IMG/VR virus record: IMGVR_UViG_3300047678_000824
Location: 1-42,420 of that record
Reading direction: 5' to 3' (one strand)
Length of the DNA: 42,420 bases
Origin: a virus
The notes under the pieces were generated by a model. It was not told the DNA's origin and made no database searches. It was given only the letters and a program-made list of their open reading frames with translations. Positions 1 through 42,420 of this stretch are shown here, piece by piece (the stretch's first letter is position 1; the number at the start of each line of letters is the position of its first letter). Made by a program: the position numbers and the translations under genes.

Positions 1-825
1 TTAAAGCAGACTTTCCTGCGTGACGTGCGGCGGATGAAAAGTGCCGATGATCACAAATGGGTTTTTAGCGCGGCGCACATGGTGAAGGAACGTCGTTCCA
101 AGGAAAAGATGAAGGTCTTTGGTCTGGGCAAAGTCATCCATATATTTCTGACGCACCTTGGCGACAGCTTGATCCTTGCCGTAATGTTGCTCACAGTTCC
201 AGTAAAGCTGCCCGATTTCCCAATCCTCGATCATCAGGGTGCTTTCCTTACCTGCATCGTCGAGGAATTTGTATGAGAATTTGTAGGGCAGCTTCCGCAC
301 CAGTTTGAAATCCTCTTCGCTTTTTTCTGCGAACAGATCGCCTTGCTTCATGTCGTTAAGGATGCTGTCAACTTTGTCCTGTGCCCAGTCGGGATCGGCA
401 TCCTCCACCACGAAGTCAAGGATTTGGGCGGGCTTGAAGATGACCAGAGAAATCTCATCGGCATGGGCCTTTTTGATGATTTCTTCCTTGTTGGTATATA
501 CCTTATTCTTATCAAGAATAAGCCGTCGCCGCTCCACCCAGTCACGACGTTTCCCCGTCTCAACCTTATTGAGCAGAGTGATGTCATCGATGTTGATGAC
601 CTTGCGGCTCTCCGGCCTTGGGTCTTTTGAATTCACAGCGGTGTTGACTTCGACCCACTGATATTTTTCGTACTGTTTGTCCCCATCCAGCAGGCGGAAC
701 GGGATCGGATAGAGCCGTATCCATGATCCGTCTTCGCGGAAACCCGCTGTGCATGCGGTTTCCGTGTGGCTTTTGGAAAGCGTCGGATAGGTTTTGACAG
801 CTATCAGGACTTTCTCTTTCGCCAT
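1..825 (-). CDS. Conserved hypothetical protein paired with a DUF488 protein
   Basis: This 274-aa protein has no catalytic motif, signal peptide or membrane segment that I recognise. The N-terminus (about residues 1-45) reads as a small beta-rich domain with conserved-looking aromatic and arginine residues. The middle (about 100-175) is charged and mostly helical. The gene begins 12 nt after the stop of the upstream DUF488 gene with no good ribosome binding site, so the two are probably one mRNA with coupled translation. I recall similar proteins next to DUF488 genes in other bacteria, which makes the pair a likely functional unit, but its role is unknown. The stop codon falls at the first bases of the window, so the gene is complete. 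It may be prophage cargo or the first host genes beyond the prophage; the window cannot tell. Confidence 0.75.
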   Translation of the reverse strand: MAKEKVLIAVKTYPTLSKSHTETACTAGFREDGSWIRLYPIPFRLLDGDKQYEKYQWVEVNTAVNSKDPRPESRKVINIDDITLLNKVETGKRRDWVERRRLILDKNKVYTNKEEIIKKAHADEISLVIFKPAQILDFVVEDADPDWAQDKVDSILNDMKQGDLFAEKSEEDFKLVRKLPYKFSYKFLDDAGKESTLMIEDWEIGQLYWNCEQHYGKDQAVAKVRQKYMDDFAQTKDLHLFLGTTFLHHVRRAKNPFVIIGTFHPPHVTQESLL

Positions 826-837
826 GATGACCAGACT

Positions 838-1743
838 TTAGATGTGTTTGATGTCGTATTTCCAACCAGGAAGTGTGGAAATAGCCTTGGCGACCCGTCC
901 GCGATGGCACATGCAAACATGTGCCTCAAAACAGGTAATAGCGATGCGCTTGTCTTTCAGGAAGACGTCGAACAGGTCTTGCAGTGCCTTCACATTGCGT
1001 TTCAGTTCCTGTTTTTCGTAAGAGTCAAACAGGCGATCATAGTCAGCCTGGGTGTTCAGTTCCTGACGCTTTTCGGATGCGATCCCAAGCTCAGGGATAT
1101 GCACATAGTCGATGCCCATCTTTTTTGCGGCATCAGATAGTGTTTTTTTCGAGAAGCCATATTTGCGGCTCAGGGGATTACGACGCACATCCACCAATGT
1201 CTTAACATTGCTCTTAATGAGGCGGTTCAGGTAGCCGTCAAGGGATGCACCTTCATAGCCTATGGTAAAAAAGCACGGGGTATTGTCGGTAGAGCGTTCC
1301 TGCGCGATTGCGCTCATTTCCTGCGCATTCATGTGCTTGATGGCAATCTCGCTCTTGATCGCGTAATACGGATAGCGGCGATAAACGTCCTGTATGAGCT
1401 TTGTGCCTTTCAAAGCGGAGTATTTATCGTAGCATCTGCTGAAGGCGTCCTCGTCAAACAGACCGTTCTTCGCAAGGAAGCCGTCCTGCAACTGCCAGCC
1501 ATCCTGGTCGACCAGCGCACCAACCTCAATCAGGCGGCGCTTGTCGGCATAGGACTGGAAGGAAAAACCGCCGAAGCGATATGGCACGAATTCAAAAGAC
1601 GGTTCCTTCTCGAATTCCTGAGTAAAGAGAAACAAGTATTTCTGGAAATCTGTGTTCGACAAATGCCCGCCGAAGGCGCTGAGCAGTCCGATCAGCGTCT
1701 TTTGGCGATAATTAAGGGATACGGGTTCTTGATTCATGGCCAT
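838..1743 (-). CDS. DUF488-family protein with an N-terminal SocA/Panacea-like domain
   Basis: The 301-aa product has two parts. Residues of about 10-130 contain a YRFGGFSF motif followed by a helical stretch, which resembles the SocA-like (Panacea) antitoxin-type domain. Residues of about 155-301 are a DUF488 domain: FTIGYEG near the start, VDVRRNPLS in the middle, and a C-terminal CFEAH-x5-CHR motif with cysteines and histidines that could bind metal or act catalytically. The biochemical activity of DUF488 proteins is not established. An ATG at 1743 and a second in-frame ATG at 1737 are both possible. A perfect TATAAT ends 8 nt upstream of the second one, so the mRNA may be leaderless and begin near 1737. 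It heads a two-gene operon with the 274-aa gene. A defence or nucleic-acid-processing role is only a guess. Confidence 0.8.
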   Translation of the reverse strand: MAMNQEPVSLNYRQKTLIGLLSAFGGHLSNTDFQKYLFLFTQEFEKEPSFEFVPYRFGGFSFQSYADKRRLIEVGALVDQDGWQLQDGFLAKNGLFDEDAFSRCYDKYSALKGTKLIQDVYRRYPYYAIKSEIAIKHMNAQEMSAIAQERSTDNTPCFFTIGYEGASLDGYLNRLIKSNVKTLVDVRRNPLSRKYGFSKKTLSDAAKKMGIDYVHIPELGIASEKRQELNTQADYDRLFDSYEKQELKRNVKALQDLFDVFLKDKRIAITCFEAHVCMCHRGRVAKAISTLPGWKYDIKHI

Positions 1744-1745
1744 TT

Positions 1746-1751
1746 ATTATA
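1746..1751 (-). promoter_or_regulatory. -10 box of the DUF488 operon
   Basis: On the minus strand the sequence TATAAT sits 2 nt before the ATG at 1743 and 8 nt before the ATG at 1737. A transcript starting the usual 6-8 nt downstream would begin at or next to the second ATG, giving a leaderless message. No convincing -35 box is present at 17 nt, so the promoter may need an activator or be weak. Confidence 0.45.
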
Positions 1752-1807
1752 CCCCAATGGTTAAAATTTTGAATCGGAAACATGCCCCTGCGGCGACTTT
1801 TCTCCAT

Positions 1808-1934
1808 TTAGGAACATTTTTTGACCTGAAGCCGCAGAACCGCATAATCCTGCAACGCCACGGGAAAGGCCGCATTGGCTGGTGCAAGGTTAAGTACGAC
1901 GTGGTCGACAGCTTCAGCAAGCTGATGGACGTGG
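1808..1934 (-). pseudogene. Remnant of an outer-spanin 3' end
   Basis: Read on the minus strand, this stretch encodes a C-terminal peptide containing LAPANAAFPVALQDY and ending in QVKKCS-stop. It closely matches the C-terminus of the intact outer spanin at 2468-2704 (SAPANAAFTVALQDY, ending LKVCKK). There is no lipoprotein signal, start codon or ribosome binding site, so this is a truncated copy. Just before the shared part, HQLAEAVDH may be a diverged form of the KLADEIE segment of the intact gene. That would make the remnant part of a related but not identical spanin allele, as expected from recombination between phages. Confidence 0.7.
1842..1886. repeat. Direct repeat, left copy (spanin 3' end)
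   Basis: A 45-bp sequence that recurs in the same orientation at 2505-2549 with a single mismatch (g versus t). The two copies bracket the 143-aa rightward gene and its promoter. Each copy is part of a spanin reading frame on the minus strand, so the repeat is duplicated coding sequence, not a transposon end. Confidence 0.9.
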
Positions 1935-1939
1935 TTAGA

Positions 1940-1968
1940 TTGAAAACAGCAGCTCGACCCTGTATAAT
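1940..1968 (+). promoter_or_regulatory. Strong sigma70-type promoter of the 143-aa moron
   Basis: TTGAAA at 1940-1945 and TATAAT at 1963-1968 are separated by exactly 17 bp, a near-consensus housekeeping promoter pointing rightward. The start codon lies 52 bp downstream of the -10 box. The gene can therefore be expressed from the prophage independently of the leftward late operon, as is typical of lysogenic-conversion genes. Confidence 0.75.
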
Positions 1969-2020
1969 TTCTTCTTCTCTCTGCCCCTCCTACCAATTTC
2001 CACTTTGAGGAGAAAATGCC

Positions 2021-2452
2021 GTGGCCCTAAAAAGTAAAGAATGGTTCTACAAGACTTGCTTAAAAGAGGTCGAAAAGCATGGCCGCTTTTCGCATCTCTG
2101 TTGGGATATTTTAGAAAAGGGCATGGGACAAAAGGACAGCACACGAGGGCATGTGACCCAAGCTATCGGGGCTTGCCAAGACTTCTTGTCCAAGAACAAG
2201 AGTTTCATAAAGACAATCCAAGCAGCTGATCCGACCTATCCATTTGATGTTGCTGGAAACAAAAAGATTAGGCAATCGATTCAGTCATGGCTTACTAGTC
2301 ATAATGGAGCATATGGACGCGCCTCGTTTGGTTACAGTTACGACACGCTGAAGAACATTCTTACCCCTACCTTGGGAGGAACGCGCAAAGGTGGCGGTGG
2401 TGGTGGTGATGAATTCAAAAGAGTACTGCGTTTGATGGCTGAATTTATTTGA
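2021..2452 (+). CDS. Orphan 143-aa moron protein
   Basis: I do not recognise this protein. It is basic in its N-terminal half (MALKSKEWF...), has no signal peptide or membrane segment, and carries a run of six glycines near residue 125 followed by a short hydrophobic helix ending at the C-terminus. The GTG start is chosen because GAGGAG lies at 2007-2012 with good spacing, and the nearby ATG at 2016 meets a stop after four codons. It runs opposite to the flanking phage genes, looks AT-richer than them, has its own near-consensus promoter, and sits between two copies of the spanin 3' end. That context suggests a moron expressed in the lysogen, for example in superinfection exclusion or host fitness; this is inference from position alone. 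Confidence 0.75.
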   Translation: MALKSKEWFYKTCLKEVEKHGRFSHLCWDILEKGMGQKDSTRGHVTQAIGACQDFLSKNKSFIKTIQAADPTYPFDVAGNKKIRQSIQSWLTSHNGAYGRASFGYSYDTLKNILTPTLGGTRKGGGGGGDEFKRVLRLMAEFI

Positions 2453-2467
2453 AGCAGGCTATTCATA

Positions 2468-2704
2468 CTATTTTTTGCATACTTTCAACTGTCCTCTCAA
2501 TGCTGCATAATCCTGCAACGCCACGGTAAAGGCCGCATTGGCTGGTGCAGATTCGATTTCATCCGCCAGCTTGCTCTGAAACTCTCGATCATACTGCCGG
2601 ATCGGCGGGCAGACGCAGGCAGGGTTAGAATTTACCGCTGCACAGGCGGTCAACAAGCTCGCCGCGATTACGGGGAGCATCCAGCGTCGCACGAAGTTGA
2701 GCAT
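2468..2704 (-). CDS. Outer-membrane spanin subunit (Rz1-like lipoprotein)
   Basis: The product (78 aa from the ATG at 2704) starts with positive charges, a hydrophobic segment and the lipobox LLTAC, and is followed by a cysteine- and proline-containing stretch (CVCPP). This is the architecture of phage outer spanins, lipoproteins anchored in the inner leaflet of the outer membrane that join the inner spanin to fuse the two membranes in the last step of lysis. Its start lies inside the inner-spanin gene in another frame (80-nt overlap), as in lambda Rz/Rz1. An upstream start is possible but would place a long basic extension before the signal sequence. Its 3' end is duplicated at 1808-1934. 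Confidence 0.8.
   Translation of the reverse strand: MLNFVRRWMLPVIAASLLTACAAVNSNPACVCPPIRQYDREFQSKLADEIESAPANAAFTVALQDYAALRGQLKVCKK
2505..2549. repeat. Direct repeat, right copy (within the intact outer spanin)
   Basis: Second copy of the 45-bp sequence at 1842-1886. Here it lies inside the intact outer spanin reading frame and encodes its PANAAFTVALQDYA segment. Confidence 0.9.
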
Positions 2705-2864
2705 CCTTGATCTCCACGATTTTCTTGAGTTGGTCATAGCGTTCGGCATTGCGCCCGGCTTGCCGCGCACCAAAGAGGATGGCCATGACGGAAGCCGCGA
2801 TTGTTCCCCACCCGATCAGGCGCAGCGCATTGCTGGAAAGCCAGCCTGTGAATAGCGTCCACAT
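2625..2864 (-). CDS. Inner-membrane spanin subunit (Rz-like)
   Basis: This 79-aa protein has one N-terminal hydrophobic segment (about residues 15-36, LIGWGTIAASVMAILFG) followed by a charged helical region likely to form a coiled coil (YDQLKKIVEIKDAQLR). That fits an inner spanin anchored in the cytoplasmic membrane with its periplasmic helix reaching the outer spanin. The ATG at 2864 overlaps the TGA of the endolysin gene by one base, and the outer spanin starts within its 3' part. It is shorter than lambda Rz, but inner spanins vary greatly in length. The assignment rests on topology, overlap and position rather than sequence identity. Confidence 0.7.
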   Translation of the reverse strand: MWTLFTGWLSSNALRLIGWGTIAASVMAILFGARQAGRNAERYDQLKKIVEIKDAQLRATLDAPRNRGELVDRLCSGKF

Positions 2865-3526
2865 CAGCGCAGCCCCTTGCGGTGATCGTCGATCCGCGCC
2901 CAGACCATGACGGCGATGCCGACGAGCGTGACGCCCAGCAGCAGCCATTTCACGGCATCAAGGTATGGCGCGATGCTGAGCAACGCGTCACGGGCTGGGT
3001 CGATGCTTTCCCTGACGGCTTCCAGCACGCCGATGCCCACCGTTGCTGCTGTCGCGGTCTGGCCACCCTTAACGGTTCGGCTTTTCTGGAGATTTGGGGC
3101 TGGCGGTTCGACGCCAGCCAGCACCAAGGCTTTGTCGATCTGTGTGGCGGTATAGGGCTGTTGGCCGTTCTCGTGTCGGATAATTGCGGTTACGAGCGGT
3201 TGCAGGTCGGCATAGGTATGCAGATCAAGCGTCTGGTCAGGATCGCGTCCGCTCTCCTCGGTTACAGCTTTGATGTAGGCATCGGTGTTGTTTTCTGCCG
3301 TAGGTGCCCAGCGCGAGATGAGCGTCCGGATGGTATGTAGGCCGTGTTTATCTTGATAGGCGATCAGCGTGCGTGCCAAAGCGCGGATGCCGTAGACGGG
3401 GCTTTTGAAGATGAAGAAATCGCTGTCCGCCTGTTGTTCGGCCAGCCCCTGCCACGGGTCGTTTGAGCGGCGCAAATTGCCGGGATTGTTGTTGCGGATG
3501 CCGCGCGATGGTGTGCTTGTCGTCAT
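2864..3526 (-). CDS. Probable endolysin (P5-like N-terminus) with a C-terminal membrane anchor
   Basis: The 220-aa product begins with RGIRNNNPGNLR, a motif shared by phage proteins annotated as 'structural protein P5' or peptidoglycan-degrading enzymes with a lysozyme-like fold. Residues of about 1-130 form this putative catalytic domain. Near the C-terminus (about 194-210) a hydrophobic segment, WLLLGVTLVGIAVMVWA, would anchor the protein in the inner membrane, ending in a short charged tail. The gene has a good AAGGAG site before the ATG at 3526 and overlaps the inner spanin start. Its place between the putative holin and the spanins supports a lysis role. The C-terminal anchor is unusual, because signal-arrest endolysins carry the membrane segment at the N-terminus; a fused holin-like function is possible. 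Confidence 0.7.
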   Translation of the reverse strand: MTTSTPSRGIRNNNPGNLRRSNDPWQGLAEQQADSDFFIFKSPVYGIRALARTLIAYQDKHGLHTIRTLISRWAPTAENNTDAYIKAVTEESGRDPDQTLDLHTYADLQPLVTAIIRHENGQQPYTATQIDKALVLAGVEPPAPNLQKSRTVKGGQTATAATVGIGVLEAVRESIDPARDALLSIAPYLDAVKWLLLGVTLVGIAVMVWARIDDHRKGLR

Positions 3527-3572
3527 GTTTATCTCCTTTGATTAAGGCGAACAAAATTGTGTGATTTGCCCA

Positions 3573-3803
3573 TCAACGCGGCACGAGCCAGCGCAGAACG
3601 TGATCGAGGACGAAGCCCGCCACGCCGCCGAGGACGAGAACGACGCCGAAGCCGCCTTTCCAGCGGCTGGCAAGGCGGTCGAGATCGGCCAGACGGGAGT
3701 CCATACCGTCGAGCTTGGTTTTGAGTTCGCTCACGGCGGTGGTCAGGGCTTGCACCTGCGCCTCCAGCCTTCCAATGGCGCGGAAATATTCGGGTTCGTT
3801 CAT
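3573..3803 (-). CDS. Small membrane protein, candidate holin
   Basis: From the ATG at 3803, which has GGAGGACT upstream, the product is 76 aa. Residues of about 5-45 are a heptad-like amphipathic helix (IGRLEAQVQALTTAVSELKT) likely to form a coiled coil. They are followed by one hydrophobic segment (GFGVVLVLGGVAGFVLDHVL) and a short basic C-terminus. Small coiled-coil membrane proteins of this shape are common beside endolysin genes in tailed phages and are usually labelled holin or holin-associated. A single membrane span and the downstream endolysin and spanins make holin or antiholin the best guess. Confidence 0.55.
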   Translation of the reverse strand: MNEPEYFRAIGRLEAQVQALTTAVSELKTKLDGMDSRLADLDRLASRWKGGFGVVLVLGGVAGFVLDHVLRWLVPR

Positions 3804-3869
3804 GGCAGAGTCCTCCTGTTCCCGTCCGATGAGGACTGGCTGGTGCTGTGTGTTAAGCATTCGGTTTTC

Positions 3870-4700
3870 CTATGTGGCGACGATGATCATGCCGCCCTGC
3901 GACGGCGTTATGGGCGATCCGTTCTTGCGCAGCACCTCGACGGCAAGCTGCGTCGTGCGCAGCGAGGAGGATGTCGGGTGGCGTAAAACTTCCTGTGCCA
4001 TTTGCGTGACGCGCAACACAGCGTTCGTGGGGCGATAGAGCGTTTCCGCCGCCAACTGGCTGACCCGCATCGTCGGGTTGTTGGTGAGCGTGAAAGCGTC
4101 GGAGAAGTCCAGAAAGCCGATGCCGCTGCTGGGCAAGCCCGCGCTGGCTAGATCGCTGCCGTTGCCGCCATGCCAAAGCGTGCCGGTTCGGCTGCTGGAA
4201 ATGGCGTTGTAGGAGCGGAAGCCGATTTCCGCGACGATGCGGTCGCCAGCCAGCGCGGAGACGGACGACAGACTTTGCGTGGCGTTCAACGCCTTGCCAG
4301 CGCCCGGCGTCGTCGGCCATTCGTTGCTGAGGGGATCGGCATAGTTGGCCAGCAATGTGCCGCGCACCGTGTCGGTGTCGCCCTGCGTCACGAACACATG
4401 CATGTAATAGGCGAAGTCGGCGTCCGAGCCGTTCTCGCCCACGCCCAGCATCAGGTTCAGCGTTCCGGCAAACGTGCAGTTCGCCGCCAGCGGCGTTGAG
4501 ACGGCGCGCACCATCAGCACGTCGAAATTGGCGCTGGCCGAGGATTCCGACAGGGCAACCGAGGTTATGCCGCCCGCATTGGCGGGGTCTTGCACCGTGT
4601 GCATGCCGCGCACGACATGGCCTGTTGTTTGCTCCCAGCCGCCACGGACGGTCGGTGGCGCGTAGGCCGCGCCGCCACGCGAGAGATAGAGTTTGGGCAT
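3870..4700 (-). CDS. Virion-associated protein with C-terminal short repeats
   Basis: This 276-aa protein lies at the distal end of the tail module. The first 200 residues look like a beta-sandwich rich in small residues, serine and threonine. Residues of about 210-262 contain three tandem units of roughly 18 residues (MRVSQLAAETLYRPTNA, LRVTQMAQEVLRHPTSS, LRTTQLAVEVLRKNGS). Comparable repeats occur in minor tail or virion proteins of alphaproteobacterial phages. It follows the 337-aa gene after a 3-nt gap, so both are in one operon. A role as receptor-binding or decorating tail protein is inferred from position; no enzymatic motif is seen. Confidence 0.6.
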   Translation of the reverse strand: MPKLYLSRGGAAYAPPTVRGGWEQTTGHVVRGMHTVQDPANAGGITSVALSESSASANFDVLMVRAVSTPLAANCTFAGTLNLMLGVGENGSDADFAYYMHVFVTQGDTDTVRGTLLANYADPLSNEWPTTPGAGKALNATQSLSSVSALAGDRIVAEIGFRSYNAISSSRTGTLWHGGNGSDLASAGLPSSGIGFLDFSDAFTLTNNPTMRVSQLAAETLYRPTNAVLRVTQMAQEVLRHPTSSSLRTTQLAVEVLRKNGSPITPSQGGMIIVAT

Positions 4701-4703
4701 GTT

Positions 4704-5717
4704 TTACGCCTGCAGCTTGTAGCCGAACTCGGCTCCGTTGATGGCGGTGTCCGTCCACGCCGTTGACGTGTTGGGGTTTTGCTCGACCACCTGCAGCGCG
4801 TAGCGGTAATCGGTACCGACTGGGATGGTCGCGCCTTCGTAATCCGCGCCGCCGACGCGCGTCAGGCTGCGCAGACTGCGCGAACCGGCATCGTCTTTGC
4901 GCGCCATGATCGAGAGCATGATGCCGGAGATCGCGCCCGTGATCGAGGCAAGGTTGGAGCAATCGAAGCTGTCGCGCTTGCCGGTGACGTTTGTAGCGTT
5001 ATAGGTCGAGTCCGCGTCATACGGCACTTCGTCCACGCAATCCCAATTGCTGGCAGCACCCTGAGGCGTGAACTCGGCATAGGTGCCGACGCCGACTGGC
5101 TTTAGGGAATCCACACGGCAATCGCCCAGATAGCCGTTGTTGACCGTACCTGTGCCGTCGCAAATATACAGATCGTCTATGGCATTCTTACTGCCGCGAC
5201 CGACGAAGTAAATGCGGTTGGCGGTGTTGATCGTGCTGGACTGTTTCGTGTCGCCTGTGAAGGTCACGACGACGGACTCATTTAGCCGCGCTTCGAACAC
5301 GCCGCCACTGTCGGCAATGGTTAGCTTGGTTTCGATATAGGCCCATGTGTTGATCGCCAAGGCTGTCGTTGCAGTGGCCAGCAAGGTGCCTCCGCGATAG
5401 AGCTGTAACATTCCACCGCTGGTAATAGCTAAAGCGGCTTGCACCGCGCCGGTGTTGTCATAGAAACGCACCAGATCTGTGTTCTCCGAACCGGACAGGT
5501 TCACGGCAAAGCCGACGATCCATGTCTGCTGGTCGTCCAGCGTCAAAGAAACATAGTCGATGGAGACGCGCAGTTGCAGTGCGGTGGAACCCGCACGCCG
5601 TCCCGTGATGCCCGTCAGGCCGATGGAACTGCCGCTGTCGTTATAGGACGTGTATTTGCGCGGAATGTCCGCTGGAACAGCGTAATGATCGAACCCGTCC
5701 ATAAAACGCAAAGCCAT
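4704..5717 (-). CDS. Putative tail or baseplate structural protein (lectin-like fold likely)
   Basis: The 337-aa product starts MALRFMDGFDHY and has a beta-rich central region with alternating hydrophobic residues (IVGFAVNLSG, AYIETKLTI, VFEARLNESVVVTF), reminiscent of concanavalin/LamG-like jelly-roll domains. Such proteins are common in the tail-tip region of alphaproteobacterial siphophages. The ATG at 5717 has GGAGAAA upstream. It lies between the DUF2793-like and repeat proteins, so it probably contributes to host-surface recognition. I cannot assign a specific ligand. Confidence 0.6.
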   Translation of the reverse strand: MALRFMDGFDHYAVPADIPRKYTSYNDSGSSIGLTGITGRRAGSTALQLRVSIDYVSLTLDDQQTWIVGFAVNLSGSENTDLVRFYDNTGAVQAALAITSGGMLQLYRGGTLLATATTALAINTWAYIETKLTIADSGGVFEARLNESVVVTFTGDTKQSSTINTANRIYFVGRGSKNAIDDLYICDGTGTVNNGYLGDCRVDSLKPVGVGTYAEFTPQGAASNWDCVDEVPYDADSTYNATNVTGKRDSFDCSNLASITGAISGIMLSIMARKDDAGSRSLRSLTRVGGADYEGATIPVGTDYRYALQVVEQNPNTSTAWTDTAINGAEFGYKLQA

Positions 5718-5728
5718 GTGATTTTCTC

Positions 5729-6454
5729 CTATAAACGAATGCCCGCCAGCGACAGCCCAAGATCGGACAAGGTGCTGTCGGCGGGATTGGGCGCGGTGAT
5801 GGTCAGAATGTCTCCCAGCGCGAAATCCGTGTCCGACGCCGCCGTAAAGGTGGCTGTCGTCGCGGTGGCCGCGAATTGCATGGTGGCGAACTGGGTGCCG
5901 TTCTTCTTGATACTGAAGCTGACCGTCGCCGTAGGTGCTATGCCCACCACGCCCTTGCTGTTGGGCAAACCCGCCTGAAAGCGCACAAGCCTTGGCAAGG
6001 GATAGCGCAGAACGGTTGCGCCAGCGGCGGGTTGTCCCGACAGACTTCCGCCGACATCGTAAGGCGCGTTCACATTGGCCTCCGACACCAGAACCATGTC
6101 GGTGCCGTCGCAGTAAATAATCTTACGCAAGCTCGCGTTGATCGTGACGCCAGCGCCCGACGGTGTTTTTAGTGTCACGGCAAAACCACCCGTGGTGGCG
6201 TTTTCGACCATCAACGGTTTGCGATTGGCTGGAACCGTAATCGTTCGCGCGGCGGTCAGCGTGCCAGTGACGCGCAGATACATGGCCGTTAAGGCCTCGG
6301 TCGTCGTCAACGTAGCGTCGGCATCGGCCAGCGCTTTGGCCAGCAACCCGCACAAGGCCTGATCCAGCGCATCGAAACCGGCATTGGCCGTGACTTCCTT
6401 CTGCGCTTGGCTGGCGGCGATGTGGTCGATCAATAGATTGGGCGATTGTGTCAT
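5729..6454 (-). CDS. DUF2793-like tail-associated protein
   Basis: The N-terminus (SPNLLIDHIAASQAQKEVTANAGFD) matches the pattern of DUF2793 proteins, found near the end of alphaproteobacterial phage and GTA-related tail clusters, where a 'P-L-hydrophobic-AxxQAQKEVTxN' helix starts the protein. The rest of the 241 aa is beta-rich with low-complexity Ala/Thr segments, consistent with a trimeric fibre-like or carbohydrate-binding structure. The ATG at 6454 overlaps the stop of the upstream tail hub gene by four bases (ATGA). Expected location is the distal tail. Confidence 0.7.
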   Translation of the reverse strand: MTQSPNLLIDHIAASQAQKEVTANAGFDALDQALCGLLAKALADADATLTTTEALTAMYLRVTGTLTAARTITVPANRKPLMVENATTGGFAVTLKTPSGAGVTINASLRKIIYCDGTDMVLVSEANVNAPYDVGGSLSGQPAAGATVLRYPLPRLVRFQAGLPNSKGVVGIAPTATVSFSIKKNGTQFATMQFAATATTATFTAASDTDFALGDILTITAPNPADSTLSDLGLSLAGIRL

Positions 6455-9400
6455 ACGATGGCCTTTCCGGGCATGCCGCGCCCGATGATGGCGTTGAGTT
6501 GATAGACGACGACGGACAACGCGCTTTGCGGTGTGCCGAAGTCGGTTGTTTGTTGGGTGGCGCTATAGGTCGCCGTTGCCGACGTGACTTTGAGGGTTCG
6601 CACGACCTGCGTGCCGTTCAGCACATCGATCTCGTAAGCCTCGCTTGCCTCGAACAAGGGCGCTTCCACGCCGTCCAGCCATTCGCCATACCAGCGTGGG
6701 CGGCGGAACCATGTGATCGTCAGGTTGCCGCTGCCGTCACGACTGCCTTTGATGTGGGCTGGTGCGAGGCAACGCAGACTGCGGCCTTTGTAGGACAGCG
6801 ACACAGTCGGCGCGTCGTCCCAGTTCCCGCCCGACAGCAAGGCTTTGTAATAAGCCGTATTGCCAACCTCTGTAGTCGCTATAGGCGTGCGGTAAAGCAC
6901 GCCGGAGGCCAGCACGACAAAGCGTTCGCCCACGCTGTGCGTGCTGGTCGCGTCTTCCGTTCCGCGCCGTCCACGCAACAGGCCGGAAAGCCGGTACAGG
7001 TTGGCAGAGATCAGCGTGGCGTTGCGCCATTGGATTATTTCGTCGCCCAGTAAGGCGACATTTGCCCAGTTCAGGACTTCCAGTGCTGTCTTGCTATCCA
7101 GCGTGCCTTGCGCCAGCGCGACCTGCACGCTGTTGGTCTCGTCCCATGTCCACGGACAAGCGGTGTCCGCCAGCACGCTCGCCGCCCAGCCAAAAGCCGG
7201 ATCGCCAATGCCAGTGCCGATGACACTCCACGCCAGCGCGTCCGGCGCGCGGTAGAGCGTGGCATTCTGGCCGCTGTTGTTGCGAATGCCGAAAGCGTAA
7301 TACAGCCCCAGCCCATCATCATCCGCCCGCAGCATGGGCAAATCCATGAGCAACGCGTCGATCGGCGCGGCCATGCCGATGGGAACTGATGGCAACGCCA
7401 CGCCAGTGCCGGTGACGGTCGAGACATAGGCCAGTTCGTCTTCCGCGACGGCTTGGCAGGCCAGAATGTTGTTGGCACCGAAATCCACCTGATTGAGCCG
7501 CAGCGTAAAGGTCGCATCCTGCGTAGCCACGGTGACGACATCGGTCGGATCAAGCCGCAGGTAATGCGGCGGAAGGTTCAGTTGATAGCCGTTGCGCTCC
7601 ACCCATGCGTTCGTCAGCGTTTTGTCCGCGACCTGCGCGGCTTCGTTCGCCGTGAGCGCAATGGAAAGCTGCACGCTTTGCTTGTTCAGCGTCGGCACCA
7701 CACCGGTGATGCGCGAAGCGTGTTGCGTATTGGTCTGGTAATCGCGGTCGGGGTCGACATGCGTCAGGTCAATGCGCTGTGGCAGTTCCACGTCCTGCTT
7801 GCGGGTTTCTTGCAAACGTGTGGCAGGCGTGGAGCCGTTGTTGGCTTCGGCAGCGCCAAGATCGTCATAAGGAACCGTGGCAATTGATGTCTGTCCGCGC
7901 GGCACGAATTTCAGCACACCGTCCGTCTCCACCGCATCCACGAAGAACGTGCCGAGAAGTGGTTGCAACGCATCTCGCGCCGCCATACGGCTGCTCACGA
8001 CATAGCCGCGCAAAGCGTGGCTGACGCTGCCGGTTAGAACATCCGTGTTCTGCAATCCCGCTTTTAGACAGAGGTCAGATAGGACGTTCGCCAATGGCAC
8101 CGTGTCCGCACCATAGCGTTCGAGGGGATATTTGATCTCGCCCGCATCGGACATGATGACGACGCTGTGCGTGAACTTCTCATAGCATCCGCCAAAATGC
8201 GTCGCCGTCACGGGAAGAAACGGTGCAAGATTGACGGTCTTTTCCAGACGCATGGAAACGAGATCGACCAGCGTCGCATTGATGCCCGCCGCTGCCCACA
8301 GCTTGCCGTTGACCGGCATATTGCCGTCCGACTGGATGCCAAAACCGGCGGGAATGGCAACGCCGTCGACATATCCGGCAAACCCGTCGTCCGGATGCCA
8401 TTTGACGATCCGGCTTCCCAACCCCAGCGTGAAATACAGGTGGCCGGTTGTATCATCCCAGAAAATGGCGCGCGGCCCTTCGCCGCCCGTCCATGCCGAG
8501 ACGCTCCATTCCGTCAGGCTTCCGTCGTAGCGGCGGATTTTGCTGGAATCCACCTGCCAGTAATTGCCAAACGGATCGTCGCACATGGGCGATCCCGGCG
8601 CGCTGTGCGAGGGAAACACGGTTGACAGATCGGCAATTTCGCCAAGATCGGAATTGTAAACCCGCCGCGAATAATACGAGAAAACTTTGTCCCGTCGCAC
8701 CGCGCCGCCCGGCGCAAGCGGAATGCCCGCCACGCTCTTGGCCACGATGGCCAGCGAGTCCGGATGCCGTTTGACCAATTGCATGCCGACGCCGGATTGG
8801 TAGCTGGCGTGGTAGTAATAGCCTTGGCTGTCAATGCCGCAGAGGTCGCCGTAAAGGTAATAGGACGGAACCGCCACATCCAGCAGCAGCCGGTTGTTGA
8901 CGAGATCGTATTTGAAGATGTGGTTCGCGCCTTGGCCGATTAGGACGCCACGCGCCGGATCGACCCAGCCGCCTTCGCGGAACATATCGGACGCAGGCGT
9001 CAGAACCACCGCGTTGCATTGCAGCCCACCAGCACCGACAACCTCCGCGCTGATATTCGGGATGCGGTTGGCAAAGTCCGCAAGCTGCAGATCGGTGAAG
9101 ACCAGATAGCAAAGCCCTCGATAGGCCGGGACATTCCCCACGCCCAGCGCCATTTCGATGGTGCTGTCGGGCAGTTGGCTCTCGTCGCCGGTATGGATGC
9201 GAATGACGCCCGGATATTTCTCGGTCGCCTGCGTGTTGCTGGCCGTGGCATCATAGATCAGCTTCGTGTCCGCCCAGATGCGCCGCACCGTCGATACTGG
9301 CCCGACGCACAGCCCAACGCCAAACGAGACGGAATAGCTGTAGGTCGTCTGCGTCGCGCCGCCTCCGCCGCCTTTGCCACCGCGCTGGTGCTGCACATGG

Positions 9401-9654
9401 CGTGTTTCCTTCAGCGGCGTTGACCAAATGATGTTTCCGGCAAGGCGCATCGTGCCATAGACCAACGGCACCGCCGATCCATAGGTTGAAGTCTGTACCG
9501 ACAGATCGCTAAGGCGCGGCCCTTCCTGATTTTGTCCTTTGCCGCCGAACAGCAGGTTCCCGACAATGACGCCGCCCAGCCAGCCCACGGACGCGCCGAT
9601 CCCGATGGCCGAGGTTAATCCCGCGCCAGCAAGTCCAAGAGCCAGAATGGCCAT
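6451..9654 (-). CDS. Large tail-tip (hub/host-specificity) protein
   Basis: At 1067 aa this is the longest protein of the window. It begins with a glycine/alanine-rich hydrophobic segment (about residues 1-38), then the sequence YGSAVPLVYGTMRLAGNIIW that is characteristic of alphaproteobacterial phage tail-tip proteins related functionally to lambda gpJ and the GTA hub. The C-terminal 250 residues contain fibronectin-like beta segments (GSRDGSGNLTITWFRRPRW, YEIDVLNG). The order TIGR02217 - TIGR02218 - NlpC/P60 - this gene is conserved in GTAs and related phages and supports a baseplate hub at the tail tip. Its ATG overlaps the NlpC gene stop (TAATG). It lacks an obvious glycosidase TIM-barrel signature that I can point to. 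Confidence 0.85.
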   Translation of the reverse strand: MAILALGLAGAGLTSAIGIGASVGWLGGVIVGNLLFGGKGQNQEGPRLSDLSVQTSTYGSAVPLVYGTMRLAGNIIWSTPLKETRHVQHQRGGKGGGGGATQTTYSYSVSFGVGLCVGPVSTVRRIWADTKLIYDATASNTQATEKYPGVIRIHTGDESQLPDSTIEMALGVGNVPAYRGLCYLVFTDLQLADFANRIPNISAEVVGAGGLQCNAVVLTPASDMFREGGWVDPARGVLIGQGANHIFKYDLVNNRLLLDVAVPSYYLYGDLCGIDSQGYYYHASYQSGVGMQLVKRHPDSLAIVAKSVAGIPLAPGGAVRRDKVFSYYSRRVYNSDLGEIADLSTVFPSHSAPGSPMCDDPFGNYWQVDSSKIRRYDGSLTEWSVSAWTGGEGPRAIFWDDTTGHLYFTLGLGSRIVKWHPDDGFAGYVDGVAIPAGFGIQSDGNMPVNGKLWAAAGINATLVDLVSMRLEKTVNLAPFLPVTATHFGGCYEKFTHSVVIMSDAGEIKYPLERYGADTVPLANVLSDLCLKAGLQNTDVLTGSVSHALRGYVVSSRMAARDALQPLLGTFFVDAVETDGVLKFVPRGQTSIATVPYDDLGAAEANNGSTPATRLQETRKQDVELPQRIDLTHVDPDRDYQTNTQHASRITGVVPTLNKQSVQLSIALTANEAAQVADKTLTNAWVERNGYQLNLPPHYLRLDPTDVVTVATQDATFTLRLNQVDFGANNILACQAVAEDELAYVSTVTGTGVALPSVPIGMAAPIDALLMDLPMLRADDDGLGLYYAFGIRNNSGQNATLYRAPDALAWSVIGTGIGDPAFGWAASVLADTACPWTWDETNSVQVALAQGTLDSKTALEVLNWANVALLGDEIIQWRNATLISANLYRLSGLLRGRRGTEDATSTHSVGERFVVLASGVLYRTPIATTEVGNTAYYKALLSGGNWDDAPTVSLSYKGRSLRCLAPAHIKGSRDGSGNLTITWFRRPRWYGEWLDGVEAPLFEASEAYEIDVLNGTQVVRTLKVTSATATYSATQQTTDFGTPQSALSVVVYQLNAIIGRGMPGKAIV

Positions 9655-10097
9655 TAAGCGTCCTTAAAAACCGGATAACGATAAGCGGCCACAACCCGCC
9701 GCTGCCAGCTTTCGTCAAAGGCGTGTTCCACCACTTTGCCGACACCTGAATAGCTGTGAATGATGCCGTGGTCGGTGCGTAGCGCCACATGCTGCGGTTC
9801 GCGCGTCCATGCCATGAACAGGATGTCGGCAGGCAAGGCTTCGGCCACGGGGATTGGCAGCAGCCACGTTGCCAGTCCTTGGCGCATGCGCTTGCTGTCC
9901 GGCATCATAGAATAGCTGGCAAAAGCCTGCGCTTCCGGTGATGCCGGATCGTAATCCACCAGCCCCAAGGCAAGCCCCACGCCTTTAACAAGGCCAATGC
10001 AGTCACAAGCCACGCCTTTCAGGCATCCTTGATGCTGAAACGGCGTGCCGAGCCACAACCGCGCTTCGGCCACAACATCTTCACGAGTTACGGTCAT
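9654..10097 (-). CDS. Phage NlpC/P60 cell-wall peptidase
   Basis: From the ATG at 10097 the product is 147 aa, the usual length for the TIGR02219 phage NlpC/P60 family. The motif CDCIGLVKG around residue 33 supplies the nucleophilic cysteine, and PQHVALRTDHGIIHSY in the C-terminal half supplies the histidine. These tail-tip peptidases cut peptide crosslinks locally during DNA entry. The chosen ATG overlaps the stop of the TIGR02218 gene (ATGA). A longer frame upstream lies inside that gene and lacks family similarity. Confidence 0.9.
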   Translation of the reverse strand: MTVTREDVVAEARLWLGTPFQHQGCLKGVACDCIGLVKGVGLALGLVDYDPASPEAQAFASYSMMPDSKRMRQGLATWLLPIPVAEALPADILFMAWTREPQHVALRTDHGIIHSYSGVGKVVEHAFDESWQRRVVAAYRYPVFKDA

Positions 10098-10936
10098 TTG
10101 GAGTCCGGATAAGCCAAGGTCTGATCGGTACCGGGGACATGCGGTTCCCCGCGAAAGTTTACGGCGTTGTTGTAACGCGCCTTGCAGGTGGCGAAGCTTT
10201 TGTCGCATCCCGGCTGCAGGCTATAGGTGTCGTCCACGGCAATCGCGCCCGGCATGGGCAGGAACAGCGTGAAGGCATGCGCGGCGAAAGAGCGGATTTC
10301 CATCTTACGGCCAGCGTTCGCGCCGCTAATCCATGTGACAAGACCGCCAGACCAAACTCCATCAGCTTCCGTTCGCGCAGTGTCGGTAAAACCCCGTTGA
10401 TCGCTTGTTGCCGTGACACTGCCAGTCACGGTCAGCGCCGCCAGATTGATTTTGCACCGCGCATCGCCCAGATCGGCGCGGCAGTCCGGCGTGTAAAGCT
10501 CGACGATCTGCTGCGACAAGGCTTGAGTCAGTCCGCGCAGTTCCGCCTTGAACACGGCATCGCGCAATTCGACCTGTCCGATCGTGCCACGCTTCAGGAT
10601 GATCTTGCCTTGCGATAACGTGGCCCAGTTGACGAGGAAGATTTCGACTTCCGCGCCGTCCCACAGCCCCGCGCGCAAATCCGCCGCATCCAGCGTGTCG
10701 CTGTTCAGCGCGCTTTCGATGTCGAGATTATCGACCGACAAATCGGCAATGCCGTGAATGGCCGAGCGCGTGTAGCCGGTGCTGGCCTGATACAGCAACC
10801 CGTCCAAGGTCAAATCCAGATCGTGATCGGTGAAGCCCTGCACCAGCCCATCCTTGCGCGTCACCTTCCAGCAGGTCGCAAGCGTGGTCGTCTCGCCCGC
10901 GATATGCGCGGCGAGTTGGGTTGAGGCTGTCTTCAT
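10094..10936 (-). CDS. Tail-tip protein, DUF2163 / TIGR02218 family
   Basis: The 280-aa product shows the family pattern: an N-terminal FTDHDLDLTLDGLLYQASTGYT segment (about residues 35-56), a DIESAL motif, and the cysteine-containing C-terminal region (YTPDCRADLGDARC, then CDKSFATCKARYNN near the end). GTA homologues of this family sit between the distal tail protein and the hub, and an iron-sulfur cluster has been reported in the GTA structure; the conserved cysteines here agree with that. It follows the TIGR02217 gene after one base and overlaps the NlpC gene. Confidence 0.9.
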   Translation of the reverse strand: MKTASTQLAAHIAGETTTLATCWKVTRKDGLVQGFTDHDLDLTLDGLLYQASTGYTRSAIHGIADLSVDNLDIESALNSDTLDAADLRAGLWDGAEVEIFLVNWATLSQGKIILKRGTIGQVELRDAVFKAELRGLTQALSQQIVELYTPDCRADLGDARCKINLAALTVTGSVTATSDQRGFTDTARTEADGVWSGGLVTWISGANAGRKMEIRSFAAHAFTLFLPMPGAIAVDDTYSLQPGCDKSFATCKARYNNAVNFRGEPHVPGTDQTLAYPDSK

Positions 10937-10937
10937 G

Positions 10938-11537
10938 TCAGATGCGGATTTCGATGATCGGAATGCCAGACCACTGGCTGAGGTTCACTTGCTCCAGCGT
11001 GACGGCCATGCTGTCGGTGTCGAAGCGCACCGGCACGTCGAACTCAAAGTCAGCGGTAACGGCGACGCCCACGGCTGGCGCGGTCAGAAAGGTCAAAACG
11101 CCGGTCGTCGTATCGACCGACCAGCCGGAACTTTGCAACACCCCCGCCAGATACGGCTTCACGGTTCCGATAACGGGCTTCTTGATAACGCGCGTCTCGC
11201 TGGCCGGGCCGGAAGCGTAGGTTTTGACCAGTTGAAAACTCTTGTTCGTCCCGTCACCTGTTCCCAGCGCTTGTCCCGTGGCCTTGTAATCCGTCCAGTC
11301 CTTGAACCGAAACCCATAGGCGCGGCCCTTGCGCGCGCGGAAAAAGGCAATCAAAGCATCGAGTTGCGTCTGGTTCTTCAATCCCGACGCCACGTTCCAG
11401 CTTCCCCGCGCTGCAGCCCAACTGGCATTCCGCTGCTCAAAGCCGGACGCAGTCGCCACCACAGTCGTGGCATATTGCGGCCCACCCTCAGCGCCATAAG
11501 CGATGTCGGGAGGGAATTGGATTTCGTGGAAGGTCAT
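10938..11537 (-). CDS. Distal tail protein, DUF2460 / TIGR02217 family
   Basis: From the ATG at 11537 the 199-aa product starts MTFHEIQFPPDIAYGAEGGP, the family hallmark. Further on come GLKNQTQLDALIAFFRARKGRAYGFRFKDWTD-type sequence and a C-terminal DVPVRFDTDSM segment, all typical. These proteins form the distal tail ring between the tail tube and the hub. An upstream in-frame GTG at 11570 would add 11 residues not seen in the family, so the ATG is preferred. The gene begins just beyond the divergent GNAT moron; whether it is transcribed by read-through from the tape-measure side or from a local promoter is unclear. Confidence 0.9.
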   Translation of the reverse strand: MTFHEIQFPPDIAYGAEGGPQYATTVVATASGFEQRNASWAAARGSWNVASGLKNQTQLDALIAFFRARKGRAYGFRFKDWTDYKATGQALGTGDGTNKSFQLVKTYASGPASETRVIKKPVIGTVKPYLAGVLQSSGWSVDTTTGVLTFLTAPAVGVAVTADFEFDVPVRFDTDSMAVTLEQVNLSQWSGIPIIEIRI

Positions 11538-11558
11538 GGCGTTTTTAAACAAACCCCG

Positions 11559-11564
11559 TAATAT
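11559..11564 (+). promoter_or_regulatory. Possible -10 box for the GNAT moron
   Basis: TAATAT lies 35 bp upstream of the acetyltransferase start in an AT-rich patch between two GC-rich tail genes. No clear -35 hexamer is found at the normal spacing, so this is a weak call that mainly records where a moron promoter would have to be. Confidence 0.3.
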
Positions 11565-11599
11565 AGACACGTGCAGACATTTGATGCGAGGAAGGCCAC

Positions 11600-12112
11600 A
11601 TGATTGGTTCGGAACTTACGATTCAAAAGCTAGAGCCAAAGGATGCTGGCCTATACAAAGAAATCCGCCTTGAGGCTCTTTTGGCTAATCCAGAAGCTTT
11701 TGGAAGCAGCTTTGAAATTGAGAAAGACCATCCGCTGTCATGGTTTGAAGAACGACTTGTGAAAAACACTATTCTGGGAGCCTTCCGTGGAACTGATCTT
11801 TTGGGAGTTGCTGGCTTTTTTATCCAAAGTGGTATGAAGACAGCTCATAAAGGCGTTCTATGGGGAATGTATGTTCGTGCTACAGCGCGTGGAACAGGTG
11901 TAGGAAAAATTCTCATAAATGCCGTCATTGATCATGCAAAAAGCACTGTTGAACTAATCCAGCTAACGGTTGTTAGTGACAATCTGAAGGCTCGGAGTCT
12001 TTACAAGCAGTGTGGCTTTGAAGAGTACGGCCTTGAGAAAAAGGCACTCAAGCATGCTGGCCATTACTACGATGAATTTCATATGGTTTATTTCTTTCCA
12101 AGCGGATCATAA
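11600..12112 (+). CDS. GNAT-family N-acetyltransferase (moron)
   Basis: The 170-aa protein has the full GNAT fold signature: an N-terminal IRLEALLANPEAFGSSF segment, the acetyl-CoA pyrophosphate-binding motif RGTGVGK at residues 97-103, and SDNLKARSLYKQCGF at 126-140. It would transfer an acetyl group from acetyl-CoA to an amine; the substrate is not predictable. It runs opposite to the tail operon, looks AT-richer, has GAGGAAGG before its ATG, and its stop overlaps that of the tape-measure gene by a few bases tail to tail. These are classic moron features. Possible roles include resistance, modification of a host or virion protein, or toxin activity; none is shown. Confidence 0.88.
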   Translation: MIGSELTIQKLEPKDAGLYKEIRLEALLANPEAFGSSFEIEKDHPLSWFEERLVKNTILGAFRGTDLLGVAGFFIQSGMKTAHKGVLWGMYVRATARGTGVGKILINAVIDHAKSTVELIQLTVVSDNLKARSLYKQCGFEEYGLEKKALKHAGHYYDEFHMVYFFPSGS

Positions 12113-14635
12113 ATTTCTCCCCGCGCGCCGTATTCCACGCGCCGCTTCCGCCGTGATCTGCGACTGACTGGAGCGGAAGGAACTGGCGTCGGGCGTCGAG
12201 ATGTTCATCACGACATTGACCGGCGATGAGGCGCGGCCTGCGTCTTTCGGCAACACCACCTCGCCACGTTGCAGGATGGCGGGGATTTCGCCGGGCATGA
12301 GGCCAGCGATGCCGCCGCTGTGGTAGCGGGGCGCTCCGGCGAAGACATAGGCCGGAACTTGCCGCTGAGGCGCGGTTTCGCCAGCTACGCCGCCTTCGTG
12401 GAAGATTGAACCGAACAAATCGCCAAAGAACCCGCCGCTGCCGATGCTGCCGCCGATGGCGTCGAACAACGGGCCGGTGATCGATTTCTGTACCACCATG
12501 CGGGTTATGTCCGCGACGATGGATTTGGCGAGATCGTCGAGGCTTTTCAGGTTTTGCCCGCCGGACGTCACCAGATCGACGATCGCGTCGTCGGTCGCCT
12601 TCATCGCGCTGGTGAATGCTTTCTCGACCGCCGAGGCGGAATCCGCAGCTTCGTCACGGTATTTCTGGAACGCCCGCAACGCGCCTGCCTCGGAATCCTT
12701 CCGAGCCGCCAGATTGTCCTGCGTCGCTTTTTCAAGCGCGAGGTTATAGACGTTCTGGCTGATGGCTCCGGCGTCGAGCAGTTCCTTCAGCTTGGCCAGC
12801 TTCTCCGCATAGGATTCCGCCGCGCCCTTGGTCTCATTGGTAAGTTTCTGGCCTTCCTGCTGAAGCTTGTTGAACCTTTCCTGCGCGTCGGTCTGATCAT
12901 ACAGCGCGACGGCGAGTTCCTTCGTGTGCTCGATCTGCGCCTGTGTCGCCGTTTCCGGCAAACGCGCCACGGCCTCGGTGATCGCGGCCTGCCGCTTATC
13001 CTTCAGCTTGTCGAGCTGCCGCCCATAATCGTCGATTACCTTCTGCGCTTCGGCAAAAGCCTTCTGATCGAACAACTGCGCGGCCAGTTTGCGCGTCTGC
13101 GTCCGTTCGGCATCGCCCGCCTGATCAGACAGTCGGCTGACGGCTTGATCAATAAACGCCTGCCGCGCGTTACCAAGCCCCAGCAACTGCCGCTGCAAAT
13201 CGCCTACGACCTTGGCGTTGGCTTCCGATGCGCGTTTGGCCGTTTCCAGCGCAGGTTTCTCGACCGCTTCGATCTGGCGGCGGGCGATGTCCTCGGCTTC
13301 CTTGATCGCGGCGTCCACGCCGGTGGTATTGCTGTTGTCTTTTTCACGCAGGTTTTCAAGCCGCTGCTTGGTCGTCGCCAGTTCGGCGTTGATCTTGGCG
13401 ATCTTCTCCGCCGGATCGGTGACAAGTTTGTCCAGCGCTTCGTCGAGTTTCTTGCGCTGGTCGGTCAGCAATTCGGCGCGATGGTCTTTTTCGGCGACGG
13501 CGCGACCGGCAGCGGCTTGCGCCTCGGCTTCGGTTTCCTTGCGCGTCTCGGCGGTTAGGGCTTCAACCTCGCGGCGCAAATCCGCGATCTTTTCCTTTTG
13601 CCGGTCAAGCAACGGCGTCATGTCGGTCATAACGCGCGGCTTGTAGTTTTGCAGCCGTTCCAGAACGCGCTGCGCTTCGGCCAAATCCGCCGTGGCTTCT
13701 GTCAGCCTTTCGGCCAGCGGAGCCTTCTTGAACAGGTCGGTGACGCCTTCAAGCGTGGCCGAAAGCCCACGCAAGGCGATCTCGGCACCGCCGGACACCA
13801 CGCTGGTCTGGCCGATGGACTCCAGCATGTTCTTCCACGCCACAGCCAGCCGATGCGAAGCGCCAGTGACGCCCGAAGCCTCGGCAGCGCCCGCGCCGCC
13901 GACCTTGGCTTCCAGCGCATCGAGGATGACTTTTTGCGCTTCCGCCGTCTGGCCTGTTTCGGCAAGACTTTTGATAACCTCGCTCTGGCCTTGCGTGAAA
14001 ACCACGCCGACGCGGCGCAAGGCGGTCAGCCCTTCGACCGGGTCTTCCAGCGCGCGGCCAAGGCGGATGACGCTGGAATGCAAGTCCTGCCCGAACACGG
14101 CGGACATATCCTGCGCAAGACGCAAGGCGCGGGTGAAACTGTCGCCCGCCACGGAACGGAAGGTTGCCAGAGCAGCGGCGGCGTCCTGCACCTGTTCGGC
14201 GGTGACAAGCGCGGATTTTTCGATGCCGTCGGAAAACTCGACGATCTGTCGCGCGGTAAGGCCCGACGACTGGCCGGTCGCCGTCAACACCGCTTGCAGA
14301 CGATTGTAGGACTTCTCGGCCTGCATCGCTTCCTCGATGCTTTTCTCAAGGCCAAGAGTGACGACGGCCAACCCCGCCGCCGCCGCAAGCCCATAGGGGC
14401 CGAGCGTGCCGAGCGCCGACCCAAGAGGCCCCATCTCATGCGCCAGCCCTTGAACGCGCCCTTGCAGGTTGTGTGATGCGGCGTCAATTGCCAGCAACGC
14501 CTTCGAAGCCGGTTGCGAGGCTTGCTCAATCTGCTTCAGGGCTTTCTGGCCTGCATCCCCGACATCTTTCAGCTCGGCCTTGACCTTGCCCCCGTCCATG
14601 ACGGACAGGCGAATGGCGAGGTTCTTTTCGGTCAT
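12107..14635 (-). CDS. Tail tape-measure protein
   Basis: The 842-aa product is the longest helical protein of the cluster. It has a lambda/TP901-type N-terminus (LSVMDGGKVKAELKDVGDAGQKALKQI), a hydrophobic Ala/Gly segment near residues 75-95, the conserved region SFTRALRLAQDMSAVFGQDL, long coiled coils (about 290-640) and a C-terminal block with GLMPGEIPAILQRGEVVLPK typical of lambda-family tape measures. In the coiled coil two related units of about 60 residues occur in tandem, each containing an 'L-A-x-L-[FY]-D-Q' core. The protein spans the tail lumen and sets tail length. Its start overlaps the stop of the frameshifted chaperone (ATGA), the expected gene order. Confidence 0.92.
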   Translation of the reverse strand: MTEKNLAIRLSVMDGGKVKAELKDVGDAGQKALKQIEQASQPASKALLAIDAASHNLQGRVQGLAHEMGPLGSALGTLGPYGLAAAAGLAVVTLGLEKSIEEAMQAEKSYNRLQAVLTATGQSSGLTARQIVEFSDGIEKSALVTAEQVQDAAAALATFRSVAGDSFTRALRLAQDMSAVFGQDLHSSVIRLGRALEDPVEGLTALRRVGVVFTQGQSEVIKSLAETGQTAEAQKVILDALEAKVGGAGAAEASGVTGASHRLAVAWKNMLESIGQTSVVSGGAEIALRGLSATLEGVTDLFKKAPLAERLTEATADLAEAQRVLERLQNYKPRVMTDMTPLLDRQKEKIADLRREVEALTAETRKETEAEAQAAAGRAVAEKDHRAELLTDQRKKLDEALDKLVTDPAEKIAKINAELATTKQRLENLREKDNSNTTGVDAAIKEAEDIARRQIEAVEKPALETAKRASEANAKVVGDLQRQLLGLGNARQAFIDQAVSRLSDQAGDAERTQTRKLAAQLFDQKAFAEAQKVIDDYGRQLDKLKDKRQAAITEAVARLPETATQAQIEHTKELAVALYDQTDAQERFNKLQQEGQKLTNETKGAAESYAEKLAKLKELLDAGAISQNVYNLALEKATQDNLAARKDSEAGALRAFQKYRDEAADSASAVEKAFTSAMKATDDAIVDLVTSGGQNLKSLDDLAKSIVADITRMVVQKSITGPLFDAIGGSIGSGGFFGDLFGSIFHEGGVAGETAPQRQVPAYVFAGAPRYHSGGIAGLMPGEIPAILQRGEVVLPKDAGRASSPVNVVMNISTPDASSFRSSQSQITAEAARGIRRAGRNL

Positions 14636-15326
14636 GCTTTCAGTCCAGTCGATATTTTCTCGTTTAACGCCGTAACCATGCCGTCTTCACAGGCTGGCAG
14701 AAGGCTGGCCGCAGGGGCGGTTGAATAGCCAAGACCTTCAGCAATCCTCAGCGCCGCGCCCATATCAATCCCGACGACGGTGAATTGCGTCATGCGGAGC
14801 TGCCCGGCACAGCGAAGGGCGATGTCCCACGCCTCCCAACCTTCGATGGTTTGCGGCTCGTGCTCGGCATAGGGACAGATGTTGCCTTGGGCGTTGGACT
14901 TGCCTTTCGAACAGGGCAAACCAGCATCGGCGCAAGCGCCGCAGTATTCCGGCCCGCCGCCGAAATGCCATTCGCAGCGAGCCTTTAGGCGTTTTTTTCC
15001 TGCTCCAGTACAAGCGCGGGGCCGAGATAGAGGCGTTCGAAGGCGTCCGCGATCGGCCATAGATCAAGCAGCGCGGCAATGGCTTCGGGCGACACGGGCG
15101 CGGGATTGCCATCGGCATCGCCAACGCCTTCCCAGTCGATGACGGCCAGTTGCGCGAGGTTTTTGAGCAAGGCCGCACTGCGCGTTGCTGCATCGTCCTC
15201 GGCGTCTTTCATGGCCTGCACCCGCGCGGCCATGACGAAGGCCGTGGTGATGGGGCGGACATGCAGACGCACGCCGTGGGCAAGATCGAGCCAATAAGGT
15301 TCGCGTTTTAGGTTGAGACGGATCAT
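14632..15326 (-). CDS. Tail assembly chaperone, long form made by -1 frameshift (gpGT-like)
   Basis: Reading the short chaperone to the slippery heptamer and then shifting back one base gives a continuous product of about 231 aa. The extension (14632-14991) has no start codon of its own in a sensible position. It contains a cluster of cysteines (CEWHF, then CGAC, then PC, then ICPY) that could bind a metal, followed by a DUF1799-like end (GWEAWDIALRC ... MGAALRIAEGLGY). In lambda, gpG and the frameshift product gpGT help the tape measure recruit tail tube subunits. Position just upstream of the tape-measure gene and the ATGA overlap agree. The frameshift is predicted from sequence. Confidence 0.8.
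14985..15326 (-). CDS. Tail assembly chaperone, short form (gpG-like)
   Basis: The 113-aa product is the zero-frame version, ending LVLEQEKNA. It starts MIRLNLKREPYWLDLAHGVRLHVRPIT, a pattern seen in tail-assembly chaperones of alphaproteobacterial phages, and is largely helical afterwards. Made in excess over the long form, it should help assemble tail tube around the tape measure. It follows the major tail protein, separated by the small rightward moron at 15394-15537. The slippery codons AAA AAC are residues 111-112, two codons before the stop. Confidence 0.8.
   Translation of the reverse strand: MIRLNLKREPYWLDLAHGVRLHVRPITTAFVMAARVQAMKDAEDDAATRSAALLKNLAQLAVIDWEGVGDADGNPAPVSPEAIAALLDLWPIADAFERLYLGPALVLEQEKNA
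14991..14997 (-). promoter_or_regulatory. -1 ribosomal frameshift site A AAA AAC
   Basis: On the minus strand the zero frame reads GAA AAA AAC GCC TAA. The heptamer A-AAA-AAC has the X-XXY-YYZ form and is in the correct register. After slipping, the next codons are CGC CTA AAG GCT, leading into the open DUF1799-like frame. The preceding base is also A, giving a run of seven A residues. The stop two codons after the site keeps the short form brief. Confidence 0.8.
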
Positions 15327-15352
15327 GAAGACTCCAAGTTTTGCGTGGAAAT

Positions 15353-15361
15353 TGATATAAT
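15353..15361 (+). promoter_or_regulatory. Extended -10 promoter of the 47-aa gene
   Basis: TGATATAAT matches the extended -10 consensus TGnTATAAT exactly and lies 32 bp upstream of the ATG at 15394. No strong -35 is needed for such promoters and none is evident. It would allow expression from the prophage independently of the leftward tail operon. Confidence 0.65.
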
Positions 15362-15393
15362 GTTGTTGCGAATCATCTTTTCAGGAGCATCCG

Positions 15394-15537
15394 ATGGCCA
15401 AGAACAACGAAGTCACTAGCAAACGCGCAGCAAGTGCTGCTTCAAAGGTATTGAAAAGCAAAACTTCAAGCCCTGCGGCAAAGACTGCTGCTGCATCTGC
15501 GCTTACTCAAAGGCCAAATAAGCCCAAGAAAAAGTGA
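15394..15537 (+). CDS. 47-aa basic Ser/Ala/Lys-rich small protein (moron)
   Basis: The 47-aa product starts MAKNNEVTSKRAASAASKVL and ends in a lysine-rich tail (NKPKKK). It contains the pattern 'SKxxAK(T/S)AAxSALTQ', which I recall from small uncharacterised proteins scattered through proteobacterial chromosomes, plasmids and prophages; the function is unknown. An AGGAG site lies 6 nt before the ATG and an extended -10 promoter stands just upstream. It runs opposite to the tail genes and fills the gap between the tail tube gene and the tail chaperone. The basic alanine-rich composition would fit a nucleic-acid-binding or stress-related peptide, but this is speculative. Confidence 0.75.
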   Translation: MAKNNEVTSKRAASAASKVLKSKTSSPAAKTAAASALTQRPNKPKKK

Positions 15538-15538
15538 T

Positions 15539-16483
15539 TTACGAATAGCTCTCCACATCGTTTTTGAGGGTGACGGTCAGCATGCAGCCCGCCGTTGCCG
15601 ACTTGGCCGCTTGCCAGTTGAAATTCGCCTGCACGCCAGCGGGGCCGGAAAGGCCGAGCTTGGGTTTGGGCAAATAGACTTCGTGCGCCGTGAACAGAAG
15701 CGAGTGATCGGCGTCGATGACGTAGCCGAACTCCAGCTCCACAGGCGTGTTGCTGGTCGCGGCGTCGATCAGCGCCGTGTCGGCAAAGCGCGTGTCGAGC
15801 GTACCGGTAAACGCCGCGATGGTGGGATCGACGCCGTCGATCTTGCCATCGGCGCGGATCGTCGTGATGCGCTCCAGATTGTTGGTGTAAGTGACCTGCG
15901 CACCTGTGACATTGGCGAGAGCCACGCCGTCCTTTTTGATCGAGCCTTGGAACTGGTTGAAGCGCGTCTGCGCGGCAGAGGTCGGCGTGCCGCCGCCACT
16001 GGTCGTGGCGCGGGTTTCGCCTTGGGCGATGCAGTTCAATGTCGCGCTGGCCGCTCCGGACTGGGCAAAGGACATCTGCGCCGAATTGACGCGCACGCCT
16101 GCGTTTAAGAAGAAGGCCGGAACCTCCGGCATGCCAACTTCCAGTGACAGACTGGGCAGCGAGGCCGCGCCGGACGTGAAGGTGTGCGTGAACGGCGCGG
16201 AAACGCCGGTCGTCACGGGCGCGCCGAACAACGCTTTCAGCCAATGGCCAAAATTGCGCAAATCGACCGGCACGACGATGTCGCCTTCGACCTTGATCAC
16301 ATCGCGGATCGGCTGGGACGGATCGCGGCCTTGTCCCAGAAGGTCGGACGCGATCAGCCCTTGTTCGGAACCAAGCTGCGAGGATACGAACGGAAACTTG
16401 ATATAATTGCTGCTGGGCGGTGTTCCGTAGGTCGTCTCGAATTTACCCAATAGTTGCGCGTTCGCGCCATAGGCACGTGCCAT
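15539..16483 (-). CDS. Major tail tube protein
   Basis: This 314-aa protein fits phage tail tube proteins of the Phage_tube_2 type: an N-terminal segment MARAYGANAQLLGKFETTYGTPP, a DVRNFGHWLKALFG-like motif around residue 75-90, and beta-rich middle and C-terminal parts. It is located between the tail terminator and the tail chaperones, exactly where the tube protein is expected. It polymerises into the hollow tail through which DNA passes. It is longer than lambda gpV because of an inserted beta domain, which is common in this group. Confidence 0.85.
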   Translation of the reverse strand: MARAYGANAQLLGKFETTYGTPPSSNYIKFPFVSSQLGSEQGLIASDLLGQGRDPSQPIRDVIKVEGDIVVPVDLRNFGHWLKALFGAPVTTGVSAPFTHTFTSGAASLPSLSLEVGMPEVPAFFLNAGVRVNSAQMSFAQSGAASATLNCIAQGETRATTSGGGTPTSAAQTRFNQFQGSIKKDGVALANVTGAQVTYTNNLERITTIRADGKIDGVDPTIAAFTGTLDTRFADTALIDAATSNTPVELEFGYVIDADHSLLFTAHEVYLPKPKLGLSGPAGVQANFNWQAAKSATAGCMLTVTLKNDVESYS

Positions 16484-16506
16484 GTTCTGCTCCTGTTGTT
16501 AGGGGT

Positions 16507-16935
16507 TCAGCCGAACTGGTCGGCGGTCGTGTAAATTAGTTCGATGGCGACCGTGGCCGCTTTGAAGCCAGCCGCGCCTTCGACGGACACGGCACTGCTA
16601 TCCGGCGCAAGCGGCGTAATGCGGTCACACAACCCGCCCAGCGTAAGATCGGATGCCAAGACCGAAGCGATGTCCGCAAATAGATCGTCCAGCTCCGCAT
16701 CCCGTGCCGCCGGATCATGTCCTGTGACGATCACTTCCAGTAAAGCGCGGTGCTGCCAGTAATAGGACAGCGGCGACAACGTCAGTTCTGGTTCGCCCGG
16801 ATCGCCATCGCGCAAAATGATCAAGCCGCCCGCTGGAACTTTTTCCGGAACTACATCGTTGCGCAGGACTTTTGGGCCGGAGATCGTTTGTAGCCGCGCT
16901 AACAGCGCCTGCAGGATGGTTTCGCGTGTGGTCAT
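16507..16935 (-). CDS. Tail terminator / minor tail protein (gpU-like)
   Basis: The 142-aa product starts MTTRETILQALLARLQTI and contains VPAGGLIILRDGDPGEPE and a YWQHRALLEVIV beta strand, features of phage tail-terminator proteins. Homologues are sometimes misannotated as acyl-CoA transferases. Lambda gpU caps the tail tube and stops its growth. The gene overlaps the DUF6441 gene by four bases and precedes the tube gene. Confidence 0.75.
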   Translation of the reverse strand: MTTRETILQALLARLQTISGPKVLRNDVVPEKVPAGGLIILRDGDPGEPELTLSPLSYYWQHRALLEVIVTGHDPAARDAELDDLFADIASVLASDLTLGGLCDRITPLAPDSSAVSVEGAAGFKAATVAIELIYTTADQFG

Positions 16936-17579
16936 GAGCTTTCCTTAACGTCCTGCCAATTGGCCACCACCAGACCCGGCACGCGATCCACCCATTTCCC
17001 GGCGGCGCTGTCGATATCGAAGCGTTTTTTTAGGCTGGCTTGCGGGATAAGGATAAACATGACGATGGTGGCGAGGCCGCGTCCGGTCTTCAGGGCCGTG
17101 GGCGATGCGACCCGCGCCTTGCCTTTGCTGGTGACACGGAAATTATCCACGACAAGCAGACCGACATGACGCGCACCCTGCGGCGGGACATAGCGGAGCG
17201 GAATGCCAGCCTCGGCAAAATCCGCAGGCGTCAGTCGCTTGTTCTGTCGGCGGATGACGTATTGCGTCGGGATCGCCAGAAACGGGCCATGCTTGCTGCG
17301 GATGGTCACGCCTTCGGCAAAGGCGCTGATGATCTGCGGCGCTTTGCTCCAGACGTAACCGGCGGCATTCACGCTTTGCTGGCCTTTGGGATAGACCTCG
17401 CCACGCCATGTCTTGGAAAGACGGTCGCCCAGACCAGCGTTCGTGACCTGCGACCGCAGTTCCAGTTTCAGACCGCCCGTCGCTTGCCGCACGCCGGACG
17501 TGACGGCTTGTTCCGCCGCCTTAACCTCCGCCGCCATGATACGGCGCAGATCGCCTTGCAGAGCGGCGACAAGCCTCAT
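16932..17579 (-). CDS. DUF6441-family tail completion protein
   Basis: The 215-aa protein begins MRLVAALQGDLRRIMAAEVKAAEQAVTSGVR, an amphipathic helix typical of DUF6441, and continues with KTWRGEVYPKGQQSVNAAGYVWSKAP-type sequence and a TQYVIRR-x-NKRLTP segment. Its position between the head-tail connector and the tail terminator corresponds to lambda gpZ, which finishes the tail so that it can join the head. The gpZ-like role is inferred from order, not from similarity to gpZ itself. Confidence 0.7.
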   Translation of the reverse strand: MRLVAALQGDLRRIMAAEVKAAEQAVTSGVRQATGGLKLELRSQVTNAGLGDRLSKTWRGEVYPKGQQSVNAAGYVWSKAPQIISAFAEGVTIRSKHGPFLAIPTQYVIRRQNKRLTPADFAEAGIPLRYVPPQGARHVGLLVVDNFRVTSKGKARVASPTALKTGRGLATIVMFILIPQASLKKRFDIDSAAGKWVDRVPGLVVANWQDVKESS

Positions 17580-17884
17580 TCCGGCCTCGTGTTCAGCGTC
17601 CAGATCAGGCGTTCACGATCGACAGTTGGCTCGGACTGGACGACAAAGGTTTCAGCATCCACCGTAAGCCGGTCACCGATTGCTGGTTGAGGCACATCTG
17701 CCGTTCGCACATCGAACAAGGCTGTCGGCGTATGAAGCTGTCCCTCGCCAAAGCCGGTCAGCACGTCAGGCTGCTTGGCCATGACGCGCAGCGCGAATGG
17801 CGATCCCGTCTGCGGCGTATAAACCGCCGCTTTGCTGAGAATGGGATCGGCAAACAGCGCCGCGATCATGTCGTCAAAGCCCAT
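17576..17884 (-). CDS. Head-tail joining protein (FII-like)
   Basis: The 102-aa product starts MGFDDMIAALFADPILSKAAVYTP, with a central FDVRTADVPQPAIGDRLTV beta segment. It resembles head-tail joining proteins of the gpFII type that connect the completed head to the tail. It lies directly after the capsid gene (one-base overlap) and overlaps the DUF6441 gene by four bases. Its length and place are right; fold-level assignment is moderate. Confidence 0.7.
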   Translation of the reverse strand: MGFDDMIAALFADPILSKAAVYTPQTGSPFALRVMAKQPDVLTGFGEGQLHTPTALFDVRTADVPQPAIGDRLTVDAETFVVQSEPTVDRERLIWTLNTRPE

Positions 17885-18903
17885 TAGGCGCTCGCCTTGC
17901 CTTTGATCAGCACCTTCGGGCGCGTGCAGATCGGCAGCGGGTTGGACTGTGTGTGGAGTTTGACAAAGCGACCAAATTCGTCGTCGATTGCCTGCTTGGC
18001 GTAGCGCGGCAAGCCGATGGTGTTGACCGTTTCAACAAAATCGGCGGGCGCGTTGTATTGCCGGAACAGGCCCGGCGTGCCGACCGGAAAGAAATGCGCC
18101 TTGCCGTCGGCAATGAAATCCACGCCGCCGACGCTGCCGCGATATTCCTCGAACACGATGCCAGCATAGTCGAACTGGCCGCGCGCCTGTCCTTGCCGCA
18201 GGAAGATGCTTTCCTGATAGCGGTCATAAGCTTTGGTCACGTCCGGATGCGTCACCAGTGCATCGAAGAAGCTAGCGGAGCAGAACGCATGGATTTCGGT
18301 ATAGGGTGTCGCGCCCAACGCGTCTTCCAGCTTGCGCTTCAGATCATGGCATTTCTTCTTCACCGCACCCTTGGTGGCAGAGGCATTGCTCAGATCAAAG
18401 TCGAACTCGTCGTAGGGCGTTACACCGAATTCATTGAACAGGTCGTAGATAACCGTCACGCCGTCGGAATCCAACACCTGTCCCTTGATCGCACCGATCC
18501 GCAGATGCTCCAGCGTCGCGTCATGCTTGCCTGACATATCAACCAGTCGATCATTCACGACACGCTGCACGCCCTGCAGCGATGTTTCGCTGCCGAACTC
18601 GCGCACGTCCTGAACTTCGTCGGCCATGATCGTATCCTCAAGCGCGATGTGCGGCACGACGAGCGAACGCGCCTTGCGCTTGTTGTGCTTGTTCTGCGTG
18701 GCGGGACTGCCGCGCGGGCTGGTGGGGATCAGCGCCAACGTGCCTTCGCGTTCCTCGATCATGATCGAGGTCGTGGCCACGCCGGATTCGCTGAACAGGC
18801 CAAGCTGGCCGATCTTGCCGGGAATGAAGGGAACCTTGTTGATCGCGTCGGTGAGCGACGTGACCGTAAAGGCGCTGTTGTTGAAGACGTCAAGAGCCGT
18901 CAT
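17884..18903 (-). CDS. Major capsid protein (lambda gpE family)
   Basis: This 339-aa protein matches the length of lambda gpE (341 aa) and the family pattern: N-terminal INKVPFIPGKIGQLGLF, TSIMIEEREGTLALIPTSPRGSP around residues 45-70, ALEDTIMADEVQDVREFG, and a C-terminal VNTIGLPRYAKQ segment. It forms the HK97-fold shell, stabilised by the decoration protein encoded just upstream. AGGAGAACACCC precedes the ATG. High-level expression from the late operon is expected. Confidence 0.93.
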   Translation of the reverse strand: MTALDVFNNSAFTVTSLTDAINKVPFIPGKIGQLGLFSESGVATTSIMIEEREGTLALIPTSPRGSPATQNKHNKRKARSLVVPHIALEDTIMADEVQDVREFGSETSLQGVQRVVNDRLVDMSGKHDATLEHLRIGAIKGQVLDSDGVTVIYDLFNEFGVTPYDEFDFDLSNASATKGAVKKKCHDLKRKLEDALGATPYTEIHAFCSASFFDALVTHPDVTKAYDRYQESIFLRQGQARGQFDYAGIVFEEYRGSVGGVDFIADGKAHFFPVGTPGLFRQYNAPADFVETVNTIGLPRYAKQAIDDEFGRFVKLHTQSNPLPICTRPKVLIKGKASA

Positions 18904-18927
18904 GGGTGTTCTCCTTATTGAGGTTGG

Positions 18928-19578
18928 TTAGATCGCGGGACGCGCGATGATCGTCTGGGCTTTCAACTGGCTGAGACCAGTGTTCTTCTGGTCGCTCGTC
19001 GCGCCGCTGAACCAGACTAGTTCGGCGGCATTGACCTCGACGTTGCGCGTGATGGCGACGGCGGTGACGTCCGCCGACGTGGCATCGACATTGTCCAGCA
19101 ACAAGGCAACCGCTGTTTCCGAACCATCGGTATTGGCGGGGTTGTATTCCTTGTATTTGCCGGAACCGGCGGCGACCGTGATAGCGAAGCGATCGCCCGC
19201 GACAAAGTCGGTCGATCCGTCCGCGAGCGCGAAATTCACCTCGCCCGCGAACGGGGTGCCAACCACGGCCTTTCCGATAATCACGCCGTTGGGGTCTTCG
19301 ACGAGGAACGTGCCGCCATTTGTAGCGGCCTCCACGCAGACGGTGGCATAGACACCCGGTTTGGCGTTGGAACCTGCCGACACGGAACCGATCGCGCCGT
19401 TGCCGACATTGCCGGATACGGCAGCACCCGTTGCGGTGCCGACGGTGATTTTACCGAGCACATGCCCGGCCTGCAGGTTCTGGCCATGCGCGACGGTGAT
19501 CGTGTCGCGCGACAGGGTTCCTTCTTCTTCGGTCACAAGAAATTCGGCCTTGTGCTGGCCTTCGGTAAGCGTCGTCAT
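18928..19578 (-). CDS. Head decoration protein (gpD-like)
   Basis: The 216-aa product contains LVTEEEGTLSRDTITVAHGQNLQAGHVLG near the start, the signature of the bacteriophage lambda head decoration protein D family. It is about twice the length of lambda gpD because of extra beta-rich sequence in the C-terminal half (AGSGKYKEYNP..., VEVNAAELVW). Trimers of gpD cement the expanded capsid. The gene sits between the protease/scaffold and the capsid gene, as in lambda. Confidence 0.88.
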   Translation of the reverse strand: MTTLTEGQHKAEFLVTEEEGTLSRDTITVAHGQNLQAGHVLGKITVGTATGAAVSGNVGNGAIGSVSAGSNAKPGVYATVCVEAATNGGTFLVEDPNGVIIGKAVVGTPFAGEVNFALADGSTDFVAGDRFAITVAAGSGKYKEYNPANTDGSETAVALLLDNVDATSADVTAVAITRNVEVNAAELVWFSGATSDQKNTGLSQLKAQTIIARPAI

Positions 19579-19581
19579 GGG

Positions 19582-19950
19582 TTAGTTCTCCTTTTTGGCA
19601 TTGCGGCTTGCATAGATCGCCGCCGTGTCGATCTTGCTTTCGCCCGTGGTGTTTTGATTGGCGGTGGGGATTTGTCCGGCGAGGACCGTGGCCTCGTCCG
19701 CGACAGCCTTGGCCGTCAGCAGCGCCTTGCGGACTTCCGCCGACGGGGTCGCCTTGGCGATAAAGTCAGCGGCCTTTTCAGGCATTCCGGCCAATTGGCA
19801 GAGCTGCGTGACTTCCGAGACATAGGCCAAAGCCTCTTTTTGAGCTTGGGCCTTTGCCAGCGCGGTAATGGCCTCAAGGTCGGGAGCTGGATTGGTCAAC
19901 GTCACGTCGGCGTTTTGCGCCTCGGCGGTGGTTTCGGTGGCGTCGGTCAT
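19582..19950 (-). CDS. Internal scaffold protein (Nu3-like), nested in the protease gene
   Basis: An in-frame ATG at 19950 is preceded by GAAAGGACAAGACC, a good ribosome binding site inside the protease gene. Translation from it gives a 122-aa acidic, Ala/Gln/Glu-rich helical protein (MTDATETTAEAQNADV...), the composition expected of a head scaffold. Lambda makes Nu3 from the 3' end of gene C in just this way. The nested product is inferred from the site and composition; both proteins share the C-terminus. Confidence 0.7.
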   Translation of the reverse strand: MTDATETTAEAQNADVTLTNPAPDLEAITALAKAQAQKEALAYVSEVTQLCQLAGMPEKAADFIAKATPSAEVRKALLTAKAVADEATVLAGQIPTANQNTTGESKIDTAAIYASRNAKKEN

Positions 19951-20820
19951 GGTCTTGTCCTTTCGTTTAAGGTTGCGGATGGGTGAAAGCGTGGTGCGTG
20001 GCGCAAGGCGGGCGCGAAGGTCTGCCAAGGCGTCGTCGAAGGTGCCGAGTTTGTCGGCCAGCCCCGCCGCTACGGCATCGGCACCGAAGAACAAACCGGC
20101 CTCGGTTGCCTTAACGGCATCGGTCGTAAGGCCGCGCGTGCGGGCAATGGTGGCCACGAACATCTCGTAGACACGGTCGACTTCCGTTTGCAGCGTGGCC
20201 CGTGCCGGATCGGACAGCGGCTCATGCGGCGAGAGATCATTCTTGCGCGCGCCCGCATAGATGGCGGTGTATTTCAGGCCCGCATCGGCTTCGGCTTGGC
20301 TTTGATCGAGATGAACGGCGATCACGCCGATTGATCCAACGCCGCCTGTGCGCGACACATAAATCTTGCTGGCCGCAGCCGCGATGGCATAGGCCGCTGA
20401 AAAGGCTTCTTCGTTCGCCACGGCCCAAATCGGCTTTGCCTTGCGCGCCGCGAAAAGCTGATCGGCCAGATCGAACACGCCGCCCGCTTCACCGCCGGGA
20501 CTATCGACATCCAGAAGGATGGCTTTCACATTCGGGTCGGCCACGGCATCCGCCAATTGCTGGCCAAGGCTTGCGTAGCTGGTCAGGCCGCTCTGGGCTT
20601 CAAGGCCAACGGTGCGGCGCACCAGCGTGCCGAACACGGGAATGACTGCGATGCCTTCCGCCGTCACATCATAACTGGCCGTGATTGCGCCTTGCGCAAA
20701 CGGCAGAGCCTCGCCCCTGAGGCGTGGCATCAGCACGCCCATGATGGTGTCCAACTTGACGCGTGCGATCAGCAGCGGCGTGTCAAACACCCGCCCGGCG
20801 ATATGGGGAAGCAAAGTCAT
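19582..20820 (-). CDS. S49-family prohead protease with C-terminal scaffold (gpC-like)
   Basis: From the ATG at 20820 the product is 412 aa, close to lambda gpC (439 aa). Residues of about 50-290 are an SppA/S49 serine protease domain with DSPGGEAGG (107-115), a probable nucleophile Ser141 in EEAFSAAYAIA, and a probable base Lys193 in YAGARKND. The spacing of 52 residues equals that of the Ser-Lys dyad in Bacillus SppA. The C-terminal 122 residues are helical and form the scaffold, also made separately from an internal start. The start overlaps the portal stop (ATGA). An upstream extension of the frame lies within the portal gene and looks non-coding. Confidence 0.9.
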   Translation of the reverse strand: MTLLPHIAGRVFDTPLLIARVKLDTIMGVLMPRLRGEALPFAQGAITASYDVTAEGIAVIPVFGTLVRRTVGLEAQSGLTSYASLGQQLADAVADPNVKAILLDVDSPGGEAGGVFDLADQLFAARKAKPIWAVANEEAFSAAYAIAAAASKIYVSRTGGVGSIGVIAVHLDQSQAEADAGLKYTAIYAGARKNDLSPHEPLSDPARATLQTEVDRVYEMFVATIARTRGLTTDAVKATEAGLFFGADAVAAGLADKLGTFDDALADLRARLAPRTTLSPIRNLKRKDKTMTDATETTAEAQNADVTLTNPAPDLEAITALAKAQAQKEALAYVSEVTQLCQLAGMPEKAADFIAKATPSAEVRKALLTAKAVADEATVLAGQIPTANQNTTGESKIDTAAIYASRNAKKEN

Positions 20821-22331
20821 GCGGTTTGATTGTCTTGGACTGGTTGGTTTTGTGGGGCATCCAACGTTTGGGCATCGGGAAGCGGCGCTGGCTGATCGCC
20901 AAACGGCCCCAATTTGATGCCCAGCTTTTCGGCGCGTTGCTGATCGGCGGCGATGCGGCGATAGGTTTCGTCCACGTCGTTGCCTTCGGCTTCGATAATA
21001 TCGCTGGGCGCTTTCCAGCCTTGTTCCTGCGCGATCTTTTCCGCTTGCCGGTCTTTGAGCGGATCGACCCATTCCCATTTGGGCGTGATCCATTTAACCG
21101 GCGTGTAGCGGCTGGGATCTTGTGCGAAACCCGGCAGGTTCAAAGCACCGGACAGCGCGGCTGTTTGCAGCCAGCGCAGCCAGATCGGTCGGCACATTTG
21201 GAAGACCAGTGTGGCGAATTGAAACTGTTCGAGGCGACGGCGGAACTCGACGGTTCCCGCGCGGATACTCGAATAATTCGCCGCCTTAAGATCGCCGGTA
21301 ACGTTCGTATAGGGCATGCCGAGCGCGGCGCACACAGCCAGCAAGGTGCGATACTGGAACGGCTCGTAGGAATTGCCGACATCGGCTGGTGAAGAAAACT
21401 TGATATCCTCGCCGGGCAACAAAACCTGCATCGTGCCGGGCGACAGACCCGCTATTGCGGCTCCAGCTCCGTCAGGAGAACCTTCGCCCAGCAAATTATC
21501 TTCAGGCGCGGATTTGGTGATGAACCCCGCGAACAGCGCCGCCACTTTCTTGCGATCCAGTTCCGCATCGTCATATTGATCGAGCAAAAACAGCTTCACC
21601 AGCGCTGGCGAAACCCACGGCACGCCACGGATCTGGCCGGGACGCTGGGGACGGTAGATGTGCAGAACTTCCGACGCCGGAATGCGGACGATCTCGCCTT
21701 TTTTGCCCTGATCGGTGCTGTCGCCCGGATGCTTGCGATAGAAATGGTAGGCCACGCGCCGCCCGATAGCGTCAAACTCGATGCCGCAGCGGATTTGATT
21801 GCTGTTTGCCGCCAATTCCGTCTTGGACAACGGCAACATCTCGGCTTCAAGCAATTGCAGCTGAAGCGGCACCGTCAAACCGTCTTCGGGACGGCGTGGA
21901 CGAAAGCGAATGAAACACTCGCCAGCTTCGAACATAGCACGCGCGGCAAGAGCCTGAAGACCGTAGAAGTCCGTCAGACCGTCCGCATCGGCTTCATCTG
22001 TCCACGCCAGCCAGACGCGCTGGATTTCATCCTTCAGCGCATGATCTTCGATAAGGCTCGACGGCTTGATCCCAGCGCCGACGGCATTGGCGACAAAACT
22101 ATCGGCGGCGTTTGAGGCGTAAGGATTGGAACGCACAATCTGCCGCGCCCGCGCGCGCAACAGATCGCCGCCAGAGGCCAGCAGCCCGTTAAGGTTTTCC
22201 TGCGTCGCCTTCCATGCGATCAGACGTCGTTGCGCCAAGGCTCCGTCGAAGCTGCCCGCCAGCGCCGACATAGACAAGCGTCCGGTCGCGGCGTATTTGA
22301 CCGCCGCGCCGATACGGGAAAACAGGTTCAT
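20817..22331 (-). CDS. Portal protein (lambda gpB family)
   Basis: The 504-aa product has features of the lambda-type portal family: LLRARARQIVRSNPYASNAADSFVANAVG-type sequence around residues 55-85, IKPSS, the GECFIRFRPR strand, VLHIYRPQRPGQIRGVPW, and a C-terminal region with TNVTGDLKAANYSSIRAGTVEFRR. It forms the dodecameric ring at the packaging vertex. The gene overlaps the gpW gene by one base and the protease by four. Confidence 0.93.
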   Translation of the reverse strand: MNLFSRIGAAVKYAATGRLSMSALAGSFDGALAQRRLIAWKATQENLNGLLASGGDLLRARARQIVRSNPYASNAADSFVANAVGAGIKPSSLIEDHALKDEIQRVWLAWTDEADADGLTDFYGLQALAARAMFEAGECFIRFRPRRPEDGLTVPLQLQLLEAEMLPLSKTELAANSNQIRCGIEFDAIGRRVAYHFYRKHPGDSTDQGKKGEIVRIPASEVLHIYRPQRPGQIRGVPWVSPALVKLFLLDQYDDAELDRKKVAALFAGFITKSAPEDNLLGEGSPDGAGAAIAGLSPGTMQVLLPGEDIKFSSPADVGNSYEPFQYRTLLAVCAALGMPYTNVTGDLKAANYSSIRAGTVEFRRRLEQFQFATLVFQMCRPIWLRWLQTAALSGALNLPGFAQDPSRYTPVKWITPKWEWVDPLKDRQAEKIAQEQGWKAPSDIIEAEGNDVDETYRRIAADQQRAEKLGIKLGPFGDQPAPLPDAQTLDAPQNQPVQDNQTA

Positions 22332-22537
22332 CAGAGGTCTTTCTCTGCGTAAATCTTGATCCGGCGCGTCTGAACTTCGCCGCTGTCTCGCGCCAAGGCT
22401 TGTTCGACCTCGTTCAAGGCTGATTTTAATTCGTCCATGCTGCGGTATTCGACATGCTTGCCTTCATACACGAGGCGCAGGACGCCGCTTGCGATCGCCT
22501 GTCGCAAGGCATCGCGTTGCGCAATCGTATAGGTCAT
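22331..22537 (-). CDS. gpW-like head-tail joining protein
   Basis: The 68-aa protein equals lambda gpW (68 aa) in length and carries the family pattern RDALRQAIASGVLRLVYEG followed by YRSMDELKSALNEVEQAL. It fills the same slot between terminase large subunit and portal. gpW binds beneath the portal after packaging and prepares the head for the tail. Overlaps of 1 and 4 bases with its neighbours show tight translational coupling. Confidence 0.88.
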   Translation of the reverse strand: MTYTIAQRDALRQAIASGVLRLVYEGKHVEYRSMDELKSALNEVEQALARDSGEVQTRRIKIYAEKDL

Positions 22538-24429
22538 AGATAACTGCTCCTGATCACGCGCCGCTGCACCGGCTGCGCTGAAATGATGGGCTTTTCTTCG
22601 GCTGTAATGGGTTGTGACGCTGGCGCATGCCCCAAGGCTCGTTCCAGCTTCTGCCAGACGACATCCGTAAAGCGATCAATCCCGACCGCCGAAGCGGCAG
22701 CGCGGGCGTAGACGCGACAATCCAAAGCCTCATTGCGTTCGCGCAGCTTGCGCCATTCGCGGTGCGGAAAGCCGCGCTTGTCCTTGACTGTCACCAGCCG
22801 TTCGGCGGTGAGTTGCTTGAAATATTCCTCCCCGTATTTCGGGAAGTGGCAGAATCCGGCGGGATGTTTTTCGCCGTCCGCCAATTGTTCGTCGGTCGGC
22901 CTGTCTTTCCGCAGGCACCCATAAAGCTCGGACTTGCAGAAGGACGCGCCCACGGGCCAGACCAGAAGGCCGCGCCGCTTACGCTTGCCCTGACTGGTCA
23001 CGTCCATGTGGCTGGGCGTTCCTATCGCCGCGCCAAGGCGCTCGACACCTTTGATCGCGATGACGCGATCCGCCGAGTGACGGCGCACCCAATCGTAAAC
23101 TTCCTGCGTGGCGTAACCTGTGTCTATTGCCAGCTTCAAAATCGACAATTCTGTGTGGTTGGCATGAGTGAATGTCTCTGCCAGCAAAGCGTCCAGATGT
23201 CGCCAGACATCCGGCTTAACCGGATCGCCCGCACACACCCGATAATCCACCGACCAGCATTCACGGTCGCGGCCCCACGCCACGATCTCGACCTCCAGTC
23301 GGTCTTTCTGCACATCCACACCGGCAGTGAGAAATAGACCGCCCGCAGCTACGGCACCGATGCGATAATCCTCGCGCCGGTCATAGAGCCGTTGCCATTC
23401 CGGCGCTTCGCCGGACTCCGTCCATGTCCGCGCCTCGATGGTGTTAACGTAAACCTTCATCGCCGCGTCGTCTTTGGCGGCGATCTTTCGCTCCGCGATC
23501 TGCTGCCATGTCAGCCACGGGCTGTTGAGGCCAGAGAGATGAAACCCCGCCGCCTTGCCATCGCCCGGACTGTCCGCGCGCCATGCGCCACGGCTGTTCA
23601 TCCACGGCTTCTTGTGGCTTGGGATAGAGCCGTCGCAATGGGCGCAATGATAAGCTGCGGTTTCTGGCTGGTCTCTGTCCCAGCGCAGCTGCTTCTCTTC
23701 CAGAACCTGATATTCACCGCATTCTGGACACGGCACCCACCAGCGGCGGCGGTCGGATTGTTCATATTCCAGTTCTATCCGGCTGAGACCTTGGATGGTC
23801 GGCGTCGAGACCAGAAAGATTTTCCGATTGCCGAAGGTAATCGTGCGCTGGCTGGCCAGCGACACCGGATCGCCTTCGCCGTCCACGTCGAAATCGTAGG
23901 CGTCGACCTCGTCGAGAAACAGATAACGCACCGGCATCGAGCGCAAGCCGACGGCGCTGTTGGCTCCGGTCATCACCAGAATGCCGCCGGGAAATTCTTT
24001 GCTCTGCACCGTGTTGCCGCTGTCGCGGGATCGAGCCTCCTTGACGCGATCCCGCAGCACCGGCGTGCTGTCGATCAAACTGGCGACACGCTGCTTTGAC
24101 CAGCGTTTGGCCATTTCCACGGTGGGCTGCACCGCCAGCATTGGGCCGGGGGCGTGGTGGATGACATAACCGATCCAGTTGTTACCGGCCTCGGTACCGC
24201 CGATCTGCGCGCCCTTCATGAACACAACTTTTTCGACTGGACTGCTGGGCGACAGGCAATCCATGATCTCGCGCAAATATGGCGTGCGCTCCGTTCGCCA
24301 CGGGCCGGGTTCGCCGGAAGCGGTCTGGGACAGAAAGCGATGCGCGTCCGCCCATTCCGAAACATTGAGACGAGGGTCTGGCCGCAGCGCCAAGGCGGCG
24401 TGCGTCAGGCATTCTTGCAGAGCTTCCAT
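22534..24429 (-). CDS. Terminase large subunit (GpA family)
   Basis: The 631-aa protein (lambda gpA is 641 aa) has SEWADAHRFLSQTASGEPGPWRTERTPYLR-type family sequence near residues 24-53, a Walker A-like MKGAQIGGTE at 71-80, and Walker B LFLDEVDAYD at 170-179. It also has two CxxC pairs (CPECG and CAHC, around residue 235-270) and a C-terminal nuclease region with DTGYATQEVYDWVRRH. It cuts concatemers and pumps DNA into the prohead. The GpA type implies cos-type packaging like lambda; no cos site can be recognised by eye. It starts one base after the small subunit gene. Confidence 0.93.
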   Translation of the reverse strand: MEALQECLTHAALALRPDPRLNVSEWADAHRFLSQTASGEPGPWRTERTPYLREIMDCLSPSSPVEKVVFMKGAQIGGTEAGNNWIGYVIHHAPGPMLAVQPTVEMAKRWSKQRVASLIDSTPVLRDRVKEARSRDSGNTVQSKEFPGGILVMTGANSAVGLRSMPVRYLFLDEVDAYDFDVDGEGDPVSLASQRTITFGNRKIFLVSTPTIQGLSRIELEYEQSDRRRWWVPCPECGEYQVLEEKQLRWDRDQPETAAYHCAHCDGSIPSHKKPWMNSRGAWRADSPGDGKAAGFHLSGLNSPWLTWQQIAERKIAAKDDAAMKVYVNTIEARTWTESGEAPEWQRLYDRREDYRIGAVAAGGLFLTAGVDVQKDRLEVEIVAWGRDRECWSVDYRVCAGDPVKPDVWRHLDALLAETFTHANHTELSILKLAIDTGYATQEVYDWVRRHSADRVIAIKGVERLGAAIGTPSHMDVTSQGKRKRRGLLVWPVGASFCKSELYGCLRKDRPTDEQLADGEKHPAGFCHFPKYGEEYFKQLTAERLVTVKDKRGFPHREWRKLRERNEALDCRVYARAAASAVGIDRFTDVVWQKLERALGHAPASQPITAEEKPIISAQPVQRRVIRSSYL

Positions 24430-24430
24430 G

Positions 24431-24961
24431 TCAGGTGTTCGACAATCCGGCAGTCGTATCCGCGACGTCGTTCAGGATTTGGCGCAACTCCGTGTCGAGC
24501 AATTCCCGAACAAGTTTTGGATCGGTTTCCGAAGCCAGCAACGGTGCAAGCCGATCTGGCAGGTTCAAGGCGCGGTCGCGCAGGACGCGCAGCACGTTGA
24601 ACCATGACACTTTGACGCTATCGGTGCGCACGAGCGCGCCGGACTTTTCCTCATACTCCAGCTTGGCGAGGCGCGCGTTGTAGGCTTCCTTGATCGCGCG
24701 GCTCTGCGCGTAACTTGGGCCGCTGTTGATTCCAACCGTGTTTGACGGCGGATCAATAGGCCGCTCGATCTTACCTGTGTTCTCCTTGGCCGGTTTGCGC
24801 TGCTGCGCGGGACTGGTATTGCCGCCCCATGCCGCATCGGACTTAACTGGATCAATCGTGCCGTCGGTTTCTTTTGTGATACGCCCGGCCTTGATGGCCT
24901 TCAGAACAGCGACATGGCTCACGCCACGATGCCGCGCGTAAGCAGAAACATTCATTCCCAT
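24431..24961 (-). CDS. Terminase small subunit (Nu1-like)
   Basis: The 176-aa product (lambda Nu1 is 181 aa) starts with a winged-helix-like HTH: VSAYARHRGVSHVAVLKAIKAGRI, followed by a proline-rich linker (about residues 50-75) and helical segments (ARLAKLEYEEKSGALVRTDSV) ending in the subunit-interacting C-terminus. It recognises the packaging site and recruits the large subunit. A second ATG six bases in (24955) is an equally possible start. Confidence 0.88.
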   Translation of the reverse strand: MGMNVSAYARHRGVSHVAVLKAIKAGRITKETDGTIDPVKSDAAWGGNTSPAQQRKPAKENTGKIERPIDPPSNTVGINSGPSYAQSRAIKEAYNARLAKLEYEEKSGALVRTDSVKVSWFNVLRVLRDRALNLPDRLAPLLASETDPKLVRELLDTELRQILNDVADTTAGLSNT

Positions 24962-24970
24962 GTCGTTCGA

Positions 24971-25288
24971 TCATTTTTTCTGCGCCCGATCAATCAGCGT
25001 GGCGCGATCCCCCATCAGGCCGAGCAGCAGGTCAACCACGTCGCCCCTGTGTCCGCCGATGTGCCACACGGTGACATCCGTCGCTTCCGGATATTTGTCG
25101 TTCCATGAGCGGCTGGTTTTGTAATTGTAAATCGTGGCGACCTTGTCGCCCGGCAGGACGATCAGCCATTCCGCTTCGGTTTTATAGCCATCGCCTTTTT
25201 GCGGTTGGCCCCACAAGGCGACGAGGTCTTGGTAGGTCACTTTGATTGCCGCTTGGTAGCAGGTGCCGATTTTGCTGCTTCTTTTCAT
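24971..25288 (-). CDS. Conserved phage protein of unknown function
   Basis: The 105-aa product has a compact pattern of alternating strands and helices (TYQDLVALWGQP, WLIVLPGDKVATIYNYKTSRSW, TVWHIGGHRGDVVDLL). I recall similar short proteins in other phage genomes but know of no function. No metal site or catalytic motif is obvious. It lies immediately before the terminase genes, so it could be an accessory packaging protein or a late regulator; this is guesswork. Confidence 0.65.
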   Translation of the reverse strand: MKRSSKIGTCYQAAIKVTYQDLVALWGQPQKGDGYKTEAEWLIVLPGDKVATIYNYKTSRSWNDKYPEATDVTVWHIGGHRGDVVDLLLGLMGDRATLIDRAQKK

Positions 25289-25297
25289 GGCCGCACC

Positions 25298-25525
25298 TCA
25301 CAATGTGCCGCGATGCAAGGCCATCGCTGCGTTAAAAAGCGCTTGAGCCTCGGCAAGCTGCTTTTCAAAGCACATGATGGTGCCTATGGCTTGGTTCTGT
25401 TTGCCTTGCTCCATCGCGTCGCTGGCTTCTTTTGCCAGTCCGGCGGATTCCGTAAGCCTCTGCGTCAGCGCGGCGAGATTAGCGGCGATGGCGTTTTGGA
25501 TAATGCTGTTGTTGGCTTCGGTCAT
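25298..25525 (-). CDS. Small helical phage protein
   Basis: From the ATG at 25525, with GGGAGGAC upstream, the product is 75 aa. It is predicted to be almost entirely helical (ANLAALTQRLTESAGLAKEASDAMEQG...), with heptad-like spacing and one cysteine. No family is recognised. It is the first gene after a 15-bp palindrome at 25569-25583 and may mark the start of the packaging transcript. Confidence 0.6.
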   Translation of the reverse strand: MTEANNSIIQNAIAANLAALTQRLTESAGLAKEASDAMEQGKQNQAIGTIMCFEKQLAEAQALFNAAMALHRGTL

Positions 25526-25568
25526 GGCGTCCTCCCTTGTTTTGATGACACCATGAACGCTCTGTTCG

Positions 25569-25583
25569 CGTTGATTATCAACG
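25569..25583. promoter_or_regulatory. Perfect 15-bp palindrome, candidate operator
   Basis: CGTTGATTATCAACG is a perfect palindrome around a central T, 43 bp upstream of the 75-aa gene that begins the packaging block. On the minus strand it contains GATAATCA, the same 8-mer that forms and follows the -10 box of the leftward promoter facing the S24 repressor (39455-39462). It could be a repressor site overlapping a late promoter; the -35 region is weak. Confidence 0.4.
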
Positions 25584-25640
25584 AGATAAGCGAACATTCC
25601 TTTGCGAAGTACGCGGCCTTCCGATCATAAGATGATCGCA

Positions 25641-25994
25641 TCACGCGCCTGCGGCGATTTTGTAAATCCGTTGCCCGCCTTGCGGCTTGTCGGAAACGAT
25701 TTGGTAACCACGTTTCTTGGCAAGCGCGTGCGACAGCGCGGCGCGCACCGTATGTTTTTGCCAGCCGGTCACGGCGACCATGTCGTCGATGGTGGCTCCT
25801 TCGGGGCGCGTCAGCAATTTAATGACAATCGCCAGCTTGCTTTCCTTCGGCAGTGTCAGCGGAAGGGCGGCGACTGCAGCAAGTCCGGCTTGCATGACCG
25901 GGCTTTGCTTCTCCGAAGGTGCGCTTTTCTTCGGCGGGGATTTTGCCTTGGGTGGAGCAGATTTTCTGGGTTTTGATTGTTTTGTTTTACTCAT
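25641..25994 (-). CDS. DUF3489-family protein
   Basis: The 117-aa product begins with a lysine/proline/serine-rich disordered tail (about residues 1-32). It is followed by a winged-helix-like DUF3489 domain: KLAIVIKLLTRPEGATIDDMVAVTGWQKHTVRAALSHALAKKRGY, then a C-terminal GQRIYKI strand. DUF3489 proteins are small, probably DNA-binding, and common in alphaproteobacterial phages. GGAG precedes the ATG. Placed between the methylases and the packaging genes, it could regulate late genes. Confidence 0.8.
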   Translation of the reverse strand: MSKTKQSKPRKSAPPKAKSPPKKSAPSEKQSPVMQAGLAAVAALPLTLPKESKLAIVIKLLTRPEGATIDDMVAVTGWQKHTVRAALSHALAKKRGYQIVSDKPQGGQRIYKIAAGA

Positions 25995-26107
25995 GATGGA
26001 CTCCTTTCGTCGCCCATGAATGCTTCGTTCGCGCCGTCAATCCAGTGAATAAGGCGATTGTTTTATGACTTTCTGCGGCCATCGAGGATCATGTTCGGAC
26101 AATCTGA

Positions 26108-27334
26108 TTATGATGCGGCGATGCGCTCTGCTTTCTTGCCAGTGAAATCCTCCCAGCGTTGGACAATTACGTCGCAATATTTGGGATCAAGCTCAATTAG
26201 ACGCGCTTGCCGTCCCAGTTTTTCGCAGGCGACCAGCGTGGTGCCGGACCCGCCAAAGCAATCCAGCACGATGTCGCGGCTCTTACTGCTGTTGTGGATG
26301 GCACGTTCTACCAGCTCGACTGGCTTCATGGTCGGGTGAAGATCATTGACGCGAGGCTTGTTCACGAACCAGACGTCGCCTTGATCGCGTGCGCCGCACC
26401 AGAAGTGGTCTGTGCCTTGCTTCCAGCCATAGAGGATAGGCTCGTACTGGCGCTGGTAGTCCGATCGGCCCAGCGTGAAGGTGTTCTTCGCCCAAATGAC
26501 GAAGGTCGACCATTTGCCGCCAGCGGCGACGAATGCTTTTTGCAACGTGTGCAGCTCGCTTGATGACATGCAGACGTAAATCGCGCCCTTGCAGACGGCG
26601 AGCATATTAACGCAGGCGTCGTACAAAAACGCTTCGAACCCTTCGCCAAGATTGTCGTTCATGATCCTGCGATCGTTGCCGCGCATCTTGTCCTTGGCTG
26701 TGTTGCCATAATCCACGTTATAGGGAGGATCGGTGAACACCATGTCAGCCAGAGAGCCGTCGAGAACCATTTCGACGTTCGCCAGCACAGTGCTATCGCC
26801 GCACAGCAGCCGGTGATTGCCCAGGACGTAAACATCGCCCGGCCTAGTAACGGGATCGACCGGCGCTTCCGGAACTGCGTCTTCATCAGTGTTGCCCTCA
26901 ACCGCATTTGGATCGGCAAGAAGATCGGACAATTCATCGTCCGTGAAACCCATAACTGGTAGATCAAAATCTTCTGCCGCGAGAGCAGTCATCTCTGCGC
27001 GCAACAAATCTTCATCCCATCCCGCGTTGAGCGCCAGCTTATTGTCGGCGATGACGTAAGCGCGCTTCTGATTTTCTGTTAGATGGTCAAGCACGACAAC
27101 AGGCACTGTTGCGAAGCCAAGTTGCCTTGCCGCTTGAAGGCGCCCATGCCCGGCAATAATGCCAGCCGAAGTGTCTACCAAAATTGGATTGAGAAATCCA
27201 AACTCTACAATGCTTGCGGCGATTTGGCTGACCTGTTCCGGCGAATGGGTGCGTGGATTGTTTTGATATGGCACGAGTTTGTCGAGCGGCCAAAGCTCGA
27301 TACGCTCCGCCATACGCGCCTTCAGATCAGACAT
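26108..27334 (-). CDS. ParB-domain / DNA methyltransferase fusion (beta class)
   Basis: The 408-aa protein has an N-terminal ParB/sulfiredoxin-like domain (about 10-115) with PYQNNPRTH, NPILVD and GHGRLQAA motifs. It is followed by an N6-adenine/N4-cytosine methyltransferase (about 165-400). Motif IV is DPPY (202-205) and motif I FGGSGTT (360-366); IV preceding I marks a beta-class enzyme. It transfers a methyl group from S-adenosylmethionine to adenine or cytosine. No restriction endonuclease lies nearby, so it probably protects phage DNA or alters gene expression. It begins 6 bases after the m5C methyltransferase stop and overlaps the end of the second frame at 27322. Confidence 0.92.
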   Translation of the reverse strand: MSDLKARMAERIELWPLDKLVPYQNNPRTHSPEQVSQIAASIVEFGFLNPILVDTSAGIIAGHGRLQAARQLGFATVPVVVLDHLTENQKRAYVIADNKLALNAGWDEDLLRAEMTALAAEDFDLPVMGFTDDELSDLLADPNAVEGNTDEDAVPEAPVDPVTRPGDVYVLGNHRLLCGDSTVLANVEMVLDGSLADMVFTDPPYNVDYGNTAKDKMRGNDRRIMNDNLGEGFEAFLYDACVNMLAVCKGAIYVCMSSSELHTLQKAFVAAGGKWSTFVIWAKNTFTLGRSDYQRQYEPILYGWKQGTDHFWCGARDQGDVWFVNKPRVNDLHPTMKPVELVERAIHNSSKSRDIVLDCFGGSGTTLVACEKLGRQARLIELDPKYCDVIVQRWEDFTGKKAERIAAS

Positions 27335-28620
27335 GGTTGATCATTTTCCGTTGATGGTAGTGTTTGCGGCAGCCGCGAGAGTGTGGAACGCATAAGCCGC
27401 GACCAGCGGGACAACCCCGTTACCGCATACCCGCAGTCTGTCCACCCGACAGGCCAGCCCATCAGCGCCTCCACGAACAGCGGGTTCAAGGTGCGGGGCG
27501 CGGTCGAGAAACCGCTTCCACCCAAACTCGTCCGCGGGGCCTGGCGGGAAAGGTTGCTCCGCGTCGCCGTCTTGTTGTCGATCAGTACGCCGTCTTTCCA
27601 ATCTCGCGCCGTCGGCGTCGACCACGTCTTGACGATCTCCGTCCGGTTCCCGCCGCTGGAACGCTTTCCCGAACAGGAGCGTGGAGTCGGCCAAACCTTG
27701 CTGGCCTCGTTCAGGCTGAGGCCGTGATCCGAACTGGTGCTCCCCGGCTCCTGTGCGCGCGGCGTCGGCCAATGCACACGGGTCGTCCGATAGGGTTTGC
27801 CCTGACGTGCAAGCTCCAAATCCTCCTTGCTGTAGGGATAGGCCTCCGGTTGCAAAACGGTTTCCGCCAGCCCTGGTGTCCGTAGCACGTTGCGGCGATC
27901 CTTGCGTATCATCTTTTCCGGCGTGCGCGCGTATTTGACTTTGGCATCCATGGCAGTCGCGGTCGGCCACAAGATCGTCTGCGCCGTGAGCGAGCCGGAG
28001 CAACGATCCGACCTGTCGCCATTGCGTCGAAGAAAAGTCTCCTGCTTCTCGCTGCTCTCCTGCGCCCTCGGCGTAAGCCAAGATGAAGAGTCGTTCGCGT
28101 TTGTGCGGCGCACCGACTTCTTCCGCCGTAAACAACCCTGCCTTAACGCGATAACCCATGCGTCGAAGGTCATCGTGTACTTGTTCGAACCCCAATCGTA
28201 GATGTCCGCCGACATTTTCAAAGAAGCAGAGTGGCGGTTCGACTTCACGCACGATGCGGGCGATGTTCGGCCACAGATGTCTTGGGTCTTTGTCGCCGAG
28301 TTTACGTCCGGCGACGCTGAATGGTTGGCACGGATAGCCGCCATGGAGGATATCCACCAAGCCGCGCCACGGTCTGCCGTCGAAGTCGGCAACATTGTCC
28401 CAGACAGGCGCGCGATCCAGGGCCTCGTCTTCCATCCGCGCCACGAGCGTGGCCGCAGCGTAGGCGTCCCGCTCGACGTAACCCACAGTTCGATATCTTG
28501 GGACGGCGAGGTGGATTCCGAGGTCGAGACCACCGGCACCGGCGCAGAGGGACAGTCCGAAAAGGCTTCGCCCGCCCTCGCATGCGTCAACGCATCCGGC
28601 GGCAGGTAAAGCCAAACCAT
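27322..28620 (-). CDS. Overlapping long frame with WPTP repeats inside the m5C methyltransferase gene
   Basis: A second frame on the same strand stays open for 432 codons, from an ATG at 28620 (GGAG 11 bases upstream) to a TGA that overlaps the start of the next gene. The first half mirrors conserved methyltransferase codons and may be a passive shadow. The second half has recurring tryptophan-proline motifs (WPTPRAQEP, WPTPRSC, STPTARDWKDG) and ends with LNPLFVEALMGWPVGWTDC. I recall these features from the C-termini of phage m5C methyltransferases and their neighbours. The methyltransferase frame keeps motif X in the same DNA, so both frames seem to be under protein-level selection. Translation is not proven. 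Confidence 0.5.
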   Translation of the reverse strand: MVWLYLPPDALTHARAGEAFSDCPSAPVPVVSTSESTSPSQDIELWVTSSGTPTLRPRSWRGWKTRPWIARLSGTMLPTSTADRGAAWWISSMAAIRANHSASPDVNSATKTQDICGRTSPASCVKSNRHSASLKMSADIYDWGSNKYTMTFDAWVIALRQGCLRRKKSVRRTNANDSSSWLTPRAQESSEKQETFLRRNGDRSDRCSGSLTAQTILWPTATAMDAKVKYARTPEKMIRKDRRNVLRTPGLAETVLQPEAYPYSKEDLELARQGKPYRTTRVHWPTPRAQEPGSTSSDHGLSLNEASKVWPTPRSCSGKRSSGGNRTEIVKTWSTPTARDWKDGVLIDNKTATRSNLSRQAPRTSLGGSGFSTAPRTLNPLFVEALMGWPVGWTDCGYAVTGLSRWSRLMRSTLSRLPQTLPSTENDQPCLI

Positions 28621-28624
28621 CCAA
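27341..28624 (-). CDS. DNA (cytosine-5) methyltransferase
   Basis: The enzyme carries motif I LCAGAGGLDLG, the catalytic motif IV GGYPCQPFS (Cys99 from the start used here), motif VI ENV (136-138), motif VIII KRERLF (175-180) and a C-terminal motif X GNGVVPLVAAYAF (about 401-413). The target-recognition region between VIII and X is low in hydrophobics and unusual because another reading frame overlaps it. The first in-frame start upstream is a TTG at 28765 without a binding site. I prefer the TTG at 28624, which has GGAG 7 bases before it, giving 427 aa; this is uncertain. With its methyltransferase neighbour it forms an orphan modification pair, probably anti-restriction. Confidence 0.85.
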   Translation of the reverse strand: MDGLALPAAGCVDACEGGRSLFGLSLCAGAGGLDLGIHLAVPRYRTVGYVERDAYAAATLVARMEDEALDRAPVWDNVADFDGRPWRGLVDILHGGYPCQPFSVAGRKLGDKDPRHLWPNIARIVREVEPPLCFFENVGGHLRLGFEQVHDDLRRMGYRVKAGLFTAEEVGAPHKRERLFILAYAEGAGEQREAGDFSSTQWRQVGSLLRLAHGADDLVADRDCHGCQSQIRAHAGKDDTQGSPQRATDTRAGGNRFATGGLSLQQGGFGACTSGQTLSDDPCALADAARTGAGEHQFGSRPQPERGQQGLADSTLLFGKAFQRREPDGDRQDVVDADGARLERRRTDRQQDGDAEQPFPPGPADEFGWKRFLDRAPHLEPAVRGGADGLACRVDRLRVCGNGVVPLVAAYAFHTLAAAANTTINGK

Positions 28625-28876
28625 ACTCAAACTCCGTTTTGTGTTGTAACGCGGCCCGTAACCTGTAACCGCCTGTAACCCGTTTTTTCGCGCAGACGCT
28701 AAAAAACTACCGCGCCTCGCCCGCCCGCATGCGATTTCGCGCAGGAAGGACCCAAAAGATTTCAAAGGCTTGGCGGGAATGTTGGATGCAACGCGCGTCT
28801 CTCGCGAGCATGGTGTAACTATGCCTTAAATCAGAGGTTTTTGTCTGCAACGAAAGTGTCTGCCAGACATTTTTAT
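28625..28876. other. Gene-poor stretch before the m5C methyltransferase
   Basis: About 250 bp without a convincing gene. It contains the GTAAC repeat cluster at 28646-28679 and an AT-richer part around 28800-28870 that could hold a promoter for the methylases, though no clear -35/-10 pair is visible. A possible TTG-initiated extension of the methyltransferase (to 28765) crosses it but its codons look non-coding. Confidence 0.5.
28646..28679. repeat. GTAAC repeat cluster upstream of the methyltransferase start
   Basis: GTAAC occurs four times in 34 bp (at 28646, 28658, 28665 and 28675), three of them as GTAACC. On the minus strand they read GGTTAC, two within GGTTACAGG. They lie 20-55 bp upstream of both proposed starts, a suitable place for an operator or for autoregulation by the methyltransferase. 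Spacing is irregular (12, 7 and 10 bp). Confidence 0.45.
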
Positions 28877-29326
28877 TCACTCCACCAGCAGACGGTCGCG
28901 TTGCAGAGCAATGAAACGGCGACGTGACCAGCCTTTTGGCGGCGTCTTTTTGTTCAATCTCCACGCAATCACACAAAGGGCATAGAGCCAACGCTCATGT
29001 ACGGCGGCGCGGGCAAGCCCGACGACAGCGCAGATATGCTTCCAGCGTTCGCCGTGGGCGCGCAACCAGATGATCTTGGCGTCAATCGGATCAAGGCCAA
29101 TCGTCCAACCGATCGTGTGCTCCATGCGACTGATGGCGGCGGGGCTTGGCGCGGGACGTTTCATCAGCGGTGGTTCTTGTCCTACCAGATCGCTGAATTC
29201 ATAAACGATCTTTGGCCATGTGCTGAAATAGCCTCGCACCGTGACAGGTGGCAGGCGTTTCAGAATGTCAGCGGCTTCGGACAAACGTTCTTCGACCAAG
29301 GATGGCGTCCACTGTGCTTCAGTCAT
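28877..29326 (-). CDS. DUF6362-family phage protein
   Basis: From the ATG at 29326 (AAGGAGAACAGC upstream) the 149-aa product shows the DUF6362 pattern. This includes WTPSLVEERLSEAADILKRLPPV, RGYFSTWPKIVYEF, AISRMEHTIGW, and an HTH-like C-terminus with ICAVVGLARAAVHERWLYAL. The C-terminal part resembles sigma-factor region 4 or an antiterminator-like DNA-binding fold. The family sits near the end of early operons in alphaproteobacterial phages and is often suspected to control late transcription. That fits its place here between replication and packaging genes, but it is unproven. Confidence 0.8.
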   Translation of the reverse strand: MTEAQWTPSLVEERLSEAADILKRLPPVTVRGYFSTWPKIVYEFSDLVGQEPPLMKRPAPSPAAISRMEHTIGWTIGLDPIDAKIIWLRAHGERWKHICAVVGLARAAVHERWLYALCVIAWRLNKKTPPKGWSRRRFIALQRDRLLVE

Positions 29327-29516
29327 GCTGTTCTCCTTGGGATTGCTTCTTGCCGTAAAGTTTTTCTCCAAGCTGCCGGATCATCTGTTGTTCCGGCCAC
29401 GACAGCCGTTGGTCATCCGCCTTGACGACGAGAATGCCTTTGCTGTTCCAGCCTTCGCGTTTGATGTTTTCAGGATCAGGGCGATCGCCCCCAAAGCCGC
29501 GCGGATGCCAATTCAT
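29319..29516 (-). CDS. Small conserved phage protein
   Basis: The 65-aa product begins MNWHPRGFGGDRPDPENIKREGWN and ends in a charged tail; its middle is LVVKADDQRLSWPEQQMIRQLGEKLYG. I recall short proteins with this 'HPRGFGGDRPDPENIKREGW' opening beside RuvC-like resolvases in other phages of this group, without known function. Its start overlaps the resolvase stop (ATGA) and its end overlaps the DUF6362 start by 8 bases, which supports translation. Confidence 0.7.
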   Translation of the reverse strand: MNWHPRGFGGDRPDPENIKREGWNSKGILVVKADDQRLSWPEQQMIRQLGEKLYGKKQSQGEQHD

Positions 29517-29986
29517 GCTGCACCGCCTTGTTGCTGTATTGCCCAGTAGAGCAAGGCCAACGCATCGGCTTCGTTGTCGTCTTCAGGCGTATGGCCACGC
29601 GCGGTGACGGCGGTCATCACGGCCTTTTTGTCGGCATTGCCTTTGCCCGTGATGAATTGTTTGATGGTGCCGACCGGAACGCCTTCATAGGGAATGGCGT
29701 GGTGTTCACACCATGCGGTCAGGTGGGCAAGAAAGCCGCCATAGGCATGCGCAGCATCCACGCCGATGTGCCGCCGCACTTCTTCGAAATAAACAGCACT
29801 GATCGCGCCGGTGACGTTCTTGGTTTCCGTGAGCCAATGCTTGAAGCGCAGATAGCGCATACCGCCGCCTTCGAAGCGGCGCGGTTTGAAATGCGCCGTT
29901 CCGCTGACGATCGAGCCGTACTCGTTTTGCAACGCCCATCCGGTCGATGTGCCGAGGTCAAGGCAAAGCAATGTCGGTGTGGTCAT
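29513..29986 (-). CDS. RuvC-like Holliday junction resolvase
   Basis: From the ATG at 29986 (GGAGG upstream) the 157-aa product has an RNase H-fold resolvase pattern. The first acidic residue is Asp10 in LCLDLGTSTGWAL, the second Glu68/69 in VYFEEVRRHIG, and the last acidic pair is in DDNEADALALL (137-141). It would cut four-way DNA junctions formed in recombination or replication and so prepare concatemers for packaging. Upstream ATG at 29992 is too close to the ribosome binding site. It stands next to the putative origin. Confidence 0.88.
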   Translation of the reverse strand: MTTPTLLCLDLGTSTGWALQNEYGSIVSGTAHFKPRRFEGGGMRYLRFKHWLTETKNVTGAISAVYFEEVRRHIGVDAAHAYGGFLAHLTAWCEHHAIPYEGVPVGTIKQFITGKGNADKKAVMTAVTARGHTPEDDNEADALALLYWAIQQQGGAA

Positions 29987-30022
29987 GGGCATCCTCCGGT
30001 TCGGGGTAGAAAATTCGGGGCC

Positions 30023-30092
30023 GGAGAAAACCCGCCTACGCATGGGCGAAACGCTTGCGGTTTAGCCCATACGTAGTATGGGGAGTTTCTCC
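30023..30092. repeat. Long imperfect hairpin in the primase-resolvase gap
   Basis: Arms at 30036-30047 (CTACGCATGGGC) and 30065-30076 (GCCCATACGTAG) pair at 11 of 12 positions around a 17-nt loop. Outside them GGAGAAA (30023-30029) pairs perfectly with TTTCTCC (30086-30092), giving a roughly 70-nt extended stem. No U-run follows on either strand, so it is not a standard terminator. It may be an origin structure, a structured RNA or an mRNA-stability element. Confidence 0.7.
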
Positions 30093-30138
30093 AGAATCTG
30101 GGGCGGCGCAGGAATTGTGTGAAAACAAGGACTTGCGC

Positions 30139-30269
30139 GAGATTTCTAGATTTCAGGCCAGATTTCGCGGAAATCTGAATTTTCGCCGCAACGCCTTGAG
30201 TGCAAACGGTTTTCGGGCAATTCCAGATTTCAGGGGATTTCAGATTTCTGTGAATCTGGCCCAGATTTC
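30139..30269. repeat. Iteron-like CAGATTTC cluster, candidate replication origin
   Basis: The octamer CAGATTTC or its complement occurs at 30159-30166, 30170-30177, 30224-30231, 30241-30248 and 30262-30269. Near copies lie at 30139 (GAGATTTC), 30147 (TAGATTTC) and 30251 (TGAATCTG). One pair forms a perfect hyphenated palindrome, CAGATTTCGCGGAAATCTG, at 30159-30177. The cluster occupies the only large gene-free gap in the replication module and directly follows the primase-ATPase gene, as expected for an initiator-binding origin. Confidence 0.6.
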
Positions 30270-30278
30270 CACGCATGG

Positions 30279-32411
30279 TCATGGCGTTTCCTCCTCCTGA
30301 TAGACCCAGACGGAGGGGTTCTCGACGGGCAGGATCGCGCCGTTGCCAGGCTCCTTGAAATGTGTCGGCGGGAGCGGACGCATGGGCGTGGTGATCTCGC
30401 CCGTGTCGGGATCGACGGATTCCTCTCCGGCGGGGACTTCCATGCCCTCGACGCACATCACGCCGTATTTGCTTTTTGCGGCGGCGTCCTTGTTGAATTT
30501 GACGTAGCCTTTGGTGGCCAACACGTCGATGCGGTCGCGGATGGAATGCTTGCCGCCCAATCCCGCCTTGTTCTCGAACGCCTGACAGAACTGGCTGGGG
30601 GTGTAGAGCGCGCCCTTACGGCCTTCGTCGAATAGCAACTGCAGGATGACGTCGTGGCGGCGGCGACGCTCGTTATCGAGCCGTTCGCCGTAGTCCTTGT
30701 TCACGAGGCGGGCGGAATGATGCTCCATCTCACGCCAGCGTCCATCGATTTTATCGACCCATTTAGGCGGAATAGCCTCGCCATTACGCAGCTCGAACAT
30801 GAGCTGACGCAGGCTTTGCTGTTCATCGGGGCGGAACAGGATCATGCCCGTGGAATAAAAGCTGCGAAGGCTGCCCGCGCCGCTCAAGCTCTGAAACGGG
30901 TCTTCCTCCAGCATCTTCTTGCTGATCTTCTTCGTGTGATGGGCAAGGATGACGCCAAGGTCAGGATTGACCAGAAAGCGGAGCCGCTCCACGCGATCCT
31001 GCAAAAAGGCCAGCATGGCCGTGTTGTCGTTCTCGCCTTCGCCGTCATAGACGTTACGCAAGGGATCGATGGCGACGATGTCGAGCAGACGTGGATCGAC
31101 ATGGCGCAGGATGGCCTCGCGCACCATCTCCACGCCTTTTTCGTCCAGCAGCATCCGCACCTGCGGCGTGATGATCAGGTTTTGCCGGACGAGCGGCATG
31201 AACTTCGGATCGAGGCTGATCTGCTTCAGGCGTTCGCGCAGATAGTGGTAGCCGATCTCCGCCTGGAAATAGAAAATCTTAAGCGGCTTGGCGGGCTTCA
31301 TGCCGAGGAACGGCAGTCCCGCCGCCATGTGCGCGAGCCAGCAGAGCAGAAAGTCGGTTTTGCCCACCTTTGGCGCGCCACCCAGCACCAGCAAGCCACC
31401 AGGTGTCAGCACGCGCGGGGCGATGATGTCGTCCGGCATGGGGCTGTCATCGTCAAGCAGATGTCCGACGCTGAAGGCCGGAAGCGCGGCGGCAGGCGGT
31501 ATCGTCGTGCGCGGTGCGGAAGTAAGGAACGCCGGAACGTCCATTCCCTCGGCCACGGCGTCAGCCACGTCCCAGCGTTCGGGTTTGCCTCCCGGTACAG
31601 CCATGATGGAAACGGCGATGCCGAGGCGGCTCAGATAGTTGGCGACGTTTTCGGCGTAAGCCTTGCCCGGCGCGTCATTGTCCGGCCAGATCACAACACG
31701 TTTTCCTTGAAGCGGCGACCAGTCGGTTTTGTCCACGGGAGCGTTCGCGCCGTTCATGGCCGTGGTGGCGCAAATGCCGAGTGAAGCGAGCGCATCCGCG
31801 CATTTTTCGCCTTCGACAAGAATGACGGCGTTGGCGTTTTTGATGGCGGGCTGGTTGTAAAGCGGCCTCGGCTCCGGTGCGCGGTGCTTGCGCGCCTTCA
31901 CGTCCCACGGTCGGAAATCCTTACCGTCGGGCGTGTCGTAGCGATAGACGCAGGCGATCAGGTTCCCGCGCGCGTCCGTGTAGTCCCATTTCGCCGTGTG
32001 CAGCCCCAAATCCTCGGCTTCCTCCGCCTTGACCTTCGGTAAAGGTCTGAGGGGTTCGCCAAGCCATTCATGGACGGAGCTGACGATGTCGGGAAAGCGC
32101 GTGCGTGGATCAAGGCCGTGGACGGCTCCCCAGAGGGAGAGGATGTCGCCGCCATCGCCCGTGGCGAAGTCATGCCACATGCCGATTTTCGAGCCGGACA
32201 ATTCCACGCAAAGGCTGTCGCCTTTGTTGCCTTGGACATCGCCCACGGTGAATTTCCCGTTACGGATTTTGCCGCTCGGCAACAGATGGAACAGCGCCTC
32301 GCGCAAACGCCCGTGCAACCGCTCCTTCAGATCGTTCGTCGTCAGCCGCTCTTCGGGCTTTGAACGGGTCTGGTCGGGTGCGTCGTTGAAATCTTGCCAC
32401 GACCCCGTCAT
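30279..32411 (-). CDS. TOPRIM primase / RecA-fold ATPase replication protein
   Basis: From the ATG at 32411 the product is 710 aa. Residues of about 20-120 resemble a primase-type DNA-binding domain (GMWHDFATGDGGDILSLW). About 185-290 form a TOPRIM domain with VEGEK (199-203) and PDNDAPG (243-249). About 310-560 form a RepA/DnaB-like ATPase with Walker A GGAPKVGKT (344-352) and a DIVAIDPL Walker B strand. The C-terminus has a winged-helix-like stretch. It should unwind DNA and make primers at the phage origin. Its start overlaps the nuclease stop (ATGA); its stop lies 10 bp from the iteron cluster. A longer frame upstream is inside the nuclease gene. Confidence 0.88.
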   Translation of the reverse strand: MTGSWQDFNDAPDQTRSKPEERLTTNDLKERLHGRLREALFHLLPSGKIRNGKFTVGDVQGNKGDSLCVELSGSKIGMWHDFATGDGGDILSLWGAVHGLDPRTRFPDIVSSVHEWLGEPLRPLPKVKAEEAEDLGLHTAKWDYTDARGNLIACVYRYDTPDGKDFRPWDVKARKHRAPEPRPLYNQPAIKNANAVILVEGEKCADALASLGICATTAMNGANAPVDKTDWSPLQGKRVVIWPDNDAPGKAYAENVANYLSRLGIAVSIMAVPGGKPERWDVADAVAEGMDVPAFLTSAPRTTIPPAAALPAFSVGHLLDDDSPMPDDIIAPRVLTPGGLLVLGGAPKVGKTDFLLCWLAHMAAGLPFLGMKPAKPLKIFYFQAEIGYHYLRERLKQISLDPKFMPLVRQNLIITPQVRMLLDEKGVEMVREAILRHVDPRLLDIVAIDPLRNVYDGEGENDNTAMLAFLQDRVERLRFLVNPDLGVILAHHTKKISKKMLEEDPFQSLSGAGSLRSFYSTGMILFRPDEQQSLRQLMFELRNGEAIPPKWVDKIDGRWREMEHHSARLVNKDYGERLDNERRRRHDVILQLLFDEGRKGALYTPSQFCQAFENKAGLGGKHSIRDRIDVLATKGYVKFNKDAAAKSKYGVMCVEGMEVPAGEESVDPDTGEITTPMRPLPPTHFKEPGNGAILPVENPSVWVYQEEETP

Positions 32412-33163
32412 GCCGCCACCTGCCAGCACCGTCCGCGATACGGACAGAAGGTGCATTCGTAGTGGTCGTCGTTGGTTGCAATGCGCGGCAGTAATTCTCC
32501 GGCCTCGGTGGCGCGGATCAGATTGACGGCGCGGTCGCTGGCCTCCTGCGCGAGTGCGGCGTCGAACGGCACAAGCTCGTGGTAAATCTCCGCCGTGTCC
32601 TTGTTGACAGCAGTGAATAATGCGGGGTTTTTGGAAATGCCAGGGACGCTTCCTTCCATATAAGCCTGATAGGTGGCGACCTGCACGGCGTAGACGGGCT
32701 TTGACTTCTTCAGGCCGTGTTTGACGGTGTCGCGCCACGATTTGCCGTTAAGCGACTTGCCTTCCCAAATGGCGGGAAAGCCCATGCCGAGATCGGCGGG
32801 CGCGGCGTCGATGATGCCGTCCACATGGCCACGAATGCGTCCGCCCGCGACGGAAAAGCCGAAAGGCTTGCTATCCGGCTTTTGTGTGAACACGGTAAAT
32901 CCGGCCTGACGCAGCCATGCCAGCGCCAGTGTCTCAAAGACGTGGCCGATTTCAAAGATGCGGAGGTAACGCCCAGAAAAATCCTCGTCCTTTGGCGTCT
33001 TCGTATATTCGTACTGCAACGCGCGGGCGCAAGACACACCGAGGCGGCTTGCGCCCAGATAATCGCGCTCCGGCTGTTGGGCGCGTGCCGCTTGAATCGC
33101 GGCATCGATATGTGCGTTGATCTGATCCGCGACGGTGGGACTATGATTGAAATCTAGCGTCAA
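32408..33163 (-). CDS. Cas4/RecB-like PD-(D/E)XK nuclease with iron-sulfur cysteines
   Basis: The 251-aa product has the PD-(D/E)XK core: Asp115 in GHVDGI and Glu134-x-Lys136 in WEGKSL, with a QVATYQAYM helix after it. Four cysteines (Cys45, then Cys237, Cys240 and Cys246 in CTFCPYRGRC) match the iron-sulfur pattern of Cas4/AddB-type exonucleases. It probably resects DNA ends for recombination. The start is a TTG overlapping the previous stop (TTGA), with CGGAG upstream. There is no CRISPR array or other cas gene, so a phage recombination role is far more likely than adaptation. Confidence 0.88.
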   Translation of the reverse strand: MTLDFNHSPTVADQINAHIDAAIQAARAQQPERDYLGASRLGVSCARALQYEYTKTPKDEDFSGRYLRIFEIGHVFETLALAWLRQAGFTVFTQKPDSKPFGFSVAGGRIRGHVDGIIDAAPADLGMGFPAIWEGKSLNGKSWRDTVKHGLKKSKPVYAVQVATYQAYMEGSVPGISKNPALFTAVNKDTAEIYHELVPFDAALAQEASDRAVNLIRATEAGELLPRIATNDDHYECTFCPYRGRCWQVAA

Positions 33164-33369
33164 AATGGAATCTCCGTGTTATCGGTACGGGGCTGGCTGG
33201 ATGCGAGGAAGGTCTGGTAATTGCCGACGACGACCTCGATCAACGTCAGGACTTCAGCGCGGGTGTAGGCGGAAAGCGGCTTGTGCATCCCGATCTCCGC
33301 CACGACCTCGCCGAGCGGCTGGAGCGTTCGCTCCATGCATTGCTTTTCGATGTCGGTCGCGTCGATCAT
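33160..33369 (-). CDS. Small phage protein, DUF6511-like
   Basis: The 69-aa product contains LGEVVAEIGMHKPLSAYTRAEVLTLIEVVVGNYQ, which resembles the DUF6511-type small proteins found beside helicases in alphaproteobacterial phages. It is mostly helical with an acidic N-terminus. Function is unknown. It overlaps the helicase stop (ATGA) and the nuclease TTG start, so it is translated within the recombination operon and may be an adaptor for one of them. Confidence 0.7.
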   Translation of the reverse strand: MIDATDIEKQCMERTLQPLGEVVAEIGMHKPLSAYTRAEVLTLIEVVVGNYQTFLASSQPRTDNTEIPF

Positions 33370-35027
33370 GCGTGGCCTCGCGCGGACTGGATGGCGCGCT
33401 GGATGCCGTCGCGGTTGAAGCGCGCCGTCATCAGGGCCGATGCTTTGTAACGGGTCATGCCGAAATCGTTGCGATGGTCTGGCAGATATTGGAGCTGCTT
33501 ATCCGTGGCAGGTTGATGTACCCAGGATCGCGTTTTGTGCGCTGACTCGTCGGTTTCGTTCGCGTTGAGCCAATCGTCCGCCGCCGCGAAACAGACGATG
33601 CGCTCACCCGCCGCCAGCAGCCTGGGCGGATGGTTTTTCATGCCGCCCACGGCGTGCCATTCGCCGTCCTTGAAGAAGACGCCGCCCCAGGCGTTGAAAC
33701 CCGTCGCCAAGAAATAGCGGTCGTTCTGTTGCAAATCGACCCAGAGGAAGCTGGAGCGTTTGAGCAGATCGATCTCGGCCATGACGAAGCCGTTCTCCGC
33801 CAGTTCCTTCGAGGCGGCATACGCCTGCCATTCGTAGCCGCAAAGCGGGCATTCCTTGACGGCGGCGGGAACCTCCGCGCCGCATTCGGGACATTCCTTG
33901 AAGGGCGCGTCGCCATCGCCGATCTGGTCGTCGAGATTGACGTCTTGCTCCAGCGACCCGTGCAGCAGCGTGGACGTGCCGAAATCGAGGACGATGCAAT
34001 CTTTTTTGATGATGTCGGGATATTCCGTTGGATCGAGGGTGCGTAAGCCGCGCCCGATCATCTGGATCATCGTGGATTTGTACGAGCTGGGGCGTAGCAG
34101 CACGACGCAGGATGTCGGCGGGTGATCCCATCCTTCCGTCAGCACCGCGACGTTGACGATGACTTGCGCGTCGCCGTCGGTATATTCCGACAAAACGGCG
34201 TTGCGTTCAGCATCCGACATTTGCCCATGGACGAAGACGGTGGAGATTCCTGCGGCGTTGAAACTGCCCGCCACGGCCTCCGCATGTTCAATGGTCGAGC
34301 AGAAGACGACCGTTTTGCGGTCTCCGGCTTTTTCATGCCAATGCTTGACCACGGCGTTATTGATCGGGCGCGTGTTCATGATCGCTGACACGGCTCCCAT
34401 GTCGAAGTCGCTGGCGGTCTTTTTCACCTGGCGCAGCTCATCCTGCACGCCCACGTCCATGACGAAGGTGCGCGGCGGCACAAGGTGACCGGAGGCGATC
34501 AATTCCCTAACCGTGATCTGGTCGGAGACGTTGGAAAAGATGGGGCGCAGACCTTTCTTGTCGCCGCGATTGGGCGTGGCGGTCATGCCCAGCAGCTTTA
34601 CGCCCTTGTTCGCCGCCTTGACGCGCTCAATCACGCGCATATAGCTGTCGGCACGGGCGTGGTGCGCCTCGTCGATCACCAGCACGTCCATCGGCGGCAT
34701 GGCCAAAAGGTTGTTCTCGCGGGAGAGCGTTTGCACCATGGCGAAGGTCACGTCCCCGCGCCACGACTTGACGGAGGCGTCGAACACGCCCGTGGAGATG
34801 CCTGGGTTGACGCGCCGGAACTTGTCCTCGTTCTGGAACGTCAACTCGTCGCGGTGCGCCAGCACACAGGCTTTGCCAGACTTGTGCCTGAACATCTCGC
34901 CGATGATCGCGGAGAGCATGATCGTTTTGCCTGCGCCCGTGGGCGCGACGGCCAGCGTGTTGCCGTGTTTATCGAGCGCCGCAACGCTGCGCGCGACAAG
35001 TTCTTTTTGCCTCGGTCTTAACAACAT
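33366..35027 (-). CDS. DEAH-box superfamily 2 helicase
   Basis: From the ATG at 35027 (GAGG upstream) the product is 553 aa. It has motif Q-like LRPRQKEL, Walker A APTGAGKT (28-35), DEAH (119-122), TAT (148-150) and motif VI QMIGRGLR (321-328). A zinc-ribbon-like CPEC...CPLC (Cys378, 381, 392, 395) follows, and the C-terminal 150 residues are unassigned. It belongs to the SSL2/UvrB-like group of phage DNA helicases and should act on replication or recombination intermediates. It is encoded between the ssDNA-binding protein and the Cas4-like nuclease, a RecB-like functional set. Confidence 0.9.
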   Translation of the reverse strand: MLLRPRQKELVARSVAALDKHGNTLAVAPTGAGKTIMLSAIIGEMFRHKSGKACVLAHRDELTFQNEDKFRRVNPGISTGVFDASVKSWRGDVTFAMVQTLSRENNLLAMPPMDVLVIDEAHHARADSYMRVIERVKAANKGVKLLGMTATPNRGDKKGLRPIFSNVSDQITVRELIASGHLVPPRTFVMDVGVQDELRQVKKTASDFDMGAVSAIMNTRPINNAVVKHWHEKAGDRKTVVFCSTIEHAEAVAGSFNAAGISTVFVHGQMSDAERNAVLSEYTDGDAQVIVNVAVLTEGWDHPPTSCVVLLRPSSYKSTMIQMIGRGLRTLDPTEYPDIIKKDCIVLDFGTSTLLHGSLEQDVNLDDQIGDGDAPFKECPECGAEVPAAVKECPLCGYEWQAYAASKELAENGFVMAEIDLLKRSSFLWVDLQQNDRYFLATGFNAWGGVFFKDGEWHAVGGMKNHPPRLLAAGERIVCFAAADDWLNANETDESAHKTRSWVHQPATDKQLQYLPDHRNDFGMTRYKASALMTARFNRDGIQRAIQSARGHA

Positions 35028-35035
35028 GCCGCACC

Positions 35036-35617
35036 TCACCGCGCCCAAGAGGGGAGATTGGCGGCGGGAGCCGCAGCCGGAGGCGTTTGCGCGGGCGGCG
35101 CGGAACCACCGCCGTTGCCGCCGCTCTTGCCGAAGTCCTTGTGATCCTTCGTGATCGCAGTCTTGATGACGTTCTTGTCGTCACCGTTGCGCGAATCTTT
35201 TTCCACGTCGATGCGGGCGGTGAATTCGATGCCGTCCAGATCGCCGATGCCGTTGATGCGCCGCGCGGCCATGGCCTGCGGGCTGTCGTCCTTGGTAGAA
35301 AACCCGCGCGCGGAGTTGAGGATGCCCTTGATAAGGGAACGCCCCATATTGGCGTAGGTCGGCCCCTTCGGGCTGTGCAGGCCGATCAGGCTCCACACCT
35401 TGCGACGCGCGAACGGCCCTTCGAGGATGACAAATTCGCAATTGAGATAAACCGCGCCGCTATCGCCGAGCGTGGCGTAGCCGCCCGTCCAGCCTTGATC
35501 GGGATCGTTGTATCCACCTGGTTTGATCGTCATGCGCACGCGGGCGATCGTGCCTCTGGGGATGATGTCGAATGTTTGCTGGTCTTCGGCGCTGCCGAAA
35601 TCTTTCCATACGGACAT
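35036..35617 (-). CDS. Probable ssDNA-binding protein (DUF669-like)
   Basis: The 193-aa product has a beta-rich core (IARVRMTIKPGGYND..., AVYLNCEFVILEGPFARRKVW) followed by a helical segment (GRSLIKGILNSARGF) and a glycine/proline/alanine-rich tail from about residue 160. That layout resembles OB-fold phage ssDNA-binding proteins of the DUF669 type, which lie next to Sak4-like ATPases. A conserved acidic C-terminal tip, common in SSBs, is absent; the protein ends in PSWAR. It lies between the Sak4-like ATPase and the helicase. Confidence 0.65.
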   Translation of the reverse strand: MSVWKDFGSAEDQQTFDIIPRGTIARVRMTIKPGGYNDPDQGWTGGYATLGDSGAVYLNCEFVILEGPFARRKVWSLIGLHSPKGPTYANMGRSLIKGILNSARGFSTKDDSPQAMAARRINGIGDLDGIEFTARIDVEKDSRNGDDKNVIKTAITKDHKDFGKSGGNGGGSAPPAQTPPAAAPAANLPSWAR

Positions 35618-35619
35618 GG

Positions 35620-36483
35620 TTATTCTCCTTGCTTCTGAACATCGGTTTGTTGGGGGCGGACATAGGTCAGGCGCTCGGCGGCGGGCTTGGCCGCTCCGGC
35701 GATCTTTTCCATCAAGCGTCCGAGGTGAGGTTCTTCGACCATGTCGAGCCGACCACTGCGATCCTTTGCGGGGAAGCCGAATGGATTGAGCGTGTGGCAG
35801 ACGAAGGCGCGATACGGCGTTTCGTCGTCGGCCTTAAGCTCGGCCATGGTGATGACCTGATCGACGATCCCTGGAAGCTCCAGCCCCGTCTTCGAGCCTT
35901 CGATCTGCGGCTGGAAGAAGCGACGATTAAAGTCGTCCAGCTTCTCGTCGAGGATGCCGACGAACCAGATGTTCTTGCCGCGCGCGTGCTGGAGGTGCGT
36001 CAGCCAGCCGATCATCTCCTGGCCGTGCAGACCGTATGCACCGCGCGTGTCCGGCTTTCCGGTCTTGTCGCTGAAGGCTTGCGGCTGCCCCTTGCACCAT
36101 TGGAAGCAAAGGCGTCCGGCGACGGTGATGGAATCCACGAACACCGTGTCGTATTTCGCCACAGCGGCGGGATCGCCAAAGCGTTCCTTCACAGCGTCGA
36201 AATGCGCTTGGCTGTAGGGCTGATCCTCGCGCAGAGCCGGATTGGGGCCGCCGATGAACACCGCGAAGTCGCGGCATTCCTGCCAGGTGCGCGGGCGCAC
36301 CGTGTCGCCAGCCCAGCCTTCGATGGCAAGGTCTCCGGCCTCAAGGTCGAAGAAGAGCGTTTTTTCGGGCGGCAGCGTCCAGAGCAACGACGTCTTGCCG
36401 ATGCCGGACTTGCCGAAGATGCAGCCCTTGATGCCGCGCTTTTCGGCAAGCCGTTCGTCGGCGGAGATGATGGGGAGCGTCAT
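35620..36483 (-). CDS. Sak4-like RecA-fold ATPase
   Basis: The 287-aa protein has Walker A GKSGIGKT (24-31), an early FFDLEAGD motif and Walker B-like YDTVFVDSIT (111-120), typical of AAA_24/Sak4 phage ATPases. These RecA-related single-strand annealing or recombination proteins usually work with an adjacent SSB, which is present here (35036). The C-terminal 60 residues are proline- and charge-rich. It overlaps the 97-aa gene upstream by four bases and ends two bases before the SSB start. Confidence 0.85.
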   Translation of the reverse strand: MTLPIISADERLAEKRGIKGCIFGKSGIGKTSLLWTLPPEKTLFFDLEAGDLAIEGWAGDTVRPRTWQECRDFAVFIGGPNPALREDQPYSQAHFDAVKERFGDPAAVAKYDTVFVDSITVAGRLCFQWCKGQPQAFSDKTGKPDTRGAYGLHGQEMIGWLTHLQHARGKNIWFVGILDEKLDDFNRRFFQPQIEGSKTGLELPGIVDQVITMAELKADDETPYRAFVCHTLNPFGFPAKDRSGRLDMVEEPHLGRLMEKIAGAAKPAAERLTYVRPQQTDVQKQGE

Positions 36484-36773
36484 TGCACACCCCCGATCTT
36501 GCGCGTGAGCGCCTCGACGATGTTATCCCTGCCGAGCGCACCCTTGGCGCGGGCTTCTCTGTAAAGGCGTTGCAAGGCGTAAAGTCCGTCCCGCAGCGCA
36601 TCCACCTTTTTGTCGAGGGCTTGCGCGGCGAAGGCGATGTCGTCCAAGGTCGCGTGTTCGATCGGCTTGACGATATCCGTCATATTCTCACCGAGCGGCG
36701 GGATATGAACGGCCTCCGGCACGTTACGCGCCAAGAAATCGTCGCCGAGAAGTTTTCCAATATTTTTGCTCAT
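36480..36773 (-). CDS. Small hypothetical early protein
   Basis: The 97-aa product begins MSKNIGKLLGDDFLARNVPEAVHIPP and its second half is helical (DIAFAAQALDKKVDALRDGLYALQRLYREARAKG), likely a coiled coil. No family recognised. AAGGAG precedes the ATG, and four-base overlaps with both neighbours place it firmly in the early operon just before the Sak4-like ATPase. It could be a recombination accessory factor. Confidence 0.65.
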   Translation of the reverse strand: MSKNIGKLLGDDFLARNVPEAVHIPPLGENMTDIVKPIEHATLDDIAFAAQALDKKVDALRDGLYALQRLYREARAKGALGRDNIVEALTRKIGGVQ

Positions 36774-36946
36774 TTCTTTGCTCCTTTTTGGGTTTTCAGT
36801 CGCAGCGCGCCGCGCAGCCAGCGGCAGACCAATTCGGCCTTGGCCAGCAGTCGCCGCAGTTCGGTTTCATCCATCTCCAGCAACTGCCCGACGGGCGTGC
36901 CGAAGACGGCGTCGATGGAATCTTTCTGGGGGCGTGGATCAGACAT
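36770..36946 (-). CDS. Very small early protein (58 aa)
   Basis: From the ATG at 36946, which has GGGAGG upstream, the product is 58 aa: an N-terminal acidic/proline segment, a helix LLEMDETELRRLLAKAELVCRWL, and a basic tail (LKTQKGAKK). No family recognised. It overlaps the AlpA-like gene by 8 bases and the next gene by 4. The charged helix plus basic tail is compatible with binding nucleic acid or a host protein. Confidence 0.6.
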   Translation of the reverse strand: MSDPRPQKDSIDAVFGTPVGQLLEMDETELRRLLAKAELVCRWLRGALRLKTQKGAKK

Positions 36947-37160
36947 TTGCGCCTCCCTCGGCCTGGGCGGCGAGTTGGCGCAACGCGCCTTCGTCGTGCG
37001 TGGTTTCGTATGCCTCGACTTCATCAAGTCGATAGCGAATACGTCCGCCGATTTTTACGAAGTTCGGACCAACGCCAAGCCACCGCCAGCGCTCAAGAGT
37101 GCTTGGCGATAGCTTCCAGCGCTGGGCCAGTTCCTTGGCTTTAAGGAATGTTCCAGTCAT
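36939..37160 (-). CDS. AlpA/excisionase-like winged helix-turn-helix protein
   Basis: From the ATG at 37160 the 73-aa product has the MerR/AlpA pattern FLKAKELAQRWKLSPSTLERWRWLGVGPNFVKIGGRIRYRLDEVEAYE. It probably binds DNA as an excisionase or transcription regulator of the early operon it heads. The ribosome binding site AAGGAG (37174-37169, 8 bases before the ATG) is buried in a perfect 11-bp inverted repeat, so translation may be controlled by RNA structure, or the repeat may be its operator. An in-frame start 11 codons upstream would lie on the other side of that stem. Confidence 0.8.
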   Translation of the reverse strand: MTGTFLKAKELAQRWKLSPSTLERWRWLGVGPNFVKIGGRIRYRLDEVEAYETTHDEGALRQLAAQAEGGANV

Positions 37161-37166
37161 TGAGGC

Positions 37167-37199
37167 TTCTCCTTGGTTTGTTGCCGTTACCAAGGAGAA
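37167..37199 (-). promoter_or_regulatory. Perfect 11-bp stem hiding the ribosome binding site
   Basis: TTCTCCTTGGT (37167-37177) and ACCAAGGAGAA (37189-37199) are exact complements with an 11-nt loop. In the leftward mRNA the 3' arm holds AAGGAG, 8 bases before the ATG at 37160, so the stem would block ribosome binding. As DNA it is also a good dyad for a dimeric regulator. Confidence 0.7.
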
Positions 37200-37210
37200 T
37201 TTCGCAGGTG

Positions 37211-37255
37211 ACTGGTGAGGGATTAGAGCCGGTGCTTGTTAGGAAACTGGTGAGG
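37211..37255. repeat. Pair of ACTGGTGAGG direct repeats
   Basis: ACTGGTGAGG occurs at 37211-37220 and again at 37246-37255, 35 bp apart start to start, on the upstream side of the AlpA-like gene. A regulator- or excisionase-binding role is possible. No att-type core is identifiable. Confidence 0.45.
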
Positions 37256-37263
37256 AATGCGTC

Positions 37264-38169
37264 CTAATTCACCAAAAGGCGGCATGTGCCGCGTGGCTTG
37301 CCGTACTCGATCAGGCTTTTCCATGTCGGATGGCCGTTGAACAGGTTGGCGATGCGGCGGGTGCCTTCCACGCCGATGGCGCTCATCACTTCGGATGTCT
37401 TTGCGGACATCTGGCCTTTTTTATAAAGCTCAATGAGATGCTTGACGAAAGCGCGCTGCGAATCGCCTGGGAAATGGTGCGTTGTGCCGTTCAGCGTTAC
37501 GTTGGCGTAATCGGCGGAATGGGTTAGCTGGCCGTTCTGGGTGGGCTGGTTGTTCCACACACGCTCCAGAACGTCCGCGCTGAGGAGGTTTTTATCCGGC
37601 GTGCTGCCCAGGCAAGTATTCATGGAAATCGCGCGGTGTGCGGAAATTTTCTCTGGGTTCTGCTTGTGAGGAGACGTGAGGAGGATCATGCCTGTTTCGT
37701 CGGCGAGAGCCGCGATGCCTTCATTCACGGCTTTTTTCGATGCGTCATAGCCACGGCACAGGTAAATGGGGTGGGGCTTTTTTTCGAGCCTGACCGCGCC
37801 GATTTTCCAGCATATGTTGGCTACGACTTCCTTGGTTTTTTCGTTCGCGGGGATGCCAAGGGATTTGCGGGCGGCCTCAATCAGCCACGGAGCGGATGCC
37901 TGGTACCGCATCACATGTTTCGCGGTAAAGGAAAGGTTTCCAGCGTCTGCGCAATAGGCTTTGAAGGTGGAAGGATCGACGACGACATCGTGAGGTTCGT
38001 CGCATTGCGGACAAAAGAGGTGGCTGACGTTGCCGGAATGCACAAGCGCCTTTTCTTTCACCAGCGCGTCAAACCATGTTTGCCTGCCCTGAAAAATGGC
38101 ATCGGCTTGAGTGATGTGTTCGCCGCTGTCAAAGAGATGAAGCAGCCATGCATGACGGTTTTCAGGCAT
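37264..38169 (-). CDS. Unrecognised 301-aa protein with a zinc-ribbon-like motif
   Basis: I do not recognise this family. The first 40 residues look like a winged-helix (LHLFDSGEHITQADAIFQ), followed by a CPQC motif near residue 53 and a single YC around residue 72 that could complete a small zinc site. The rest is mixed helix and strand, with HSADYANVTLNGTTHHFPG and a C-terminal helical region (SAKTSEVMSAIGVEGTRRIANLFNG). It overlaps the 417-aa gene by 8 bases, so the two are translated together. It lies between the early operon and the immunity region, the place of superinfection-exclusion or regulatory genes in other phages. DNA binding is plausible; any role is inference. Confidence 0.7.
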   Translation of the reverse strand: MPENRHAWLLHLFDSGEHITQADAIFQGRQTWFDALVKEKALVHSGNVSHLFCPQCDEPHDVVVDPSTFKAYCADAGNLSFTAKHVMRYQASAPWLIEAARKSLGIPANEKTKEVVANICWKIGAVRLEKKPHPIYLCRGYDASKKAVNEGIAALADETGMILLTSPHKQNPEKISAHRAISMNTCLGSTPDKNLLSADVLERVWNNQPTQNGQLTHSADYANVTLNGTTHHFPGDSQRAFVKHLIELYKKGQMSAKTSEVMSAIGVEGTRRIANLFNGHPTWKSLIEYGKPRGTCRLLVN

Positions 38170-39415
38170 ACTTTTTCAGTTTTTCCTCTTCGGGTTCAGG
38201 ATCAGGCTCAAGCGTCTGTTCCGATACAACATCCTCAAGGATTCCCCATTGCTTGAGGTAACCCTCGATCATCTGACGGTCGTCCTCCTTCAGGGATTTG
38301 AGATCAGACCCGTCCTTTTTAAGAGAAATGTGGATCGCGCGTCCGCGCCCGCCTTCTTTTTTCGGGCGGAAATGGAAACTCAGCACAACGTGGAACAGCG
38401 AATATTTGCCGTATAGCTCTCCGTTCTCATCAAAGTAGGTGCGGATCGCATACATATCTGAATTCTTGCCTTGCGCCATGGTGTCCACCGTGACGATATG
38501 CTTGCAAGGCACGCCACAATAGAGGTCGAGCTTCCGCACGCGTACCACGTCAATGTTATCCTCCGGCTTCGTTTGCAACGTTGGGGCCGTGGGGCGCGAC
38601 TTGAATTTGTCGATGGCGAAGCGAACAGGCTCGGTGGGAGTGAATTCGGCGGCATCCTGCTTAAGGATGGATTTGGCGAAAGCCTGCCGCACCAATTCGT
38701 GATTGTCCTTGCCTCCGTCCACGACGGTGCATAGCTGCTTGGTCTGCGGGTCATACACGACAGCCGCGACAATCGCCTTCTTGGTGTTTACGCGGTGCAG
38801 TTGTTTGTCTTTGACCTGAATATCGCTGTTAGGAAGATCGTTCACATACACGCTGATCTGGCGTGTCCCGTCCGAATAACGCTTATAGACTTCGCCGCAG
38901 CATTCATCACGGTTGTCGAAATTGTGACGGATGATTTTCGCTACCTCAAAGGCGAATTCGTTTGCGTCGTCTTCGGTGATGTTGTCGAGTGTGCCATCCA
39001 TCTTGATGGCGTAATGCTGCCACGATCTGCCTTCGGCCTTGAAATCGACGAACAGAAGTTCTTCGGCGGTCTTGAACAGGGCGTTGTCTTCAAGAAAAAT
39101 AGCCATGGCGCGATGATGGCCGTTTTCCATGGCCTCAAGTTTCTTTGCCATCTCGTCAGGTTTTTCGCTTGCGTTGATCAGCGCCTTGACGCCACGGTCG
39201 CTGGCGATGACATTGATGCGTTCGAGATGCGCGTGTATCGGTTCGTAATCGGCCTGCGCGAGCGCGTTGATTGCAGCTTCGAGCGCGGAGGCCACGACCT
39301 TATCGTCCTGCGTCCAATCGATCGGATTGGCGAAGGGGACGTTGTGAGCTTCGCAATAGTTTTTGAAAATTGATTTGGGGACGTGGCTCGCTACCGTCCG
39401 GATTGATACTGCCAT
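38162..39415 (-). CDS. Unrecognised 417-aa protein facing the repressor
   Basis: The product (417 aa from the ATG at 39415) has no motif that I can assign. It starts MAVSIRTVASHVPKSIF, has a helical first 130 residues, then beta-rich stretches with acidic and aromatic residues (FVDFKAEGRSWQHYAIKMDG, TKKAIVAAVVYDPQTKQL, YSLFHVVLSFHFRPKKEGG). It ends in a glutamate-rich tail (PDPEPEEEKLKKYA). An alternative GTG at 39439 would add 8 residues. It is the first gene of the leftward transcript from a near-consensus promoter overlapped by an inverted repeat, and is coupled to the 301-aa gene. A phage-encoded defence or lysis-lysogeny factor is a reasonable hypothesis, not more. Confidence 0.7.
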   Translation of the reverse strand: MAVSIRTVASHVPKSIFKNYCEAHNVPFANPIDWTQDDKVVASALEAAINALAQADYEPIHAHLERINVIASDRGVKALINASEKPDEMAKKLEAMENGHHRAMAIFLEDNALFKTAEELLFVDFKAEGRSWQHYAIKMDGTLDNITEDDANEFAFEVAKIIRHNFDNRDECCGEVYKRYSDGTRQISVYVNDLPNSDIQVKDKQLHRVNTKKAIVAAVVYDPQTKQLCTVVDGGKDNHELVRQAFAKSILKQDAAEFTPTEPVRFAIDKFKSRPTAPTLQTKPEDNIDVVRVRKLDLYCGVPCKHIVTVDTMAQGKNSDMYAIRTYFDENGELYGKYSLFHVVLSFHFRPKKEGGRGRAIHISLKKDGSDLKSLKEDDRQMIEGYLKQWGILEDVVSEQTLEPDPEPEEEKLKKYA

Positions 39416-39446
39416 GATTTTCTCTTTCTTCCGGATCACCCCGTTG

Positions 39447-39489
39447 TTGATTTCTGATTATCGTTGCATTAATCTATTGAGTCAACGAT
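39447..39489. promoter_or_regulatory. Divergent promoters with an operator-like inverted repeat
   Basis: Leftward: TTGACT (39485-39480) and GATAAT (39462-39457) with a 17-bp spacer. Rightward: TTGATT (39447-39452) and TAATCT (39470-39475), also 17 bp. An inverted repeat, ATCGTTG (39460-39466) and CAACGAT (39483-39489), overlaps both leftward boxes and flanks the rightward -10, so a bound dimer could repress both. The S24 gene downstream is the natural candidate regulator. Confidence 0.65.
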
Positions 39490-39517
39490 TTTGCAATCAA
39501 ATAGCGTGAGGAAAACC

Positions 39518-40036
39518 ATGCCAAGAGGTGGCACGCGTGCCGGAGCCGGACGCCCCAAGGGATCGGGAAAGTACGGAGAGAAAACCATCACCGTCAGAAT
39601 TCCAGCCAGCATGGAAGACGAGGTTAAAGAGTTTATTGAAAACCAAGGGTGGGAAATACCCCTGTATTCAAGCAAGGTCGCCGCAGGAAATCCGTGCTGG
39701 GGGGACGATCATGTCGGCGACACCATCAATCTTTCTGACTGCCTTGTACGCGATCCCACGAAGACCTTCTGCGTTCAGGCTACCGGAGAATCAATGATAA
39801 AGGCTGGGATTGAGCCAGATGACCTGCTGGTCGTCGATGCTGGCCTGGAGGCAAAAAACGGCAGCATCGTTGTCGCGGCGGTGGATGGGGATTTAACCGT
39901 CAAGCGACTGCATAAGACGAAGAGCGAATTATCACTCATGCCGGAAAATGATAACTACCGTCCCATAAAAATTACCGCTGAAACTGGTTTGCAGATATGG
40001 GGCGTGGTCACCAAGGTTATCAAAGCTGTGGGGTAG
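39518..40036 (+). CDS. UmuD/LexA-like S24 autoprotease, probable phage repressor
   Basis: From the ATG at 39518 (GAGGAAA upstream) the product is 172 aa. The C-terminal half is an S24 domain with cleavage site Ala56-Gly57 in KVAAGNP, nucleophile Ser92 in GESMIKAG and Lys129 in LTVKRL. The Ser-Lys spacing of 37 equals that of E. coli UmuD. The N-terminus has a basic glycine-rich arm, GGTRAGAGRPKGSGKYG, and TITVRIPASMEDEVKEFI, which resembles a ribbon-helix-helix. No UmuC partner is present, and the gene faces the early operon across an operator-like region, so a repressor inactivated by RecA-stimulated self-cleavage fits better than a polymerase V subunit. A UmuD role cannot be excluded. Confidence 0.85.
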   Translation: MPRGGTRAGAGRPKGSGKYGEKTITVRIPASMEDEVKEFIENQGWEIPLYSSKVAAGNPCWGDDHVGDTINLSDCLVRDPTKTFCVQATGESMIKAGIEPDDLLVVDAGLEAKNGSIVVAAVDGDLTVKRLHKTKSELSLMPENDNYRPIKITAETGLQIWGVVTKVIKAVG

Positions 40037-40442
40037 TAAAGCCAAACCAGCCACGCTGCTCTTGCCAACTTTCAGGAAAAGGCTTCAGCACATCGGTGAC
40101 CGTCATCGTGCGAGGCTGCGTACCGTTCAGGATGGATTCCTTTATGTCGGGAGCCAGCAGGTTTACTCTCATCACCCGCGCCAGATAGGACTTGTTGACA
40201 TCCAGCTTCTCGGCCAGCGCATCCAGCGATTTGTATTTTCCTTCATCGTAATGCTCGCGCCATTTATAAGCGCGCACCAGAACCTTCAAAAGCGAGTTGT
40301 CCTGTCGGGGCTTTGCCGCGAAGACGGGATTGTCGCCGTCCGGCGAGAGGATGAGTTTCCTGCCGCCGCGCCGTTTCACCGCGAAGGGAATATGGATGTT
40401 GATGACACCGTTGCCCAGATGCTCCACGCGCTTCTGCATCAT
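40020..40442 (-). CDS. KorB/ParB-like HTH protein linked to the serine recombinase
   Basis: The 140-aa product has an N-terminal VKRRGGRKLILSPDG segment and a central HTH (YKSLDALAEKLDVNKSYLARVMRVNLLAPDIKESIL), then LKPFPESWQEQRGWFGF. Proteins with this layout commonly follow large serine recombinases in alphaproteobacterial prophages. They may direct integration or excision, or regulate the recombinase. It overlaps the recombinase stop (ATGA). Its own stop overlaps the end of the convergent S24 gene by 17 bases. Confidence 0.8.
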   Translation of the reverse strand: MMQKRVEHLGNGVINIHIPFAVKRRGGRKLILSPDGDNPVFAAKPRQDNSLLKVLVRAYKWREHYDEGKYKSLDALAEKLDVNKSYLARVMRVNLLAPDIKESILNGTQPRTMTVTDVLKPFPESWQEQRGWFGFTTPQL

Positions 40443-41785
40443 ACGGCCTCCTTCTGTGGTTGCAGGGATCGGATATGATTTACCAGCGAGCCGATGCCGC
40501 CAGCGCGGATACGGATGTCCACGCTGTTTCTAGCGACGATCACTCCCTCGACCAGCAGCTTGACGATGCGCTCTTGTTCGCGGGGGAACAGCTCGTCCCA
40601 CACCTGGTCGATGTCGGCAAAAGCATTGCGGATGTGGAATTCCTTAATGTTCGGATCATGTTCACGTGCCTGTTCCCAGACCCGCACGATCATCTCCGGC
40701 GTTTTGAAAAGCGCCTTTAGCTGACCGAATACGATGCCTTCGATTTCACCGGCTGGGATATTGCCGACCGGACAGGACAAGCAGGATTTCTTTATCGTCG
40801 CGTTCGGCGTGTAGTAGCGATACTGCTTGCCGTTCTTCCTGCAATGGGTCGGCGTCATGCTGGAATTGCAGCCGGAACACCTGATTACGCTTTTGAGCAG
40901 CGCCGATGGAACATGGCGGTTTTTCGCCGTGCGCACTTTTGGGTTGATCGACAGAACCTCCTGCGCTTTGTCCCAGACTGCCCGATCGACAATAGGATCG
41001 TGAAGCCCAGGGTAGTACTGTCCCTTATGGCCGATTTCGCCGATATAAATATGATTGCGGAGCAGCTTGTAGACTGAGCCTTTATCGAAGAAACGCCCCT
41101 CGCGCATGCGACCGCTTTTCTGGCTCCGGTAGGTCTTGCCACGATATCCGGCTTTCCGGAGGTCAAGCGTCAGGTCGGTGGTAGAGCCAACCTCCGAGAA
41201 TCTCTGAAAAATGAAGCGCACAACCTTCGCCTCGGTCTCGTTGACCAGCAGCTTGCGGTCGACCACGTCATAGCCCATGGGCGGCACGCCGCCCATCCAC
41301 ATGCCCTTGCGTTTGGAAGCGGCCAATTTGTCGCGGATGCGCTCGCCTGTGACCTCGCGCTCAAACTGAGCGAAGGAAAGAAGGACGTTCAGCATCAGCC
41401 GTCCCATGGAAGTGGTGGTGTTGAATTGTTGGGTGACGGAGACGAAGGAAACCGATTTGCGCTCGAACACCTCGATCAGCTTCGAGAAGTCGGTGAGCGA
41501 GCGCGTCAGGCGGTCGATTTTGTAAACCACCACCACGTCGATCTTACCGTCCTCAATGTCACGCATCATGCGTTTAAGCGCGGGACGCTCCAGACTTCCA
41601 CCGCTAAAACCGCCATCGTCGTAATTGTCGGCAACCAGCGTCCAGCCTTCATGCCGCTGGGACACCACGAAGGCTTCTCCTGCTTCGCGCTGGGCATCAA
41701 GGCTATTGAATTCCTGTTCCAGTCCTTCCTCGTGGGATTTTCTGGTATAGACCGCCGCGCGTATTTTTCGTTTCACCTCAGACAC
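40439..41785 (-). CDS. Large serine recombinase (phage integrase)
   Basis: From the GTG at 41785, preceded by GGAGG, the product is 448 aa. The N-terminal resolvase domain has the nucleophile Ser17 in VYTRKS and YKIDRLTRSLTDF, and LMLNVLLSFAQFERE leads to helix E. The recombinase domain follows (PPMGYDVVDRKLLVNETEA...). The zinc ribbon is CSGCNSSMTPTHC with CLSC. It should integrate the phage by att-site exchange without host factors. The frame extends upstream, but only from the GTG does the family N-terminus begin. It overlaps the DUF2924 gene by 8 bases. Confidence 0.93.
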   Translation of the reverse strand: MSEVKRKIRAAVYTRKSHEEGLEQEFNSLDAQREAGEAFVVSQRHEGWTLVADNYDDGGFSGGSLERPALKRMMRDIEDGKIDVVVVYKIDRLTRSLTDFSKLIEVFERKSVSFVSVTQQFNTTTSMGRLMLNVLLSFAQFEREVTGERIRDKLAASKRKGMWMGGVPPMGYDVVDRKLLVNETEAKVVRFIFQRFSEVGSTTDLTLDLRKAGYRGKTYRSQKSGRMREGRFFDKGSVYKLLRNHIYIGEIGHKGQYYPGLHDPIVDRAVWDKAQEVLSINPKVRTAKNRHVPSALLKSVIRCSGCNSSMTPTHCRKNGKQYRYYTPNATIKKSCLSCPVGNIPAGEIEGIVFGQLKALFKTPEMIVRVWEQAREHDPNIKEFHIRNAFADIDQVWDELFPREQERIVKLLVEGVIVARNSVDIRIRAGGIGSLVNHIRSLQPQKEAV

Positions 41786-42230
41786 GACGGTAATCCTCCA
41801 TGCGCTTGAGACCAAAAAACACAAGGCCGTTCCAGCGCACGTCTGTAATCTTTCGGGCGATGGCCGAAAGGCTGGTGTAACGCTGACCACGGTATTCAAA
41901 ACCGTCTTCGAGAACCGTGATGTGGTGTTCATGGCCTTGCCATTCGCGCATCAACCGCGTTCCGGTCACTGGGCGATGCACCTCCAGCCGCTTGCGCGCC
42001 TTGTCTGGTTTGTCGATGTCACGTTCGCAAAGCGCCGAGAGGCGTTTATCGACACGGTTGCTGTCCACGCCGTAGGCAACTTCCTGTATGCGATAGGCCA
42101 GCCGCTTCACGTAGTATTGTTTGTTGAATGGCGGTGGGTCGGCACGGAAGACGTCCTTCCAGAGCTTCTTTAGTTCGGCGGTCTTCATGTTCGGCAGTGC
42201 CGCCACCTGCGCCAGCACATTGTTATTCAT
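41778..42230 (-). CDS. DUF2924-family protein
   Basis: From the ATG at 42230 the 150-aa product shows the DUF2924 pattern: VLAQVAALPNMKTAELKKLWKDVF, PFNKQYYVKRLAYRIQEVAYG, PVTGTRLMREWQGHEHHITVLEDGFEYRGQRYTSLSAIARKIT-type sequence, and WNGLVFFGLKR. These proteins regularly precede serine recombinases in alphaproteobacterial prophages and contain a small DNA-binding-like domain at the end. They are thought to assist recombination or control it; no direct function is known to me. Confidence 0.9.
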   Translation of the reverse strand: MNNNVLAQVAALPNMKTAELKKLWKDVFRADPPPFNKQYYVKRLAYRIQEVAYGVDSNRVDKRLSALCERDIDKPDKARKRLEVHRPVTGTRLMREWQGHEHHITVLEDGFEYRGQRYTSLSAIARKITDVRWNGLVFFGLKRMEDYRRV

Positions 42231-42420
42231 GGTTTTTCTCCGTCTTTGGCACGGACACACACATGCTTCCGGTGGGCGGTAAGTCCAGTGGAATGTCTCC
42301 GGTGCGCGAAGAAAGTCCTTGTTTTTCCTTGGCCTTAAAGCGCAGAACGCCTGCGGCGAGAATGGCGGCAATCTCGTTTATGCGCTGTTCGTCGGCGATA
42401 TGTTCAACATCGTGTTCCAT
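42223..42420 (-). CDS. Small protein at the start of the recombinase operon
   Basis: The 65-aa product has a helical N-terminus (VEHIADEQRINEIAAILAAGVLRFKAK) and a proline-rich end (DIPLDLPPTGSMCVSVPKTE). Small proteins of this type often stand before DUF2924 genes in similar prophages. The ATG is the last codon of the window, so a longer N-terminus beyond the edge is possible and its ribosome binding site is not visible. It overlaps the DUF2924 start by 8 bases. Confidence 0.65.
   Translation of the reverse strand: MEHDVEHIADEQRINEIAAILAAGVLRFKAKEKQGLSSRTGDIPLDLPPTGSMCVSVPKTEKNHE

Follow-up and report, generated by a model that had tools for sequence, protein, structure and literature searches.

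What function is served by the two overlapping genes that head the leftward early operon of this phage, divergent from the gene for an S24/UmuD-like autoprotease? The window, by which we mean the whole stretch of 42,420 nucleotides that was analysed, is the 42.4-kb record of a temperate tailed phage (IMG/VR record IMGVR_UViG_3300047678_000824). At the right end of the record lie a gene for a large serine recombinase and a DUF2924-type gene, and the minus strand codes for the terminase, portal, head protease, major head protein, tape measure and tail proteins. An earlier sequence-only reading had singled out the pair as two overlapping leftward open reading frames on the same strand at the head of the operon, and both the frames and their place were confirmed. 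The first gene (38162..39415, minus strand; ATG at 39415, stop at 38162-38164) codes for a protein of 417 aa and the second (37264..38169, minus strand) for a soluble partner of 301 aa, and the two are referred to here as 417 and 301. They overlap by 8 nt (38162..38169, minus strand), which is the commonest junction among the relatives too, and translational coupling through this overlap is likely. The starts and lengths of both reading frames are kept in three relatives at 73-80% identity, and the whole arrangement is retained in close relatives (73-80%).

The operon past 301 is given as context. It continues with a gene for an HTH_17 (excisionase/AlpA-like) protein (36939..37160, minus strand), which is the usual next operon gene after the pair, and with two small genes. 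These are followed by a Sak4-like AAA protein (35620..36483, minus strand), encoded by the first gene of a recombination/replication module, and then by an SSB-like protein, a helicase, a PD-(D/E)XK nuclease and a Toprim/AAA primase-helicase.

The divergent regulator and the promoter region

The gene that faces the pair (39518..40036, plus strand) codes for an S24/UmuD-like autoprotease with a VAAG cleavage-site-like motif. This neighbour had been called a repressor. A divergent gene of the regulator type is indeed present, but its product is an S24 peptidase of the UmuD type (129.6 bits with NCBIfam PRK10276, whose cut-off is 110) whose function as a repressor is presumed. No full DNA-binding domain was recognised in it, and its N-terminus is short and basic with a strand-helix arrangement. 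Neither UmuC nor any other CI/XRE repressor was seen in the record, and the S24 gene is the only S24/CI/XRE-like regulator that was seen.

A sigma-70-like promoter, TTGACT-17-GATAAT, is predicted at 39457..39485 on the minus strand and reads into 417. It is overlapped by a 30-nt inverted repeat (39460..39489) with two 14-nt arms that are 79% complementary, and this repeat is a candidate operator. The pair had been said to be led by a strong, apparently repressed promoter, and this claim holds in part: the promoter match by itself is not above chance (1 found against 1.9 expected), but its place is the divergent gap, the inverted repeat overlaps it, and the region is partly conserved in three relatives.

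An undescribed two-gene unit

For neither 417 nor 301 does any Pfam, NCBIfam or PADLOC model reach its cut-off, in agreement with the earlier statement that neither has a recognised domain, and searches of PDB sequences, Pfam, NCBIfam and PADLOC with the single proteins and with profiles returned nothing. The PADLOC models of known anti-phage defence match neither protein. Nor does either sequence match any replication or tail family that is known, the kind of homology that had been named as speaking against a new phage-encoded system. The sole match of 417 is phrog_37634 (E 1.9e-48), a family of unknown function. 417 belongs to this family: each of the 35 members tested gives a match, the best with an E of 2.6e-93, and the annotation of the family carries no function, pairing or fold.

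With a four-sequence profile the 417 family was found in 27 of 398 Pseudomonadota genomes and with a deeper profile in at least 182 viral contigs; the loci of 80 of these contigs were fetched and examined. A genome scan with a peptide pattern gave one close relative only, three different 417 queries found no relative among 50,697 phage records, and one relative was found among 72,556 plasmids. When every reading frame of the fetched loci was scanned, a 301 homologue followed directly after a 417 homologue on the same strand in 118 of 126 cases, a count that includes closely related contigs as they stand. The remaining 417 homologues are three at contig ends and five that are alone, the latter mostly short or broken. 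Furthermore, the pairwise identities of 417 and 301 correlate with an r of 0.80 over 51 dereplicated loci, and thus the two genes are not independently distributed; an independent distribution was the other observation that would have spoken against a new system. Over dereplicated loci the pair correlates with Sak4 at an r of 0.19 and 0.14, with the helicase at 0.23, with ImmA at 0.35 and with the serine recombinase at 0.55-0.60, and Sak4 correlates with the helicase at 0.87. It follows from this pattern that 417 and 301 are one unit, and that its exchange is separate from that of the recombination module and of the repressor.

In one relative (L156:95-1588) a single in-frame reading frame comprises most of the 417 homologue together with the linker and C-terminal winged helix of the 301 homologue; it is either a natural fusion or a deletion product.

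Linkage to immunity regulators and conservation in the phage group

Among the 100 loci with at least 1.2 kb of upstream sequence, 88 have an immunity-type regulator within 2.5 kb of the pair. This is a divergent XRE with an ImmA/IrrE-type peptidase at 52 loci, a co-directional XRE-ImmA directly upstream of the pair at 27, a co-directional LexA/S24 at five and a divergent S24 at four; the XRE/ImmA proteins at these loci were identified as M78 plus HTH_3. These findings support the view that 417 and 301 make up a distinct phage unit, hitherto undescribed, in the immunity region, the site of exclusion or antirepressor genes. The more specific roles that such a site suggests, namely phage exclusion, antirepressor action or takeover of the host, found no support.

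A Sak4-type gene lies within 4 kb downstream of the pair at 65 of the 83 loci that have room for it. Conversely, among 41 contigs that were anchored on Sak4 and have enough upstream sequence, 33 have the pair and four further contigs carry one recognisable half of it. On inspection of the eight exceptions, four (L190, L220, L225 and L226) were found to have a strongly diverged pair, in which a protein of about 390-450 aa is followed by one of 316-371 aa with a Cys-rich ribbon and which in L190 and L226 stands immediately after an S24/LexA gene. Two others (L258 and L264) have in the same slot a single regulator of 227 aa with the C-terminal winged helix of 301, and in L240 and L268 no counterpart was accounted for. 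Because of these last two the pair is near-core and not universal in this phage group. Such near-core presence fits a role in the life cycle of the phage itself at least as well as it fits cargo defence.

A profile made from the diverged proteins detected this second subfamily, 417' and 301', in 21 of 299 genomes, a number that includes a few weak cross-matches to the first subfamily. The order LexA/S24, 417', 301' on the same strand is the rule in most of the 20 loci that were fetched, and LexA and 417' often overlap or are no more than about 40 nt apart. In L302 and L303 a gene for a 376-aa DUF3800-like protein lies between 417' and 301'. The two subfamilies are homologous, with a hhalign E of 1.9e-24 over 354 columns for 417 and of 2.6e-10 for 301.

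Predicted fold of the 417-aa protein

The 417-aa protein was modelled with AlphaFold2 from 35 aligned sequences, and the model is moderate (mean pLDDT 70.8, pTM 0.47). In it residues 1-127 (39035-39415, minus strand) are all-helical with eight helices, residues 128-395 (38231-39034, minus strand) form an alpha/beta region like the CLN-HD of CENP-N and like RdgC, and residues 396-417 (within 38162..39415, minus strand) are an acidic tail that is not conserved in the alignment of relatives. The sequence-only reading had described this protein as long and beta-rich with an acidic end, which has to be qualified, because the first 127 residues are all helical and the remainder is mixed alpha/beta, and because the tail, although present, is limited to the closest relatives. 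The proline at position 13, at the start of helix 2, is almost invariant (105 of 115), and the protein of the window is acidic overall with a charge of -11.

The models of 417 and 301 were compared with 350,542 PDB chains using Foldseek. Every one of the 12 best matches found with the 417 model is a CENP-N/Chl4 or RdgC protein, after which there is a drop, and CENP-N/Chl4 proteins make up nine of the top ten, with low TM-scores. The best match is 7pkn_N (E 5.9e-6, prob 1.00), followed by others such as 6eqt_B (E 4.9e-5) and the yeast chain 6qld_N (E 1.0e-4), and RdgC was matched as 2owl_A (E 1.0e-3, prob 1.00, TM 0.28-0.36). The TM-scores of the matches are only 0.2-0.37 and reflect the local order of structure and no rigid superposition. 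RexA is absent from the top 50 PDB matches of this model of pTM 0.47. Profile comparison with hhalign, in which the background was the score range of 16 unrelated phage families and the sister subfamily was compared too, gave an E of 0.37 against 24 RdgC sequences, of 0.19 against CENP-N (the human query is identical to PDB chain 7xho_N) and of 0.46 against lambda RexA, all within the background. In addition, none of the 35 members of the 417 family matched RexA (PF15969) or RdgC (PF04381) in Pfam. Since the profile scores lie inside the background, homology to RdgC, CENP-N or RexA is not claimed from sequence. Nevertheless, it is fairly probable from the model that 417 has the fold of RexA, RdgC and CENP-N(Chl4), since the matches span human, yeast and E. 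coli proteins that are already known to be of one fold.

The 301-aa partner

The AlphaFold model of 301, from 49 sequences, has a pLDDT of 82.8 and a pTM of 0.64. The predicted layout is an N-terminal winged helix, a zinc-ribbon-like segment, a middle alpha/beta domain and a C-terminal winged helix. The winged-helix-like start that had been read from the sequence fits the model (helices at 5-15, 21-26 and 30-38 and strands at 42-52, pLDDT about 90). The zinc-ribbon-like motif that had been noticed next to it also stands, in that the Cys residues of the predicted segment (C53, C56 and C73; 37951..38013, minus strand) are real and similar patterns occur in relatives, namely in 21 of 22 sister proteins and in 10 of 117 of the subfamily of the window. 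Because of this distribution the zinc ribbon is read as probably ancestral, lost in most of the subfamily of the window and kept in the clade to which the window belongs. The C-terminal winged-helix region (37267..37539, minus strand) is the part that is shared with the single regulator of L258 and L264 and that is joined to 417 in L156. No PDB chain of the same set matched the 301 model below an E of 0.001, and the weak matches include winged helices of response regulators. 301 has no membrane segment, its maximum 19-aa hydropathy being 0.92 against 2.39 for RexB.

Comparison with known systems

Lambda RexA has the RdgC fold, which is common also to Iml3/Chl4, it binds DNA non-specifically and shifts the CI-Cro switch towards the lytic state, and rexA lies in the cI operon together with rexB (PMC11077077). 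A prophage defence of the RexAB type, RexABpp, has been reported in Pseudomonas putida (PMC12894663). The pair described here resembles RexA-RexB (PF15969/PF15968) and RexABpp in that its first gene has a predicted RexA/RdgC/Chl4 fold and in that it is a two-gene unit adjoining a prophage repressor (88 of 100 loci), and the LexA, 417', 301' order on one strand in the sister subfamily is like that of cI, rexA and rexB in lambda. It differs in having no sequence or Pfam match to Rex, in the length of 417 compared with the 279 aa of RexA and its extra N-terminal helical domain, and in the second protein, since RexB is a four-helix membrane protein whereas 301 is a soluble winged-helix/zinc-ribbon protein. 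Also, rexAB lies in the repressor operon while most relatives of the pair are divergent from the repressor and stand first in the early operon. 301 was considered as a RexB-like partner and rejected for want of a membrane segment.

RdgC (PF04381) is a structural match to 417 (E 1e-3, prob 1.00), and it acts on DNA in the RecA/SOS pathway, which also controls prophage induction. However, RdgC is chromosomal and forms homodimers, whereas 417 is phage-borne, paired and provided with an extra helical domain, and there is no profile similarity between them. CENP-N/Chl4 is the best structural match and covers nearly the whole length of 417. CENP-N consists of a five-helix bundle (1-77), the beta-sheet domain CLN-HD (78-212) and a C-terminal region that binds CENP-L, and its conserved P17 and nearby basic residues contact DNA (PMC5777823). 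The domain order predicted for 417, helical bundle, CLN-HD-like beta-sheet and C-terminal region, is the same, and P13 of 417 is reminiscent of P17, a parallel that we offer as an observation only. CENP-N/Chl4 is eukaryotic, unlike the phage protein, and sequence similarity does not go beyond background. No CENP-L-like partner was recognised here: 301 was not of the CENP-L fold in the tests run, and it was rejected as such a partner, the profiles of 301 and 417 having no similarity. A paper on a kinetochore domain in defence genes (SKA1) proved to be unrelated.

We therefore regard the pair as an immunity-region unit that is RexA-like in its site and its presumed working, and do not assign it to the families of Rex, RdgC or CENP-N. 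It was not filed as a Rex member because the predicted fold and the place match RexA while the sequence and the partner do not. The unit is common, yet it has no Pfam model or name.

Proposed role of the pair

The best reading, which we hold tentatively and at just short of an even chance, is that the pair is an immunity-linked, DNA-binding unit of the RexA/RdgC fold that modulates the lysis-lysogeny (SOS) switch. 417 would grip DNA through its predicted RexA/RdgC/CENP-N(Chl4) fold, to which a helical N-terminal domain laid out like that of CENP-N would be added, and 301, judging from its fold, may give specificity for sequence or partner, the two proteins presumably forming a complex. Expression would be from the promoter under the neighbouring autocleaving regulator (S24/LexA, or XRE with the ImmA protease in relatives) or, alternatively, the unit would lie in the same operon as that regulator. 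The unit may then bind operator or early-region DNA of the phage, or the regulator itself, and thereby bias the lysis-lysogeny switch in SOS-type induction as RexA does for lambda CI/Cro. Modulation of the switch is the likeliest role because the regulators next to which both genes are retained are of the SOS type and belong to two unrelated kinds, and the predicted DNA-gripping fold together with the inseparable pairing beside the repressor suggests that the pair probably tunes the decision between dormancy and killing. Two points go against a simple copy of RexA, namely the charge of 417, which is unlike that of a typical DNA binder, and the fact that most relatives of the unit are transcribed divergently. 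Should the predicted fold be right, RexA would be no rare case, since it would belong with other immunity-linked DNA-clamp proteins in a broad class whose partners differ; the pair would offer a route to the tuning of SOS-sensing repressors of either type (LexA/S24 or XRE-ImmA), and there would be a phage parallel for the CENP-N architecture.

A bolder reading, which we consider doubtful, is that the 417 family are phage relatives of CENP-N/Chl4 that would form with 301 a heteromeric DNA clamp. The clamp would grip operator DNA or DNA in replication and would be coupled to autocleaving regulators of the SOS type. If this is true, phages would have a lysogeny switch of a new class, and the whole domain layout of a eukaryotic centromere protein would have a source in prokaryotes.

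It has also to be considered whether the pair serves superinfection exclusion or abortive defence in the manner of RexAB, where 417 would be the sensor of foreign DNA or of replication intermediates and 301 the regulator or effector. The predicted RexA-like fold, the immunity-region site and the defence shown for a P. putida prophage (PMC12894663) would suit this, as would the single plasmid copy directly upstream of a multi-ubiquitin/JAB/E1 operon and the AbiE-like genes just downstream of 301 in several relatives (see below). We think it unlikely, however; PADLOC gave no match, 301 lacks a membrane segment, no enzyme domain that could serve as effector was recognised, and the pair is near-core in the phage group and not patchy like cargo.

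An RdgC-like control of RecA, in which 417, by coating DNA, would either hold RecA in check or shield phage DNA during replication and would belong functionally with the downstream Sak4-helicase-nuclease-primase module, is likewise improbable. The structural match to RdgC, the presence of Sak4 within 4 kb downstream at 65 of 83 loci and the SOS-linked regulators as partners argue for it, RdgC having been reported to inhibit RecA-dependent LexA cleavage (PMC11077077). But the pair evolves independently of Sak4 and the helicase (r about 0.2, against 0.87 between those two), and it is found with two different recombination modules and also without either. Membership in the recombination module was therefore rejected as the main reading.

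Finally, it is very unlikely that 301 is an ordinary early regulator, a Cro/O-like transcription or replication-initiation factor with 417 as its chaperone or co-factor and the CENP-N resemblance an accident of modelling, because, in spite of the winged-helix ends of 301, the position at the head of the early operon and the few islands in which the pair adjoins a DUF927 protein or an integrase, the structural matches, be they human, yeast or E. coli proteins, gather in a single superfamily and 417 is conserved as much as 301.

Other genes near the pair and its relatives

On the plasmid of Candidatus Tenderia electrophaga (CP013100.1; L004:10001-14682) the pair lies directly upstream of a gene for a multi-ubiquitin protein, and genes for a JAB-like protease and E1/ThiF follow, so that this is an operon for bacterial ubiquitin-like conjugation; the only gene of phage type recognised nearby is integrase-like. 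A link of the pair to ubiquitin was rejected, since a search with the multi-ubiquitin, JAB and E1 proteins found no relatives around the other genome loci, and L004 is therefore treated as a single case.

Genes like those of the toxin-antitoxin pair AbiE, so named from their sequence only, lie on the opposite strand just downstream of 301 in nine loci (L064, L074, L093, L096, L098, L100, L115, L116 and L149), and the interval between 301 and HTH_17 looks like a cargo site. Very distant 417/301 pairs occur in genomic islands (L083:7123-12310, L084 and L077). In L083 and L084 the pair is followed by proteins of 843-921 aa that have no Pfam match, and in L084 an integrase-like gene and a gene for an H-NS/SWIM-type protein lie upstream of it.

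In one close relative (L003:524-3090) genes for type I restriction methylase-like and RhuM-like proteins lie past the S24 gene, in the position that the recombinase occupies in other members. At 26108-27334 the window itself codes for a DNA methyltransferase to which a ParB-like nuclease domain is fused (phrog_498, E 1.2e-164).
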